NCBI RefSeq assembly: GCF_002355515.1
Contig: NZ_AP014809.1
Span: 5,294,501 to 5,358,500, forward strand
Reading direction: 5' to 3'
DNA length: 64,000 bases
Source of the DNA: Methylorubrum populi
GTDB lineage: Bacteria > Pseudomonadota > Alphaproteobacteria > Rhizobiales > Beijerinckiaceae
Positions 1-64,000 of this stretch are shown in pieces (the first letter of the stretch is position 1; each line of letters starts with the position of its first letter). The notes beneath the pieces are model-generated. The model searched no databases, was not told the origin of the DNA, and saw nothing but the letters and a program-made list of their open reading frames with translations. A program made the translations under genes and the position numbers.

Positions 1-1301
1 TCACCGGTGCGAGTTCGACTCCGGCCCTGTCGAACGCGGCCCTCGACGCGCTGACCGAGGGCTGGCGCTCGCTCGAGACGGTTCGGGTCGCGATCGTTCC
101 GGGCAACCGGGCGCCCCGCGGCCTCTCGGTGATGCGCGCGATTCTCTCCTATTCCGGGCGTCCCGTGCGCGTGCTGCGGGTCGGTGCGTGGCAGAACCGT
201 CCCGGCTGGGGGCTGCTCCGGCGGATCGCCGTGCCGGGCCTCGGGCGGCGCCTCGCCAGCCTGTGCGAGACACCCGACCTCGACATCCTGCCCGCCCGTT
301 TCCCCGGGCTGCGGACGGCCCTGTTCCGGGCCGGGCTCGAACTGCCCGCGCTGCATCTGGGCCTGAGTCTCGCGAGCCTGCCGGTGCGGTGGCGCCTCCT
401 GCCCTCGCTCGTGCCCTTCGCCCGCCCCTTCCTGGCGATGGCCGGCTGGCTCGACCGCTTCGGCAGCGACCGCGGCGGCATGAGCGTCGAGGTGCTCGGC
501 CGTGACGCGACCGGGCGGCCGGCGCGCGCCGTGTGGGGCCTCGTCGCGGAGGCCGGCGACGGCCCCTTCGTCCCGACGCTTCCGGCGCTCGCCGCGATCC
601 GCCGCCTCACCGATCCGGCCGCCGCGCCGATCCCGCCGGGCGCCCGCGCCTGCGTCGGCGTGCTGCCGCTCGCTGCCATCGAGGCGGAGATGGAGCGGCT
701 GGCGATCCGCACCCGCCGCGACAGCGATCATCCCGTGCCGCTGTTCGAGCGGGCGCTCGGCGCCGGCTTCGCGCGGATGCCGGGCGCGATTCAGGCCCTG
801 CACGGTTCGGTCGGCGACGGCGCTTTCCGGGGCCGGGCCGAAGTGCGGCGCGGGCGCGGACCCGTGGTCGCCCTCGTCGCCCTGATCTTCCGGCTGCCGC
901 CGGCCATGGCGGACGGGCCCGTGCGCGTCGGCATCGAACCCGATCTTGACGCCGGTGCGGAGCGCTGGACGCGTCATTTTCCGGGCCGGCATTTTTCCAG
1001 CCGGATGGAGCGCGCCGGACCCGACGGAAGCGGGCGGCTGCGCGAGCGCTTCGGCCCGTTCGTGATGGACCTCGCGGTGAGCGCCCATGCGGACGGGCTC
1101 GACATGGTGGTGACGGGGTGGCGCTTCGGCCCGCTGCCGCTGCCGCGGGCCTTGCGCCCGACGACGCAAGCGGGCGAGCGGATCGATGCGCAGGGCCGCT
1201 TCCGCTTCGATGTGGCCCTGTTCCTGCCGCTCGTCGGGCTGCTCGTGCATTATCGCGGCTGGCTGGCCCGCTGCGACGAGAGAGAGGACGAGACCCTATG
1301 A
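1..1301 (+). CDS. Saccharopine dehydrogenase-like / DUF4166 protein (5' truncated by window edge)
   Basis: The reading frame is open from the first codon of the window (base 3), so the gene starts upstream; about 432 residues are visible. The first visible residues TGASSTPALS and the stretch SPGNRAPRG-like VPGNRAPRGLS resemble the middle of rhizobial proteins that pair an N-terminal NAD(P)-binding saccharopine dehydrogenase-like domain with a C-terminal DUF4166 domain. The last 170 or so residues (FERALGAGFARMPGAIQALH onward) fit DUF4166, whose function is unknown. The stop overlaps the start of the cupin gene by 4 bp (ATGA), so the two are translationally coupled. The Rossmann domain itself lies outside the window and could not be checked. 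Confidence 0.75.
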   Translation, partial: TGASSTPALSNAALDALTEGWRSLETVRVAIVPGNRAPRGLSVMRAILSYSGRPVRVLRVGAWQNRPGWGLLRRIAVPGLGRRLASLCETPDLDILPARFPGLRTALFRAGLELPALHLGLSLASLPVRWRLLPSLVPFARPFLAMAGWLDRFGSDRGGMSVEVLGRDATGRPARAVWGLVAEAGDGPFVPTLPALAAIRRLTDPAAAPIPPGARACVGVLPLAAIEAEMERLAIRTRRDSDHPVPLFERALGAGFARMPGAIQALHGSVGDGAFRGRAEVRRGRGPVVALVALIFRLPPAMADGPVRVGIEPDLDAGAERWTRHFPGRHFSSRMERAGPDGSGRLRERFGPFVMDLAVSAHADGLDMVVTGWRFGPLPLPRALRPTTQAGERIDAQGRFRFDVALFLPLVGLLVHYRGWLARCDEREDETL

Positions 1302-1738
1302 CCGACAGTCTGACGGCTGCCCAGGTGATCGACGCCCTCGGGCTCGAGCCCCATCCGGAGGGCGGCCATTACCGCGAGACGTTCCGCGATCCCCGCACCG
1401 TGGAGGGCCGCTCGGTCGGCACCGCGATCTACTACCTGCTCGGCGTCGGCGAGACCTCGGCCTGGCACCGGGTCGATGCCGCCGAGATCTGGCATTGGCA
1501 TGCCGGCGCGCCGATGGTGATCACGATGAGCCCCAACGGCCACGACGCCTCCGCCCACCATCTCGGGCCCGAGCTCCTGCGCGGTCAGCGCCCGCAGATC
1601 GTCGTGCCCGCGGGCCATTGGCAGACGGCGACCAGCCTCGGCGCCTGGACGCTCGTCGGCTGCACGGTCTCACCGGGCTTCGAGTTCTCAGGCTTCGAGA
1701 TGGCGCCCGAGGACTGGCGTCCGACTCCGCGCGTCTGA
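1298..1738 (+). CDS. Cupin (DUF985) protein
   Basis: 146 aa, starting at an ATG that overlaps the upstream stop by 4 bp. The sequence EPHPEGGHYRETFRD near the N-terminus, then TAIYYLL, SAWHRVDAAEIWHWHAG and VPAGHWQ, is typical of the DUF985 cupin family. These are small single-domain beta barrels whose histidines probably bind a metal; the substrate is not known for most members. Coupling to the DUF4166 gene suggests the two products act in the same process. The fold assignment is confident; no specific reaction can be given. Confidence 0.85.
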   Translation: MTDSLTAAQVIDALGLEPHPEGGHYRETFRDPRTVEGRSVGTAIYYLLGVGETSAWHRVDAAEIWHWHAGAPMVITMSPNGHDASAHHLGPELLRGQRPQIVVPAGHWQTATSLGAWTLVGCTVSPGFEFSGFEMAPEDWRPTPRV

Positions 1739-1982
1739 GCCGCCGCTGGATCGCGCCGGACCGGCCGGATGAGGATGTGCTCTCGGCACTCTGCCGAACC
1801 TCGAAGGTCCGCCTTCCGGTGCTCGATGAGGGCGGGGTGAACGTCCTGGACGGAGGGCCATTCGTCGCCTGTCCACACGGGACGAGAAATTATCCGGCTC
1901 CGTCACGAGCGGTTAAAGCCACTCGGCATACAGCCACTCCCGCATTCCGGCCGCGGCGAGGCTATGGGGGGTGGGGCGGCAC

Positions 1983-3434
1983 ATGTCGGACAATCAGCGC
2001 GAGGCACTCCGCCAGAAAGTGTTGGCCGAGATCGCTCTCCTCGATACGCCGCCCGAGCGCGAGTTCGATGTGCTGGCAAAGCTCGCACGACGAATGCTTG
2101 GCACCGGCATGTCCTCGATCACCCTGATCGCCCCGGAGCGCCAGTGGTTCAAGGCGCGGTGCGGCCCCCTGGCGCCGGAGACCGCGCGGGCTCGGGCGTT
2201 CTGCCCCGTCGTGGTCGAGACCGAGGCGCCGCTCACCGTGGCGGATGCCCGCCTCGACCCGCGCTTCGCCGGAAGCCCGTTCGTCACGGGCGCACCGAAC
2301 ATCCGCTACTACGCAGGCGTCCCGGTTCGCGCCCGTCTGTCGGACGGCGACGTGGTGACGATCGGCACGCTCTGCGTCCTCGACGAGCAACCGCGCGTGC
2401 CGATGCCGACCGACGTGGAGGTTCTGGAGGAGCTGGCCTGCGTCGCCGAAGCCCTGATCGAGGCTCGGGCCGCCGCCCTTCGCGCCGCCAAGGTTGCCGA
2501 GGAGCATCGCCTGGCCGTCGAGCGGCTGGAGCGTGAACGCCGCCAGTTCAAACAGGCCGAGCGCATGGCCGATATGGGCTCCTACCGGTACGATATCGAG
2601 AAGCGGTCCACCACTTGGTCGGACGGCGTCTTCGCCATCCACGAGCGGCCCGTCAGCGGCGGCGTGCCGAGCGGCGAGATCATGAACCACTTTCCCGAGC
2701 CCGACCGCGCCCGGTTCGTTGCCGCGGTGATGCGCACGCTGGACACGGGCGAGCCGTTCGAGATGGACGCGGATCTCGTGACCGCGAAAGGCAATGCGCG
2801 GCGCGTGCGGTGCTCCTGCGAGATCGAGTTGGCCAAGGGCAAGCCTGTCGCTCTCATCGGTCTGATCCAGGACATCACCGAGCGGCACGACCTGGAGCAG
2901 CGCCTGCGCCACCAAGCCCGCACCGACGACCTGACTCAGCTGGCCAACCGGGCCGAGTTTCACCGGGTTCTCGATGCACGGCTGCGCGCGGCGCGCGTTG
3001 CGGACGGCGACGTGGCGGTGCTTCTGATCGACCTCGACGGCTTCAAGGGCGTCAACGATGTCCTCGGCCACGCGGCGGGCGACGCGGTGTTGCGCCGTAT
3101 CGCCGAGCGGCTGCGCGCCGCCTGCAACGACGGCTGTCTTCCGGCCCGACTGGGTGGTGATGAATTCGCGGTCGTGATGTCCGCCGGTCTCGATCGCGAC
3201 GGACTCGATCGGAAGGTGCGGCGCCTGCTGCACGACCTCGAAATCGTCGCGGACGGACAGGGGCACATCGCCCGCGTGACGGGAACGATCGGCATCGCGT
3301 GGTCGCGCGGGGCCGCACAGGATCGCGATGTGCTCCTGCGTCAGGCGGATGCGGCGCTCTACGCTGCCAAGCGCACCCGGAAGGGAACGGCGCAGACCTA
3401 CGAGCTCGGTGCGGACAACCGACAGGCCGGTTGA
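1983..3434 (+). CDS. GAF-PAS-GGDEF diguanylate cyclase
   Basis: 483 aa from the ATG at 1983, preceded by the purine-rich GGGGGTGGGG; a GTG at 1971 is an in-frame alternative. It has an N-terminal GAF domain (about residues 20-160, DTPPEREFDVLAKLAR), a PAS domain (about 190-300, ADMGSYRYDIEKRS, ending ITERHDLEQRL) and a GGDEF domain (about 315-475) with an intact GGDEF signature at 391-395 (RLGGDEFAVVM). It should make cyclic di-GMP from two GTP. The place where the RxxD inhibitory site normally sits reads NDGC, so product feedback inhibition is probably missing. There is no EAL domain and no membrane segment, so it is a cytoplasmic sensor. Monocistronic. Confidence 0.9.
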   Translation: MSDNQREALRQKVLAEIALLDTPPEREFDVLAKLARRMLGTGMSSITLIAPERQWFKARCGPLAPETARARAFCPVVVETEAPLTVADARLDPRFAGSPFVTGAPNIRYYAGVPVRARLSDGDVVTIGTLCVLDEQPRVPMPTDVEVLEELACVAEALIEARAAALRAAKVAEEHRLAVERLERERRQFKQAERMADMGSYRYDIEKRSTTWSDGVFAIHERPVSGGVPSGEIMNHFPEPDRARFVAAVMRTLDTGEPFEMDADLVTAKGNARRVRCSCEIELAKGKPVALIGLIQDITERHDLEQRLRHQARTDDLTQLANRAEFHRVLDARLRAARVADGDVAVLLIDLDGFKGVNDVLGHAAGDAVLRRIAERLRAACNDGCLPARLGGDEFAVVMSAGLDRDGLDRKVRRLLHDLEIVADGQGHIARVTGTIGIAWSRGAAQDRDVLLRQADAALYAAKRTRKGTAQTYELGADNRQAG

Positions 3435-3715
3435 GCCTTTCCTGTCGTGACGAGGCTGAAACGGGCGAGCCGTGTCGCCCGTCCAGAGAACGATAACCTC
3501 GGGACGCGCCGCTTCCGGGACGGCGCCCAGGCCATACCTTCGGCTCAGCGGGGACGGCGGCGATAACATCCACTTTCCGGCGACGCGTCGTGGTCCGTTC
3601 CTCACCCGGCTCGGACCTTTGCGCCGGCTTCTCGTGACACCAAGCGTTGATGAAAAAGCGCCCCCCGGCCGTGGCGTGCGGTCGAGACCTCTGCGTGATC
3701 GAGGCCTCTTGTCCA

Positions 3716-4117
3716 TCACCGGATTTTTTGGATTGGCGGCATCTCCGGCCGTGGCCCGGTCTGCCCCTTATCCTCCCATTCGATGGACGCCTTCAGCCAC
3801 GCGGCCAGCTTTTGAAAGTGCTCTGCCTTTCTTTCCAGATCCCTCAGCAGGGCAACCCCGACTTCTCTGCCTCGCTCGGGGGGAAGTCCGCAGCTATCCT
3901 GCTCCTTCTTCAGGGCAACCATCTGCTTGATCGAAAGGCCGAGCATCTGGCCCACACGGATATCCTCGACCAGTCTCAGATGTTCTTTCGTGAAAACGCT
4001 GTAGGGGTTGCGGCCGCCCTTGCTGGTCTTGTTGGGTTCGAGAAGCCCGTGGCGGATGTAGAAGCGCACCGTGTCGGTCGTCAGGCCCGTGGCTCGGGCG
4101 AATTCCGAAATGAGCAT
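3716..4117 (-). CDS. MerR-family transcriptional regulator
   Basis: 133 aa from the ATG at 4117, chosen because MLISEFARATGLTTDTVRFY is the usual beginning of a MerR winged helix-turn-helix; in-frame ATGs at 4126 and 4144 are alternatives. The DNA-binding part fills residues 1-70, followed by a coiled-coil segment (LLRDLERKAEHFQKLAAWLK). The C-terminal region has one cysteine (DSCGLPPERG), not the paired cysteines of a metal sensor, so the effector cannot be named. It is divergent from the DUF2147 gene that starts 170 bp away and may control it. Confidence 0.85.
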   Translation of the reverse strand: MLISEFARATGLTTDTVRFYIRHGLLEPNKTSKGGRNPYSVFTKEHLRLVEDIRVGQMLGLSIKQMVALKKEQDSCGLPPERGREVGVALLRDLERKAEHFQKLAAWLKASIEWEDKGQTGPRPEMPPIQKIR

Positions 4118-4286
4118 GACCCTCATCCCTTGACCATGGACCATGCTCCAACCTTACAACGCTCGCATCGCTTCGCCGAGCAGCCAAAAAAGGAAGATGG
4201 ATCAGCGTATTGAGCCAAACATCTCGGTGCGAGGCTCGGTTGCTGCGGCGCGGCTCATTCCAGATCATCAACCGCGAAGTTGCTTC

Positions 4287-4886
4287 ATGCCTTTGATCCT
4301 CATCCGCGCGGCCACAGCCGCGCTGGTCGCGACAGCCGCCCTCATGGGCTCCCAATGTCGTGCCGCGGAAGCGGTCGTCCCGACCGGGACATGGCTGACT
4401 GAAGACGGTCGTGCCCGCGTTCGAACCGAGCGGTGTGGTTCGGATCCAACCCGCCTCTGCGGCTTCGTCGTGTGGGGGAGCCAGCCGCTCGGCGAGGACG
4501 GCAGGCCGAAAATCGACCGATACAATCCGGACCCGGCCAAGCAGGCTCGCCCCCAGCTCGGCCATCAGATGCTGCTCGGATTGAGGCCGAACAGCGAGGG
4601 GCGCTTCGAGGGCAAAATCTACAACGCGGACAACGGCAAGTCCTACGACGTCACGGTGTGGAGCGAGCAACCATCAAGCCTGACCGTGAAGGGCTGCATG
4701 CTGGTGTTCTGCGCTTCGCAAGCCTGGAAGCGCGTCACCGACGTCGCATCCGGTGAACTGCAAGCGGCAACGGGCGCGGCTGGTGGACCTCGTTTCGATC
4801 CGGAATGGGGGACCAAGGCCGGGCCGGGGAGCACGCCGTCGAAGAAGGCATCTCCCGCAGAGCCTCCGCCGTCACGAGCGAAGTAG
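4287..4886 (+). CDS. DUF2147 periplasmic protein
   Basis: 199 aa. The start at 4287 gives a clean signal peptide (MPLILIRAATAALVATAALM, with a likely cut after CRAAEA). The mature part (TGTWLTEDGRARVRTERCG, LCGFVVWG, KIYNADNGKSYDVTV, LTVKGCMLVFCASQAWKRV) matches DUF2147, a small secreted beta-rich domain common in alphaproteobacteria. Four cysteines sit in two pairs and could form disulfides. The C-terminal 35 residues are Pro/Ser/Lys-rich and probably unstructured. The role is unknown. It is divergent from the MerR gene. Confidence 0.85.
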   Translation: MPLILIRAATAALVATAALMGSQCRAAEAVVPTGTWLTEDGRARVRTERCGSDPTRLCGFVVWGSQPLGEDGRPKIDRYNPDPAKQARPQLGHQMLLGLRPNSEGRFEGKIYNADNGKSYDVTVWSEQPSSLTVKGCMLVFCASQAWKRVTDVASGELQAATGAAGGPRFDPEWGTKAGPGSTPSKKASPAEPPPSRAK

Positions 4887-5044
4887 GGTGTATGTCCTCC
4901 GAGGGCATCCGCTTTGGTCCGCATTCCGGATGTTCGCCCCGTGATCGGCGAACGACCGCTGTCCAGCCTCGGCGGCCCCCGCGAGGTCGAGCTGCTCGGG
5001 GGCTGGCCCTGAGCTTCCGCGAACGGGCGGATAGGAGCCGAACG

Positions 5045-5488
5045 ATGCCGTTTCTCATCGCCGCCGCGGCCGCCATCGCCGGCATCCTCAACACGGTGCA
5101 ATCCGGCGCCAACGCCTCGCTCAACAAGGGGCTCGGTCAGCCGATCCTCGCCGCCCTCGTCGTCACCGCGGCCAATGTCGCGGTCTACCTCGCCGCCGCG
5201 CCCTTCGTCGGGATCGGCTGGCCGGGAAGCCAGCGGATCGCGGGCGTGCCGTGGTGGGCGTGGCTCGGCGGTGCGATGGGCGCGACCTACGTGCTCGCCA
5301 CGATCTTCATTGCCGAGCGGCTCGGGGCCGCCGTGTTCACCGGCATCACCGTGACGGCGGCCATCATCACCTCGGTGGTGCTCGACCATTTCGGCTGGGT
5401 CGGATTCGCCCAGCACACGGCCGATCCGTGGCGCATTCTCGGCTGCGCGCTGATGATCGGCGGCCTCGTCCTCGTCTGTCTGCGCTGA
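5045..5488 (+). CDS. YdcZ-type (DUF606) small DMT transporter
   Basis: 147 aa, ATG at 5045 with the Shine-Dalgarno sequence TAGGAG 7 bases upstream. It is almost entirely hydrophobic with about five membrane helices. The N-terminus IAGILNTVQSGANASLNKGLG and the block WAWLGGAMGATYVLATIF are the hallmarks of the DUF606/YdcZ family, small drug/metabolite-type inner-membrane proteins. The substrate is unknown. Its last 200 bp are overlapped on the other strand by the frame of a DUF1127 protein. Confidence 0.88.
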   Translation: MPFLIAAAAAIAGILNTVQSGANASLNKGLGQPILAALVVTAANVAVYLAAAPFVGIGWPGSQRIAGVPWWAWLGGAMGATYVLATIFIAERLGAAVFTGITVTAAIITSVVLDHFGWVGFAQHTADPWRILGCALMIGGLVLVCLR

Positions 5489-5691
5489 CGCGGCGGCGCC
5501 TCGGCGCTCGGGATCGCAGCGCCCGTCCGCGTCACGCCGAGATCGGCCAGAAGCCGCGCGTCGAGGCCAGCCAAAGCCTCCGTGATCCGCTCATTCCGCG
5601 CAGCGCCCGAGGCCGCCTCCCGACGGCGGCGCCATCCCGCGACGACCCCGTCGAGGCCTCGGCGCAAGGCGTTCCCGATCCACTCCATCAT
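5287..5691 (-). CDS. DUF1127-domain small protein
   Basis: 134 aa from the ATG at 5691, preceded by GGAGCAACA; a second ATG follows directly. The core RNERITEALAGLDARLLADLGVTR is the DUF1127 signature, and the N-terminal Arg-rich helix (GWRRRREAASG) is typical. Most DUF1127 proteins are 45-75 aa; the extra C-terminal 65 residues lie antisense to the 3' end of the YdcZ gene and are low-complexity, so only the first half may be conserved. DUF1127 proteins in alphaproteobacteria are linked to phosphate, stress and RNA metabolism. Divergent from the LysR gene 118 bp away. Confidence 0.6.
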   Translation of the reverse strand: MMEWIGNALRRGLDGVVAGWRRRREAASGAARNERITEALAGLDARLLADLGVTRTGAAIPSAEAPPRQRRQTRTRPPIISAQPRMRHGSAVCWANPTQPKWSSTTEVMMAAVTVMPVNTAAPSRSAMKIVAST

Positions 5692-5809
5692 TGTTGCTCC
5701 ATCCGTGGCGCCGCGAGGATGCAGGCGGCGTTGTGATGAGTCGAACGAATTGATTTCACGCAAATGGTGAGGGAATCTCATCGGAACGCCATGTCATCGG
5801 AAGCCGATC

Positions 5810-6697
5810 GTGAGCGCGTCCACCCCGTCGAACCTCGATCTCGATCTCGTCCGCACCTTCGTGACGATCTGTGAAACCGGCACCTTCGCCCGTGCCGCCG
5901 ACCGGGTCGGTCGCACGCCCTCGGCCGTCAGCCTCCAGGTCAAGCGGTTGGAGCAGCGCCTGGGCCGGGCCCTGTTCGTGCGCCAGTCCCGCGCGGTCGT
6001 TCCCACTGCCGACGGCGAGGCGTTACTCGGTCTCGGTCGCCGCCTGCTGGCCCTGAACGACGAGGTGGTCGCCTTCTTCGATGCGCCGCCGATGGAGGGG
6101 CGCGTGCGCTTCGGCGCGCCCCATGATTCCGGCTTGTTCGCCCTGCCGGCCATGCTGCGGCGCTTCGCCGCCACCCATCCGCAGGTCGAGGTCGATGTGC
6201 GCCTCGACGCGAGCCGTCTGCTAGCGGAGGCGGTCGCTCAAGGTAGCCTCGACCTCGTGCTCTATACCGGCCACCACCCGTCGAACCGTGCGGCACAGGT
6301 GGTTCATTCGGAGGATTTGGCCTGGATCGGTCTGTCCGGCGGGCTTGCCGAGGCGCGCCGCCCCCTACCCCTGGCCCTCTGTCAGAGCGGCTGTACCTGG
6401 CGGGCGGCGGCGCTCGATGCGCTGGATCAGGCGGGCATTCCCTACCGCGTCGCCTACACGAGCGAGCATTGCCAGGGACAGATCGCGGCGGTGGAGGCCG
6501 ACCTCGCGGTCGCACCGCTCCCCTTGAGCGTCGCGCGGCCGCCGTTCCGCCGGATCACGGCCCTGCCGCCGCTCGGCAGCTACGACGTGCTGATGCGCCT
6601 TCGCGACGGCCCCGGGCCGGCGGCGCGGGCTCTCGCGGGCCACGTCGCGGACAGTTTTCGCGAGATCCCGGGCCTCGCGAGCCGGCTCTTCGCCTGA
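5810..6697 (+). CDS. LysR-family transcriptional regulator
   Basis: 295 aa with a GTG start. The N-terminal winged helix-turn-helix (LDLVRTFVTICETGTFARAA, TPSAVSLQVKRLEQRLGR) occupies residues 8-70, and the rest is a periplasmic-binding-protein-like effector domain (RVRFGAPHDSGLFALPAML). Length and order are normal for LysR. It is divergent from the DUF1127 gene and lies upstream of, and convergent with, the AdhXL-like gene. LysR regulators often act on a divergent neighbour, but the target here is an inference. Confidence 0.92.
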   Translation: MSASTPSNLDLDLVRTFVTICETGTFARAADRVGRTPSAVSLQVKRLEQRLGRALFVRQSRAVVPTADGEALLGLGRRLLALNDEVVAFFDAPPMEGRVRFGAPHDSGLFALPAMLRRFAATHPQVEVDVRLDASRLLAEAVAQGSLDLVLYTGHHPSNRAAQVVHSEDLAWIGLSGGLAEARRPLPLALCQSGCTWRAAALDALDQAGIPYRVAYTSEHCQGQIAAVEADLAVAPLPLSVARPPFRRITALPPLGSYDVLMRLRDGPGPAARALAGHVADSFREIPGLASRLFA

Positions 6698-6717
6698 GCG
6701 CTATCGCATCCGTCCGA

Positions 6718-7740
6718 TCAGAGCGTCACCAGGATCTTCCCGAACACCTTTCGCGATTCCAGGCGCTCCAGCCCCTGCGCGAAGTCGGCGAGCGGCAGCA
6801 CCGTGTCGATGACCGGGGTGAGGCCGGACGCCATCTTGTCGAGGCTCTCGCGCATGTTGGCGATGCGGCAGCCGAACGAGCCGGTGATGCGGTACTGCTG
6901 CTGGAACAGCTGCATCAGGTTCATCTGCACCGACACGCCCGAGGTCGAGCCACAGGTGACGAGGCGCCCGCCGCGCTTGAGGCAGAGCAGCGAGCCGTTC
7001 CAGGTGTCCGGCCCGACATGCTCGAACACCACGTCCACGCCCTTGCGCTTGGTCAGGCGCCGCACCTCGCCCTCGAAGCGCTCCTCGCGGTAGTTGATGA
7101 CATGGTCGGCCCCGAGCGCCTTCGCCTTCTCGCCCTTCGCGTCGTCGCCCACCGTCGTGTAGACGGTGCAGCCGATCGCCTTGGCCATCTTGATCGCCGC
7201 GGTGCCGATGCCCGAGCCGCCGGCATGGACGAGGATCGACTCGCCGGGCTCCAGCCGCGCGTTGTCGAACAGCATGTGCTGCACCGTGCCGAAGGCGATG
7301 CCGGCGCAGGCCGCTCCGACGTGATCGACACCCTCCGGCACCCGCACCACGAGGCGGGCCGGCAGGTTCACCCGCTCGCGGGCGAAGCCGTCGAGATGGA
7401 AGCCCATGACGCCGGAGACGTCCTCGCACAGGTTGTCGCGGCCTTCACGGCAGGCCCGGCATTTCCCGCAGGTCAGGGCGCCGTAGGGCACCACCGCATC
7501 GCCGACGGACAGGCCCTCGACGCCCTCCCCGATCGCCGCGATCTCGCCCGCAGCCTCCGCGCCGACGGTGAGCGGCAGCTTGCGCTTGGCGAAGGCCATG
7601 CCGCGAAAGCCCCACACGTCGATGAAATTGAGCCCGACGGCCCGCACCCGCACCTGAACCTCGCCGGGTCCGGGCGCGGGCGGCGGCTCGACCTCGGTCA
7701 GGCGCAGGTCGCGGTCGCCGAAGAGCTGGAGGGCTTGCAT
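6718..7740 (-). CDS. Zinc-type medium-chain dehydrogenase, AdhXL-like
   Basis: 340 aa, ATG at 7740. It has the GroES-like N-terminal half (GLNFIDVWGFRGMAFAKRK), a structural zinc cysteine cluster (CGKCRACREGRDNLC, Cys spacing 2, 2 and 7) and the NAD(P)-binding motif HAGGSGIGTAAIKMAKA. Sequences such as CREGRDNLCE and FGTVQHMLFDNARLEPGES match what I recall of the rhizobial dehydrogenase encoded in the acpXL cluster (adhXL), implicated in making the C28 acyl chain of lipid A. That cluster begins 3.7 kb away on the same strand but is interrupted by a kinase gene of opposite orientation. The enzyme class is certain, the XL role is inferred. Confidence 0.85.
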   Translation of the reverse strand: MQALQLFGDRDLRLTEVEPPPAPGPGEVQVRVRAVGLNFIDVWGFRGMAFAKRKLPLTVGAEAAGEIAAIGEGVEGLSVGDAVVPYGALTCGKCRACREGRDNLCEDVSGVMGFHLDGFARERVNLPARLVVRVPEGVDHVGAACAGIAFGTVQHMLFDNARLEPGESILVHAGGSGIGTAAIKMAKAIGCTVYTTVGDDAKGEKAKALGADHVINYREERFEGEVRRLTKRKGVDVVFEHVGPDTWNGSLLCLKRGGRLVTCGSTSGVSVQMNLMQLFQQQYRITGSFGCRIANMRESLDKMASGLTPVIDTVLPLADFAQGLERLESRKVFGKILVTL

Positions 7741-8008
7741 CAGGTGTGATCTCGTCCGCGAATGAAACAGGTCCGGTCCTCTCGTCAGAATTCCGGCCCG
7801 GCAAGGCTGCCGCCTCCGTATCGCGAAAAGGCCGATCCATGGAAGGCTCCAGCCGAAGCGGCCCCGGCCGGCCGGATGCCCCTTTCGTCCATGCCTCCGG
7901 TTCGCCCGACGCTGCATCGATTGTTCCAAATTCAGCCGGTTCATTGGAAAATTCGCGGCGTGACTTTTCCAGAAAGTCATGTTTTTGCGATGGGAGGTGC
8001 AAGAAGAA

Positions 8009-11000
8009 ATGACCGATTGGCCCCGTGGCGAAGGGATGGCTCAGCGTATCCGTGCTCATGACTGGGCACGAACTCCGCTCGGGCCGATCGCGGATTGGCC
8101 GCAGAGCCTGAAGGTTGTGGTTGAGCTGATGCTCGGCGCCCCGCAACCTGCCGCCATTGCCTGGGGCCCAGCCCTGACGGTGCTCTACAACGACGGATTC
8201 GAGGCGAATATCGGCGCCGGACAGCCATCCGCTCTGGGACGGCCGTTCCTCGATGTCTGGCCGGCGCCGGAGGGCCAGGACATCGCGCGGTTGATCCTGC
8301 GCGGGGAAGCGCGCCACACGGTCGACCGCTTCTGGGAATTGACCGCCCGGTCGGAAAGACCCTTCGGCTGGTTCACGTCGAGTTGGACACCGGTTCGCGA
8401 CGATTCCGGCCGCATCGTCGGCGTCTATCTCTCCAGCATCGAGACGACCGACCGTGTTCTGGCCGAGCGGGCCCTGCGCGAGAGCGAGAAGCACCAGGCC
8501 TTCCTGCTCCGGCTCAGCGACGCATTGCGCCCCTTGACGGACCCGTCCGCGATGCAGGCCGAAGCCTGCCGGCTGCTCGGCGAGCACCTCGAGGTCGAGC
8601 GTACCCAGTACACGGTGATCGACGAGGCCGGGGACGGCCTCGCCGTCGAGCAGGAGCATATCCGAGGACCGCTCCACCCCTTGATCGGCCGACATCGCCT
8701 CTCCCTCGTCCAGGGGCTTCTCCTGCTCTACAGGGAGGGGCGTCCCGTCGTTCTGGCCGACGTCGCAAACTCCGACCTCATCTCGGAGGCGGATCGGTCG
8801 GCGGCCATCGCCACCGGCTTCGTCGCCTGGATCGGGGTTCCGCTGATCAAGCGCGGCGAATGGGTCAGCGCCTTGAGCGTCTCCTGCACCCGTCCGCGCG
8901 CGTGGAGCGAGGCCGAGGTCAGGCTTGTCAGCGAAACGGGTGAGCGCATCTGGGCGGCGACGGAGCGCGCCCGCGCGGAGCGGGCCGCGCGCGAGGCCGA
9001 CACGCGGCTGCGCACGATGGCCGACGCCGCGCCGGTTCTCCACTGGGACGTGGACAGGCAGGGCGCGGTCTTCGTCAACGAACACTACCTCGCCTTCTTC
9101 GGCCTGGGCTTCGAGGCCCTGGCGCGCGACGGCTGGGAGAGGTTCCTGCATCCCGAGGATGCGGAGCGGCACCTCGCCCTCTTCCGTGACGCGTTCGCCC
9201 AGCGCCGTCCCTTCGCCGACGAAGCCCGGTTCCGCCGCGCCGACGGGCAGTACCGCTGGCTCAGCAGTTCGGGCCGGCCCCTGGAGGACGGCCGCTTCGT
9301 CGGCGTCTCGATCGACGTGACCGAGCGGCGGCAGGCCGAGGAGCGCGTCAGGCGCAACAACGCCGTCCTTCAGGCGATCAATCTCGTCTTCAGCGAGACG
9401 CTCGGCGCCTCTTCGGAAGAGAATCTGGCGCGCATCTCCCTCGATCTGGCCGAGGAACTGACCGGCAGTGCCATCGGCTTCATGGGCGAGATCGACGAGG
9501 CGACCGGGCGCCTCGACGGCCTGTTCTTCAGTGACCGAAGCCGGGCGCACCATGCCGCGCTCGCGGGCGAGGGAGGCAGCAGCCTTCCGCCGGGAAAGGT
9601 CGCCCTGGATCTCGCCGTCCACGGCATCTACGGGCGCGTGCTGCGGGATGGCGAGAGCTTCATCGTCAACGACCCCGCCTCTCACCCCGACCGCGTCGGT
9701 ATTCCCGCCGGCCACGCGCCGCTGACCGCCTTCCTCGGCGTGCCGCTGAAGCAGGGCGACAGGACCCGCGGCCTGATCGGACTCGGCAACCGTGAAGGCG
9801 GCTACCGGCCCGAAGATCTGGAGGCGGTCGAGGCGCTGGCGCCCGCGATCTGGCACGCCCTGCGCAGCAAGCGGGCCGAATTGCGCCTGCGCGAGAGCGA
9901 GGAGCGCTTCCGGCAGTTTGCCGAGGCCTCCTCCGACGTGCTCTGGATCCGCGACGCGGAGACGCTCGAGATGGAGTTCGTCAGTCCGGCGCTGGGGACG
10001 GTGTACGGCGTCGATCCGGAGACCCTTGGACGCGACGTCCGGCGATGGGCCGGCCACATGGTGCCGGAGGATCGCGAGCGCGGCTTTCAGAACCTGCGGC
10101 GGGCGGGGGCCGGTGAAGCGCTGGTCAACGAGTTTCGTATCATGCGGCCGAACGACGGCGCCTTCCGCTGGATCCGAAGCACGCTGTTTCCCCTGCGCGA
10201 CGATCAGGGCCGGGTTCGGCGCATCGGCGGCATGTCGTCCGACATGACCGAAGCCAAGCTGCTCGCCGGACATCAATCCGTGCTGCTGGCGGAGTTGCAG
10301 CACCGGGTGCGCAACATCATGGCGCTGACCCGTTCGATCGTCGCCCGCACCGGCGAGCGGGCGGAGACGGTGGCCGATTACGTGTCCCTCGTCGGCGGCC
10401 GTCTCATGACCCTGGCCCGCGTCCAGGCGCTCCTGACACGTTCGGCCAATGCCGGCGTGCCGGTGGCGACCATCGTCCACGACGAGGTCAGCGCCCAGGC
10501 CCTGCGCGAGGACCAGTACGACCTGTCGGGACCCGAGGTCGAGCTCTCGCCCAAGGCGGCGGAGATCCTGACGCTCGCCGTCCACGAACTGGCGACCAAT
10601 GCCCTGAAATACGGTGCCCTGTCGGTGCCGGATGGTCGGGTCCGGGTGCGCTGGACGCTGTTCGAGAAGGGCGGCGAGAACTGGCTCGGGTTCGATTGGT
10701 TGGAGGACGGCGCCCCGCGGGAAGCGCGCGACATGGGCCGGGGGGACGGTCCCGCCGCTCTGCGCCGCGGCTTCGGCCGCGAGTTGATCGAGGGGCGCCT
10801 GCCCTACGAACTCGAGGGGCACGGCCGTCTCGAGATCGGGCCCGAGGGCGCCCGGTGCCGTCTGGACTTCCCTCTGCGCGAGGGAGCGAGCATTCTGGAA
10901 ACGGATGCTCCGCAGCGCGCGACCGTTTTCGGAGGAGCGCTCGACATGACCGGCGAAGTAGACCTGAGCGGCCACCGCATCCTCGTGGTGGAGGACGACT

Positions 11001-11323
11001 ACTATCTTGCCACCGACACGGCGCGCGCCCTGCAGGGCGTCGGGGCGGAAGTGATCGGTCCCTGTCCGACCGAGGCAGCGGCCCGCGAGGCGCTGAAGAA
11101 CGACGCCCCGGCGGCGGCGCTGGTGGATATCAACCTCGGGACCGGTCCCTCCTTCACCCTGGCGGCCCTGCTTCGGGAGCGCGGTGTGCCGTTCGTGTTC
11201 ATCACCGGCTACGACGAGGGCGTGATCCCGCCGGATTTCGCCGACGTCGAACGGCTTCAGAAGCCGGTCGAGTTGCGGCGTGTGGTCCACTTCCTCGCTG
11301 CGACGCTGCGGGCGCCGCTGTGA
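8009..11323 (+). CDS. HWE-family hybrid histidine kinase (PAS/GAF sensor, C-terminal receiver)
   Basis: 1104 aa; the ATG at 8009 has GGAGGT 10 bases upstream and is preferred over the ATG at 7979. Order: PAS (about 1-160), GAF (165-330), PAS (335-450), GAF (465-630), PAS (640-755), HWE kinase core, receiver. The phosphoacceptor is His765 in ELQHRVRNIMAL, the N-box is HELATNALKYGAL (from 859), and WLE at 897 is the WxE motif that defines the HWE family. The receiver (about 970-1100) has VVEDDYY, the phosphorylatable Asp1040 (LVDINLG) and the Lys of LQKPVE. There is no transmembrane helix, so it is a cytosolic sensor. It lies inside what looks like the XL lipid cluster but on the other strand. 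Confidence 0.93.
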   Translation: MTDWPRGEGMAQRIRAHDWARTPLGPIADWPQSLKVVVELMLGAPQPAAIAWGPALTVLYNDGFEANIGAGQPSALGRPFLDVWPAPEGQDIARLILRGEARHTVDRFWELTARSERPFGWFTSSWTPVRDDSGRIVGVYLSSIETTDRVLAERALRESEKHQAFLLRLSDALRPLTDPSAMQAEACRLLGEHLEVERTQYTVIDEAGDGLAVEQEHIRGPLHPLIGRHRLSLVQGLLLLYREGRPVVLADVANSDLISEADRSAAIATGFVAWIGVPLIKRGEWVSALSVSCTRPRAWSEAEVRLVSETGERIWAATERARAERAAREADTRLRTMADAAPVLHWDVDRQGAVFVNEHYLAFFGLGFEALARDGWERFLHPEDAERHLALFRDAFAQRRPFADEARFRRADGQYRWLSSSGRPLEDGRFVGVSIDVTERRQAEERVRRNNAVLQAINLVFSETLGASSEENLARISLDLAEELTGSAIGFMGEIDEATGRLDGLFFSDRSRAHHAALAGEGGSSLPPGKVALDLAVHGIYGRVLRDGESFIVNDPASHPDRVGIPAGHAPLTAFLGVPLKQGDRTRGLIGLGNREGGYRPEDLEAVEALAPAIWHALRSKRAELRLRESEERFRQFAEASSDVLWIRDAETLEMEFVSPALGTVYGVDPETLGRDVRRWAGHMVPEDRERGFQNLRRAGAGEALVNEFRIMRPNDGAFRWIRSTLFPLRDDQGRVRRIGGMSSDMTEAKLLAGHQSVLLAELQHRVRNIMALTRSIVARTGERAETVADYVSLVGGRLMTLARVQALLTRSANAGVPVATIVHDEVSAQALREDQYDLSGPEVELSPKAAEILTLAVHELATNALKYGALSVPDGRVRVRWTLFEKGGENWLGFDWLEDGAPREARDMGRGDGPAALRRGFGRELIEGRLPYELEGHGRLEIGPEGARCRLDFPLREGASILETDAPQRATVFGGALDMTGEVDLSGHRILVVEDDYYLATDTARALQGVGAEVIGPCPTEAAAREALKNDAPAAALVDINLGTGPSFTLAALLRERGVPFVFITGYDEGVIPPDFADVERLQKPVELRRVVHFLAATLRAPL

Positions 11324-11359
11324 AGCCGGTCGCCGCGGCGGGCGGCGCGAAGGCTCGGA

Positions 11360-11394
11360 CCTTTCCGGGCGAGACGGGCCCTTGCCCGGAAAGG
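11360..11394. terminator. Bidirectional hairpin between convergent genes
   Basis: A perfect 11-bp inverted repeat, CCTTTCCGGGC / GCCCGGAAAGG, with a 13-base loop lies between the stop of the kinase gene (11323) and the stop of the minus-strand SH3 gene (11399). The position and symmetry suggest a terminator serving both directions. The U tract is poor. Confidence 0.6.
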
Positions 11395-11398
11395 CCGT

Positions 11399-11683
11399 TC
11401 AATCCGGCGTGAGGTAGCGTCGCCGCGCCCAGCCCAGGCTGCCGCCGAACTTCACCCGGCACCACGTCAGGCCGCTCGGCGTCTCGTTGGTGCAGCCGAA
11501 GCCGAGCACCCGTCGCCCCGCCGGGATCTGCCCGAGCGCCGGCGCGGCCGCATCCGGCGCTTCGCGGATCGTCAGACTGTCATCCCGCGGCAGCCCCTCG
11601 ACCCGGAACGTCTCGGCCGCCCGGACGGACGGGCCGCCCGCGAGGAGCAGGGCGGCGGCGAGAGCGGGCGGGAGGCGGCGCAT
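11399..11683 (-). CDS. Secreted SH3-domain protein
   Basis: 94 aa with an N-terminal signal peptide (MRRLPPALAAALLLAGGPS, cut after VRAAE). The mature part (SLTIREAPDAAAPALGQIP, GWARRRYLTPD) is a bacterial SH3 fold of about 60 residues with two cysteines that may pair. Such domains usually bind cell wall or other envelope polymers. It starts 12 bp after the SDR stop and is probably the last gene of the acpXL operon, but it is not a known member of that pathway. Confidence 0.8.
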   Translation of the reverse strand: MRRLPPALAAALLLAGGPSVRAAETFRVEGLPRDDSLTIREAPDAAAPALGQIPAGRRVLGFGCTNETPSGLTWCRVKFGGSLGWARRRYLTPD

Positions 11684-11694
11684 CGAGGTGGCGC

Positions 11695-12456
11695 TCAGGT
11701 CCGGTGGATGCCCATCATCGCCGTCAGTCCGCCATCGACCGGCAGCACCGCGCCGGTGATGTAGGCCCCGCCCTCGCCGATCAGGAAGGCGGCCATGGCC
11801 GCGACCTCCTCCGGCCGGGCGAAGCGGCCGAGCGGGATCTGGCGCTCGATGCCCTCGCGGTGGCCGGCATAGCCCGCCAGCATCTCGGTATCGATGAAGC
11901 CCGGAGCGATGACGTTGACGGTCACCCCGCGCTTGGCCGACTCGATGGCGAGCGTCCGGCAATAGGCGATCAGGGCGCCCTTGGTCGCCGCGTAGGCCGC
12001 GTTGCCGGCATTGGCCTGGAGCGCGGCCACCGAGCCGATGGCGACGATGCGGCCGGCGCGGGCCCGGGTCATGCCGCGCACGAGCGCCTTGGAGATCCGG
12101 GTCATCGACCAGAAATTGACCTGCATCGCCGCTTCCGAGCGGTCGCGGTCGAGCATGGCCGCGAGCGCGTCCGCCGATTGACCGGCATTGTGGACGTAGC
12201 CGTAGAAGCCCTGGTCCTCGGCCCAGTCGCAGAATGCCTCCACCGCGTCGCGGTCCGACAGGTCGAGGGCGCGGGCGGCGACCCGGCCCCCCCCGTGCGC
12301 CTGCGCCAGTTCGTCGGCCAGCGCCCCGGCGCGCTCCGGTGAGGAGCGATAGGTGAAGGTCACGTCGTGGCCGGCCGATGCCAGGGCGCGGACGGTCGAC
12401 GCGCCGAGCCCCGAGGCGCCGCCGACGACGAGGACGGATTTGCGGTCTCCGCTCAT
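11695..12456 (-). CDS. FabG-like short-chain dehydrogenase (3-oxoacyl-ACP reductase)
   Basis: 253 aa; its ATG overlaps the fabF1XL stop (ATGA). It has the NADP-binding motif GGASGLG (residues 12-18), NAG near 93 (VHNAGQ), the catalytic Ser of IGSVAAL and the YxxxK motif (YAATKGA), followed by GFIDTEM, all typical of FabG. In this position it would reduce the beta-ketoacyl-ACP made by the FabFXL pair, acting with FabZXL in the cytoplasm on the acyl chain carried by AcpXL. Rhizobial XL clusters have the AdhXL dehydrogenase here as the known oxidoreductase; an SDR within the operon is a variation. Confidence 0.9.
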   Translation of the reverse strand: MSGDRKSVLVVGGASGLGASTVRALASAGHDVTFTYRSSPERAGALADELAQAHGGGRVAARALDLSDRDAVEAFCDWAEDQGFYGYVHNAGQSADALAAMLDRDRSEAAMQVNFWSMTRISKALVRGMTRARAGRIVAIGSVAALQANAGNAAYAATKGALIAYCRTLAIESAKRGVTVNVIAPGFIDTEMLAGYAGHREGIERQIPLGRFARPEEVAAMAAFLIGEGGAYITGAVLPVDGGLTAMMGIHRT

Positions 12457-13739
12457 GCCGGCTCGTCTCCCAGGACGAGGCAGGTGTTCTGCCCGCCGAA
12501 GCCGAAGGAGTTCGACAGGACCCGCGCCACGCGGGTGTCGCGGGCGGTCCCCACCACGTCGAGGAGCAGCGCCGGGTCGGGCAGAGCGTAGTTGATGGTG
12601 GGCGGAATGCGCCCCTCGCGGATCGTCAGCAGCGAGACCACCGCCTCGATCGCGCCGGCCGCCGTCAGCGTGTGGCCGATCATCGACTTGTTGGAGGAGA
12701 TCGGCAACTGACCGATCCGGTCGCCGAACACCGCCGAGCAGCCGAGCGCCTCCATCTTGTCGTTCTCCGGCGTCGAGGTGCCGTGCGCGTTGACGTGATC
12801 GATCCGGTCGGGCCCGATGCCCGCGTCGTCGAGCGCCGCGCGCATCGCCGCGATCACCGGCGCCCCGTCCGGGCTGGAGCGGGTGCGGTGGAAGCCGTCG
12901 CCCTTCTCGCCGCATCCGAGCACGTAGCCGAGGATCTTCGCCCCGCGCGCCCGCGCGGACGCCGCGCTCTCTAGCACCAGCGCGGCGGCGCCCTCGCCCA
13001 TGACGAAGCCGTCGCGGTTCTTCGAGAACGGCTTCGAGGCCCCCTCCGGCGGGTCGTTCTGCGTCGACAGCGCCGAGAGCAGCGAGAAGCGGATCAGCGA
13101 TTCCGGGTTCACCGAGCCGTCGGTGCCGATGCAGAGCGCGGCGTCCATCTCGCCCCGGCGGATCGCCTCGACGCCGAGCTGGATCGCCGTGGCGCCGGAC
13201 GAGCAGGCGGTGGAGAGCGAGATCGGCGAGCCGCGGGTGCCGAAGCGGTCGGCCAGCCGGTCGGCCACCGTGCCGAAGATGAACAGGTCGTGCCACGCGT
13301 CGAAGCGGCGGGTCGCGGCGGCGCGCTGGAGACCCGCGTAGCTCACCTCGCCCGCCTCGCCCCCGGCCTCGGCCAGCGCCTGGCGCTGCGGCCACTCCAT
13401 CTCGACCGGCGGCACCGCCACGAACAGGCCGCCGGGAAAGCCCGCACCGATGGCGGACTGCGTCACCGCCTCCTCGGCCGCCACCATGGCGAAGCGCTCC
13501 GACAGGAGCGGCGCCACCAGCGGGTCGGTGTCGAGGAAATCGACCGTGCCGGCGATGCGGGTGCGCAGGCCCTCGGTGGGGAAGCGGCTGATGGCCCGGA
13601 TGCCGGAGCGGCCCGCGGTGAGCGCGTCCCAGTTCTCGGTCACGCCGCGGCCCAGCGAGGTGACGATGCCGAGGCCCGTCACCGCGACGAGCGGCCGGCC
13701 CTGGGCGTCGTGGGTGGATGAGGAGCGCGGTTGTGACAT
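12453..13739 (-). CDS. fabF1XL: Beta-ketoacyl-ACP synthase, FabF1XL-like
   Basis: 428 aa with the intact thiolase-fold triad: Cys179 in STACSSGA, His319 in NAHGTSTP and His356 in NKSMIGHTLTAAGA. It should condense malonyl units onto the acyl chain on AcpXL, elongating toward the very long 27-hydroxyoctacosanoate-type chain of lipid A. It is separated from fabF2XL by 231 bp filled with a repeat pair but lies on the same strand and precedes the overlapping SDR gene. The symbol rests on the adjoining, clearly recognisable acpXL and on gene order. Confidence 0.88.
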   Translation of the reverse strand: MSQPRSSSTHDAQGRPLVAVTGLGIVTSLGRGVTENWDALTAGRSGIRAISRFPTEGLRTRIAGTVDFLDTDPLVAPLLSERFAMVAAEEAVTQSAIGAGFPGGLFVAVPPVEMEWPQRQALAEAGGEAGEVSYAGLQRAAATRRFDAWHDLFIFGTVADRLADRFGTRGSPISLSTACSSGATAIQLGVEAIRRGEMDAALCIGTDGSVNPESLIRFSLLSALSTQNDPPEGASKPFSKNRDGFVMGEGAAALVLESAASARARGAKILGYVLGCGEKGDGFHRTRSSPDGAPVIAAMRAALDDAGIGPDRIDHVNAHGTSTPENDKMEALGCSAVFGDRIGQLPISSNKSMIGHTLTAAGAIEAVVSLLTIREGRIPPTINYALPDPALLLDVVGTARDTRVARVLSNSFGFGGQNTCLVLGDEPA

Positions 13740-13820
13740 CGGGGCCTCAGACCATTTTCTCGGCCGGCATGCATCCGGACCGCCGCGGCGGCGATCTCCG
13801 GAGCGGCAGCCCTTCTCTTC

Positions 13821-13974
13821 CGCATCGTCTCTTCCCAAAAGCCGGCGGCCGCCTTTCGGGATGACGCTCTAGCGCATCGTGCCGGATATCGGATCCAGCA
13901 CGATGCGCTAGGCTTTTGGTTTTGCATCATCTTTTTCCGAAAGCCGGAAACCACCTTTCGGGATGATGCTCTAG
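13821..13974. repeat. Pair of 52-bp direct repeats flanking a palindrome
   Basis: Copy A (13821-13872) and copy B (13923-13974) share a pattern of CATCRTCT...AAAGCCGG...CCTTTCGGGATGAYGCTCTAG with a handful of substitutions. Between them is a 12-bp perfect inverted repeat, AGCGCATCGTGC (13871-13882) against GCACGATGCGCT (13898-13909). Copy B runs over the stop codon of fabF2XL. A weaker partial match ends near 42985. I take these as members of a dispersed repeat family of this genome. Confidence 0.7.
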
Positions 13975-15116
13975 ACCTTCACGACGCGGATCACGCCCTC
14001 GCCGCGACGGTGGCCGACCGAGGTGACCGCGACTTCCCGGGCCGAGCCGACCGCGCAGAGCGCCGCGGCCAGGGCCGTTCCGAACGGAGCGGCAACCTCC
14101 ATCGGATGGCCGATCACGTCGCCCGTGGCGCGGATGCCCGCCCCCGGCAGCGCCGCGTGGATGCCCGCGATCTCCTCGGCGGCGAGGTCGGACAGCCCGG
14201 TGGCGCCCGAGAGAACCACGTCCGGCCGCTCGATCCCAGCCTCGGCGATCAGGCGGGTCAGGCTCGCCGACACGCTGTTGGTTGCGCGCGCCACCCGGTC
14301 GTTGGCCACCGGCATCAGCCGGGCGAAGGCTCGGGCGCCGCGGGCGGCGGCGTGCTCGGCCGCTTCCAGAATCAGGAAGGCGGCGGCGCTGCCGAGGATG
14401 AAGCCGCCGTTCCCCTCGCCCCCGCGCTCGAAGACCGGCCGGTAGGCGTCCTTGAGGAGGTAGCCGCCCATCTCGTGAATGACGAGGACGTCCGGCCGCT
14501 CGGCATTGTACGAGCCGCCGACCATCATCGTCTCGACCTGACCGGAGGCGATCCGGGCATGGGCGATGCGCAACGCGTCGACGCCGCTTGACTCCTCGCC
14601 CATGAAGGTGCGCGAGGCCCCCGTGACGCCGTGGACGATGCTGATATTGCCCGCGAGCAGGTTCGAGAGCTGCGCCAGGAACAGGGTCGGCCGCAGGTCG
14701 TTCAGGAGCCGCTCGTTGAGGAAGGCGCCGGGATCGTTGGTCCCGCGCAGGCCGGTGAGAATGGCCCCATCGACCGCATAGTCGCGCTCGCCGCCACCCG
14801 CCGCCACCACGAGCGGGAGCGCTGACTTGAAGGCCGCATCTTCCTTCACCCCGGCCGAATCGAGGGCGAGGCCGGCGGCATAGACGCCGAGCCGCTGCCA
14901 CAGCTCCATCTGGCGCTGGTCCGACTTCTTCGGGATCTGCGTATCGAAGGTGAGCGGCGCGACCGGATGCACCGGATAGGGCGCGAAGGTCTCGGCATCC
15001 GTCCGCGGCGGCGCGTCCGAGGCGAAGGCCGTCAGATGCGCCTCGATTCCCTCACCCGCACAGGAGACGAGTCCGATTCCGGTGACGACGACGTCGCGGG
15101 CCTGCGGGCGGCTCAC
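13971..15116 (-). CDS. fabF2XL: Degenerate ketosynthase, FabF2XL / chain-length-factor-like
   Basis: 381 aa, a full-length ketosynthase fold (VVVTGIGLVSCAGEG at the N-terminus) without the catalytic cysteine: where active enzymes have TACSSG this one reads GEESSG (residues 173-178). The first His (NAHGT) is also lost (SGATGLSD), but the second His region is kept as DVIGHPMEVAAPFG. This is the pattern of chain-length factors that pair with an active ketosynthase, so I infer it forms a heterodimer with FabF1XL. Its start overlaps the fabZXL stop by 4 bp. Confidence 0.85.
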   Translation of the reverse strand: MSRPQARDVVVTGIGLVSCAGEGIEAHLTAFASDAPPRTDAETFAPYPVHPVAPLTFDTQIPKKSDQRQMELWQRLGVYAAGLALDSAGVKEDAAFKSALPLVVAAGGGERDYAVDGAILTGLRGTNDPGAFLNERLLNDLRPTLFLAQLSNLLAGNISIVHGVTGASRTFMGEESSGVDALRIAHARIASGQVETMMVGGSYNAERPDVLVIHEMGGYLLKDAYRPVFERGGEGNGGFILGSAAAFLILEAAEHAAARGARAFARLMPVANDRVARATNSVSASLTRLIAEAGIERPDVVLSGATGLSDLAAEEIAGIHAALPGAGIRATGDVIGHPMEVAAPFGTALAAALCAVGSAREVAVTSVGHRRGEGVIRVVKV

Positions 15117-15577
15117 GGCTGATCTCCCTCGAGCAGGCCGATCTTTCGGGCGCGCTCACGCATCGGCGCATCGAGCCCGTCGGGAAACGGCATGGTGCGG
15201 AACCTCAGCTCCGCGTCGCAGAGCGCCTTGCCCTCGTGGCGGATCGCGGCCTTCGTCACCGCGTAGCCCGAACCGTCGTGTTCCAGGCTCGCCGTGATGT
15301 CGAGGGCGGCGCCCGGCCCGACGAACGAGCGGAACCGCGCTTTGTCCACCGCCATGAGGAACGGCATCTGCGCGAAGTCGAGATGGGCGAGCACGAGGTA
15401 TCCGGAGGCCTGGGCCATGGTCTCCGTCAGCAGCACCCCCGGCACCAGGGGATGGCCGGGGAAATGCCCCTCGAAGACCGGGCTCGCCTCGGGCACGAGC
15501 GCCCGCGCCTCGATGCGGCCGGCGACGCGGTCGAGCCGCACCACGGAATCGATCATCTCGAAATATTCGAGCCGCAT
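15113..15577 (-). CDS. fabZXL: FabZ-like 3-hydroxyacyl-ACP dehydratase, FabZXL
   Basis: 154 aa hot-dog-fold protein. The motif HFPGHPLVPGVLLTETMAQA carries the catalytic His and the Glu of the FabZ active-site helix. It should dehydrate 3-hydroxyacyl-AcpXL during elongation of the very-long-chain lipid A acyl group. It lies 26 bp after acpXL and overlaps fabF2XL by 4 bp, so the three are one transcript. Confidence 0.9.
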   Translation of the reverse strand: MRLEYFEMIDSVVRLDRVAGRIEARALVPEASPVFEGHFPGHPLVPGVLLTETMAQASGYLVLAHLDFAQMPFLMAVDKARFRSFVGPGAALDITASLEHDGSGYAVTKAAIRHEGKALCDAELRFRTMPFPDGLDAPMRERARKIGLLEGDQP

Positions 15578-15603
15578 CGCGCGAACTCCTCAAGCCCGAC
15601 GAA

Positions 15604-15900
15604 TCAGGCCTTGGCCGCCTTCTCGGCGACCAGCGCGTCGATGCGCGCGCAGAGGTTCTTCAGCACGAAGTACTGCTCGGCCGGAACCTTGCCCTCGTTG
15701 ACCTCTTGGGTCCACCGCTCCAGCGGCAGCTTGATCCCGAAGGCCTTGTCGACCGCGAAGGCGATGTCGAGGAAGGCGAGCGAATCAATGCCGAGATCGT
15801 CGATGGCGTGGCTCTCGGGAGTGATCTTGTCGCGCGGGATGTCCGCCGTCTCGGCGATGATGTCCGCGACGCGGTCGAAGGTGGCGGTCTCGTTCGACAT
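15604..15900 (-). CDS. acpXL: Acyl carrier protein AcpXL
   Basis: 98 aa, longer than the roughly 78-aa housekeeping ACP. The phosphopantetheine attachment Ser is in [12 protein letters not shown]. The family-specific C-terminal part ([19 protein letters not shown] then [12 protein letters not shown]) is that of rhizobial AcpXL, which carries the C28 chain until it is passed to lipid A. It is the first gene of the acpXL-fabZXL-fabF2XL-fabF1XL-SDR-SH3 operon. The next upstream gene starts over 200 bp away, so the promoter should be at about 15901-16100. Confidence 0.96.
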
Positions 15901-16135
15901 TAGGGCTGGCCGCTTTCTCGATTCTTCATGTCCGGCGTCGCCGACCCCTCGCGCGGCACGCCCCCATGGCGCCCGAGCCGGTCCGCGGCCCCGCATCGCC
16001 GCCGGTTCCCGATGGCGCTTCTGAAAAGATCGCGACCCCTTACACGAAGCGGTGGAGCGCGGGCAACCTCGGGCGTCGCGTCGGGCGATCGCCCCCATGC
16101 AGCGCCGCCTTCCACATGGCCCGATCCGCCGCTCC

Positions 16136-16624
16136 TCACCCGGCCGAGCGGCTGAGGTCGTGCGCCGGCGTGCGGGTATCCGCCCCCTGCCGCGGCCGCT
16201 CGCGGCCGGAACGGCGGCTCTCCATCGGCAGGGGCCGCTTGCGCTCCGCCGCACGCGGGCGCACCAGCTCACCGAGCGCCACGAAGCGGTCGTTGTGCCT
16301 CTGCCCCGCATCCTGGATGCCGAAGCCGAGGGCGAAGGAGCGGGCGAGATCCGCATCCGCCGCCACGCCGTAGCGTTCCAGGGCGGCCAGGAAGACCCGC
16401 CGGAAGCCGAGCGGCGCGCACCACGCCTTCTCGGCGAGCTGCATCGGCCAGATCCAGAGCCCGTCGCCGCGGCGGCCGGCGATTTCCTCACGGGCGATGA
16501 AGTAGCCGCTCGCCGGATGTTCGAGGCCATCGTCGAGGATACGCCAGTCCCGATCGGGGGACGGCGTCAGCGCCGCAGGAGCCGGCCGGTCGAGCACATC
16601 GTCGTCGAAGCCGATCTCGATCAT
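16136..16624 (-). CDS. Conserved hypothetical protein
   Basis: 162 aa from the ATG at 16624. No family recognised. The first 110 residues look folded, with conserved-looking aromatic blocks ([32 protein letters not shown]); the last 40 are Arg-rich and probably disordered. No signal peptide or membrane helix. It precedes acpXL on the same strand with a 235-bp gap, so it may be a separate unit. Codon use matches the neighbours. Confidence 0.6.
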
Positions 16625-16999
16625 GGAAGCCTCCTGCCTTGTTCGCGGCAAGCGCCGCGAATCGGTCCGGAACGTTCCATGAACAATGCGTTCGGGCGCC
16701 GGATCGGTCAAGCGTTTGTTCGCAGTTCGTTCCGACAATCGACGGCACCGTCGCGGCGTGAGCGCGGCTTCCCCCCAAGCGGCGATCCGCCTTCCGCCCG
16801 CTCCCGTCCTATCCGGATGGGCTCGGCGCGGAGCGATCGGCCGCCTCCCCCGTCAGCCCGGGTGCGGGATACCGCGCGGACCCTTTCCGGGCCCGTCCGG
16901 GACCCGAAGGCGCGGCGCCCTGCCGCCGGCCCTGGATCGCGGCTCGATCCGCCTTAGTTTGCCCGCGCCGCCAACCCGGCGGAACGGAGCAAGGCGGCG
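16625..16999. other. Intergenic region, no gene seen
   Basis: 375 bases between the divergent hypothetical gene and the AI-2E transporter gene. It is GC-rich with no convincing small gene or RNA. It must hold both promoters, but I could not place them with confidence. Confidence 0.5.
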
Positions 17000-18076
17000 A
17001 TGCGCGCCAGCGATCAGACGGGGCCCGAAATCGATCGCAGTCAGCGGGTGCTGCGGGCGCTTCTCGTTGCGGGTTTGCTGGGCCTCGGCCTGTACATCCT
17101 GTCCGGATTCCTGCGGGCGCTGATCTGGGCGCTGGTGCTTGCCATCGCCCTCTGGCCGCTCTTCACCCGCGCCCGCCGCCGCTTTCCGCCGGGGCGGCAC
17201 AACATCCTCTGGCCGGCCGTCTTCACCGGCCTCGTCGCCCTGGTTCTACTCTTGCCTTTGGCGTTGCTGGGGGTCGAGGCGGGCCGCGAGGCGCACGACC
17301 TTCTCGATTACGCCCGCGAAGCCGAGCGCAACGGAATCTCTGTCCCGGACTTCGTCGCCCACCTGCCCTACGGCGCCTCCGCCGTGACCGAATGGTGGAA
17401 CGCGCATCTCGCCCATGCCGGGCTGGCGCATGAGCTGAGCGAGCGTCTCAACACCGCCTCCAACCGCGACCTGACCCGCACCGTCGGAGCCGGGCTGGTG
17501 CATCGGGTGGTGCTGTTCGGCTTCTGTCTGCTGTCGCTGTTCTTCCTGTTCCGCGAGGGCGATGCCGTCGTCGCGCAGTCGCTGCGGGCGAGCGAGCGCC
17601 TGTTCGGGCCGCGCGGCGAGCGGGTCGCGCGCCAGATGGTGGCCTCGGTCCACGGCACCGTGGACGGGCTGGTTCTCGTCGGGATCGGCGAGGGCTTCCT
17701 GCTCGGAATCGTCTACGCCTTCGCCGGCGTGCCGCATCCGGTGCTGTTCGGCGCCGTCACGGCGGTCGCCGCAATGATCCCGTTCGGCGCACCGCTGGCC
17801 TTCGGCCTCGCCGCCGCGCTGCTGCTGGCGGGAGGTTCGGTGGTGCCCGCGGTGACGGTGCTGGTGGCCGGCTTCGTCGTCACCTTCGTCGCCGACCACT
17901 TCGTCCGCCCGGCTCTGATCGGCGGCACCACCCGCCTGCCCTTCCTGTGGGTGCTGCTCGGCATCCTCGGCGGGGTCGAGACCTTCGGCCTGCTCGGCCT
18001 GTTCATCGGCCCGGCGGTGATGGCCGCCCTGATCCTGCTGTGGCGGGAACTGACGGAGGGGCCGGAGGCCGTCTGA
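17000..18076 (+). CDS. AI-2E family transporter (PerM-like)
   Basis: 358 aa, ATG preceded by GGAGC. About eight hydrophobic helices are arranged as in the AI-2E/PerM family: two pairs near the N-terminus (residues 18-55 and 70-92), a soluble stretch (95-170), then LFGFCLLSLFFLFREGD and the C-terminal set GIVYAFAGVPHPVLFGAVTA and LPFLWVLLGILGGVETFGLLGL, which carries the family pattern GxxxFGxxGLxxGP. The substrate is unknown; some members export AI-2 or act as Na+/H+ antiporters. The 3' end is 13 bp from the convergent kdoO gene. Confidence 0.9.
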   Translation: MRASDQTGPEIDRSQRVLRALLVAGLLGLGLYILSGFLRALIWALVLAIALWPLFTRARRRFPPGRHNILWPAVFTGLVALVLLLPLALLGVEAGREAHDLLDYAREAERNGISVPDFVAHLPYGASAVTEWWNAHLAHAGLAHELSERLNTASNRDLTRTVGAGLVHRVVLFGFCLLSLFFLFREGDAVVAQSLRASERLFGPRGERVARQMVASVHGTVDGLVLVGIGEGFLLGIVYAFAGVPHPVLFGAVTAVAAMIPFGAPLAFGLAAALLLAGGSVVPAVTVLVAGFVVTFVADHFVRPALIGGTTRLPFLWVLLGILGGVETFGLLGLFIGPAVMAALILLWRELTEGPEAV

Positions 18077-18089
18077 GGCCGCGGCCCGC

Positions 18090-18959
18090 TCAATGCTTCA
18101 GCGGCCGTCCGAGTTTCCTCGCCAGGATCCGCTGCGGGCTCTTCTCCGGATCGGCTTGATCGGCGACGGCGATGTAGGCGGTCTGTTCCAGCATGTAGCG
18201 ACCGCCCATCGCACCGTGCATCACGAGGTCGGAGAAGGTCACCCAGGTCTCGCCGGGCTGGAAGCGCACATCGGCTTGGGGCGCGTTGGCCTGATAGTCG
18301 AGGTCGCGCTTCAGGGCGTCGTGGAGGTGCAGCATCAGGTGGTCGTATTCCGAGCGCTTGGCCTTGGTGATCTTCAGCGCGGCCAGCACGCTCGCCGAGA
18401 GCCCGGAATAGCCCGGGAGCTTGGGCAGGAACTTGTCCGCCATCGAGCCGAAATCCTCGCCGACCCGCCAGAGCCGCGGCTGCCCCTCGGCGTTGATGTT
18501 GCGGAAGATGCGCAGGATGCGCCGCTCGCCGATCGGGTTGGAGGGGAAGGCGTCGACGTGCATGCGCGTGTCGTCGCGCCGCCAGCTCAGCTTGCGCTTG
18601 TCGACGTCGAACGGCCGGTACGAGGTGCCCGCGAGCGAGAGCTTGCCGCTGTAGGCCGGCAGGTAGGTCTCGATCAGGTCCTGCGCGAAGCGGCGGTAGC
18701 GCACCAGCAGGTCGCGCAGGCGCGCCTGTTCCTCCGCGCTGCCGGCCCCGCCCCGCAGCTCGGCGGTCTCGTTGCGGATCGAGACGTTCTTGGCCTTGCC
18801 GTCGGCGAAGGGACGCTCGACGAAGCGCTGCTCGAAGGCGTCGAAGGGGAAGTCGAGATCGCGGAAGACGAGGACCGAACCGCTCTCCAGCGCCTCGACG
18901 AGGGCGGGCGCGCCCGGCGCCGCCTCGGAGCGGGAAACGGGAAGGACGGGGCTGATCAT
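18090..18959 (-). CDS. Kdo hydroxylase family protein (KdoO-like, Fe(II)/2-oxoglutarate dioxygenase)
   Basis: 289 aa from the ATG at 18959. The iron-binding HxD is in MHVDAFPSNPIGERRILRIF, followed by NINAEGQPRLWRVGEDF and a distal His in SDLVMHGAMGGRYMLEQT. This arrangement fits the KdoO family, which hydroxylates the 3-deoxy-manno-octulosonic acid next to lipid A. The nearby very-long-chain lipid A operon makes a role in lipopolysaccharide modification plausible. The specific substrate is inferred from family resemblance that I recall, not tested. Confidence 0.75.
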   Translation of the reverse strand: MISPVLPVSRSEAAPGAPALVEALESGSVLVFRDLDFPFDAFEQRFVERPFADGKAKNVSIRNETAELRGGAGSAEEQARLRDLLVRYRRFAQDLIETYLPAYSGKLSLAGTSYRPFDVDKRKLSWRRDDTRMHVDAFPSNPIGERRILRIFRNINAEGQPRLWRVGEDFGSMADKFLPKLPGYSGLSASVLAALKITKAKRSEYDHLMLHLHDALKRDLDYQANAPQADVRFQPGETWVTFSDLVMHGAMGGRYMLEQTAYIAVADQADPEKSPQRILARKLGRPLKH

Positions 18960-19207
18960 GGCTGTCGTTTCCGCACGATAGGTTGGTGCGCGGTGTAACC
19001 GACGGGCCGACGCTCTGCCAACACGCCAACCCGCCGCGGCGTCACGCGGGGGCAAGCGGGATGTTTTGCGGTGGACGGGACATCGCGTCGGCTTGCCCCG
19101 TCGCCCGCGCGCGCGTCTCCTGATCGGCGCCCCGGAGCGTAGGCAACCTGGGGCATGGGCAGGGCGTTTCCCCGTCGGATGTCCGCCCCCCGGACGAGGA
19201 GCCGGTC

Positions 19208-19654
19208 ATGGCGACGCTGAAGGAATTCGAGGAGGCCCTGCGCGAGCACGGCATGCACATGGCGCTCGCCCTGCTGGAGCGCCTGCGCGAGCGCGACCGC
19301 CAGACCCGCACCATCCGCCCGGCCCGGCGCATCACCGGCCAGAAGATGACGCCCGACCTCGCCCGCGCGATCCTGGAGCTGCACGCCTCCACCGGCATGA
19401 CCCAGCAGGAGATCGCCTTCAAGGTCGGGGTGAACCAGGGCCGCGTCAACGAGGTGATCAAGCGCGGCAAGTGGCTCGACGACGATCCGCATGCCCCCGA
19501 GGCGGTGGCCCGCGACAAGGCGAAGGCCCGCATGCGCGCCGACCCCAAATCGCAGCCGAGGCCGCGCACGAAGCCCCTCGCCCGCAGGGATGCGCCGCGC
19601 GCGGCGAAGAAGCCGGCCGCACCCCAGGGGCAACTCGCCTTCGGGGACCTGTAG
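19208..19654 (+). CDS. Helix-turn-helix protein of unknown function
   Basis: 148 aa with GAGGAG 7 bases before the ATG. Residues 35-80 form a helix-turn-helix (DLARAILELHASTGMTQQEI, VGVNQGRVNEVIKRGKWL). The N-terminal 30 residues are a charged helix, and the C-terminal 55 are Lys/Arg/Pro-rich. I do not recognise a named family; a small DNA-binding regulator is likely. It is followed 3 bp later by the cupin gene, so the two form an operon. Confidence 0.75.
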   Translation: MATLKEFEEALREHGMHMALALLERLRERDRQTRTIRPARRITGQKMTPDLARAILELHASTGMTQQEIAFKVGVNQGRVNEVIKRGKWLDDDPHAPEAVARDKAKARMRADPKSQPRPRTKPLARRDAPRAAKKPAAPQGQLAFGDL

Positions 19655-19657
19655 GCG

Positions 19658-20071
19658 ATGGCCGGGGCGGGCGAGAGGCGCTGCCGGCTGGTGCAGCCCG
19701 GCGACGCCTTCATCGGCAAGCAGGGGCTGTCCTACGCCCCCGGCATCTCGGCGGAGACGGCGGGCGCGACCGGCATCCACCTGCAGATGGTGACGATTCC
19801 GCCCGGTGCCCGGGCCAGGGCGCACAAGCACGAGGGCCACGAGACCGCGATCTACGCGCTCGCGGGCACCTCCTGCACCTGGTGGGGCGAGCGGCTGGAG
19901 CACCACACCGAGCTGAAGCCCGGCGCGTATTTCTACATCCCGGCCGGCGTGCCGCACCTGCCCTACAATCCGAGCCTGACCGAGCCCTGCACGGCGATCA
20001 TCGCCCGCACCGATCCGAACGAGCAGGAGAGCGTGGTCCTGCTGCCGGAACTCGACGGGATACATCCGTGA
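19658..20071 (+). CDS. Small cupin-fold protein
   Basis: 137 aa. A single cupin-2 barrel: the first motif is PGARARAHKHEGHETAIYAL (metal-binding His and Glu residues) and the second PGAYFYIPAGVPHLPYN. Small cupins bind a metal and often sense or process small molecules. It begins 3 bp after the helix-turn-helix gene, which suggests a sensor/regulator pair or shared process. The substrate is unknown. Confidence 0.88.
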   Translation: MAGAGERRCRLVQPGDAFIGKQGLSYAPGISAETAGATGIHLQMVTIPPGARARAHKHEGHETAIYALAGTSCTWWGERLEHHTELKPGAYFYIPAGVPHLPYNPSLTEPCTAIIARTDPNEQESVVLLPELDGIHP

Positions 20072-20116
20072 TCGGCGCTGTTGAGGAGACAGATTTCCTC
20101 GCGCCGGATCCCCTTC

Positions 20117-20431
20117 ATGCGACGCCCTCTCTCGCGATGTATCCTCGCCGCCGCGGCCCTGCTCGCCGCCGGCAGCGGCTCTGCCCTGGCGCAGCGCCCT
20201 TCCACGACGAATCTCACCTGCGCCCAGGCCCGTGCCCTGGTCACGCGGCAGGGCGCGGCGGTGCTCGGCACCGGCGGACCGACCTACGACCGCTTCGTGC
20301 GCGACCGCTCGTTCTGCGAGGCGACGGAGATCGGCCGGCGCGCCTTCGTGCCCACCCGCGACACACCGGGCTGCTTCGTCGGATTCACCTGCTACGAGCC
20401 CGGCCGCGGCGACCGGTTCGGGGATTTCTGA
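20117..20431 (+). CDS. Small secreted protein, unknown function
   Basis: 104 aa. The ATG at 20117 gives a signal peptide (MRRPLSRCILAAAALLAAGS, cut after ALAQ); a TTG at 20081 in the same frame is less likely. The mature 80 residues contain four cysteines (LTCAQA, SFCEAT, PGCFVGFTCYEPG), so a disulfide-stabilised periplasmic protein is likely. No named family recognised. Confidence 0.75.
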   Translation: MRRPLSRCILAAAALLAAGSGSALAQRPSTTNLTCAQARALVTRQGAAVLGTGGPTYDRFVRDRSFCEATEIGRRAFVPTRDTPGCFVGFTCYEPGRGDRFGDF

Positions 20432-20447
20432 GCGCCCGATACGAATA

Positions 20448-20472
20448 CGCCCCGGCCATCAGGGCCGGGGCG
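20448..20472. terminator. Hairpin terminator between convergent genes
   Basis: A 10-bp perfect stem, CGCCCCGGCC / GGCCGGGGCG, with a 5-base loop between the secreted-protein stop and the hsp20 stop. Likely a bidirectional terminator; no long U run. Confidence 0.6.
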
Positions 20473-20508
20473 CTCCCCGTCGGGCGTGGCGGCCTTTCGG
20501 CCGGAGGA

Positions 20509-20979
20509 TTACGCGGCCTGCTGGACCGAGCCCTCGATCACCGGCTGGCTCGACGGCCGGCTCGCGATCTCGATGCGGCGCGGCTTCTTCGCCTCCGGGA
20601 CCTCGCGAACGAGATCGACGTGGAGGAGGCCGTTCTCAAGCACGGCGCCGGTCACCTGGACATGGTCGGCGAGCTGGAAGCGGCGCTCGAAGGCGCGGGC
20701 GGCGATGCCCTGATAGAGAACCTCGGAAGACTTGCCCTCGGCGGCCTTGCGCTCGCCCTTGATGGTGAGGGCGTTTTCCTTCACCTCGATCGACAGGTCG
20801 GCTTCGGTGAAGCCGGCCACCGCGACGGTCACGCGATAGACGTTCTCACCCGTGCGCTCGATATTGTAGGGCGGATAGGTTGGAGCAGCCTCGGCGCTCA
20901 CGAAACCGTCGAGGGCCGCAAAAAGGCGGTCGAAGCCGACGGTGGAACGGTACAGGGGAGCCAGATCGAACTGACGCAT
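20509..20979 (-). CDS. Small heat-shock protein (Hsp20/alpha-crystallin)
   Basis: 156 aa. The N-terminus MRQFDLAPLYRSTVGFDRLF and the alpha-crystallin domain (YNIERTGENVYRVTVAVAGF, LTIKGERK, ARAFERRFQLADHVQVTGA, LENGLLHVDLVRE) are those of rhizobial IbpA/HspD-type proteins. It should act as an ATP-independent holdase that binds unfolding proteins on heat shock. The 5' leader contains a ROSE-like RNA thermometer and a possible RpoH promoter, so control at both levels is expected. Confidence 0.95.
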   Translation of the reverse strand: MRQFDLAPLYRSTVGFDRLFAALDGFVSAEAAPTYPPYNIERTGENVYRVTVAVAGFTEADLSIEVKENALTIKGERKAAEGKSSEVLYQGIAARAFERRFQLADHVQVTGAVLENGLLHVDLVREVPEAKKPRRIEIASRPSSQPVIEGSVQQAA

Positions 20980-21065
20980 TACATATCCTCCAGAAGAAGC
21001 AACATGCTCTGTGTATTCGGGTCCGCCCGTGGGCCGGACCGTCGCGCCGCCGTCTCGGCCGGCGC
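20980..21065 (-). promoter_or_regulatory. ROSE-like RNA thermometer in the hsp20 5' leader
   Basis: Read on the minus strand, the last 30 bases before the hsp20 start are GTTGCTTCTTC then TGGAGGATATGTA and the ATG. The TTGCT next to GGAGGA is the hallmark of the ROSE 3' hairpin, where the Shine-Dalgarno sequence is sequestered at low temperature. A further stem, GGTCCG / CGGACC (21020-21040), lies upstream. ROSE elements are common before small heat-shock genes in rhizobia. The structure is judged by eye. Confidence 0.65.
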
Positions 21066-21071
21066 GCCCAC

Positions 21072-21101
21072 GATATTGGTGGGAGCCGAAAACCGCGCAA
21101 G
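21072..21101 (-). promoter_or_regulatory. Possible RpoH-type promoter for hsp20
   Basis: On the minus strand a CTTG (21101-21098) is followed after 19 bases by CCAATAT, close to the alphaproteobacterial heat-shock sigma pattern CTTG-N17/18-CYTATNT. It would place the RNA start at about 21065, just upstream of the thermometer. The spacing and one base deviate. Confidence 0.35.
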
Positions 21102-21161
21102 GGTCTGCTTGCGAGGTTTTTGCGTGAGCTTGAGCGGAAATTTTTGCGGGATGCGTCGGCC

Positions 21162-22154
21162 GTGCTGAGCCTGAGACCCACCCCCGGCAACCCGGTGCCG
21201 CCCGGCGCCCGGCTCGTGCCGGTCGAGACCGAGGACGGCGTGGCGTTGCGCGCTGCGACGTGGCAGCCGACGACGCGCGGCGTGAAGGGCACGGTCTGCC
21301 TGCTCCAGGGCCGGGCCGAGTTCATCGAGAAGTATTTCGAGACGATCGCCGACTTGCGCGCCCGCGGCTTCTGCGTCGTCGCCTTCGACTGGCGCGGACA
21401 GGGTGATTCGGGCCGGCAGGTCCGCGACGCCCATAAGGGCCATGTCCGCCACTTCGACGATTACCGCCTCGACCTCAAGGCGATCACCGAGACGGTGCTC
21501 GTGCCGATGATGCCCGAACCGTATTTCGGGCTCGCCCATTCCATGGGCGGCGCGGTGGCGCTGATCGGCTCGGCCGAGGGCTGGCTGCCGTTCCGGCGGC
21601 TCGTCACCGTCGCGCCGATGCTGTCGATCCGCATGGTGCGCTGGCCGGCGGCGGTCTCGCTGCTCGCGCGCGGACTGCACCGGCTCGGCCTCGGGCGCTG
21701 CTACGTGCCCTCCGGCAGCAAGGTCTCGATCGCCACCAAGCCGTTCCCCGGCAACCGCCTCTCCACCGATCCGGTGCGCTACGCCCGCAACGCGGCCGCC
21801 GCCCGCGAAGTCGGCGCCGGCGCGGTCGGCGATCCGACGATCGCCTGGCTCGCCTCCGCCTTTCGCGCCATGCGTCGGCTTCAAGATCCGGCGCTGATCC
21901 GGCAGATCCGCACGCCCTGTCTCATCATCGGGGCCGGGGCCGATCCCGTCTGCGGGACGCCGACGATCGAGCGCTTCGTCGCCCGGCTCAAGACCGGGCG
22001 CCTGATCGTGCTGCCGGGTGCCCGCCACGAGATCCTGAGCGAGTGCGACGCGGTCCGCACCGATTTCTGGGCTGCCTTCGACGCCTTCATCCCCGGCCAC
22101 GGCTCCCAGGCTGCCGCCGAGCGGACCCTGTCTGAGCCCGCCCTCCCCGGCTGA
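21162..22154 (+). CDS. Alpha/beta hydrolase, lysophospholipase/monoacylglycerol lipase type
   Basis: About 330 aa from the GTG at 21162; the frame is open further upstream and a TTG at 21144 is possible. The fold shows an early block QGRAEFIEKYFETIADLRAR, VVAFDWRGQGDSGRQ, the nucleophile Ser in GLAHSMGGAVAL, the acid Asp in IIGAGADPVCG and the base His in LPGARHEIL. This is the PldB/monoacylglycerol lipase group, which removes acyl chains from lysophospholipids or monoglycerides. No signal peptide. Divergent from hsp20, with 180 bp between starts. Confidence 0.88.
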   Translation: MLSLRPTPGNPVPPGARLVPVETEDGVALRAATWQPTTRGVKGTVCLLQGRAEFIEKYFETIADLRARGFCVVAFDWRGQGDSGRQVRDAHKGHVRHFDDYRLDLKAITETVLVPMMPEPYFGLAHSMGGAVALIGSAEGWLPFRRLVTVAPMLSIRMVRWPAAVSLLARGLHRLGLGRCYVPSGSKVSIATKPFPGNRLSTDPVRYARNAAAAREVGAGAVGDPTIAWLASAFRAMRRLQDPALIRQIRTPCLIIGAGADPVCGTPTIERFVARLKTGRLIVLPGARHEILSECDAVRTDFWAAFDAFIPGHGSQAAAERTLSEPALPG

Positions 22155-22821
22155 GGCGCCGGACCGGCCTGAGAGCGTTCGCCGGACGCGCGCTGAGCGC
22201 GCCGCCGCCGATCCCCTTCGCGCCTCATACGCAGCGCCCGCCGCGCCAGGGATGGAAATGGCCGGCGGCGGTCGTCTCCCGAGGGGCGTTCCGGTCCGAT
22301 GCGATCGCCCCGGACCGAAGCGGAATGCCGTCTCGACGGTCGGCCTTCCTCGATCGACGCATCTTCTTGCAGGTATTCGATCCGAGCACTTGTGCGCAAA
22401 TTTTCTGTGCCAGAAGACGCCGCATACTGAGAATAAAGTACGACACTATGCGTATTTTTAGTGGCGCAATCATTTGAATGCTCGCTGAAAATTTTTTTTG
22501 TCACGCGGTCGATCGTGCCGGGCAAGCGGATGTCTCTCCTGATCGATGGCGTTTGCACTGAAATGTTCTTGGATGCGCTCGTCCTGTCGCGAACGAGCTT
22601 GCTCCCGTCGACCCGCAAAAATCCAGCATATGTTAAGATAAAACTTTAATTCGCTCCTCAATATTCGAAAAGCAGATTGATAATAGCTCTCGGTTGCGAA
22701 GGCTTGGTCAGATGAGCCGATCGGTGGACTGAAAAAGCTTGAACTTGAAGTTGTCGATCTCGGCCGGTGAACGGACATGCCGGCGGCGGATCGAAGTCCA
22801 AATGAATGGAAAGATTCATCG
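22155..22821. other. Long intergenic region, AT-rich in its second half
   Basis: 667 bases with no supportable gene. From about 22370 to 22750 the base composition drops well below that of the genome, with runs such as AAATTTTC and TTTTTTTTG. It leads into the secreted metzincin gene and may carry its promoter and regulatory sites. Short open frames here have no plausible start sites or family resemblance. Confidence 0.5.
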
Positions 22822-25128
22822 ATGGCGAAAATCTCTGTCTTTTGGGCAAACGGCTACTCGCCTTGGCTCGCCGGTTGGCAGGCCGACTTGATCCTTGCGA
22901 CGGCTCAAGGCGCGGCCGACGGCTGGGCCAAGTACATTCAAGGCGACAGCACGATCGATATTGCCCTCGCGATCGGCAATATCGGCAGCGGCGGCATCCT
23001 CGCCAACGCCGGACCCAACTACGCCTGGAACGGAGGCGGGTGGGACTATGCCACCATCCTCAAGGCCCGCGAGGGCTATGACGGGAACGGCAGCAAGCCC
23101 GACGGTGACCTCACGCTCGCCGATTATAGTTACCGCGGTTGGTTCTACGATCCGGCGGGTGTTGCAGGTGTTCCCGGCGACCGGATCGACGCCTTCTCGG
23201 TGATGCAGCACGAGCTCGGCCACGCGCTCGGCTTTCTCGATTTCCAGGCCGCGACGGATGCCGGCGGGGGCTTCGTCTTCAACGGCGAGAACACGCGGGC
23301 GGTTCTCGGTGGCGCGAGCCCGCTCGATTGGGGTCGGGCGCATGTCGGGTTCGACGGGGATCTGATGGGCGCCTCGATCTCCTCGGGTGTGCGCAAGGGC
23401 ATCTCGGACCTCGACCTCGCCATGCTCCAGGACCGGGGCATGCCGATCGCGACCGAGCGTGCCGACAAGATCTGGCTCGGCAACCGGAGCGACACCTTCT
23501 ATGCCTACGGCGGCAACGACTGGATCGACGGCGGTGCGGGCGACGATAGGCTCTTCGGCGGCGCGGGCGACGACGTTCTCATCGGCGGAGCCGGAAACGA
23601 CGCGCTGGATGGCGGCGACGGCATCGACAAGGCCGTGTTCGCAGGCCGGAGCCGGGACTACGTCGCCCTCTACGACGCGAGTGCCGCCACCGGCACGCTC
23701 GCCATCAAGCATCTCCCCTCGGGCAGCGTCGATACGCTGACCTCGATCGAATCCTTGAGCTTCGACGATACGGTGCTCGGCACGGCCGGTCTTCTCGCCC
23801 ACCTGCAGGGGCGCTTCGGCACCGTGAAGGCCGGCGGCGCGACCTACGAGATGGCCCTGAACGCCGCCGCCGACGAAGCCTACCGCCCCGACATTCCCGA
23901 TATCGACGGCGCGTTCAGCGTCACCGCGCGGGTGCGGTTCGATGATCTCGCGGGCGGCAACTATCAGCGCGTCTTCGACACCGGCAACGGCCCCGACAGC
24001 GACAACATCTGGCTCGGGCAGGTCGGCAACGGGCGCGACATGGCGTTCGAGATCCTCGACGGCGCGGTCAAGCACCGCATCACCGCCGAGGACGCGATCA
24101 CGCAGGGCGTGGAGGCGCGCTGGACCGCCGGCGTCGACGAGAAGGGATGGATGTCGCTCTACAAGGACGGCGCGCTCGTCGCCGAGGGTCAGGGCACCGT
24201 GCCACGCGACGTGACGCGGGCGAAGGAGTTCGTCGGGCACTCCAACTGGGCGCAGGATACGGCGCTGGTCGGTAACGTCTACGACCTGACCTTCAAGGAC
24301 GACCTGCCCGACATCCACGGCGCCTTCACCGCCAGCGCGACGGTCCGGTTCGACGACATCGATGCCGGTGCGTGGCAGCGGGTCTTCGACCTCGGCAATG
24401 GCCCGGGCGCCGACAACGTCTTCCTCGGTCAGGTCGGCACCTCCACCGACATGCAGTTCACCATTCTGAACGACGGCAAGGCTGCCTCCATCGTGGCCAA
24501 GGGCGCGATCGTCGAAGGTCAGCAGGCGACCTGGACGACCAGCGTCAACGAGGCCGGCTGGATGCGCCTGTTCAAGGACGGGGCGCTCGTGGCCGAGGGG
24601 CAGGGGATCGTCCCGAAGGATATCGCCCGGGTCAACGAGTTCGTCGGCAAATCCAATTGGGCCTCGGACAAGCCGCTCGTCGGCGAAGTCAGCGACCTGA
24701 CGATCACGCCGTTCAAGGGCATCCCGGAGATCGACGGCGCCTTCAAGATGTTCGCCGAGGTTCGCTTCGACGATCTCAGCCACGGCAGCTATCAGCGCGT
24801 GTTCGACACCGGCAATGGCCGCGACAGCGACAACATCTGGCTCGGCCAGGTCGGCAACGGCGACGACATGGCGTTCGAGATCCTGACGGGCGCCACCAAG
24901 CACCGGATCACGGCGGCGGACGCGATCGTCGAGGGGGAGATGGCGAAGTGGCAGGCCAGCGTGGACGAGGCCGGCTACATGCGCCTGCTCAAGAACGAGA
25001 AGGTCGTCGCCGAGGGGCAGGGGGCGGTTCCGCTTGACGTCCTGCGCACGAGCGACCTGGTCGGCCATTCCAACTGGTCCTGGGATACCGCGCTGGCCGG
25101 ACAGGTGAAGGATCTGATCTTCGCCTGA
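22822..25128 (+). CDS. RTX metzincin-type metalloprotease with three tandem LamG-like repeats
   Basis: 768 aa from the ATG at 22822. The zinc motif HELGHALGFLD (130-140) fits HExxHxxGxxD of metzincins, with a likely Met-turn at Met182 (LMGASISSG). Residues 228-269 carry glycine/aspartate nonapeptide repeats of the RTX type (GGNDWIDGGAGDD, GGAGNDALDGGDG). Then come three homologous blocks of about 135 residues starting near 358, 493 and 628, each with IDGAF, RVFDTGNG or RVFDLGNG, LGQVG, KDGALVAEGQG and FVGHSNW-like signatures, resembling LamG/concanavalin lectin domains. No N-terminal signal peptide, which together with the RTX repeats suggests type I secretion; no exporter genes are adjacent. 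Substrates are unknown. Confidence 0.85.
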   Translation: MAKISVFWANGYSPWLAGWQADLILATAQGAADGWAKYIQGDSTIDIALAIGNIGSGGILANAGPNYAWNGGGWDYATILKAREGYDGNGSKPDGDLTLADYSYRGWFYDPAGVAGVPGDRIDAFSVMQHELGHALGFLDFQAATDAGGGFVFNGENTRAVLGGASPLDWGRAHVGFDGDLMGASISSGVRKGISDLDLAMLQDRGMPIATERADKIWLGNRSDTFYAYGGNDWIDGGAGDDRLFGGAGDDVLIGGAGNDALDGGDGIDKAVFAGRSRDYVALYDASAATGTLAIKHLPSGSVDTLTSIESLSFDDTVLGTAGLLAHLQGRFGTVKAGGATYEMALNAAADEAYRPDIPDIDGAFSVTARVRFDDLAGGNYQRVFDTGNGPDSDNIWLGQVGNGRDMAFEILDGAVKHRITAEDAITQGVEARWTAGVDEKGWMSLYKDGALVAEGQGTVPRDVTRAKEFVGHSNWAQDTALVGNVYDLTFKDDLPDIHGAFTASATVRFDDIDAGAWQRVFDLGNGPGADNVFLGQVGTSTDMQFTILNDGKAASIVAKGAIVEGQQATWTTSVNEAGWMRLFKDGALVAEGQGIVPKDIARVNEFVGKSNWASDKPLVGEVSDLTITPFKGIPEIDGAFKMFAEVRFDDLSHGSYQRVFDTGNGRDSDNIWLGQVGNGDDMAFEILTGATKHRITAADAIVEGEMAKWQASVDEAGYMRLLKNEKVVAEGQGAVPLDVLRTSDLVGHSNWSWDTALAGQVKDLIFA

Positions 25129-25136
25129 TCCCGAGC

Positions 25137-25176
25137 CCCATCGCCGCGGCGGACCGCGCCTCGGCGATGGGTGTTT
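25137..25176 (+). terminator. Rho-independent terminator after the metzincin gene
   Basis: Stem CCCATCGCCG / CGGCGATGGG (10 bp) followed by TGTTT, 9 bases after the stop codon. Confidence 0.7.
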
Positions 25177-25228
25177 GCGGGAGAAGGGGACCGCTCCGGC
25201 CTGGCCGCGCCACCGGAGCGAGCCGGGC

Positions 25229-26020
25229 CTACGGATTGAGCAGCCTCAGGGCAGCCTCGTGCAGCCGGCGGTCGCCCGCCGCCACGATCCGGCCGCCGCC
25301 GGTGGCCGAACCGCCGTCCCAGCCCGTCACGACCCCGCCCGCGCCCTCGACGATGGGGATCAGCGCGACGATGTCGTAGGGCTTGAGGCCCGCCTCGACC
25401 ACGAGGTCGATCTGGCCCGCCGCCAGCATGCAGTAGGCGTAGCAGTCGGCGCCGTAGCGCGACATCTTCACCTGCGCCTCGATCGCGCGGAAGCGCTCCG
25501 CCTCTTCGCCGTCGGCGAACAGGCGCGGATCGGTGGTGGCGAGGATGGCGTCGCCGAGCGCCTCAATGCGGCGGCTGTGCAGGCGGCGTTCGCCCCTCGG
25601 GCTGCGCACGCTCGCGGTCTTGCCGTCGCCGAGGAAGCGCTCGCCGAGATAGGGCTGGTGCATCAGTCCGCGCACCGCCGCGCCGTGATGAGTGAGCCCG
25701 ATCAGCGTGCCCCAGGTCGGCAGACCGCTGATGAAGGCGCGGGTGCCGTCGATCGGATCGAGCACCCAGACGCATTCCGCGTCCGCCCGTTCGGAGCCGA
25801 ATTCCTCACCGAGGATGCCGTGGCTGGGAAGCCGGTCCTTGATCATCCGGCGCATCACGGTCTCCGCCGCGCGATCCGCCTCGGTGACCGGGTCGAAGGC
25901 GTGCCCTGTCCCGTGGGATTTGTCGTCCAGGCCGAAATGCGCCCGGAAGAACGGCAGGATCGCCGCCCCGGACTGGGTGGCGAGGTCTTCCATGAACTGG
26001 GCGAGATCGACGACGCTCAT
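25229..26020 (-). CDS. hisN: Inositol-phosphatase family protein, probable histidinol-phosphatase HisN
   Basis: 263 aa. It contains the metal-binding motifs of the inositol monophosphatase superfamily: GEEFG (Glu near 72), WVLDPIDGTRAFISG (Asp near 86 and 89) and, near the C-terminus, EAGLKPYDIVALIPIVEGAG, the HisN-type version of WDxAA. HisN dephosphorylates L-histidinol phosphate, the penultimate step of histidine synthesis, in the cytoplasm. The rest of the his pathway is not in this window. An inositol monophosphatase cannot be fully excluded. Confidence 0.88.
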   Translation of the reverse strand: MSVVDLAQFMEDLATQSGAAILPFFRAHFGLDDKSHGTGHAFDPVTEADRAAETVMRRMIKDRLPSHGILGEEFGSERADAECVWVLDPIDGTRAFISGLPTWGTLIGLTHHGAAVRGLMHQPYLGERFLGDGKTASVRSPRGERRLHSRRIEALGDAILATTDPRLFADGEEAERFRAIEAQVKMSRYGADCYAYCMLAAGQIDLVVEAGLKPYDIVALIPIVEGAGGVVTGWDGGSATGGGRIVAAGDRRLHEAALRLLNP

Positions 26021-26331
26021 CGAGGGACAGCCTCCCGTTGACTGCCCGAGACGAAGCCGTCGGCGGACGGCTCCGTCAAGCCGCCGCCGCGATTTCCGTT
26101 CGCGTCCCCGCGCCGCCAGGGCGGGCGCCCCCTCCTCGCTTGCGGCGAGGCCGAGGCGGATAGTCTTGAGCCGAGAGGTTTTGCAGGCACCGGGCGGCCG
26201 GCTGAATGGCCCCGGTGTCGTGAATTGATGTTGTCACTCTTGTAGAATCGTGAGACCATAAGGTTGATTATTGAATCGCCAAAATCTGGCGAACATTTCT
26301 ATTGTTTGTGTCCATGGTCCGGGAGGATTCC
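26021..26331. other. Intergenic region, no gene seen
   Basis: 311 bases between divergent hisN and the amidase gene. The half next to the amidase (26220-26320) is AT-rich (TTGATGTTGTCACTCTTG and following) and probably holds its promoter. Confidence 0.5.
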
Positions 26332-27171
26332 ATGTACAAGATTCGCTCGCATAAGCTCGTCATCGGACAGACGGGGATCGACTTCGTTGCTTCGCCGAAT
26401 ACAGGCGGCGCGCTTGATCCGAAATTCCTCGTCATTCACTTCACAGCCAGTGGGCCGAGTTCCGATATCGCAAAGTACTTCTCGAACCGACAGGCGAAGG
26501 TGTCGGCGCACGTGGTCGTGCGCCGCGACGGATCGGTGATCCAATGCGTTCCCTTCAACGTGGTCGCGTGGCACGCGGGCCTGAGCAGTTGGACGGCCAA
26601 GGACGGCGAGCGCTACACCGGCCTCAATCGCAGCGCGATCGGCATCGAGATCGAGAATTGGGGGCCGCTCAGGAAGTCCGGATCGGGCTGGGTCTCGTGG
26701 ACGGGCAGCGCGGTCGATGCCAGCAAGGTCGTGGAGGCCCGGCACAAGAACGGCGGTCCCGTCTGCGGCTGGGAGACGTATACCGACGCGCAGATCCACG
26801 CCACGATCGACGTCGCGCAGGCCGTCTGCTCCCACTACGGCCTCACGGAGATCATCGGCCACGACGACATCTCGCCCGGCCGCAAGACCGATCCCGGGCC
26901 GGCCTGGGACATGGCGATGTTCAGGGCGAAGGTGTTCGGGCGGGAGGAGGACGGGCCCGAGATCTTCGTCGTGCGCTCGCCGACAGGTCTCAATATCCGG
27001 GCCGAGCCGCGGGCCTCGGCGCAGACGCTTCGGCCGGTTCCGTTGCCGGACGGCACTCGGGTGATCGTTCATGAGCACGAGGGAAACTGGCGCTTCGTCT
27101 CGGTGCTGAACGAGGCCGGACAGCCCGATTTCTCGGGCTGGGTGCACGGAAGTTACCTGACGGAGGGCTGA
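26332..27171 (+). CDS. N-acetylmuramoyl-L-alanine amidase with C-terminal SH3 domain
   Basis: 279 aa from the ATG at 26332, which has GGGAGG 5 bases upstream; upstream in-frame starts are less well placed. Residues 30-200 are an amidase-2 domain with zinc ligands in FLVIHFTASG and IIGHDDISPGRKTDPGPAWD and the block VPFNVVAWHAG. Residues 215-279 form an SH3-like domain (SPTGLNIRAEPRASAQTLRP, GWVHGSYLTEG). The enzyme would cut the bond between N-acetylmuramate and the stem peptide. There is no signal peptide, so it may be a lysin-like or recycling enzyme. Base composition at the 5' end is lower than in the neighbours. Confidence 0.9.
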   Translation: MYKIRSHKLVIGQTGIDFVASPNTGGALDPKFLVIHFTASGPSSDIAKYFSNRQAKVSAHVVVRRDGSVIQCVPFNVVAWHAGLSSWTAKDGERYTGLNRSAIGIEIENWGPLRKSGSGWVSWTGSAVDASKVVEARHKNGGPVCGWETYTDAQIHATIDVAQAVCSHYGLTEIIGHDDISPGRKTDPGPAWDMAMFRAKVFGREEDGPEIFVVRSPTGLNIRAEPRASAQTLRPVPLPDGTRVIVHEHEGNWRFVSVLNEAGQPDFSGWVHGSYLTEG

Positions 27172-27199
27172 TGGAGCCGCCGTTCCGCCGGGACGCCGG

Positions 27200-29245
27200 C
27201 TAGGCCGGTTCCGGCAGGGCCTGCCGCGGAGGCGTTGCCGCTTGCTGGCGCTCCGGCTCCTGCGGCGTGCCGTGGCGGGCGATGGCGAGGATCGTCTCGA
27301 TCAGGTCACGCAGGGACGTGACGTGATCGTCCGCCCCGAGCTTGGCCCGTAGCGCGTCATCGGAGAGCATGGGCTCGTCGAGGCGCCACAGTCCGGCGAC
27401 GATCGGCACGGTGTCGATCTTCTGGCGCAGCCGCGTGACGAGGCGGCGCAGATGGGTCGGCTCGCCCGACAGCGCCAGCGAGATCACGCAGACGGCCTGG
27501 GCCGGGCCCGGCTCCCACGCGCCGATCCGCACCCGCGCGACCTCGGCGAAGGGCACCTGCCGCGTGCCGAACCCGCGCTTGCGCAGGAGCTGGTCGGCGA
27601 TGGCCGTGGCGGCCCCGTCGAGGAAGCCGCGGCCGGAGACGAGGAGCACCGCCCCGTCCTGCCGCCAGGCCTCGGGCAGGTCGTCCGGATCCGGTTCTGG
27701 GATCGGATCGCTCTTGCAGGCGCTCTCGCCGTCGCCCGCTCCGTCCGAGATCAGGCGGGCGGATTTCGAGGCCGGCTCGGGCACCTTGTCGTCGCGATCC
27801 TCCAGATCCTCCACGAGCGCCGTGATCGAGGCGCGGATCTCGTCCTTCTGGTCGGGGGTGAGCACGCCACGGGCGGCGTCGCGGGCGGCGAGTTCGAGAC
27901 CCTTGAGCACCACGTCGTCGTAATAGGCCGAGAGCGAGCACTCCCGCAGGATCAGCTCGGCATGCTCCTGCGCCTCCTCCGGATCGTCGGCGAGCATGCG
28001 CTGGTAGAAGTTCTCGATCGGGGTCAGTGCCGGCCGGTTGCTGAACAGCACGTCCAGAAATTCGAGCCGGTCGACGTGGCGCCCGAGCACGACGAGGCAG
28101 ACGGTCAGCGGCGTCGAGAGAAGCAGCCCCACCGGTCCCCACAGCCAGGTCCAGAACAGGGCCGAGACCAGCACCGAGAAGGGCGAGAGGCCTGTGGAGT
28201 GGCCGTAGACCAGCGGCTCGATGATCTGCCCGACGATCGGCTCGACGAGGGCAAAGAGAAGGAAGGTCGCCAGTGCCATGCTCCAGCCCGGCTCGACGGC
28301 GGCTGCGAGTGCGATCGGCAGCACGGCCGAGAGCACGGCGCCGATATAGGGCACGAAGCGCATGACCAGCGCGAAGATGCCCCACAGCACCGGGCTCGGC
28401 ACGCCGATGATCCAGAGCCCGACGCCGATGACGATGCCGAAGGCGGTGTTGAGGGCGAGTTGCCCCAGGAAGTAGCGCGAGAGCCGCCGCGCGGCGTCGT
28501 CCATGGCGACCGTCGTGCGGTGGAGGTCGCTCGAGCCGGCGAGGCGGATCAGGCGGTCGCGCAAGTCCTCCCGCTGCATCAGGATGAACAGGAGCACGAC
28601 GATGACGATGCCGGCGGTGGCCAGCGGCTGCGCCACCGGCGAGAGCACGGTGGTGGCGAGTTCGAGCGGGCTCGGGCGGCGCTCCTCCACCTGCACCACC
28701 AGGGGCTTGGCCGGTTCCGGCTCGGCCCTGCGGGCGCTGTCGCGGGCGGCCTGCTCGCGAAGCGATCGCTCCTTGGCCCGCTCGGCGCTCTCCTTGTTCT
28801 CCTCCCCGCCCTGGTGGATCGCGCGGTTGATGTTGGCGATGTAGTCCATGGTCTGGCCGAGCGAGCCGTTCCGCAGTCCCTCGATCTTGCGCTCGACCGT
28901 GCGCTGGTAGCGCGGCACGTCCTGGGCGAGCTCGGCGACCTGCACGCCGATGACGGTGGTGAGCGCGGCGATGACGCCCGCGGCGAACAGCACCGAGACG
29001 AGGACCGCCACCGCCCGCCCCAGCCGCAGCCGGCGCAGGAAGTTCACCAGCGGGCCGAGCACGAAGGACAGCAGCACCGCGATGGCGATGGGGATCAGCA
29101 CCTCGCGCGCAAGGAACAGGCCGGCGACGATGATCGCGAACACGACGAGGGATGAGGCGAGCGGACCTTTGGGCGTCTCGGCGGCGGCGACCCGCGTGGG
29201 GCGTGGCGGCACGATGAAGCCCTCACCGGGGGATATGCGCTTCAT
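27200..29245 (-). CDS. Long AI-2E family transporter with C-terminal soluble domain
   Basis: 681 aa from the ATG at 29245, about twice the length of the other AI-2E protein in this window. Residues 25-100 and 240-430 carry the membrane helices (SSLVVFAIIVAGLFLAREVL, LSRYFLGQLALNTAFGIVIG, LFWTWLWGPVGLLLSTPLTV). A charged coiled-coil insert lies at 150-215. The C-terminal 230 residues are soluble; after an acidic linker (EPDPDDLPEAWRQ) comes a Rossmann-like stretch AVLLVSGRGFLDGAATAIAD, reminiscent of B12-binding or response-type folds. The transport substrate is unknown; the tail suggests regulation by a ligand. Confidence 0.85.
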   Translation of the reverse strand: MKRISPGEGFIVPPRPTRVAAAETPKGPLASSLVVFAIIVAGLFLAREVLIPIAIAVLLSFVLGPLVNFLRRLRLGRAVAVLVSVLFAAGVIAALTTVIGVQVAELAQDVPRYQRTVERKIEGLRNGSLGQTMDYIANINRAIHQGGEENKESAERAKERSLREQAARDSARRAEPEPAKPLVVQVEERRPSPLELATTVLSPVAQPLATAGIVIVVLLFILMQREDLRDRLIRLAGSSDLHRTTVAMDDAARRLSRYFLGQLALNTAFGIVIGVGLWIIGVPSPVLWGIFALVMRFVPYIGAVLSAVLPIALAAAVEPGWSMALATFLLFALVEPIVGQIIEPLVYGHSTGLSPFSVLVSALFWTWLWGPVGLLLSTPLTVCLVVLGRHVDRLEFLDVLFSNRPALTPIENFYQRMLADDPEEAQEHAELILRECSLSAYYDDVVLKGLELAARDAARGVLTPDQKDEIRASITALVEDLEDRDDKVPEPASKSARLISDGAGDGESACKSDPIPEPDPDDLPEAWRQDGAVLLVSGRGFLDGAATAIADQLLRKRGFGTRQVPFAEVARVRIGAWEPGPAQAVCVISLALSGEPTHLRRLVTRLRQKIDTVPIVAGLWRLDEPMLSDDALRAKLGADDHVTSLRDLIETILAIARHGTPQEPERQQAATPPRQALPEPA

Positions 29246-29434
29246 GTCAGGCCGAACTTCCCTCTCACGCCACGCTTCATCGCAAGGCCCGACGGACCGC
29301 GTCGCGGCCCTTTCGTCCTGCTCGAGAGCCGCGCGGGTCCGACGCAGCCGCCGGTGCCCGGGGGCACTAGAACTCAAGAAACCGTGAGCAGGCCGGATTC
29401 GATCCCTGAAACGTCGCCGTAACAGGGCGACCCG

Positions 29435-30226
29435 TCAGGCCCCTGGACACATCTCGACGAAGGAGTTGGTGAAGGGCCGGAGGCTAAAACCAGCGCGCTC
29501 CAGCTCCGCGCGCACGGCTTGTGCCATCGCGATAGCCTCCGGATTGTCGCCGTGGACGCAGACGGTGTCGATCTCGACGGGAATGCATCGTCCTCCGCGT
29601 GTGAAGACGGCACCCTCCTCGACCATGCGCACGACGCGCGCGGCGGCTTCCTGCGCCTCGTGGATCACTGCGCCCGGCGAGCCGCGGGGGCTGAGCGTGC
29701 CGTCCTCGGCATAGGCGCGGTCGGCGTAGATCTCCCGCACGAGGGTCAGCCCGGCGCGCGCGCCGGCCCGCTCGGCGGCGAGCCCCGGCATCACCACCAG
29801 GGCAAGGCCCGGATCGACCCCGGCCACGGCCCGGGCCAGGGCGTCGGCGACCGCCTCGTCCTCGTTCGAGAGGTTGGCGAGGGCGCCGTGCGCCTTGACG
29901 TGGGTGACGCGAGCGCCCGCCAGCGCGGCGCAGGCCTGGAGCGCGCCGATCTGATAGGCGATGTCGCGCTCGATTCGTCTCGGGCTCTCCTGGATCCGGG
30001 TCCGGCCGAAACCGCGCAGATCGTGAAAGCCTGGATGGGCGCCCACGGCCACGCCGCGGGCCCGCGCCGCGGCGACGGTCTCGACCATGATGTCGGGATC
30101 GCCCGCGTGGAAGCCGCAGGCGATGTTGGCCGAGGTGACGATATCGAGGAGCCTTGCGTCGTCGCCCAGGCGCCAGGGGCCGAAGCCCTCGCCGAGATCG
30201 GCGTTGAGATCGATGCGGGCGCTCAC
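29435..30226 (-). CDS. pxpA: 5-oxoprolinase subunit A (PxpA, LamB/YcsF family)
   Basis: 263 aa with a GTG start that overlaps the stop of the XRE gene. The signatures IDLNADLGEGFG, NIACGFHAGDPDIM, VGAHPGFHDLRGFGR, VKAHGALAN and CVHGDNPEA define the LamB/YcsF family. PxpA works with PxpB and PxpC to hydrolyse 5-oxoproline to glutamate with ATP in the cytoplasm. The partner genes are not next to it in this window, so they must be elsewhere or the protein has another role. Confidence 0.9.
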   Translation of the reverse strand: MSARIDLNADLGEGFGPWRLGDDARLLDIVTSANIACGFHAGDPDIMVETVAAARARGVAVGAHPGFHDLRGFGRTRIQESPRRIERDIAYQIGALQACAALAGARVTHVKAHGALANLSNEDEAVADALARAVAGVDPGLALVVMPGLAAERAGARAGLTLVREIYADRAYAEDGTLSPRGSPGAVIHEAQEAAARVVRMVEEGAVFTRGGRCIPVEIDTVCVHGDNPEAIAMAQAVRAELERAGFSLRPFTNSFVEMCPGA

Positions 30227-30540
30227 TCGGCAGCCCGTATGGAACTCGACCTCTTCCCACGAGGTGACGCGGATGGACGCGGATGCGTCGAGGTCTCGGA
30301 ACGCGGGCGCATCATCACGCCGAAGCCTTCCGCCGCGTCGCCGATGAAACGGATGCCCTCGCCTTCGAGCACCGTGCGGATCGCATCCAGGGTTTTGGTG
30401 CGCGGCGCGACCTGATCGCTCTCGATCATGTTCAGGGTGACGGCGGAGATGCTGGCGCGGCTCGCCAGAACCCCTTGCGTCCATTTGAGAAGGCCGCGGC
30501 CGGCGCGGATCTGGGCAGGGGTGATGGCCGATGGGTTCAT
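30223..30540 (-). CDS. XRE-type helix-turn-helix regulator
   Basis: 105 aa from the ATG at 30540, preceded by GGAGATGC-like purines. The domain PAQIRAGRGLLKWTQGVLAS, then ISAVTLNMIESDQ and IRTVLEGEGIRFI, is the small XRE regulator type widespread in alphaproteobacteria. The last 30 residues are Arg/Ser-rich. Its stop overlaps the pxpA start (GTGA), so it probably autoregulates a two-gene operon. It is divergent from the Y-RNA-like array. Confidence 0.85.
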   Translation of the reverse strand: MNPSAITPAQIRAGRGLLKWTQGVLASRASISAVTLNMIESDQVAPRTKTLDAIRTVLEGEGIRFIGDAAEGFGVMMRPRSETSTHPRPSASPRGKRSSSIRAAE

Positions 30541-30723
30541 GGAGGGGAGATGCGTGAAGCTGAAAGAATTTTCAAGTTTCGGGTTGACGCATCCGCGGCA
30601 CAACCGTAAGCACGGGTCCATCGGCTCAGCCGGGCCGGAGAAACGAGCGGTATCCCATTCTCCATCAGAGAACTCCTCCGCTCTTTCACATCATGTTCGG
30701 CTTTCGGCTTGAACACCATCACC

Positions 30724-30793
30724 GGCGCGGGCCGGTCGTGATCGGTTATCACCTGCACCGTGAAGCCCCGATCACAATTTACACGCCCGCGCT
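30724..30793 (+). ncRNA. Y-RNA-like element 0 (minimal form)
   Basis: About 70 nt. The outer stem GCGCGGGC (30725-30732) pairs perfectly with GCCCGCGC (30785-30792); the inner stem GTGATCGG (30738-30745) pairs perfectly with CCGATCAC (30768-30775). The Ro-binding type motifs are GGGCCGG on the 5' side and GGTTATC (30744-30750), with ACACGCCCGCG on the 3' strand. The terminal loop is only about 22 nt and has no tRNA-like arm. It is the first of six similar elements on the strand of rsr. Confidence 0.6.
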
Positions 30794-30919
30794 CCCCATT
30801 GGCCCCGCCTCGACGGAGCAAGGCATGAGATACGACGACCTACATGTCGCCGCTTTCGCCCGTCCAGGGTCGGAGCGGCCATGGTCGATGCGGTCGAATC
30901 CGACCGCTCAGGAGCGATC

Positions 30920-31040
30920 CGGCCGCGCGGGCCGATAGCGGACGGTTATCTCAGGGAATCGAACGCCTGACGCCTTCGGGCGGAGGGCTCCGTTGTCCGC
31001 AAGGACGTTCCCGTCCGCACCCCCATGCCCGCGTGGCCGC
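30920..31040 (+). ncRNA. Y-RNA-like element 1
   Basis: About 120 nt. The outer stem CGGCCGCGCGGGC (30920-30932) pairs with GCCCGCGTGGCCG (31027-31039), 13 bp with one G-U. The motif GGGCCGA follows, then the inner stem GCGGACGG (30938-30945) with CCGTCCGC (31011-31018) and GGTTATC (30944-30950). The loop domain holds a CGCC-TTCG-GGCG hairpin and GTCC-GCAA-GGAC (30995-31006) with a GNRA tetraloop. No clear T-arm. The arrangement GGGCCGA...GGTTATC / CATGCCCG is like GGUCCGA...GUUAU / UUGACC of known Y RNAs. Confidence 0.72.
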
Positions 31041-31082
31041 CGCTCCGGCTCGGCCTTTCAATTCCCCAAATCCCCATCCCGG

Positions 31083-31220
31083 CGGCCCCTGCGGGCCGAA
31101 CGGGGACGGTTACCGGTAGAGCGCCGCGGCCTAGGCCGCGGAGGTCGCGGATTCGATGTCCGCCGAGCATCACGCCCGTAGCTCAGTCATCCGCCCCCGA
31201 CCCCCATGACCGCAGGGCCG
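31083..31220 (+). ncRNA. Y-RNA-like element 2 with circularly permuted tRNA-like domain
   Basis: About 138 nt. Outer stem CGGCCCCTGCGG with CCGCAGGGCCG (31210-31220, one bulge); motif GGGCCGA; inner stem CGGGGACGG with CCGCCCCCG (one A-C mismatch); GGTTACC. The loop domain reads in the order D-strand GAGC (31119-31122), a GC-rich hairpin in the anticodon-arm place, the T-arm GCGGA-TTCGATG-TCCGC (31147-31163), an acceptor-like stem CGAGC / GCCCG closed by ATCAC, TA, and D-strand GCTC (31181-31184). So a tRNA-like shape is opened at the D-loop and joined there to the Y stem. Confidence 0.72.
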
Positions 31221-31253
31221 TTCTCGGCTAAGTTGTAGGAAAACATTCAAAGA

Positions 31254-31380
31254 CGCACGGGCCGAAGAGGGAAGGTTATCATTCCTCATGAGGTGGTCGC
31301 GGGTTCGAAGCCCGCCGGGTCGCAAGGCCCGTAGCTCAGTCGGGTAGAGCGCCCCTTTCCTCATCCCACGACCGCGCGGC
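31254..31380 (+). ncRNA. Y-RNA-like element 3 with tRNA-like domain and capped acceptor stem
   Basis: About 127 nt. Outer stem CGCACGG with CCGCGCG (31372-31378, one A-C mismatch); GGGCCGA; inner stem GAGGGAAGG (31267-31275) with CCTTTCCTC; GGTTATC (31274-31280). The loop domain holds a perfect T-arm GCGGG-TTCGAAG-CCCGC (31299-31315), an acceptor stem CGGGTC-GCAA-GGCCCG (31316-31331) closed by a GNRA tetraloop, TA at the places of U8 and A9, and a whole D-arm GCTC-AGTCGGGTA-GAGC (31334-31350). The 5' and 3' ends of a normal tRNA are thus fused, and the Y stem takes the anticodon side. Confidence 0.75.
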
Positions 31381-31430
31381 CCGCGAGCCGGACACCCGTC
31401 CGGCCTGCGGGCACAAACCAACACAGGAAT

Positions 31431-31580
31431 CGGCCGTGCGGGCCGATGGAGACGGGTGATCGTCGGCCGGAAGGCCGGGTTCGAATCCCACGGGCCGCGA
31501 GGTCCGATGCCCGGGTGGCGGACGGGCGACGCAGGCCGCGCGAGCGGACCGCCTGTCTCTCCTCCATGCCCGCACGGCCG
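31431..31580 (+). ncRNA. Y-RNA-like element 4 with leucine-tRNA-like 5' half
   Basis: About 150 nt, the longest. Outer stem CGGCCGTGCGGGC (31431-31443) pairs perfectly over 13 bp with GCCCGCACGGCCG (31568-31580). Motif GGGCCGA, inner stem GAGACGG with CTGTCTC, then GGTGATC in place of GGTTATC. The loop has a CGGCC-GGAA-GGCCG hairpin, the T-loop GGG-TTCGAAT-CCC (31477-31489), an acceptor-like stem CGGGCC-GCGA-GGTCCG (31491-31506) with a GNRA cap, then GCCCGGGTGGCGGA, which resembles the 5' end of a tRNA-Leu. A 12-bp interrupted hairpin (31379-31411) precedes the element and may separate it from element 3. Confidence 0.72.
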
Positions 31581-31599
31581 CTGACGGAACAAACGAATT

Positions 31600-31702
31600 C
31601 GGCCGCGCGGGCCGGATTGCGAGGGTGATCAGGTCCTTGGGTTCGAATCCCGGGCGCCGCGAGGCGCCGGAATCCCTCGCACGATTCACGACCGCGTGGC
31701 CG
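31600..31702 (+). ncRNA. Y-RNA-like element 5 with T-arm/acceptor minihelix
   Basis: About 103 nt, ending 53 bp before rsr. Outer stem CGGCCGCGCGG (31600-31610) pairs with CCGCGTGGCCG (31692-31702) with one G-U; motif GGGCCGG; inner stem TGCGAGGG with CCCTCGCA is a perfect 8 bp; GGTGATC (31624-31630). The loop is reduced to the T-loop GGG-TTCGAAT-CCC (31639-31651) and a 6-bp helix GGCGCC-GCGA-GGCGCC (31653-31668) with a GNRA cap. This is the smallest unit that still looks like the top half of a tRNA. Confidence 0.72.
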
Positions 31703-31755
31703 CAACGAGCCTCGGGGACAATTCCAGAAGAACCCCGCGGAGAGAGGAGCGAGCA

Positions 31756-33360
31756 ATGTTGAACTATGGAAAGCTGTTCTCGCTCCGGCGCACCCCGCAG
31801 TCGGAGCCCCTTCCCGGCACCGTGCCGAATTCGGCCGGCGGCCACGTCTTCGCGGTGAGCGACTGGGCGCGGCTCGACCGTTTCCTGATGCTCGGCTCGG
31901 AGGGCGGCTCCTATTACGCGGGTGAGCGGGCTCTCTCCCGGAAGAACGCCGTCGCGGTGATGCGCTGCATCGCCGAGGACGGTGCGCGGGCGGTCGCGAC
32001 CATCGTCGCGGTGAGCGAGGCGGGTCGCGCCCTGAAGCAGGATCCGGCGATCTTCGCCCTGGCGCTCGCGGCCTCCGCGGAAGCGGAGGCGACCCGCCGG
32101 CTGGCGCTCGCCGCCCTGCCCCGGGTCTGCCGCACCGGCACGCACCTGTTCCAGTTCGCGGACGCCGTCGAGGCGATGCGCGGCTGGGGCCGGGCGCTGC
32201 GGCGCGCGGTCGGCGACTGGTACCGGGCGCGTCCGGTGGACGCCCTCGCCTACCAGGCGGTGAAATACCGCGCCCGTCAGGGCTGGTCGCACCGCGACCT
32301 CCTGCGACTGGCTCATCCGGAGACGGACGAGCCGGCGCGGAAGGCGCTGTTCGATTGGATCTGCCGCGGCACGCTGACCGAGGAGACCCCCGCCCTCGTC
32401 CACGCCTTCGCTTGCGTGCAGGCGGAGGGCGTCGACGGCGCTTTCGCGGCGGCGCAGGTGCGCACGCACGGCCTGCCCTGGGAGGCGCTGCCGACCGGGC
32501 TGATGACGAGCCGCGCGGTGAACGAGGCCCTGATCGAGCGGATGCCGGTCGGCGCCCTCGTGCGCCAGCTCGGCCGGCTCACCGCTTCGGGAGCGCTCGC
32601 GCCCTTCACCCCGGCGACCGAGCACGTCGTGTCCGTGCTGTCGGACCGGGAGCGTCTGCTGAAGGCCCGCCTGCATCCGATGGCGCTGCTGATCGCGCTC
32701 CAGACCTACGCGTCCGGGCGCGGCCAGCACGGCCGGCTCTCCTGGGAGCCGGTGGCGGCGATCGTCGAGGCGCTGAACGCGGCGTTCTACACCGCCTTCG
32801 GTTGCGTCGAGCCCACGGGCCGGCGCCTCGTGCTGGCGCTGGACGTCTCCGGCTCCATGGCCTGCGGCTCGGTCGCGGGCTCCGCCCTGACACCCCGCGA
32901 GGCGGCCGCCGCGATGGCGCTCGTCACCGCGGCGACGGAGGAGCACTGGCAGGTCCTCGGCTTCACCGCCGAGCCCGGCCAGTCCTGGAGCCAGGGGGCG
33001 GCGCTGACCGCGCTGCCGATCGGGCCGTCGATGCGGCTCGACCAGGCGGTGGCGGCGACGGCCGGCCTGCCCTTCGGCGGGACGGACTGCTCGCTGCCGA
33101 TGCGGTGGGCGCTGGAGCGCGGCGTCCGGGCCGACGCGTTCGTGGTCTACACGGACTCGGAGACCTGGGCGGGGCCGGTCCACCCGGTCCAAGCGCTGCG
33201 CGAGTACCGGGAGAAGACCGGGATTCCGGCCAAGCTCGTGGTCGTGGGGCTCGTCTCCAACGGGTTCAGCATCGCCGACCCGAACGATTCCGGCATGCTC
33301 GACGTGGTCGGCTTCGACACGGCGGCGCCCGCGCTGATCGCGGACTTCATCCGCGTATGA
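31756..33360 (+). CDS. rsr: Ro60 orthologue (TROVE plus vWA domains), Rsr
   Basis: 534 aa with AGAGGAG 9 bases before the ATG. Residues 1-340 form the TROVE (HEAT-like ring) domain (GGHVFAVSDWARLDRFLMLG, GSYYAGERALSRKNAVAVMR). Residues 355-534 are a von Willebrand A domain with a complete MIDAS: DVSGS at 363-367 (LVLALDVSGSMACG), Thr443 (FGGTDCS) and VVYTDSETW. Ro60 rings bind Y RNAs on the outside and misfolded RNA ends in the central hole; in bacteria Rsr works with nucleases such as PNPase in RNA quality control. The six Y-RNA-like elements directly upstream and rtcB 73 bp downstream fit this role. Confidence 0.95.
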   Translation: MLNYGKLFSLRRTPQSEPLPGTVPNSAGGHVFAVSDWARLDRFLMLGSEGGSYYAGERALSRKNAVAVMRCIAEDGARAVATIVAVSEAGRALKQDPAIFALALAASAEAEATRRLALAALPRVCRTGTHLFQFADAVEAMRGWGRALRRAVGDWYRARPVDALAYQAVKYRARQGWSHRDLLRLAHPETDEPARKALFDWICRGTLTEETPALVHAFACVQAEGVDGAFAAAQVRTHGLPWEALPTGLMTSRAVNEALIERMPVGALVRQLGRLTASGALAPFTPATEHVVSVLSDRERLLKARLHPMALLIALQTYASGRGQHGRLSWEPVAAIVEALNAAFYTAFGCVEPTGRRLVLALDVSGSMACGSVAGSALTPREAAAAMALVTAATEEHWQVLGFTAEPGQSWSQGAALTALPIGPSMRLDQAVAATAGLPFGGTDCSLPMRWALERGVRADAFVVYTDSETWAGPVHPVQALREYREKTGIPAKLVVVGLVSNGFSIADPNDSGMLDVVGFDTAAPALIADFIRV

Positions 33361-33433
33361 CGAGAGGGACGGACGGCTCCGGACGGGCCGCCCGTCCCGA
33401 TTCGGAAAAAATTCGAGAAGACGGAGCGGCACC

Positions 33434-34831
33434 ATGACCGCGATCAACGGACGCGATCTCATCGTCTGGGGCTTCGAGCCCGGCGAGTGGTTCAAGCGCG
33501 CGGTTTCCATTGCCAACGCCATGCGCCTCGAGGGCGCCGACGATGCGGCGATCCGCGCGCATCTGGCCACCCTCGACCCCGCCACCCACGCGATCCCGAT
33601 GCGCACGAACGCCCTGGATTTCGGCGTCTTCCTCGACGCCGAGACGGAGGCCGAGCGGGCGAACGCGGTCGCTGTCATCCGCCACATGGACGCGCTCATG
33701 CGGGTGCCGACCATCGTGAAGGGGGCGGTGATGCCGGATGCCTGCCCGTCGGGCTTCGCGGAGGGGACCATCCCCGTGGGCGGCGCGGTGGCTTGCGCGG
33801 ACGCGATCCATCCGGGCTTCCACTCGGCCGACATCTGCTGCTCGGTGGCGATCACCGTGTTTCGCCGGGCCGACGACCCGAAGCGCGTGCTGGATGCCAT
33901 GCAGGCGGTGACGCATTTCGGGCCCGGCGGGCGCAACGGCGTGGTCAAGCCGCCGGACGCGGTAATGGCGGGAGTCGCGGGTAACCGCTTCCTCGCCGAG
34001 TTCGCCAACATCGCGGTCGGCCACTTCGCCAGCCAGGGCGACGGCAACCACTTCGCCTATGTCGGGCACCTCGCCTCGACCGGGCAGGTGGCGCTCGTCA
34101 CCCATCACGGCTCGCGGGGGCTCGGTGCCCAGCTCTACAAGAAGGGCATGGCCGCCGCGCGCCGGCACACGGCGATCGTCGCCCCGCGGGTCCCGGCGCA
34201 CAACGCCTGGATCCGGGCGGAATCCGACGACGGCCGGGCCTATTGGGAGGCGCTGCAGATCGTGCGGGATTGGACCAAGGCGAGCCACTTCGCGCTCCAC
34301 GACCTCGTGGCGCGCAAGGTCGGCAACGCCGTCGCGGACCGGTTCTGGAACGAGCACAACTTCGTCTTCCGCCGCGAGGACGGGCTCTACTACCACGGCA
34401 AGGGGGCGACCCCGTCGTGGAAGGGATTCTCGGCCGACGATGACGGGCGCACGCTGATCCCGCTCAACATGGCCGAGCCGATCCTGATTGCCCGCCACCG
34501 CGACCACGCGGCCTCGCTCGGCTTCGCCCCGCACGGGGCGGGCCGCAACATGAGCCGGACGGCTTACCTGCGGGAGCACGCGCCCGCCCTGCCCGAGGGC
34601 ATCGACGTGCGCTTCTTCTGCGGCAAGCCCGACCTGTCGGAGCTGCCGGGCGCCTACAAGGATGCGGCTTCCGTGCGCGCCCAGATCGCCAAGTACGATC
34701 TGGCCGAGGTCGTCGACACGGTGGAGCCCTACGGCTGCATCATGGCAGGCGACTGGGAGGCCGACGCGCCCTGGCGGAAGAAGGCGGCGGCGAAGCGCGT
34801 GGCGAAGGCCGCCGAGGCGGAAACGAAGTGA
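33434..34831 (+). CDS. rtcB: RNA-splicing ligase RtcB
   Basis: 465 aa. The Mn-binding and catalytic residues expected in RtcB are present: Asp133 and Cys136 (HSADICC), His206 (GDGNHFAYVG), His224 (THHGSRGLG), His321 (HGKGATPSWKG) and the guanylylated His367 (PHGAGRNMSRT). RtcB joins RNA 2',3'-cyclic phosphate or 3'-phosphate ends to 5'-OH ends with GTP. It lies 73 bp after rsr and before a strong terminator, so it is co-transcribed with rsr and perhaps with the Y-RNA-like array. No rtcA cyclase or RtcR activator gene is in the window, unlike the enteric operon. Confidence 0.97.
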   Translation: MTAINGRDLIVWGFEPGEWFKRAVSIANAMRLEGADDAAIRAHLATLDPATHAIPMRTNALDFGVFLDAETEAERANAVAVIRHMDALMRVPTIVKGAVMPDACPSGFAEGTIPVGGAVACADAIHPGFHSADICCSVAITVFRRADDPKRVLDAMQAVTHFGPGGRNGVVKPPDAVMAGVAGNRFLAEFANIAVGHFASQGDGNHFAYVGHLASTGQVALVTHHGSRGLGAQLYKKGMAAARRHTAIVAPRVPAHNAWIRAESDDGRAYWEALQIVRDWTKASHFALHDLVARKVGNAVADRFWNEHNFVFRREDGLYYHGKGATPSWKGFSADDDGRTLIPLNMAEPILIARHRDHAASLGFAPHGAGRNMSRTAYLREHAPALPEGIDVRFFCGKPDLSELPGAYKDAASVRAQIAKYDLAEVVDTVEPYGCIMAGDWEADAPWRKKAAAKRVAKAAEAETK

Positions 34832-34832
34832 C

Positions 34833-34866
34833 GGCGGCGCCGGGTGATGAGCCCGGCGCCGCCTTT
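34833..34866 (+). terminator. Rho-independent terminator of the rsr-rtcB unit
   Basis: A perfect 12-bp stem GGCGGCGCCGGG / CCCGGCGCCGCC with loop TGATGAG followed by TTT, starting directly after the rtcB stop. Confidence 0.85.
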
Positions 34867-34884
34867 CCGTCCTTCTCGCGAGTC

Positions 34885-35177
34885 TCAGGAGGTGCCGGGC
34901 ATGGAGGCCGGGTCGCGGGCAGCGTGCCGAATGCCGAGAATGACCACCTCGTCCTCGGTCGCCTCGTAGAAGATCAGGTAGGGATAAGGTGTCGCCACGA
35001 TCCGGCGCATGGGCCGAAGGCTGGTCGCGTGCCCGCTCAGGGGATGCAGCAAGAGCAGGTCGATCACTGCCTGGATGCGGCGCTGAACGCGGCGAGCGCC
35101 TTGGGGTGACAGGCTCGGATGTAGGTCAGAACCGCGTCAAGCTCGGCGGCGGCGTCCGGAGTGTAGCGCAGTCTCAC
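34885..35177 (-). pseudogene. RelE/ParE-family toxin, frameshifted
   Basis: A GTG at 35177, overlapping the antitoxin stop (GTGA), begins MRLRYTPDAAAELDAVLTYI, the usual start of a ParE/RelE toxin, but this frame stops after about 37 codons (AAFSAASRQ then TGA). The rest of the family continues in another frame: RRVQRRIQAVIDLLLLHPLS then RRIVATPYPYLIFYEATEDE and IRHAARDP. The switch lies around 35100-35115, where one base lost (or two gained) would restore a protein of about 96 aa. Family toxins of this type cleave RNA at the ribosome or poison gyrase. As written it is inactive; sequencing error is possible. Confidence 0.75.
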
Positions 35178-35401
35178 AGGCCATGCTTCGCCCAGATCGC
35201 CCGCACCTGCTTGTCCGTCGCAAATTCGCGACACGCGGCCTGAGCACGGGAGCTGGCGAACGAGGCTTCTTCCTCCGGTGTGAGCGGAACGGACGGCTCC
35301 TCGTCGCCTGCGAGACTGAGAAGGACGCGAGCCATATCGTCCTGCGTCTCGGGCGGGAGGGCGCGGACGCGTGCGATGGCTCTTTCCAGCAACTCGGTCA
35401 T
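35174..35401 (-). CDS. Antitoxin of a RelE/ParE-type module
   Basis: 75 aa from the ATG at 35401 (MTELLERAIARVRALPPETQ). The helical N-terminus followed by an acidic segment (SLAGDEEPSVPLTPEEEASF) is typical of small antitoxins paired with ParE-like toxins in Rhizobiales. Its stop overlaps the toxin start by 4 bp. If the toxin frame is truly broken, this is a leftover antitoxin. Confidence 0.78.
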   Translation of the reverse strand: MTELLERAIARVRALPPETQDDMARVLLSLAGDEEPSVPLTPEEEASFASSRAQAACREFATDKQVRAIWAKHGL

Positions 35402-35508
35402 GCCTCCATTATGCACGACATTGGACTGGAAAGAAGCCGATCGGCTTGGCGCTTGCTCTTCAGAATTGAACTCGATCATTTGCAGGCCGTCGGCGGATGC
35501 CAAGCAGC

Positions 35509-36807
35509 TCAGACCGCCACCGCCATCGCCGCCTGCTCGCCCACTCCAAAAACCCGCTTGTAGCGCTCCACCTCCGCCGCCGGCCCCTGCGCCTTGCTCG
35601 GATTGTCGGAGATCTTCACCGTCGGGTGGCCCTCGGCCTCGGTCACCTTGCAGACGACCGAGATCGGATCGAGGCGTCCCTCCGGCACGAGGCCGCGAAA
35701 ATCGTTGGTCAGCCGCGTGCCCCAGCCGTAGCCGATGCGCATGCGGCCGTGGAAATGGGCGTGGATCGCCTCGATGTCGTCGATGTCGAGCCCGTCGGAG
35801 AAGATCGCCAGCTTCTCGCGCGGGTCGCAGCCCCGCGATTCCCAGAAGGCCAGCGCCTCCTCGCCGCCCGCGATCGGCTCCTTCGAATCGATGCGGATGC
35901 CGGTCCAGGCGGTGAGCCAGTCGGGGGCGTTCGCGAGGAAGCCGGTGGTGCCGTAGGTGTCGGGCAGCGCCACCAGCAGGTTGCCGGCATAGTCCTGCTG
36001 CCAGTCGGCGAGCACGGCGTAGGGCGCCTGGGCCAGCGCCTCATCGTCGTCGCCGGCGAGCGCGGCGTAGACCATCGGCAGTTCGTGGGCGTTGGTGCCC
36101 ACCGCCTCGACCTCGCGGCGCATGGCGATCAGGCAGTTCGAGGTGCCGAGGAAGGCGCGCTCGCCCAACCCCTCGCTCATCGCCTGCACGCACCAATCCT
36201 GCCACAGGAAGCCGTGGCGCCGCCGCGTGCCGAAATCGGCGATGGACAGATCGGGCAGGCGCTTGAGCCGCTCGATCTTCTCCCAGACCCGGGTCATGGC
36301 GCGGGCGTAGAGCACCTGAAGCTCGAACTTGCCCATGCCGCGCAGCACCGCGCGCGAGCGCAGCTCGTTGAGGATCGCCAGCGCCGGCACTTCCCACATC
36401 GTGGTCTCGACCCAGGGGCCGTGGAAGGTGAGCGCCACCTGTCCGTCGCGGACCTCCAGCTCGTAGTCCGGCAGCCGGAAGGTCTCGAACCACGCCATGA
36501 ACTCGGAGGAGAGGATCTGGCGGCGGCCGTAGAAGGTGTTGCCGCGAAGCCAGGTGGATTCGCCCCGGCTCAGGCGCACCGTGCGGGCGTGATCGAGCTG
36601 CGCCCGCAATTCCCCGAGATCGATCTCGTCGGCCACCCGCACGCTCTTGGTGCGGTTCTGGATCCCGAAGCTGACCCGCACGTCGCGGTGACGGCGGAAG
36701 ATCATCTGCGCCATCAGCAGCTTGTAGAAATCCGTATCGAGCAGCGAGCGTACGATCGGGTCGATGCGGAAGTTGTGGTCGTAGACCCGCTTCGCGAGGT
36801 CGATCAT
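35509..36807 (-). CDS. pncB: Nicotinate phosphoribosyltransferase
   Basis: 432 aa, ATG at 36807. Signatures: [17 protein letters not shown] at the N-terminus, [40 protein letters not shown] (phosphorylated His region), [11 protein letters not shown] and [15 protein letters not shown]. It converts nicotinate and PRPP, with ATP hydrolysis, to nicotinate mononucleotide in the Preiss-Handler salvage route to NAD. Full length for the bacterial enzyme. It appears monocistronic. Confidence 0.96.
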
Positions 36808-36892
36808 GGGCCGTCCGTTTTCGGGGAGTGTCGCCCGAGCTTGGGACGGATCGCGCCGTCGATCAACGCCGACCGGTCGGATGCCTCGTGAC

Positions 36893-36925
36893 AAAAAAGG
36901 CGCCCCCGCCAGGGACGGGAGCGCC
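36893..36925 (-). terminator. Rho-independent terminator of the stress-protein gene
   Basis: On the minus strand GGCGCTCCCG and CGGGGGCGCC pair around a short loop and are followed by six T residues (36898-36893), 40 bases after the stop of the gene ending at 36965. Confidence 0.8.
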
Positions 36926-36964
36926 GAACGTCGCGGAGGGGCACGCGGCCCCATCCGAAAAGAA

Positions 36965-37468
36965 TCAGGCGAGGTTGACCTTCTTGGTCTCGGTCTTCGG
37001 GCTCTCGCCGGTGAGCGAGGCCTTCACGTAGCCGTAGAGGTGGACCATCGTGGAGGACGGGCTGTCCCAGTACTCGCCCTGCTCGGGATGGATGCGGATC
37101 AGGCCGACCTCGGGGTCGTTCTTCCCGTTGGGGAACCACGTCTTGAGGCTCTCCTGCCATTTCTCGTCGATCAGCTTCTGATCGCGGATCACCTCGGCCT
37201 TGCCGGCGATCGAGACGTAGGTCTGGCTCGACGGGTCGGAATAGGCGAGGTTGACTTGGTTGTCGCGGCTGATCTCGGCGGTCTTCGGGCTGTGCAGCTT
37301 GGTGAAGAACCAGATGTCGCCGTTCTCGTCGATCTCGTTGTTCCACATCGGGCGGCTGTTCAGCGTGCCGCTCTGGTCGGCGGTGGTGAGCATCGCGACC
37401 TTGACGTCCTTGGTCAGCTCGAAGAGCTTCTTCGCGCCCTCGTGGTCGCGATGGTTGCCCTGGTGCAT
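36965..37468 (-). CDS. Pyridoxamine 5'-phosphate oxidase-like general stress protein
   Basis: 167 aa with a split-barrel flavin-binding fold. The order [60 protein letters not shown] and [20 protein letters not shown] is that of the GsiB/YdaG-type general stress proteins. These bind FMN or FAD; the physiological reaction is unknown. It has its own terminator and is separated from pncB. Confidence 0.9.
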
Positions 37469-37590
37469 GAGATCCGTTCTCCGTTGTCGGCAATGCTGTG
37501 AGCCGGCCGCGCGCGGGGCCGTCCGGCGATTGCCTCGACAACGAGCGAGGCCTGTATTGGTTCAGGGTCGGGTTGGGGAGCCGCGCGAGG

Positions 37591-37869
37591 ATGGGGATAA
37601 GGGTTGCGCTGTTCGCAGCACTGGTGATCGCCGGCCTCGGACCGGCCGCGGCCGAGGTGCGCTACGGGCCCGGCGTGCGTATCGGCGGCCACGACTTCTC
37701 GAACCGGCGCTACCGCAGCGTCCATATCGAGCGGGTGAAGCGGCTGCGCGGTCCCGTCGGATGCAGGCACCTGCGCCGCGGCGCCTACCGGCGCGGCGAC
37801 GGCTCGGTCGTGCGCGGGCCGATGGAGGAGTGCAACCTGATCGCCATCCCGCCCGGGCAGCGGCGCTGA
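37591..37869 (+). CDS. Small secreted basic protein
   Basis: 92 aa from the ATG at 37591, giving a signal peptide (MGIRVALFAALVIAGLGPAA, cut after AAAE). The mature part is Arg-rich with two cysteines (GPVGCRHLR, MEECNLIAI). No named family. A frame-compatible start further upstream would bury the signal peptide and was not used. Confidence 0.7.
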   Translation: MGIRVALFAALVIAGLGPAAAEVRYGPGVRIGGHDFSNRRYRSVHIERVKRLRGPVGCRHLRRGAYRRGDGSVVRGPMEECNLIAIPPGQRR

Positions 37870-37972
37870 GACGGCGCGCCCGGGCTGGTGTTTCCCGCGG
37901 GGGCGGTTAGATGAACGGGAGCGGCCTGGCCTGCCCTGAAGGCCCGCCCCTTCGCCGGATGGAGTTCGAGTT

Positions 37973-39109
37973 TTGGCGATCACCCGCGACGACGTGCTGA
38001 AGGCGCTCTCGACCGTCACGGTCGATCGCGGCGGCACCACCCTGCCCGGCTCCGGCCGCCTCTCGCCGGTGGTGATCGATCCCGGCAACCGGGTGATGTT
38101 CTCCATCCTGATCGATCCGAGCGAGGCCGAGCGCTTCGAGCCGGTGCGTCGCGAGGCGGAGGGCCGCGTGCTCGCGCTCCCCGGCGTGTCGAGCGTGCTG
38201 GTGAGCCTCACCGCCGAGCGCGGTTCCGCCACCCCCGGCCCCGCGCCCGGTGCGCCGCGCCAATCCGGCGGCCCCGGCGCCGCGCCGCCGCGCCCGCCCC
38301 AGGGCAATGCCCTGCCGGGCGTGCGCCACATCGTGGCGGTCGCCTCGGGCAAGGGCGGCGTCGGCAAGTCCACCACCGCCTGCAACCTCGCTCTGGCGCT
38401 GAGTGCGCAGGGTCTGCGCGTCGGCCTGCTCGATGCCGATATCTACGGCCCCTCGGTGCCGAAGCTCCTGGGATTGTCCGGCAAGCCCCGGGTGATCGAG
38501 GGCAAGACCCTGGAGCCGATGCAGGCCTACGGCCTCAAGGCGATGTCGATCGGTTTCCTGATCGAGCCGGAATCGGCGATGATCTGGCGCGGGCCGATGG
38601 TGCAGTCGGCGATCACCCAGATGCTGCGCGACGTGGCCTGGGGCGAACTCGACGTGCTCGTGGTCGACATGCCGCCCGGCACGGGCGATGCCCAGCTCAC
38701 CATGGCGCAGGCGACCCCGCTGTCGGGCGCCGTCATCGTCTCGACGCCGCAGGATCTGGCGCTGATCGATGCCCGCCGCGGCGTGACCATGTTCCGCAAG
38801 GTCTCGGTGCCGATCCTCGGCGTGATCGAGAACATGGCGACCTTCATCTGCCCGAATTGCGGGGCGGCCTCGGCGATTTTCGGCCATGGCGGCGCCCGCC
38901 ACGAGGCCGAGCGCCTGGAGGTGCCCTTCCTCGGCGAGATCCCGCTGACCATGGCGATCCGCGAGACCTCGGATGCCGGCCGCCCCGTGGTCGCGACCGA
39001 TCCCGACGGGCCGCAGGCCAAGGTCTACCGCGAGATCGCCCAGAAACTCTGGGGCAATCTCACCGGCGCCCCCGCCGGCCGGGCGGCGCCGCGGATCGTC
39101 ATCGAGTGA
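37973..39109 (+). CDS. Mrp/NBP35-family Fe-S cluster carrier ATPase (ApbC-like)
   Basis: 378 aa with a TTG start 8 bases after GGAG. N-terminal MIP18/DUF59-like domain (residues 1-85, ITRDDVLKALSTVTVDRGG), a Pro/Gly/Ala-rich linker, then the P-loop ATPase with the deviant Walker A GKGGVGKSTTACN, Walker B VVDMPPGTGDAQL and the cluster-binding CPNC (TFICPNCGAAS). It should hold and transfer Fe-S clusters to apoproteins. Its stop overlaps the mobA start. Confidence 0.93.
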   Translation: MAITRDDVLKALSTVTVDRGGTTLPGSGRLSPVVIDPGNRVMFSILIDPSEAERFEPVRREAEGRVLALPGVSSVLVSLTAERGSATPGPAPGAPRQSGGPGAAPPRPPQGNALPGVRHIVAVASGKGGVGKSTTACNLALALSAQGLRVGLLDADIYGPSVPKLLGLSGKPRVIEGKTLEPMQAYGLKAMSIGFLIEPESAMIWRGPMVQSAITQMLRDVAWGELDVLVVDMPPGTGDAQLTMAQATPLSGAVIVSTPQDLALIDARRGVTMFRKVSVPILGVIENMATFICPNCGAASAIFGHGGARHEAERLEVPFLGEIPLTMAIRETSDAGRPVVATDPDGPQAKVYREIAQKLWGNLTGAPAGRAAPRIVIE

Positions 39110-39771
39110 GCGGCGCCCCGGTCTCCGGGACGAGTACCTTGAGATCGGGCATCTTGGGGTCGGGTATCTTGGGCCTGATCCTGGCCGGCGGTCTGTCGCG
39201 GCGGATGGGGGGCGGCGACAAGCCGCTCCGGACGCTCTCCGGCCGTACCCTGCTGGAACACGTCGCCGAGCGCCTCGAACCGCAATGCGGGGGCGGCCTC
39301 GCGCTCAGCGCCAACGGCGATCCGGCCCGCTTCCAAATCGCGTTTGCGGGGCGCGTCCTGCCGGACACCATCCCGGATCATCCGGGGCCGCTGGCCGGCA
39401 TTCTCGCCGGGATGGAGGCGGCGGCCGCCCTGCCCGGCGTCACCCATGTCGCGAGCGTGCCGGGCGACGCGCCGTTCCTGCCGCACGACTTCGTCGCGCG
39501 CCTCGCCGCCGCCGCCGCGGCGGAGAGAAAGCCCATCGCACTCGCGGCCTCGGGCGAGCGGCGCCACTTCACCTCCGCGCTCTGGCCGGTCGCTCTGCGC
39601 GAGGACCTGCGCGACTGGCTCACCCGCGGCGAGCGGCGGGTCGGCGGCTTCATCGAGCGGCACGGGGCGGCGGTCGCCGCCTGGCCGGCGGAGCCCCTCG
39701 ACCCCTTCCTCAACCTCAACGCGCCGGAGGATCTCGCGGCGGCGGAGGCGCTGCTGGCGCGGCATCCCTGA
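39106..39771 (+). CDS. mobA: Molybdenum cofactor guanylyltransferase MobA
   Basis: 221 aa, GTG start overlapping the Mrp stop (GTGA). The nucleotidyltransferase motif LILAGGLSRRMGGGDKPLRT is near the N-terminus, followed by DTIPDHPGPLAGILAGMEAA and SVPGDAPFLP. It links GMP to molybdopterin to make the bis-guanine dinucleotide cofactor of enzymes such as formate dehydrogenase and nitrate or DMSO reductases. Coupling with an Fe-S carrier fits enzymes that need both cofactors. Confidence 0.95.
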   Translation: MSGAPVSGTSTLRSGILGSGILGLILAGGLSRRMGGGDKPLRTLSGRTLLEHVAERLEPQCGGGLALSANGDPARFQIAFAGRVLPDTIPDHPGPLAGILAGMEAAAALPGVTHVASVPGDAPFLPHDFVARLAAAAAAERKPIALAASGERRHFTSALWPVALREDLRDWLTRGERRVGGFIERHGAAVAAWPAEPLDPFLNLNAPEDLAAAEALLARHP

Positions 39772-39890
39772 GGCGTCGGGAAAGCGCCGCCGACAGGGCC
39801 GCAGATGTTGTGCCGGAGCCCCGGAATTCATATTTAAGTAACTGAAACGACGGCCTTTGGCTCCTGGCGGGGTGTCCCGTCCGACGTCCT

Positions 39891-39992
39891 CATCCTGAGG
39901 TGCCGCGAAGCGGCCTCGAAGGATCCTCCAGCAGGCGCAAAATCCCTGGAGGATCCTTCGAGGCCGCCGCTTCGCGCCGGCACCTCAGGATG
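39891..39992. repeat. 102-bp dispersed palindromic repeat
   Basis: An imperfect inverted repeat spanning CATCCTGAGGTGCCGCGAAG on the left and GCACCTCAGGATG on the right, with inner arms AAGGATCCTCCAG / CTGGAGGATCCTT around a short centre. Similar elements are spread through genomes of Methylobacterium and Bradyrhizobium relatives, as I recall. It sits in the gap before gyrA and may fold in its leader. Confidence 0.75.
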
Positions 39993-40088
39993 GACGGTGG
40001 ATCGGAGCAGCCGCCCCGCGACGGCCTTTCCGTCCCACCCGGCGCCTCCCGGCGGTGGGTGAACGAACAGAAGATCGAGAGAACGACG

Positions 40089-42815
<2,727 letters not shown>

Positions 42816-42825
42816 GCCCTGCACT

Positions 42826-42925
42826 CGTCATCCCGGGGCTGTGCAGCGGAACTAGGGTCCATCCGTGATGCGTAGCCGGGCACACGGATGGATTCCGGGT
42901 TCGCCTGCAGCGCCCCGGAATGACG
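42826..42925. repeat. 100-bp palindromic repeat after gyrA
   Basis: An outer inverted repeat CGTCATCCCGGGGC / GCGCCCCGGAATGACG with inner arms TCCATCCGTG / CACGGATGGA. It is similar in style to the dispersed repeat before gyrA and could also act as a terminator for gyrA. Confidence 0.7.
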
Positions 42926-42992
42926 GAGGGGTGTGACGAGGCGGAAAGCCATCGGGTTCCGTTTGCGGGGAAAATGCTCTAGGCCCGTTCCC

Positions 42993-43496
42993 GTGACGAC
43001 CCGCACCGCCCTCTATGCCGGCTCCTTCGATCCGGTCACCAACGGCCACCTCGACGTGGTGCGGCAGGCTTGCCGCCTCGTGCCGCGGCTGGTGCTGGCC
43101 ATCGGCGTGCATCCGGGCAAGGCGCCGCTGTTCACGGCCGAGGAGCGCGCCGCCCTGCTGCGCGAGACCTGCGGGCCGCTGGCCGCCGCCGAGGGGGCGA
43201 GCCTGGAGGTCGTCACCTTCGACGACCTCGCCGTCTCGGCCGCCCGGCGCTGCGGCGCCAGCCTGTTCATCCGCGGCCTGCGCGACGGCACCGACCTCGA
43301 TTACGAGATGCAGCTCGCCGGCATGAACGGCGCGATGGCGCCCGAGGTCCAGACCGTGTTCCTGCCCGCCTCCACCGGGGTGCGGCCGATCACCGCCACT
43401 CTGGTGCGCCAGATCGCGGCCATGGGCGGCGACGTCTCGCCCTTCGTGCCGCCCCGCGTCGCCGCGCAGCTCGCCGCCCGCTTCGCAAAATCCTGA
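42993..43496 (+). CDS. coaD: Phosphopantetheine adenylyltransferase
   Basis: 167 aa with a GTG start placed just before [18 protein letters not shown], the N-terminal nucleotidyltransferase motif (TNGH as the T/HxGH site). Further motifs: [20 protein letters not shown] and [16 protein letters not shown]. It adenylates 4'-phosphopantetheine to dephospho-CoA, the fourth step in coenzyme A synthesis. 26 bp separate it from ppiA. Confidence 0.96.
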
Positions 43497-43521
43497 TTTC
43501 CACCACGGAGCTTCCGCCCGC

Positions 43522-44061
43522 ATGAACCGCCGCCACGCCGTCCTCGGCCTCGCCCTCTCCGCCATGCTTCTCGCCGCACCGGCGCGGGCGGGCGAGAACA
43601 CCGTCACCCTCGAGACCAAGGATGGGCGGGTGACGATCGAGCTGCGCCCGGAGATCGCGCCGAAGCACGTCAAGCAGCTCAAGACGCTGATCGGCCAAGG
43701 CTTCTACAACGGCCTGAAGTTCCACCGGGTCATCGACGGCTTCATGGTCCAGACCGGCGACCCCAAGGGTAACGGCACCGGCGGCTCCAGCCTGCCCAAC
43801 ATCCCCGCCGAGTTCTCCTCCGCCCCGTTCAAGCGCGGCACCGTCGGCATGGCCCGCTCGGGCGATCCGAACTCGGCCAACTCACAGTTCTTCATCTGCA
43901 TCGGCGACGCCGAGTTCCTGAACAACAACTACACCGTCGTCGGCGTCGTCACCTCCGGGATGGACGTGGTCGACAAGATCAAGAAGGGCTCCAAGGCCAA
44001 TAACGGCACGGTTCAGGACCCCGACAAGATCGTGAAGATGACCCTCGGAGGCGGCCAATAG
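43522..44061 (+). CDS. ppiA: Periplasmic peptidyl-prolyl isomerase (cyclophilin)
   Basis: 179 aa with a signal peptide (MNRRHAVLGLALSAMLLAAP, cut after ARAGE). The cyclophilin core is intact: FYNGLKFHRVIDGFMVQTGD with the catalytic Arg, GTVGMARSGDPNSANSQFFI, and NNNYTVVGVV. It would speed proline isomerisation during folding of exported proteins. Probably co-transcribed with the following two genes. Confidence 0.93.
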   Translation: MNRRHAVLGLALSAMLLAAPARAGENTVTLETKDGRVTIELRPEIAPKHVKQLKTLIGQGFYNGLKFHRVIDGFMVQTGDPKGNGTGGSSLPNIPAEFSSAPFKRGTVGMARSGDPNSANSQFFICIGDAEFLNNNYTVVGVVTSGMDVVDKIKKGSKANNGTVQDPDKIVKMTLGGGQ

Positions 44062-44111
44062 CGGCCGGACGCACCGCGTGTCGCCGGGCCGGCCGTCGCG
44101 CCGGCCTCCTG

Positions 44112-44588
44112 GTGGCCGGGCTTGCCGTGTCCGCCGTCCTGCCCGCGGCCCTGCTCGCACCGGGCAGGGCGAATGCGTTCGAGGGCATTGAACCCTGGCG
44201 CACCCTGCCCCAGACCTTGCGGGGCACGCAGCGGGTGCCGCTGCCTGCGGCGGAAACGGAGCCGGCCCCGGCCGACACCTTGCGGGCACTCTATCCGGCG
44301 CTCGCCGCCTGCTGGCAGGTGCCCGAGGGCTTGAGCCGGTTCGAGCGGGCGGAGATCACGGCGCGGCTCTCGCTGCGCCGGGACGGCTCGGTGATCGGCA
44401 CGCCGCAGATCACCTTCGCCAAGGCGCCGGGCGACGCCCGGACCCGGGACATCCTGATACGGGCGACGCTCGACGCGATCGCCCGCTGCACGCCGGTCCG
44501 GATCACCCCGGCTCTCGGCGGCGCCATCGCGGGGCGCCCCCTGGCGCTGCGCTTCATCTACGACGGACCCAGAGGACAGGGAATTTAA
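44112..44588 (+). CDS. Exported protein with TonB/TolA C-terminal-like domain
   Basis: About 158 aa from a GTG at 44112. The frame is open upstream into RRAGRRAGLLVAG, which would complete a normal signal peptide (hydrophobic core to RANAF), so the true start may lie a little upstream at a non-standard codon. The C-terminal 95 residues (YPALAACWQVPEG, AEITARLSLRRDGSVIGTPQ, AIARCTPV) resemble the C-terminal domain of TolA/TonB-type proteins, with a possible Cys pair. It lies between two cyclophilin genes, 3 bp before ppiB. Confidence 0.7.
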   Translation: MAGLAVSAVLPAALLAPGRANAFEGIEPWRTLPQTLRGTQRVPLPAAETEPAPADTLRALYPALAACWQVPEGLSRFERAEITARLSLRRDGSVIGTPQITFAKAPGDARTRDILIRATLDAIARCTPVRITPALGGAIAGRPLALRFIYDGPRGQGI

Positions 44589-44591
44589 GCC

Positions 44592-45053
<462 letters not shown>

Positions 45054-45058
45054 GACCC

Positions 45059-45089
45059 AACCGGCGATGAGGTGTCCTCATCGCCGGTT
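45059..45089 (+). terminator. Hairpin terminator after ppiB
   Basis: A perfect 14-bp stem AACCGGCGATGAGG / CCTCATCGCCGGTT with a 3-base loop, 5 bases after the ppiB stop. There is no T run, so it may be a weak or bidirectional terminator. Confidence 0.7.
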
Positions 45090-45304
45090 GCCCCATGCTG
45101 CGGGGCGGCGGGCATTGGCCGGACGCAGATGCTTTAGAAATCGATTCTTTGAAGGCCGACCCTCCGTCGGCTTCCCTGCAGCTGTGACATCCAAACTCAC
45201 GGCAGCTCGGCCGTGCGGAAAGATCGCTTGGGTTGGGAGGTGGTCATCGGCTCACCACCGGGAGGCCGACTTCCGCTTTGCGCTCATCCCGTGATTCACG
45301 GAGC

Positions 45305-45607
45305 CTACCAGCCACCCTCGCGGCACAACGCGAGCAGATAGCGAAGCCGTGGATCGCGATTTCCGCGGCGGGCCATCGCGCGCCCGTTGGCGCAGGTCTG
45401 CCGGGTTCTCGCCTCGCTCGGTTCGGCACGTCTGGGCTCGGCGCGTCGTGACCGGACGCCCCTGCGCTCCGCGTATCCGCGTTCAGCGTAACCCCGTGCC
45501 ATGCCGGAAAGCACCTGACCCTGCGCGATCATCGCCGGATCCAGGGCGAATGAGATGGTGGGCGTCGCGATCATGAGCGCCGTTGCCAGAAAGAAGGTCC
45601 GCCGCAT
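45305..45607 (-). CDS. Small secreted Arg-rich protein
   Basis: 100 aa; the start at 45607 has AGGAGGG 3 bases upstream. A signal peptide (MRRTFFLATALMIATPTISF, cut after ALD) precedes an Arg/Glu-rich stretch with repeats (GYAERGYAERRG, RRAEPRRAEP) and two cysteines near the end (TCANGRAMA, LALCREGGW). No named family recognised. Confidence 0.75.
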   Translation of the reverse strand: MRRTFFLATALMIATPTISFALDPAMIAQGQVLSGMARGYAERGYAERRGVRSRRAEPRRAEPSEARTRQTCANGRAMARRGNRDPRLRYLLALCREGGW

Positions 45608-46284
45608 CGTTCCCTCCTGATCGAACCGGACTGGGCGCGCCGCTCCGCGCGACGGGGATGACACCGCTCATGCCGAATGGCGCCCCGACTGGCCCGTACC
45701 GGTCTCCCTCGATGCCGGCGGCTTCCATTCTCTCAACAGAGCCGTGACGGCATCATCCGATGTTTGAACTTTGCAAGTCTGACGTGGGTTTGTGTGGTTT
45801 TTGTGCTCAAATAATCCGGATGTCTTCTTACCTATAAAACCCGATTGAGGCGTGTTCCGAGATTTTGATCGCCATCAATATATAGATTGTTGAGTAAATC
45901 GTATGTTCGGTCATGTCTGGGTGATCCGGCATTCTTCGACCGTCGGCAGGAAAGCCTTTTCGAAATCTAAGAAAGATTGCAGGCCCCCCGCATCGGCAGG
46001 AAAATTGAGTTGGCTCTGTTATGATGCAGTATCCGCGGGATCGCTGCGGGGCTTCATATCTCCTCGCGAGCGTGGGCGAAGCGGTGACGGCGCCGGTCCG
46101 GATCCGATTCGGTCAACCGGAAATCATACTAGAGGAGCCCACGACACTTCCGGTCACCGGACGCTTCTCTGGGCAGGACGGCGCAGCGGCGGTTTTGTGA
46201 GAGCCGCCGGGGCCGCAATGACTCCATTCTCGCCCCCGCATCCGCGAGGCACTCCCCCCGAGGAGGAAGGGAGCGGCTTGTAGC
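45608..46284. other. Intergenic region, AT-rich centre, no gene seen
   Basis: 677 bases. The stretch 45770-46060 is AT-rich (for example TATAAAACCCGATTGAGG, TATATAGATTG) and likely holds the promoter of the secreted Arg-rich protein. An open frame of 126 codons at 45903-46283 has no family resemblance or ribosome site and was not called. Confidence 0.5.
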
Positions 46285-46689
46285 TCACCCCTCCGGCGGC
46301 TGCCTGAGGCCCGCCGCCTCCTCCAGCCACGTCAGGATCTCCGGCGCCCGCCAGGGCTTCGGCATGAAGGTCGCGGTGACGCGCAGGTCGCTCGGCTGGT
46401 CGCCCGCATCGCCCGAGGTCAGCAGCATGCGGATGCGCGGCCAGGTCACGCCGATGATCCGTGCCAGCTCGAAGCCGCCGATCGTGCCCGGGGTGCGCAC
46501 GTCGGAGAACACCACGTCGATCCCGTCGCCCCGCTGGCGCAGGATGTCGAGGGCGCGCTCGGCCGTCTCGGCCTCGATCACCTCGAAGCCCTTCTCCTCC
46601 AGGAGCTCGGCCGCGAGGTAGCGCTCGTCGGGCTCGTCCTCGACGACGAGGATGACGGGCCGGCGGTCTGTGGGTCGTGCGTCACTCAT
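46285..46689 (-). CDS. Single-domain response regulator
   Basis: 134 aa, one receiver domain: acidic pair VVEDEPDE, phosphorylated Asp in VVFSDVRTPG, Thr/Ser in LLTSGDAG, and Lys in FMPKPW. No output domain, so it acts by protein contact or as a phosphate sink (CheY/Spo0F/CpdR style). No kinase gene is adjacent; the HWE kinase at 8-11 kb carries its own receiver. Confidence 0.93.
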   Translation of the reverse strand: MSDARPTDRRPVILVVEDEPDERYLAAELLEEKGFEVIEAETAERALDILRQRGDGIDVVFSDVRTPGTIGGFELARIIGVTWPRIRMLLTSGDAGDQPSDLRVTATFMPKPWRAPEILTWLEEAAGLRQPPEG

Positions 46690-47027
46690 GACCGGTCACT
46701 CATGACCCTGGCTTATCTTGAGAGTGCGGGGAAAACGCAGATTGCGCATCCCGCGCGACATCCTCCGGCAAAGTCCCCGGCAGACATTACGATAGAACGG
46801 CGAGGGCAAACGTCTGTCGTTCAAGGGCAACAGCGGGCGGATTTGTTGCTCTCGGGTCGAGTCGGCATGCAGTTTCGGATGAGATAAGCCGCCGCACCCG
46901 CGCTGCGTGCAGGACTCGACAGGCCGGGCCGCCTCGATTCGATGGTCAAGGGCGGATTCGGAATAAAATCCGCCTTTTCAACAAGGATGGCAACAACAGA
47001 GCGGTTGACGGGTTACGGCTCAGGTGT
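46690..47027. other. Intergenic region upstream of the imu operon
   Basis: About 340 bases between the divergent response regulator gene and the LexA box. No gene supported. The last 120 bases are AT-richer and contain the SOS promoter. Confidence 0.5.
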
Positions 47028-47042
47028 GTTCACTATTTGTTC
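47028..47042 (+). promoter_or_regulatory. LexA (SOS) box
   Basis: GTTCACTATTTGTTC fits the alphaproteobacterial LexA operator GTTC-N7-GTTC exactly and lies 33 bp before the imuA start. It should repress imuA-imuB-dnaE2 until DNA damage. Confidence 0.9.
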
Positions 47043-47075
47043 TAAGAAACACATCGAAAGCCGGCCTCCGAACCC

Positions 47076-47849
47076 ATGCCCCCTCCCCGATCTCCCGCCG
47101 CGCCGACCCTGGCCGAGCTTCGCCGGCTGACGGATTCCGCCGGAGGGACTCTCGGGCCCGACGCTGCTCCTACCCTGCCCTTCGGGATCGCCGGGCTCGA
47201 TGCCGCCCTGCCCGGCGGCGGGCTGGCGCTCGGGGCGCTGCACCAGATCCACGAGGGCGGTCCGCGCGGGCGCTACGCCGCCACCGCCGTGCTGTTCGCC
47301 GGCGGCATCCTCGCCCGGCTCGACGGTCCCGTGCTGTGGTGCCTGCACAGCCGCGACCTGTTCGCTCCGGCTCTCGCCCGCGTCGGCCTCCATCCCGACC
47401 GGGTCGTCTATTGCGAGACCTGGCGGGACGCCGAGGTGCTGCCGGCCATGGAGGAGGGCCTGCGCCATCGCGGGCTGGCCGGCGTCGTCGGCGAACTCAC
47501 CCGCATGGCGCTCACGCCCTCGCGCCGGCTCCAGCTCGCGGCCGAGGGCTCGGGCGTCACGGCCCTCGTCGTGCACCGCCTCTGCGCCGGCGAGGCCGCC
47601 GAGCCGGAGCCCTCCGCCGCGCGAACCCGCTGGCGGGTGGCGCCCGCCCCTTCCGAGGGAAGCGACCGCCGCCTCGACCGTCGACTGGGCCGTCCGCGCT
47701 GGCGGCTCGACCTGCAGCGCTGCCGCGGCGGGGCGCCGGGCGCTTGGATCGTGGAGGCTTGCGATGCGCAGGGTCGTCTCGCTCTACCTGCCGTCCTGGC
47801 CGACCGACCGGCTGCGCCGGAGCGGGTCCGCCGCGCCGCCGCAGGGTGA
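47076..47849 (+). CDS. imuA: SOS mutagenesis protein ImuA
   Basis: 257 aa RecA/SulA-like protein (LPFGIAGLDAALPGGGLALG, GPVLWCLHSRDLFAPALARV, RDAEVLPAMEEGLRHRGLAG). In the imuA-imuB-dnaE2 cassette it is needed with ImuB to recruit or control the error-prone polymerase DnaE2 at lesions. It lacks a canonical Walker A lysine motif. Its last 86 bp overlap the start of imuB. Confidence 0.9.
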   Translation: MPPPRSPAAPTLAELRRLTDSAGGTLGPDAAPTLPFGIAGLDAALPGGGLALGALHQIHEGGPRGRYAATAVLFAGGILARLDGPVLWCLHSRDLFAPALARVGLHPDRVVYCETWRDAEVLPAMEEGLRHRGLAGVVGELTRMALTPSRRLQLAAEGSGVTALVVHRLCAGEAAEPEPSAARTRWRVAPAPSEGSDRRLDRRLGRPRWRLDLQRCRGGAPGAWIVEACDAQGRLALPAVLADRPAAPERVRRAAAG

Positions 47850-49262
47850 GCCCCTCGTCACCGTGGCGCAGGACGGCGCCCGGCGCGGGCTGGCCGGCGT
47901 GGACACCGCCGCCCGCCGCCTCGGCCTGCATCCCGGCATGAGTGCCGCCCACGCCCAGGCGCTGGTGCCCGGCCTGCACCTCGTCCCCGCCGACGAGGCC
48001 GCCGACGCGGCGGCGCTAGAGCGGCTCGGCCTGTGGTGCCAGCGCTACGCGCCGATCGTCGCCCTCGACCCGCCCGACGGGCTGATGATCGACATCACCG
48101 GCGCCGCCCATCTCCACGGCGGCGAGGCGCCCCTGCTCGCCGACCTGTCCGTGCGTCTGGAGCGGACGGGAATCGCTGCGCGGCTGGCGCTCGCCGACAC
48201 GCCGGGCTGCGCCTGGGGTGTGGCCCGCTTCGGCGAGGGCGGGATCGTGCTCCGGGGCGAGGCGGGGCAGGCGATCGCGGGGCTGCCGGTGGCGGCCCTG
48301 CGTCTCGACTTCGGGGCGGTGCGGGCGTTGCAGGACGTCGGCATCACTCGCGTGGGCCATCTCCTCGACAAGCCGCGGTCGTCGCTCAGGCTGCGCTTCG
48401 GCGCCGAGTTGCTGTTCCGCCTCGACCGGGCGCTGGGCCGCGAGCCGGAGCCGCTGACGGCGCTCGCCGCGCCCGAGACGCCGCGCGTGGCCCTGCGCTT
48501 CGCCGAGCCGGTCGGCGCCCGCGAGAGCCTGGAGCGGATCGTGGCCGACCTCTGCGCCCGGCTCGTGCCGGAACTGGAGCGGCGCGGTCTCGGCGCGCGC
48601 CGCCTCGACCTCGTCTTCGCCCGCGTGGACCGCCTCGATCAGGCGATCCGCATCGGCACGGCGCGGCCGAGCCGCGATGCGCGCCACCTCGCCCGGCTGC
48701 TCGCCGAGTGCCTGTCCCTGGTCGATCCCGGCTTCGGCATCGAGGAGGCGGTCCTGTCCGCCTCCCGCGTCGAGCCCCTGGCCGAGCGTCAGGATTCCCA
48801 TCTTGCCGCCGGCCCGCAGGCGCCGGACCTCGCCGCCCTGGTCGATACCCTGCTGGTGCGCCTCGGCGCGGCGCGGGTCTACCGGCTGGCCCCCGTGGAG
48901 AGCGATCTGCCCGAGCGGGCGGTGCGCCGCGTGCCGGCGCTCGCCGATCCCCTCGGCGCGGTCTGGCCCGCCGACCTACCGCGCCCGGCCCGCCTCCTGG
49001 CACCCCCCGAGCCGGTCACGGCCGTGGCCGAGATCCCCGACGCCCCGCCGCTGTTCTTCGTCTGGCGCAACACCCGCCACGCGATCGCCCGGGCCGACGG
49101 GCCGGAGCGCATCCTCGGCGAGTGGTGGGTGGCGGAGGCGGAGGCCGACCTCACCCGGGACTATTACCGGGTCGAGACGGAAGCCGGTGAGCGCTTCTGG
49201 CTGTTCCGCGACGGGCCGATGGAGGCACAGGGCCGCTGGTGGCTGCACGGGCTCGGCGAGGC

Positions 49263-49266
<4 letters not shown>
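47764..49266 (+). CDS. imuB: SOS mutagenesis protein ImuB (Y-family polymerase-like)
   Basis: 500 aa. The start [20 protein letters not shown] is the conserved N-terminus, so the 86-bp overlap with imuA is real. It has a Y-family fold but the catalytic carboxylates are missing ([30 protein letters not shown]), as in known ImuB, which acts as a hub binding the beta clamp and DnaE2 rather than as a polymerase. The C-terminal part ([39 protein letters not shown]) is typical of the family. Confidence 0.95.
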
Positions 49267-52463
<3,197 letters not shown>

Positions 52464-52508
52464 AGCGAAGCCCGATCAACTTGACCCGGCGAGGGGCCGC
52501 TCTCGACC

Positions 52509-52690
52509 GAGGCCGTGTGAAAACGTGAGAGGTATCGGTTGCGGCAGAAGGTTATTCCCCAAGGCGCTGTGTGAAGCGTCGAAAAGGACGCATTGCCGCC
52601 ATCAGCATGACTGCCTTGCGAGTTGGACTCCTCGTCAAGCAGAAGATTGTTCTACGGTCTCGCAGCGTGTCTTCGTTTTCACACAGCCTC
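52509..52690. mobile_element. 182-bp MITE with IS5-like ends
   Basis: The terminal inverted repeats are GAGGCCGTGTGAAAACG (left, 52509-52525) and CGTTTTCACACAGCCTC (right, 52674-52690), with one mismatch over 17 bp. The element is flanked by the 4-bp direct repeat GACC (52505-52508 and 52691-52694), a target duplication. The interior has no transposase frame. The ends resemble IS5-family elements that begin GAGGCTGTGTGAAAA, so a full IS elsewhere in the genome may move it. It fills most of the 418-base gap between dnaE2 and the next gene. Confidence 0.85.
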
Positions 52691-52881
52691 GACCCATTCC
52701 AGACCCTGGGATGGTCCGCTTTCGGGCTATCGATTAGGCGGGGACTTACGACTAGGTCGGATGGTTTTCGGCCGTTCCGCTGAAGAGACCAACACCAAAG
52801 AATGCTGTTGTTGAGCTGACGAGGCTTTAGCGCAGCCTCGTCACGTTGCTCAGTCGAAGACGAGGCTCGCCGCTGCGGTGG

Positions 52882-53310
52882 CTAAGCCCAACCCAACTCC
52901 GTCACTGCTCTGGCGTCGTTCCAGATCTTCGTCAGCCCGACGATTTTATCACCCTCGAATTGCATAACATAGACGTAGTCGGTCGACGTGCTCTTGCCCG
53001 TCGGCGGGCAGGGGCCGCCTTCTCCCGTATGGGTTCCGTGGAAGATCCCGTAGGCCGCAACGTTTCGGCGCTCCTCGTCCGTGGCGAAGGACTTTACCTC
53101 GTACCGACCGTCGGGGATGAAGGTCAGAAGCCCCTTCATCCACTCTGTGTAGTCCCGTAGCGAGGTGACGCCGGCCAGGGCGTCGGCCTGAGCCGAGAAG
53201 GTCGCGTCAGGAGTGCAATAGCGCTCGCAGTTCTCCCATCCTCCACCCGTCTCACAGGCGTCGAAGAAAGCCTTCGCAATCGTCTTGATGTCGCTCATTA
53301 TCGAACTCAT
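52882..53310 (-). CDS. SnoaL/NTF2-like protein
   Basis: 142 aa with a cone-shaped NTF2-like fold: TIAKAFFDACETGGGWENCE, the acidic-pocket region YCTPDATFSAQADALAG, DYTEWMKGLLTFIPDGRYEV and DYVYVMQFEGDKIVGLTKIW. Ester cyclase or hydratase-type activities occur in the family but nothing here fixes a substrate. The start at 53310 or 53298 is uncertain. Confidence 0.85.
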   Translation of the reverse strand: MSSIMSDIKTIAKAFFDACETGGGWENCERYCTPDATFSAQADALAGVTSLRDYTEWMKGLLTFIPDGRYEVKSFATDEERRNVAAYGIFHGTHTGEGGPCPPTGKSTSTDYVYVMQFEGDKIVGLTKIWNDARAVTELGWA

Positions 53311-53581
53311 TCCTTTCCCGTTGCTGCGGACGTCGCTTGTAGAGGATGCCCGCTTTTGAGAGAGCTGGCGACAACGCTTCGTACGCCCGGTTCAGGTCGA
53401 GGGCGGAACGTCCACTCCCCGGCGCGGAGTCGAGTTCCGCTTGCCACCGATTGCAGGCCTCTGGCTCCATGGGTCTTCGAAGGCATCAAGCCCTGCCTGT
53501 CTGCAAAGACCGCCTCAACTCTGAAGCTGTCCGGCAGCTAATGCATCCTTGCGAACGCTCGGTGCCCAAGCGAAAAGCAAT

Positions 53582-54106
53582 ATGTCACGTCTGAAGCCAA
53601 CTATCTCAATCGAGGCGCTCGGGCGGCAGGATTTGCCTGCCGCGCTCAGCATCCAAGCAGAGACGTACCCGACGTTTCTCATCGAGGACGAAGACACCTT
53701 TCTGAGCCGGATCAACCGGACAGCTTCATATTGCCTCGCAGCGAAACATGGAGAAGAATTGCTGGGATACCTGCTTGCTCATAGTTGGCGCCGCCAGTCG
53801 CCGCCTCCTTTAGGGACGGTACTTCCGGATGACGTACCGAGCGAGGTGCTCTTCATACATGATCTTGCGGTGTCGTCTGCGTATCGTGGGCTGATGGTCG
53901 GTCAAAGGCTCATCACGCGCGCGTTCGAGTTGGCGGCTCAAGACGGTCTTCGCAGCGCAGAGTTGATCGCGGTGGAAGGCGCAGCAGATTACTGGCGCCG
54001 GCTCGGGTTTGTCGAAGGAGAAGTTTCGAGGAAATTTCTGGAAAAGCTTGAGACGTATGGACCTTCTGCACGGTGGATGACTTGCGAAGTTCCGCTCAAG
54101 CGCTGA
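53582..54106 (+). CDS. GNAT-family N-acetyltransferase
   Basis: 174 aa from the ATG at 53582. The acetyl-CoA-binding loop is in FIHDLAVSSAYRGLMVGQRL (A-site RGxxxGxxL type), followed by AAQDGLRSAELIAVEGAADY and WRRLGFVEGEVSRKF. Length is normal for a one-domain enzyme. The acceptor is unknown. GC content is lower than in surrounding genes, which may point to recent acquisition. Confidence 0.88.
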   Translation: MSRLKPTISIEALGRQDLPAALSIQAETYPTFLIEDEDTFLSRINRTASYCLAAKHGEELLGYLLAHSWRRQSPPPLGTVLPDDVPSEVLFIHDLAVSSAYRGLMVGQRLITRAFELAAQDGLRSAELIAVEGAADYWRRLGFVEGEVSRKFLEKLETYGPSARWMTCEVPLKR

Positions 54107-54286
54107 CTCGGCAGACGGCAGCCGATCCCACATCCTCGTCGCCCGGTTTATAGGTTCACGAAACAATCCAGATCAGGTGGTAGGGAAGACGTCTGCAATT
54201 CATCCTGAGCGATCATCGTAGTGACGTGCGGGGTATGCCGAAAAGGTGTAGACCAGCGGACGCTGATCAGGATGTGCGGTGCTGCG

Positions 54287-54832
54287 ATGAGCCTGCTCCT
54301 AAGCTTCGCACCGTTCTTCGCCTTCGCGGTGCTTATCCACCTCGGCTACGTCGAGGCGGCGCTCTGGGCCAGTGCACTCGTCGCGGGCCTCCTCCTGATC
54401 CGCGATCGGCTTGTGCTCGGCCGCTCCTTGAAGATCCTGGAGATCGCCACGCTCCTGTTGTTCACTGCCCTCGCGCTTTACACGCGGGCCACAGGGCAAG
54501 ATTGGACAATCCCGGCCGTGCGTCTCGTGGTGGATGCGGGTCTGCTGCTGATCGTGCTCGCCTCGCTCGCGGCGGGGCAGCCGTTCACGCTCCAATACGC
54601 CCGTGAGGGCGCCCCGGCGGAGGTCTGGGACCATCCGCGCTTCCGAGCGGTCAATCGCACCATTTCCCTCGTTTGGGCCGCGGCCTTCGCAGTGCTGGTT
54701 CTGGCCGACGCGGCGATGCTCTGGGTCCCGGAAATCCCCAGGCGCCTGGACATCATCGCGACGGTGCTTGCGCTCGTGGGCGCCTACAAGTTCACGGCCC
54801 GCGCGACCGCACAGGCGTCAGGCCCGGCGTGA
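54287..54832 (+). CDS. Integral membrane protein, unknown function
   Basis: 181 aa with about six membrane helices (LSFAPFFAFAVLIHLGYVEA, ALWASALVAGLLLIRDRLVL, ATLLLFTALALYTRA, LLLIVLASLAAGQPF, SLVWAAAFAVLVLADAAMLW). The loop TLQYAREGAPAEVWDHPRFR between helices 4 and 5 looks conserved. Start at 54287; an in-frame GTG at 54221 would add 22 residues. No family named. Confidence 0.75.
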   Translation: MSLLLSFAPFFAFAVLIHLGYVEAALWASALVAGLLLIRDRLVLGRSLKILEIATLLLFTALALYTRATGQDWTIPAVRLVVDAGLLLIVLASLAAGQPFTLQYAREGAPAEVWDHPRFRAVNRTISLVWAAAFAVLVLADAAMLWVPEIPRRLDIIATVLALVGAYKFTARATAQASGPA

Positions 54833-55324
54833 ACATTCCGAACGATACGGGAGCGGCACGCGAGGGGGCGGCACGCCCTCAGATCGACGTGCCGGAGCAG
54901 CGTCCGATCGCGTAGCTTCACGGTCCGCGGCAACACGGATGAACGCTCGGCTGGCCCGTCCAGCCCGAGACTTCAACCTGAATTTGCGGCTGGGAATGCC
55001 CGAGGCCGCCAGATCCCATGCCGCGGCCGTGTACCGTGGCATTGCCATTGGAGGTCGCCCCAAGGTTTTGATTGGGCGGTATCTTTTTTGGCGGGCCGGT
55101 CTCCACGTCGTCGGACGATGCTCCGGGCCAATGATGGCGCTCCACCCTCGGCGGCCTTGGACCGTCGTCCCGGGCATCGCGTTTCGATCGAAATCCTCAT
55201 CCTGGCGATGAGACCGGCACGAGGGGCTTCTCCGACGCCTCTCCCTCCACGGTGACGGCCCACGATCAGCCGACAGAACACGATGGCTTCCTGCCGAGTT
55301 AGCTTCGAGGAAAGGGACGCCACG
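54833..55324. other. Intergenic region before the antiporter operon, no gene seen
   Basis: 492 bases without a supportable gene. It should carry the promoter of the antiporter operon. Several short frames on both strands lack start signals and resemblance. Confidence 0.5.
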
Positions 55325-55795
55325 ATGATCCTGCGCACAGGCGCGAGTTGGCTCGGACTGTTCGCCCTCTACCTCGGGCTGGCGGGCCAAGCCGGCCTGC
55401 ACGAGGCGCTGACCGGCGCGGTCGTCGCCGGCCTGCTGACGCTCTGGGCCGGACGCATCCGGGGACATGCCGCGCGGCGCTTCGCTGTCCCGGCCGGCGC
55501 GGCGCGCCATGTCGGACGGGGGCTCGCCGGTCTCGTCCCGGCCACGGCGCGGACCGGGCGGGTGCTGCTGCGAGCGGCCTTCGCGGGCGGTCATCCGGGC
55601 CACGCCCTGCGCCGCCCCTTCCGGCACGGTCCCGCGGATGACCCGGCCGAGGCGGGGCGCCGGGCCTGCGCGGTGCTCCTCGCCTCGCTCAGCCCCGACA
55701 GCTTCGTCCTGCGTGCCGATCCCGGCCGCGACGAGGCGCTGATCCACGCGCTGGGCGAACCCGGCCCCACCCCCGACCCGCGCTGGCTGGCATGA
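55325..55795 (+). CDS. mnhE: Cation/proton antiporter subunit E (MnhE/MrpE)
   Basis: 156 aa from the ATG at 55325. Two N-terminal helices (GLFALYLGLAGQAGLHEALT, GAVVAGLLTLWAG) and a soluble C-terminal part with AVLLASLSPDSFVLRADPGR, the MnhE signature. First gene of a seven-gene operon; its stop overlaps mnhF. MrpE is the equivalent of MbhA in archaeal complexes. Confidence 0.9.
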   Translation: MILRTGASWLGLFALYLGLAGQAGLHEALTGAVVAGLLTLWAGRIRGHAARRFAVPAGAARHVGRGLAGLVPATARTGRVLLRAAFAGGHPGHALRRPFRHGPADDPAEAGRRACAVLLASLSPDSFVLRADPGRDEALIHALGEPGPTPDPRWLA

Positions 55796-56046
55796 GCGAA
55801 CTCTGGCTCGTCGCCGCGCTGGCACTGTTGCCGCCCTTCGCCCTCGCCGTGGTCGCGAGCGGGCGCGGGGCCCTTCGCATCCGCCTCGTCGCCGTGCAGT
55901 TCGCGACCTCGCTCGCCACCCTGCTCCTCGTCGCCCTGAGCTTCGCCCTCGATCAGCCCGCGACCATCGACCTCGCGCTGGCCCTCGCGGTGCTGACGCT
56001 GCCGGGCACCCTGCTCTTCGCGCTGTTCCAGGAGCGCTGGCTATGA
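55792..56046 (+). CDS. mnhF: Cation/proton antiporter subunit F (MnhF/MrpF)
   Basis: 84 aa with three membrane helices. RIRLVAVQFATSLATLLLVA and LALAVLTLPGTLLFALFQER match the MnhF family. Overlaps its neighbours by 4 bp on both sides. Confidence 0.85.
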   Translation: MSELWLVAALALLPPFALAVVASGRGALRIRLVAVQFATSLATLLLVALSFALDQPATIDLALALAVLTLPGTLLFALFQERWL

Positions 56047-56327
56047 GCGTCGGTGTCATGCTCTGCCTCGCGCTGGCGGTCCTCTCCGCCTGGATCGCCG
56101 CCGTAGCCCTCTGGCGTCTGCGCACGCCGCTGGAGCGGCTGCACGCCGTCACCTTCGTCAACGTCGCCGGGGGCGGGACGGTGCTGCTCGCCGCTTGTCT
56201 GACCGACGGATTCTCGTCGCGGGTGCTCAAATGCGCCGCGATCTGGCTCGTGACGCTGCTGATCGGCGCGCTCCTCGGCCACATGACGGGACATGCCCTG
56301 CAGATCCGCGACGGGGAGCGGCGATGA
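56043..56327 (+). CDS. mnhG: Cation/proton antiporter subunit G (MnhG/MrpG)
   Basis: 94 aa, three membrane helices. WRLRTPLERLHAVTFVNVAG is the MnhG signature (LRxPDxxxRLHAxT). It overlaps mnhF by 4 bp, and its stop overlaps the start of the next gene. Confidence 0.9.
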   Translation: MSVGVMLCLALAVLSAWIAAVALWRLRTPLERLHAVTFVNVAGGGTVLLAACLTDGFSSRVLKCAAIWLVTLLIGALLGHMTGHALQIRDGERR

Positions 56328-56569
56328 CCATCCTCGTCGCCGCGCTTCTGCTCCTCGCCGCCCTGTCGGGCCTCCTCGTGGTGCTGTCCCGCGATCCGCG
56401 GCGGCAGGTTTTCGCCATGGCCGGCAACGGGCTCGTGCTCGGGCTGCTGTTCCTCGTGCTCCAGGCGCCCGACGTCGCCCTCTCGGAAATCGCCGTCGGC
56501 ACCGCGGTCACGCCGCTGCTGTTCCTGGCCGCGCTCGCCGCCATCCGCATGGACCGAGCCAAGCGATGA
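56324..56569 (+). CDS. MbhD-like (DUF4040) antiporter subunit
   Basis: 81 aa, three membrane helices. AMAGNGLVLGLLFLVLQAPD, then VALSEIAVGTAVTPLLFLAA, is the DUF4040/MbhD domain that in standard Mrp systems is fused to the C-terminus of MrpA. Here it is a separate gene, as in archaeal Mbh hydrogenase, where it lies next to the MbhE/MbhF subunits. Confidence 0.88.
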   Translation: MTILVAALLLLAALSGLLVVLSRDPRRQVFAMAGNGLVLGLLFLVLQAPDVALSEIAVGTAVTPLLFLAALAAIRMDRAKR

Positions 56570-56588
56570 TGGCGCCGGGAGGGCCGCA

Positions 56589-57362
56589 ATGACGCCCCGC
56601 TGGCGTCTCCTCCTGCTCGCGCTGGCGCTGCTGGTCCTGACGCCGGCCGTCCTCCGGATCGCGTTGTCCCTGCCCGCATTCGGCGCGCCGACCGCCGCCC
56701 TGGGCCAGACGATCAACGCCCTGGTGCCGGATCTGCGCCGCGTCACCAACATGGTGGCGGCGGTCAATTTCGACCTGCGCGGCATCGACACGCTGGGGGA
56801 GGAATGCATGCTGCTCTGCGCCGTCACCGGGGCGACGGTGCTGCTGCGCGGCGCCCGGGGCGAGCGCGACACCGCGCGGGCCGGCCACCTGCCCGGCCGG
56901 CCGGTGACGCCGCGGGCCGACGCCACGGTCTTGCTCTGCCGCCTCTTCGCGACGCTGACCCTGATGGTCGGGCTCTCTGTGGCACTCCACGGCATGACCA
57001 CGCCCGGCGGCGGCTTCCAGGGCGGCGTGATCGCCGCCTCCGGCTTGCTGCTGCTCTATCTCGGCGAGGGCTACGAGGGCTGGCGCGCACTCGTTCCGCC
57101 TCCGGTGCTCGCCGTGCTGGAAGGCGGCGGCGCCCTCCTGTTCGTGCTCTGCGCCGGCCTGCCGCTGCTCGCCGGCCATCCGGCGCTCGCGAACCGGCTG
57201 CCGCTCGGCGCTCTCAAGGATCTCTATTCCGGCGGGCTGATGGTCGTCGTCAACGTCGCGGTCGCCCTGTCGGTGGCGGGGAGTTTCGGCCTGCTGCTCG
57301 TCGAGTTCCTCGAAGAAACCCGCGAGGCCGACGACGATCCCGTTCCCGACGAGGAGGACTGA
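56589..57362 (+). CDS. MbhE-MnhB fusion antiporter subunit
   Basis: 257 aa. Residues 1-90 (VTNMVAAVNFDLRGIDTLGE, ECMLLCAVTGATVLLRG) are MbhE-like, the piece normally at the end of MrpA. Residues 105-245 (LCRLFATLTLMVGLSVALHG, TTPGGGFQGGVIAASGLLLL) are MnhB/MrpB. The fusion couples the two modules of the ion channel. Its stop overlaps mnhC by 1 base. Confidence 0.9.
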   Translation: MTPRWRLLLLALALLVLTPAVLRIALSLPAFGAPTAALGQTINALVPDLRRVTNMVAAVNFDLRGIDTLGEECMLLCAVTGATVLLRGARGERDTARAGHLPGRPVTPRADATVLLCRLFATLTLMVGLSVALHGMTTPGGGFQGGVIAASGLLLLYLGEGYEGWRALVPPPVLAVLEGGGALLFVLCAGLPLLAGHPALANRLPLGALKDLYSGGLMVVVNVAVALSVAGSFGLLLVEFLEETREADDDPVPDEED

Positions 57363-57769
57363 TGAGCACCCTCGCGATGACGGCACTCCCGACGACGGCA
57401 CTCCCGCTGAGCGCTCTTCCTTGGCTCGTCGCCGCGTGGCTGTTCGCGGTCGGCCTCTACGGCATCGTCACCTCGCGCCACTGCGTGCACCTCGTCGGCT
57501 GCCTGACGGTGTGCCAATCGGCGACCTACGTGCTGCTTCTGGGCCTCGGCTACGTCCACGAGGCCGGGCCGCCGGTCTTCTACGACCACCCGCCCGGCAC
57601 GCCCGCGGTCGATCCGGTGGTGCAGGCGCTGGTGCTCACCGACATCGTCATCGGCGCCGCCGTCACGGCGCTGCTGCTCGCCATCGCGATCCAGGTGCAG
57701 AAGCGCCGCGGCACCCTCGACCCGCAGGTTCTGCGCCCCCTGCGCCCGCCGCCCTCTTCCGCCGAATGA
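57362..57769 (+). CDS. mnhC: Cation/proton antiporter subunit C (MnhC/NuoK-like)
   Basis: 135 aa, three helices with the NuoK/MnhC pattern VGLYGIVTSRHCVHLVGCLT, DPVVQALVLTDIVIGAAVTA and LLLAIAIQVQKRRGTLDP. Overlaps mnhD by 4 bp. Confidence 0.92.
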   Translation: MSTLAMTALPTTALPLSALPWLVAAWLFAVGLYGIVTSRHCVHLVGCLTVCQSATYVLLLGLGYVHEAGPPVFYDHPPGTPAVDPVVQALVLTDIVIGAAVTALLLAIAIQVQKRRGTLDPQVLRPLRPPPSSAE

Positions 57770-59520
57770 GCCGCTCCGAGACGCTCCTGCCCGTCGCGGT
57801 GCTGCTGCCGCTCGGGGTCGCGACGGCGCTGCTGGCGCTGGCCCATTGGCTGCCGCCGCGGCTGCCGAAGATCGTGGCGATCCTCGTGGCGCTCGCCGTC
57901 TGCGCGATCTGCGTCGGCCTCGCCCATGCCAGCCTCGACGGACCGGTGCGGCACTGGTTCGGCGGCTGGACGCCCGACGCCGCCCACCGGCCCGGCGTGA
58001 TCCTCGGCATCGGCTTCCAGGCCGATCCGGCGAGCGCGGCGCTCGCCGCCTTCTGCGGCCTGATGTTTGGCGCCACCTTCCTCTTCGCCTGGGGCTATTT
58101 CGACACCGAGCACGCGCATTTCCACGTGCTGATGCTGCTCTTCCTCGCGGCGATGGTCGGCTTCTGCCTGACCCGCGACCTATTCAACCTGTTCGTCTGG
58201 TTCGAACTGATGAGCGTGGCCGCCTTCGCGCTCACCGCCTATCCGCTCGGCCGCAGCGCGCTGGAGGGCGCCTTCAACTTCACGGTCACCAACGCACTGG
58301 CGAGCTTCCTGATGCTCGCCGGCACCGGCCTGCTCTACGCCCGCACCGGCAGCTTCGATTTCGCAACCATGGGCGAGGTGTTGGCCCGAACCGGCTCCGA
58401 CCCGGTTCTGACCGGCGGATTCGTGCTGGTGGCCGCCGCCCTGCTGACCAAGGCGGCGATCCTGCCCTTCCATCTCTGGCTCGCCGATGCCCACGCGGTG
58501 GCGCCGAGCCCGGTCTCCGTGATCTTTTCCGGGGCGATGGTGAGCCTCGGCCTGTTCGGCCTCGCCAAACTCGTGGCCCAGGTCTTTTCCGGAAATGCCG
58601 AGGTGATGGGCCTCGTGCACGGCCTACTTCACGGGCTCGGGCTCGCCACGGCCCTGGTGGCCGGGTCGATGGCCTTCGCGCAGCGCCACTTGAAGCGGCT
58701 CCTCGCCTTCTCCACCATCGCCCATCTCGGGATCATGCTGACCGCGCTCAGCGCCGGAACCGGCACCGCCACCGCGGGTCTGCTGCTCTACATCGTCGGC
58801 CACGGGCTCACGAAGGGCGCCCTGTTCATGGTCGCCGGCATCCTACTGGCCCTGCGGCGCTCGGCGGACGAGATCGTCCTCTACGGCCGGGGCCGGGGTC
58901 TGTGGGCGCCCGCGCTCGCCATGGGGCTGGGTGGGCTTCTGCTCGGCGGCCTGCCGGTCGGCCTGATGCATGCGGGGACCGGTCTCATGGATCGTTCCGC
59001 GAGCCTCGCCGACCGGGCGGTCGTGGCGATCGCCACCGCCCTGACCGGCGCCGCGGTGCTGCGCGCGGCCGCCCGCATCTTCGCGGGCGCCAGCGGCGTG
59101 CCCGGGCCCGAACTCCTGGCGCCGACGGAGCGAGAGCGGGAGAAGCCCGACCGCCCGCTCTGGCTGATGGCACTCCCGGCGCTCGTCCTCGTCGCCCTTG
59201 CTCTGGCGCCGTCGTCGACCGTGATGCCCTTCCTCGGCGCCGCGGCGGCGCGCCTGCACGACCCGTCCGCCCCGCCGCTCGCCCTGCCCGAGGCCGGGTG
59301 GGGCAGCCCGGCCCCGCTGCTGCTGACCGCCGGCCTGCTCGCCCTCGCCCTGCTGCGCCGCCGTGCGCTGAGCGGCCTGGCCCGGGCGCTCGCGCGGAGT
59401 GAGAGAGCGGCGTTCGGCGCGCTCCAGGCGCTGCATAGCGGCTTGGTCGGCGATTACGTGACGTGGATGGCGGTGGGATTGGCGTTGTTCGCCCTCGCCG
59501 CCGGGTTCTCGCCGGGGTGA
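57766..59520 (+). CDS. mnhD: Cation/proton antiporter subunit D (MnhD, NuoN/NuoM-like)
   Basis: 584 aa with about 14 membrane helices and the antiporter core: LFNLFVWFELMSVAAFALTA (key Glu), TKAAILPFHLWLADAHAVAP (key Lys), MAFAQRHLKRLLAFSTIAHL and LYIVGHGLTKGALFMVAGIL. It is the only large antiporter-type subunit in the operon; MrpA is missing. The C-terminal extension (residues 490-584) has two more helices. Confidence 0.93.
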   Translation: MSRSETLLPVAVLLPLGVATALLALAHWLPPRLPKIVAILVALAVCAICVGLAHASLDGPVRHWFGGWTPDAAHRPGVILGIGFQADPASAALAAFCGLMFGATFLFAWGYFDTEHAHFHVLMLLFLAAMVGFCLTRDLFNLFVWFELMSVAAFALTAYPLGRSALEGAFNFTVTNALASFLMLAGTGLLYARTGSFDFATMGEVLARTGSDPVLTGGFVLVAAALLTKAAILPFHLWLADAHAVAPSPVSVIFSGAMVSLGLFGLAKLVAQVFSGNAEVMGLVHGLLHGLGLATALVAGSMAFAQRHLKRLLAFSTIAHLGIMLTALSAGTGTATAGLLLYIVGHGLTKGALFMVAGILLALRRSADEIVLYGRGRGLWAPALAMGLGGLLLGGLPVGLMHAGTGLMDRSASLADRAVVAIATALTGAAVLRAAARIFAGASGVPGPELLAPTEREREKPDRPLWLMALPALVLVALALAPSSTVMPFLGAAAARLHDPSAPPLALPEAGWGSPAPLLLTAGLLALALLRRRALSGLARALARSERAAFGALQALHSGLVGDYVTWMAVGLALFALAAGFSPG

Positions 59521-59641
59521 TGTGCCGGCCGCGTCCTTCGCGCGCCTTCATGCATCGCATGCCGCGCTCGCCGGGTTGCCCAGCAGGAGACCGGCCGCAC
59601 GCGCAGGGTCCCGACCGGGAAAGCAGAGGTCCGCCCGCCCT

Positions 59642-60667
59642 ATGGAACTGACGTCCCCCAACCGCGACATCGCCCTCGTCTTCGGCGGCGGCAACGCGCT
59701 CGGCGCCTACCATGCCGGCGCCTTCGAGGTTCTGCAGGCCCGCGGCATCCGGCCGGACTGGCTGGTGGGCGCCTCGATGGGGGCGGTCACCGGGGCGATC
59801 ATCGCCGGCAACGCGCCGGAGGACCGGATCGAGCGGCTCCACCGGTTCTGGAACGAGGCGACCCTGCATACGGGCCTCTCCGGCACCGACCTCCTGAAGC
59901 CGCGCCAGTACTACAACGCCCTGCACTCGCTCCTGACGCTGGCCTGGGGACGGCCCAGCATCTTCACGCACCGCTATCCCGGCCTGTGGTCGGCACTGCC
60001 ATGGGTGCCCAACGACGTCGCCCTGTTCGATCATCGGCCCCTGCGCGATACGCTGGAGCGGCTCGTTGATTTCGAGCGCCTGAACCGGGCCGAGATCCGG
60101 CTCACGATCGCCTGCATCGACGTGGCGACCGGCGAGGAGGTCTATTTCGACAACACCCGCCAGGCGATCCGGCCCGAGCATGTCCTGGCGAGCGCGGCCC
60201 TGCTGCCGGCCTTCCCGCCGGTCGAGGTGGACGGGCGCCTGCTGTGTGATGCCGGCTACACCAACAACCTGCCGCTCGACCCGCTGTTCGAGCCCGAGCC
60301 GACCCGCGATCGGCTCTGCATCGCCCTCGACCTGTTCTCCCTGCGGGCCGATCCGCCGCGCTCGCTCGACGCGGTGCTGGAGCGGGCCAACGACCTCATC
60401 TTCGCCAGCGCCGCCCGGCGCGCGGTCGCCGGTCTCGCGCGCAGCTATGCCCTGCGCGAGCGGCTCGATCCGGACGGGCCGGTCGCGACGCTGCTGCACC
60501 TCGTCTACCGGGCCGGCGCCGACCAGCTCGCATCGAAGAGCTTCGACTTCTCGCCCTCCTCGATCCGCGACCGCTGGCAGGCGGGCGCCGGCGACATGGA
60601 GCGGGGACTCGGTCGGCTCGCGGCCCAGCCGCCTGCGCGGGGACGCTTCCGCTACGAGTGCCCATGA
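59642..60667 (+). CDS. Patatin-like phospholipase
   Basis: 341 aa from the ATG at 59642. The oxyanion motif GGGNALGAYHAG, nucleophile Ser in VGASMGAVTGA (GxSxG) and catalytic Asp in LLCDAGYTNNLPLD form the patatin Ser-Asp dyad. It would hydrolyse phospholipid or other acyl esters. No signal peptide or membrane segment. It follows mnhD by 121 bp on the same strand. Confidence 0.92.
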   Translation: MELTSPNRDIALVFGGGNALGAYHAGAFEVLQARGIRPDWLVGASMGAVTGAIIAGNAPEDRIERLHRFWNEATLHTGLSGTDLLKPRQYYNALHSLLTLAWGRPSIFTHRYPGLWSALPWVPNDVALFDHRPLRDTLERLVDFERLNRAEIRLTIACIDVATGEEVYFDNTRQAIRPEHVLASAALLPAFPPVEVDGRLLCDAGYTNNLPLDPLFEPEPTRDRLCIALDLFSLRADPPRSLDAVLERANDLIFASAARRAVAGLARSYALRERLDPDGPVATLLHLVYRAGADQLASKSFDFSPSSIRDRWQAGAGDMERGLGRLAAQPPARGRFRYECP

Positions 60668-60884
60668 TGGCGCGGCCACCGCGCGTGCCGAGAGGCGCCG
60701 GCCGATTCATCCGCTCGACCGCCCGGGACGGTGGCCGCTCGATCGACGTCGCGGCAAGCCCGCGCGGCGCTCGAACGGAGGCCGAATCCACCACCCCGAC
60801 CGGTGCGGCGCGTCGCAGGATGGCCGGAGCCTCACGCTCCGCTTCTCGGCGCGACGTTCCGGAAGTCGAGCTGCGTCCGTCGCT

Positions 60885-61979
60885 TCAGATCTCGATCCGG
60901 CCGCCTCCCGGCGTGCTCCCCGCATCGAGTGCCACGCTCTTCACGATGGCGAAGACCGGGCGCCCGACCGTGAGCCCCAGGTCGCGGGCGGAGGCGCGGG
61001 TCAGGCGGGCGGCGAGGGTCGCCTCTCCGCAGGTCACCTCGACGAGGCAGGCCGTCCCCTCCTCGCGCAGGGTGGCGACGTGGCCCGGCAGGACGTTGCG
61101 GGCGCTCAGATCCTCGGGCCGCGCGAGCGCCAGCAGCACGTCGCGGGCGGGCACCCGCAGATTGAGGCGGCGTCCCTCGGGGGCGTCGATCAGCGGCAGA
61201 TCGAGGGGGCCGGCCGGGCCGGTCAGGCGCGTCAGCCCGGTTTCGGGATCATGGTGCTCGACCCGCATGGCGAGCACGCTGCCGGCTTCCGCGCCGTCGG
61301 GGATCAGGTCCGGCCGGCGCAGCACGGCATCGACCGGGCCGCTGGCCGCCACGCGGCCGGCCTCCAGCACCACCACGGTGGAGGCGAGGCGGGCCACCTC
61401 CGCCACCGAGTGGCTGACATAGACGACGGGCAGGCCCGCCTCGTCGCGCAGCCGCTCGATATAGGGCAGGATCTCGCGCTTGCGGGCCTCGTCGAGCGCC
61501 GAGAGCGGCTCGTCCATCAGCAGCAGCCTCGGGCGCGCGAGCAGCGCCCGGCCGATCGCCACCCGCTGCCGCTCGCCCCCCGACAGGCCGGCGGGTCGCC
61601 GTTCCAGCAGCGGAGCGATCCCGAGGAGATCGGCCACCGCATCGAGGCTCGGGCCCCCCGTGCCGCGGGCGAAGAAGCGGCCGAAGCGCAGGTTCTGCCG
61701 TACGCTGAGATGCGGCATCAGCCGCGCCTCCTGGAACACGCAGCCGATCCGCCGCCGATGCACCGGCACGCGGATGCCGCGCTCCGTGTCGAGCAGCACC
61801 GTGCCGTCGGCGACGATGCGTCCGCGCTGCGGCTGGATCAGTCCGGCGATAAGGTCGATCACCGTGGTCTTGCCCGAGCCCGAGCGCCCGAACAGGGCGG
61901 TGAGCCCGTCGCCCGCGCTGAAGGCGACGTCGAGCGCGAACCCGTCGCGGCGGAGGGAAACGTCGACGTCGATGGTCAT
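60885..61979 (-). CDS. modC: Molybdate ABC transporter ATPase ModC
   Basis: 364 aa. ABC domain with Walker A FGRSGSGKTTVIDL, signature LSGGERQRVAIGRAL, Walker B RLLLMDEPLSALD and H-loop VSHSVAEVARL. Residues 290-355 form a molybdate-binding (TOBE) domain (LSARNVLPGHVATLREEGTA, ARDLGLTVGRPVFAIVKSVA). It powers molybdate uptake, which would feed the MobA step. The permease and binding-protein genes modB and modA are not next to it; the upstream neighbour is a divergent GST gene. Confidence 0.93.
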   Translation of the reverse strand: MTIDVDVSLRRDGFALDVAFSAGDGLTALFGRSGSGKTTVIDLIAGLIQPQRGRIVADGTVLLDTERGIRVPVHRRRIGCVFQEARLMPHLSVRQNLRFGRFFARGTGGPSLDAVADLLGIAPLLERRPAGLSGGERQRVAIGRALLARPRLLLMDEPLSALDEARKREILPYIERLRDEAGLPVVYVSHSVAEVARLASTVVVLEAGRVAASGPVDAVLRRPDLIPDGAEAGSVLAMRVEHHDPETGLTRLTGPAGPLDLPLIDAPEGRRLNLRVPARDVLLALARPEDLSARNVLPGHVATLREEGTACLVEVTCGEATLAARLTRASARDLGLTVGRPVFAIVKSVALDAGSTPGGGRIEI

Positions 61980-62091
61980 GCAGCCTCGGTCCGAACCCGT
62001 GCGGCCGGCTTCTCAGCAAAAACGGTGCGGAGACAAGAGGCTCGATGTGCGGCCTGCCGCGTTGTCGGCGCAGGATCGAAAAAGGCGCACG

Positions 62092-62748
62092 ATGATCACC
62101 GTTCACCATCTGGAGAACAGCCGCTCGCAGCGGGTGCTGTGGCTGCTCGAGGAACTCGGGCTCGACTACACCGTGAAGCGCTACGCTCGGGAACCCGCGA
62201 CGATGCTGGCGCCGCGCGCGCTGCGGGCGGTGCATCCGCTGGGCAAGTCGCCGGTGATCGAGGCCGATGGGCGGGTGGTGGCGGAGACCGGTGCCATCGT
62301 GGAATTCCTCACCGCCCGCGCCGACGGCGCGCTGGTGCCGCCGCCCGCCACGCCGGAGCGGGACCGCTACACCTACTTTCTGCACTACGCGGAGGGCTCG
62401 GCGATGCCGCCGCTCCTGCTCAAACTGGTATTCTCGCAGCTCGCTCCGCGAAGCCCCGCCCTGCTGCGCCCGCTGGTGCGAGCGATCGCGGCCCGGGTGA
62501 CGGGCGGCTTCGTCGATCCGGAGCTGCGCCGCCACGCCGCCTATTGGGAGGCGGAATTGGCCGAACGGCCGTATTTCTGCGGCGACGCCTTCACCGCCGC
62601 CGACATCATGATGAGCTTCCCGCTGGAGGCGTTCGCCGCCCGCGGCACCGGCGCGGGGCCGCGGGTAACGGATTGGCTGGCGCGCCTCCACGCACGGCCC
62701 GCCTACGCACGGGCGCTGGAGCGGGGCGGGCCCTACGCCTACGCGTGA
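62092..62748 (+). CDS. Glutathione S-transferase family protein
   Basis: 218 aa. Thioredoxin-like N-terminal half with the start-of-fold motif TVHHLENSRSQRVLWLLEEL (catalytic Ser near residue 9) and the cis-Pro region LGKSPVIEADGRVVAETGAI; C-terminal all-helical half ending FTAADIMMSFPLEAF. Detoxification or reductive functions are known in the family; no specific substrate. Divergent from modC by 112 bp. Confidence 0.92.
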   Translation: MITVHHLENSRSQRVLWLLEELGLDYTVKRYAREPATMLAPRALRAVHPLGKSPVIEADGRVVAETGAIVEFLTARADGALVPPPATPERDRYTYFLHYAEGSAMPPLLLKLVFSQLAPRSPALLRPLVRAIAARVTGGFVDPELRRHAAYWEAELAERPYFCGDAFTAADIMMSFPLEAFAARGTGAGPRVTDWLARLHARPAYARALERGGPYAYA

Positions 62749-63006
62749 GGCGTCGGGGCCGCCGATGACGACACCCGCCGGCCTCCTCCGCGAAGGCACG
62801 TTCGGTGGGGATCGCGGGCCCTGAGACCGGTCTTCGCCCCGCGCCGATCCCCGAGATCCGGCCTCGGTCGATCCGACGGTCCCGACTTGATGCGAACACG
62901 TTGTCCGCAGCAAGGAGCTGTGGCCCGCCTCCGATCACCTGCTCATCTTGTTGTTCGATGACGGCACCGCTCCGACTGCATCGATGATCGTCTCGCTCGA
63001 CCCGCT

Positions 63007-63276
63007 TCAACAGCCGACGCAGATATCTTTCATAAGGAAACTATCCTTGAACTGAGGTGCTGTGTTCTGTGCGGCCTCGCCACGCGTCTGCGTGTCCACG
63101 GCGCGCGGGCGTGGCATCACCCGCCCGGTCGGCGCGGTATATGGCGCTGTTATCGTCGTCTCCGGGCCGCCGCCTGTTCCGGTCCGGGCCGGCTGATTCA
63201 TGGCATGTGCCGCCGTATTCGAGAGCAGGCAGCCCAAACCGACGAGCGCGATCTTGAGAAATTTCGTTTCGGTCAC
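63007..63276 (-). CDS. Small secreted protein
   Basis: 89 aa with a signal peptide (MTETKFLKIALVGLGCLLSN, cut after AAHA). The mature part is low complexity and ends in LMKDICVGC. No family recognised. It lies in an AT-richer end segment. Confidence 0.65.
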   Translation of the reverse strand: MTETKFLKIALVGLGCLLSNTAAHAMNQPARTGTGGGPETTITAPYTAPTGRVMPRPRAVDTQTRGEAAQNTAPQFKDSFLMKDICVGC

Positions 63277-63465
63277 GCATCGCCTCCCGTGCTGATGTGG
63301 AGTTGATTTTTGCGGAAATAGAATATCTATGCTGTATTATTGAATAAGAAAATATAATTCTTGCATATTTGGTGCTTATTCAGAAAACGTTTTGCATTTA
63401 ATGCTTTAATTATCTTATAAATATTATTTTATCGACGCTTACGATCTTATAATATTTCAATAAAA

Positions 63466-63729
63466 TCAACGCGTCCCGGGGAGATAACAAATCAATGGGT
63501 TCGCTCGACGTCCGCCACTTTGGTAGCTCTTTGCATGGCCAATGGAGCCGGTCATATCCTGGGTTGGATTTCCGCCCGAGTGTTTCACGACGATGTCGCA
63601 GTAGGCCCGATTGGGATCGGATGCGCTGCGGAGGTCCATCGTGCGCCGCGCCGTGGCCGAGGTCGGATGAAGGGCACCTGCCGTCGCGACAAGCATTGCG
63701 AGGGCATAGGTCAATCCGCGAGGCAACAA
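63466..63729 (-). CDS. Small secreted protein
   Basis: 87 aa with a TTG start and GGAG 8 bases before it. A signal peptide (MLPRGLTYALAMLVATAGAL, cut after TSATA) precedes a short mature part with two cysteines (RAYCDIVVKHSGGN, NPLICYLPGTR). No family recognised. It is followed by an AT-rich gap and the next small secreted gene on the same strand. Confidence 0.65.
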   Translation of the reverse strand: MLPRGLTYALAMLVATAGALHPTSATARRTMDLRSASDPNRAYCDIVVKHSGGNPTQDMTGSIGHAKSYQSGGRRANPLICYLPGTR

Positions 63730-64000
63730 ATCTCTCCTGACTTACAGAGAAAAGCCCAGACATGAGGCACATTGCTCAAATATACGTCTGGTTTCTTGAG
63801 CCAAGTGCGAAATAACACATCAGAAATAATGCAATAAAAATTGGCAAAGCCTAAATTTTTGCACGGATTAAAACTGAGATTTGATCGTATGGTCTATCCC
63901 GAAGGGAGGGATCGATCCGACTATACGATAGGGGCCGCTTGGATGCGGAGAGTCTGCGCATCGGGCGCCGAGGGCGCGTCGCGCAGGCTCGATCCGGTCC

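Follow-up and report, generated by a model that had tools for sequence, protein, structure and literature searches.

Putative Y RNAs with differing tRNA-like modules in an array upstream of rsr in Methylorubrum populi

Bacterial Y RNAs and their mimicry of tRNA are already known. According to two papers, YrlA has a basal Rsr-binding stem and a tRNA-like domain of D, T and acceptor arms and is located near rsr/rtcB (PMC8394870, PMC7790460), and the same three arms make up the bacterial Y RNA module as the former describes it. A bulged lower helix and a UUAUC motif are given for stem-bulge RNAs (sbRNAs) and animal Y RNAs in PMC4726728. In Deinococcus radiodurans (PMC4726728, PMC8394870), the basal stem of a Y RNA attaches to Rsr, and the RNA can link the protein to PNPase. 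A literature search that covered partial texts, with no primary survey of bacterial Y RNAs among them, found no earlier report of arrays such as the one described here. A search for permuted tRNA together with Y RNA had no match, and the partial texts examined hold no description of D-loop-opened, variable-arm or Leu-/Ser-like Y RNA modules. What is new here is that the predicted tRNA-like modules differ between the putative Y RNAs of one array.

Layout of the rsr locus

We define "the window" as the whole 64,000-nt stretch of Methylorubrum populi DNA that was analysed. Immediately 5' of its rsr gene and a rtcB-like gene lies an array of six clear Y-RNA-like elements and a weaker seventh. The six clear elements span 30720-31702 on the + strand, the same strand as rsr and rtcB; 53 nt separate the end of E6 from the start of rsr, and the gap between rsr and the rtcB-like gene is 73 nt. 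An earlier note on this DNA had counted six tandem elements, an undercount given the divergent seventh at 30623-30707, and its account omits both this element and the tRNA-like modules. In the list that follows, scan scores are from a scan with core matrices plus stems, R3 is a covariance model whose training matches came from 24 loci plus the window, and A1 to A3 are alignments of single element types.

E0, 30623-30707, + strand: divergent Y-RNA-like element without a tRNA-like module (R3 20.1 bits; absent from the earlier note)
E1, 30720-30797, + strand: putative short Y RNA of ~78 nt, GGTTATCA, without a tRNA-like module (scan 54.6; R3 44.0 bits)
E2, 30920-31039, + strand: putative Y RNA of ~120 nt without a recognisable tRNA-like module (scan 66.4; R3 63.2 bits)
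E3, 31084-31220, + strand: putative Y RNA of ~137 nt with a permuted tRNA-like module opened in the D-loop (alignment A1, 17 orthologues)
E4, 31250-31382, + strand: putative YrlA-type Y RNA of ~133 nt, opened at the anticodon position (RF02553 match; A2, 19 sequences)
E5, 31431-31580, + strand: putative Y RNA of ~150 nt in which a variable-arm-like hairpin precedes the T arm (A3, 8 orthologues)
E6, 31600-31702, + strand: putative Y RNA of ~103 nt with just a T arm and an acceptor-like hairpin, the element closest to rsr (scan 65.0; R3 62.3 bits)
rsr, 31756-33360, + strand: Ro60 orthologue with TROVE and vWA domains (PF05731, PF25045)
rtcB-like gene, 33434-34831, + strand: divergent RtcB-like RNA ligase (PF01139, 101.8 bits)

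The array shares with YrlA (RF02553; Salmonella rsr-yrlBA-rtcBA) its site by rsr/rtcB, a basal stem and tRNA-like arms, and RF02553 matches E4 across its module. It differs in that seven predicted paralogues occupy one array, that this array lies upstream of rsr whereas the Salmonella RNAs lie between rsr and rtcB, that E3 is opened in the D-loop and has an anticodon-arm-like hairpin while E5 has a variable-arm-like hairpin, and that E6 is reduced and E0-E2 are module-free. The bulged lower helix and UUAUC motif are a likeness to nematode stem-bulge and animal Y RNAs, but the matches here are below the gathering score (38), come from a bacterium and involve only E1 and E2 of the seven. The D. 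radiodurans Rsr-Y RNA-PNPase system (RYPER) has an orthologous Rsr (2nvo, 380 bits) and, as described in PMC4726728, a Y RNA that ties Rsr to an effector, as would be expected here; it differs in that several putative Y RNAs with different effector modules are predicted at this locus, where a link to PNPase is putative.

The predicted Rsr aligns over nearly its full length with three Ro60/Rsr structures (9nen, 399 bits; 1yvp, 389 bits; 2nvo, 380 bits) and is 95% identical to the Rsr of Methylobacterium sp. B4 and Leaf123. In the alignment, counted by hand, K170, R174 and H187 are the same residues with the same numbering in Rsr and 1yvp; we take these to be Y RNA contacts in Xenopus Ro (1yvp). 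The RtcB-like protein carries the motifs DICC, GDGNHF, HHGSRG, HGKGAT and HGAGR, presumably the catalytic motifs of RtcB, and is only distantly similar to curated RtcB families (best score 55.5 bits, cut-off 407).

Consensus scans for a sigma-70-type promoter and a + strand terminator at the array found neither, and for this reason they lend no support to a transcription unit; we think that such an absence from simple consensus scans is weak evidence in this genus. On the 5' side of the array a small divergent ORF (30223-30541, - strand) resembles an XRE-type helix-turn-helix protein, without a Pfam or NCBIfam match. It could be a regulator of the Y RNA array.

Core motifs, covariation and association with rsr

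The six clear elements have in common an outer helix, a bulged helix formed by GGGCCGR and AYGMCCG, a second helix, and GGTKAYC at a fixed spacing. GGGCCGR occurs at 30729, 30929, 31093, 31259, 31440 and 31609; GGTTATC, GGTTACC or GGTGATC starts 15 nt beyond each of these positions, and A[CT]G[AC]CCG is the 3' core of every one of the six. All six blocks claimed by the earlier note were thus recovered with their cores, at scan scores of 51.9-71.1 compared to a background maximum of 41.2 in six 64-kb Markov sequences, the scan matrices having been trained on 67 elements from the window and 18 relatives, these six among them. Over the whole genome (5.9 Mb) the pattern GGGCCGR-N5-12-GGTKAYC has 38 matches, the six of the array and 32 scattered ones. 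We rejected a dispersed repeat, because the only matches that cluster are those 6 of the 38, all at this array. The 5' and 3' ends pair in a basal stem that includes a bulged helix of the Ro60 type; this stem is weak in E4 and divergent in E0. Outer stems of 7-13 bp had been ascribed to all copies, which does not hold for E4, where the stem, the weakest of the six, amounts to 4 pairs and a single mismatch in addition to the core GG; in the single-sequence minimum-energy fold of E4 the ends are paired in another register.

No Rfam family reaches its gathering score in the window. The Yrl covariance search suggested earlier did find E4, at 31292-31353 (RF02553, 50.7 bits, E 3.9e-10), but this best match, over the E4 module, falls short of the gathering score of 69 bits; E3 scores 23.9 bits. 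RF01656, which by its name we take to be the nematode sbRNA family, matches E1 at 28.7 bits and E2 at 20.6 bits, below its gathering score of 38. RF00019, presumably the number of the animal Y RNA family, was not listed in the window search at E values up to 10.

The seventh element, E0, was found by R3 without filters (20.1 bits, E 5.3e-4 in 1.5 kb), where the next-best score besides the six in 30300-31780 is 9.1; R3 with default filters at E 0.01 missed it. By eye, a corresponding stretch is present in five close relatives (L023-L027). These counterparts retain GGGCC[GT]G together with a 3' core of the CCGG type; a GAGCG-type inner stem is also seen, again by eye, in four of the five. We treat E0 as a putative diverged Y RNA on the strength of its 20.1 bits.

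Covariation was assessed in 79 unique elements chosen by sequence core alone from the window and 18 relatives (19 loci). Pairing at outer-stem positions 2-5 is seen in 73, 71, 72 and 67 of the 79, whereas shuffling gives means of 54.9, 44.2, 40.1 and 47.9 and maxima of 62, 56, 52 and 59, an excess that bears out the claim that the stems are compensated between copies; at positions 6-9 pairing in these elements is not above shuffled. For the inner stem, the best of 21 offsets tried gives 5.67 of 8 positions paired versus 4.45 when shuffled. The 19 sequences of the E4 type have 95.2% of cells paired (shuffled mean 89.6%; slid versions 38.8-53.4%) and 32 double-sided cells compared to 10.0 in shuffled data, a number reached in none of 500 shuffles. 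In the 17 sequences of the E3 type the paired cells amount to 90.6% (shuffled mean 88.8%; slid 38.9-48.0%, a comparison in which the structure is favoured because it was drawn on one of the 17), and double-sided cells to 15 versus 6.1. Further pair types in the E3 type number 22, against a shuffled mean of 23.1, and 420 of 500 shuffles reach 22. The E3 D stem is beyond the reach of this test because it is invariant in all 17 sequences, and the E3 acceptor helix pairs in only 67.7% of cells. Compensatory stem change is therefore found in the all-element and E4-type sets and more weakly in the E3 type; to this extent the paired columns covary in related genomes, as the earlier note had required of a Y RNA locus.

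Stronger purifying selection on the elements than on the spacers is not clearly seen. Compared with five close relatives, including one that has no E5, stems are 86.6% identical, modules 81.8% and spacers 82.5%. Since stems and spacers are nearly equal, the elements would not be recognised from sequence conservation alone and stand out by their covariation and synteny.

Occurrence of the elements follows that of rsr. Across 111 genomes of the genus, R1, an RNA model made from 19 E4-type sequences, has matches in 30, rsr is found in 30, and both are found in 29. In the 29 shared genomes the R1 matches adjoin rsr on the same strand (tables compared by eye); in one of the genomes surveyed (G329) the rsr match is limited to residues 1-90. 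The genome with rsr only (G363) lacks an R1 match, and its rsr is in broken pieces, one of which contains a stop. The genome with R1 only (G354) is 70% complete and has a partial R1 match of 39.6 bits and no rsr found. R3 matches total 99, of which 6 are in the window and 3-7 in each of the 18 relatives, copy numbers that are in-sample for this model; every match is located upstream of rsr and on its strand. A run of six, described earlier as unusual, is not so among these relatives. The reading of the elements as Y RNAs is supported by their place and strand beside rsr, the bulged Ro60-type helix, the covariation and the co-occurrence with rsr, and also by the sub-gathering Rfam matches of E4 to YrlA (50.7 bits) and E1 to RF01656 (28.7 bits).

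Sixty-two further rsr loci yielded 164 R3 matches, all listed on the rsr strand. We dropped 8 of the 164, which overlap tRNA genes and have no Y core. The remaining 156 are in 52 of the 62 loci, 1-8 in each and five or more in 7 loci, though some of those kept may be tRNA pairs (for example L044 3820-3956, which overlaps a tRNA-Pro call); the other 10 loci have no R3 match. Some of the loci counted with R3 had also supplied matches for its training. The largest sets, eight each, are in an Anaerolineaceae locus (L086) and an Odyssella record (L057). Seven putative Y RNAs of L086 stand in tandem at 5672-6743 downstream of rsr, and one lies just upstream.

Thirteen loci (L010-L022) were meant as negative controls for R3: 12 carry TROVE proteins at 25-31% identity, and L010 a short piece at 62%. 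The 12 distant TROVE genes (L011-L022) are from the family of the window genome and have R3 matches nearby, with best scores per locus of 41.9-62.8 bits, so these loci are unusable as controls; ARAGORN found no tRNA genes in them. Their role was taken by the flanks of L023-L040 and the remainder of the window, which contain no further R3 matches at E 0.01.

At 17 of the 62 rsr loci, all outside Methylobacterium, ARAGORN finds 5 to 27 tRNA genes within ~4 kb of rsr (L046-L050, L052, L053, L062, L064, L067, L071, L075, L076, L078, L087, L094 and L098). In Chloroflexota, Polyangium and others, rsr and its Y RNAs seem to be placed inside tRNA gene arrays.

tRNA-like modules of the elements

Modules of at least 50 nt are present in 86 of 122 elements across 26 loci. 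When ARAGORN was run with blind ends on all rotations it called a tRNA in 32 of the 86 modules and in none of 430 shuffled ones. Four of these calls are in E3-type modules; within the window E4 was called, and E3 and E5 were not. The order of arms in the E4 module is T arm, acceptor hairpin, D arm, which is the order of YrlA, and this permuted module opened at the anticodon is found in both E4 and E5. It is lacking in E0 (by eye), E1, E2 and E6.

E3 has its T, acceptor and D arms in a permutation other than that of YrlA. The order in this type is half of the D-loop with GAGC, a hairpin, an AGGTC-like variable loop, the T arm, the acceptor hairpin, and GCTC with the other half of the D-loop. 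RNAalifold recovered the hairpin together with D, T and acceptor stems from the 17 E3 orthologues of A1, an alignment that omits an element of odd length from L029 (A2, the E4-type alignment, is also without L029). With ends set at the D-loop, ARAGORN drew a cloverleaf for 12 of the 17, including the E3 of the window, and failed on 5; none of 340 shuffled and none of 340 Markov copies was called. The hairpin occupies the place of the anticodon arm, and compensatory change from GC to AU is seen at one of its pairs in 3 sequences and at another in 1. In 4 of the 12 calls ARAGORN prints three anticodon bases; for the other 8, including the window's E3, its anticodon field is undetermined.

In E5 the T arm is preceded by an additional hairpin, at the site of the variable arm of class II tRNAs. 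For the E5 type, ARAGORN accepted 6 of 7 orthologues, including the E5 of the window, at 2-11 of 39-50 end points, and called none of 140 shuffled and none of 140 Markov copies; in both the E3 and the E5 tests the ends were set by hand with many cut or end points, and the shuffled and Markov controls were added afterwards. Alignment A3 omits the E5-like elements of L034 and L035. Two readings of E5 were set aside. An opening at the variable region was dropped since the ARAGORN drawing fits an opening at the anticodon, and specific mimicry of tRNA-Leu was not retained: the D part scores 23 against a shuffled maximum of 30, the T part 33.5 against 29. Of that reading we retain the variable-arm-like hairpin alone.

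The T part of E6 exceeds shuffles in similarity to tRNA (32 versus a maximum of 24), and its D part does not (18 versus 22). For E1 and E2, similarity to tRNA does not rise above shuffles, and E0 has no tRNA-like module by eye. Outside the genus, three putative Y RNAs of the Anaerolineaceae locus have D arms like those of particular tRNAs. The D arm at 5672-5824 is Leu-like, with 22 of 23 bases as in the tRNA-Leu of the window's genome (score 41; next amino acid 30; shuffled maximum 26). The one at 5992-6164 is Ser-like, with 20 of 20 bases as in the tRNA-Ser of the window's genome (40 versus 30 for the next; shuffled maximum 29), and a second Ser-like D arm is at 6472-6595 (39 versus 23.5; shuffled maximum 24). 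At another locus, the element L094 3199-3322 resembles the D-loop-opened E3 (R2 70.8 bits, R1 25.6).

Competing explanations for the array

We consider it probable that the array consists of seven paralogous Y RNA genes, in which module-free members gate or stabilise Rsr and tRNA-like members are interchangeable adapters. The support for this explanation is sequence, covariation, synteny, co-occurrence with rsr and tRNA-like folds; transcription, processing, Rsr binding and all functions of the array are expectations drawn from sequence. The array, rsr and rtcB would probably be transcribed as one unit and the transcript then cleaved into individual RNAs, each Y RNA being expected on the outer face of the Rsr ring by way of an outer helix with a bulged C. 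The predicted inner part varies from none (E0-E2) to a T arm and acceptor only (E6) and to a tRNA opened at the anticodon (E4, and E5 with its variable-arm-like hairpin) or in the D-loop (E3). All of the elements are likely Rsr ligands because the basal part is kept in six and, less well, in E0; they differ in the distal part and hence probably differ in partner, and these two points together favour a set of adapters plus module-free gates. Most likely the module-free RNAs would gate or stabilise Rsr and the tRNA-like RNAs would bring Rsr to different partners, candidates being PNPase, as in Deinococcus, and enzymes that modify or repair tRNA, the neighbouring RtcB among them.

The tRNA-like elements might instead be decoys that compete for anticodon nucleases or tRNA-binding toxins, a set of baits in an RNA-repair unit whose RtcB mends cut tRNAs. 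The rtcB-like gene directly 3' of rsr would suit such a unit, as would the five or more tRNA genes near 17 of the 62 rsr loci outside the genus, and the idea has some footing in PMC7790460. Also in its favour, E3 keeps an anticodon-arm-like hairpin, and three anticodon bases are printed for 4 of the 12 called E3-type modules. Against it, the 8 for which they are not include the E3 of the window, and E0-E2 and E6 have no anticodon arm. We regard this alternative as unlikely. Still less probable is that the elements serve chiefly as a structured leader on the rsr-rtcB mRNA, controlling rsr through Rsr binding, and not separate RNAs. The shared strand, the 53 nt from E6 to the start of rsr and the lack of a + strand terminator found between them agree with a leader; seven copies with diversified tRNA-like interiors, however, are more than an autoregulatory site needs, and in the Anaerolineaceae locus 7 of the 8 R3 matches are downstream of rsr.

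GC-rich palindromic stems and tRNA-like pieces could also be expected of decayed tRNA genes or of spreading REP-like intergenic palindromes that happen to lie near rsr. A T arm that precedes the D arm is not that of a simple tRNA gene, ARAGORN calls no tRNA in the window, the 5' pattern is unclustered elsewhere in the genome, the outer stems covary and presence tracks rsr, all of which make this origin highly improbable. A plain tRNA cluster is ruled out by the same absence of ARAGORN tRNAs from the window and by the permuted order of the arms.

If the favoured explanation, adapters with module-free gates, is correct, a single RNA-care protein may have a whole range of adapter RNAs at its disposal. 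Seven Y RNAs with a common part predicted to bind Rsr and with differing modules would be a natural variant series, in which single-copy deletions could separate gating, stability and effector recruitment. The D-loop-opened and Leu-/Ser-like modules suggest that the portion of tRNA being imitated changes from one Y RNA to another, and hence that a single enzyme with a single binding site may not be the partner. A more specific version, to which we give tentative and less than even credence, is that Rsr works with a palette of Y RNAs whose tRNA mimics are each re-wired in their own way (E3, E4 and E5; Leu and Ser in Anaerolineaceae), as separate addresses for tRNA classes or tRNA enzymes beside an RtcB ligase. 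No element of the window reaches an Rfam threshold, and other genomes may therefore hold comparable arrays that go unnoticed.

Two further observations pertain to the distribution of rsr. On a Bosea megaplasmid (L158) a 2-kb stretch 5' of rsr (1928-3964) is without listed genes, in a gene table that may be incomplete, and R3 matches there are at 3793-3934 (65.3 bits), 3583-3656 (25.9) and 3669-3773 (21.1). Relatives of Rsr are also encoded in 340 of 50,697 phage records, of which 197 are by name Mycobacterium phages and 115 Streptomyces phages.
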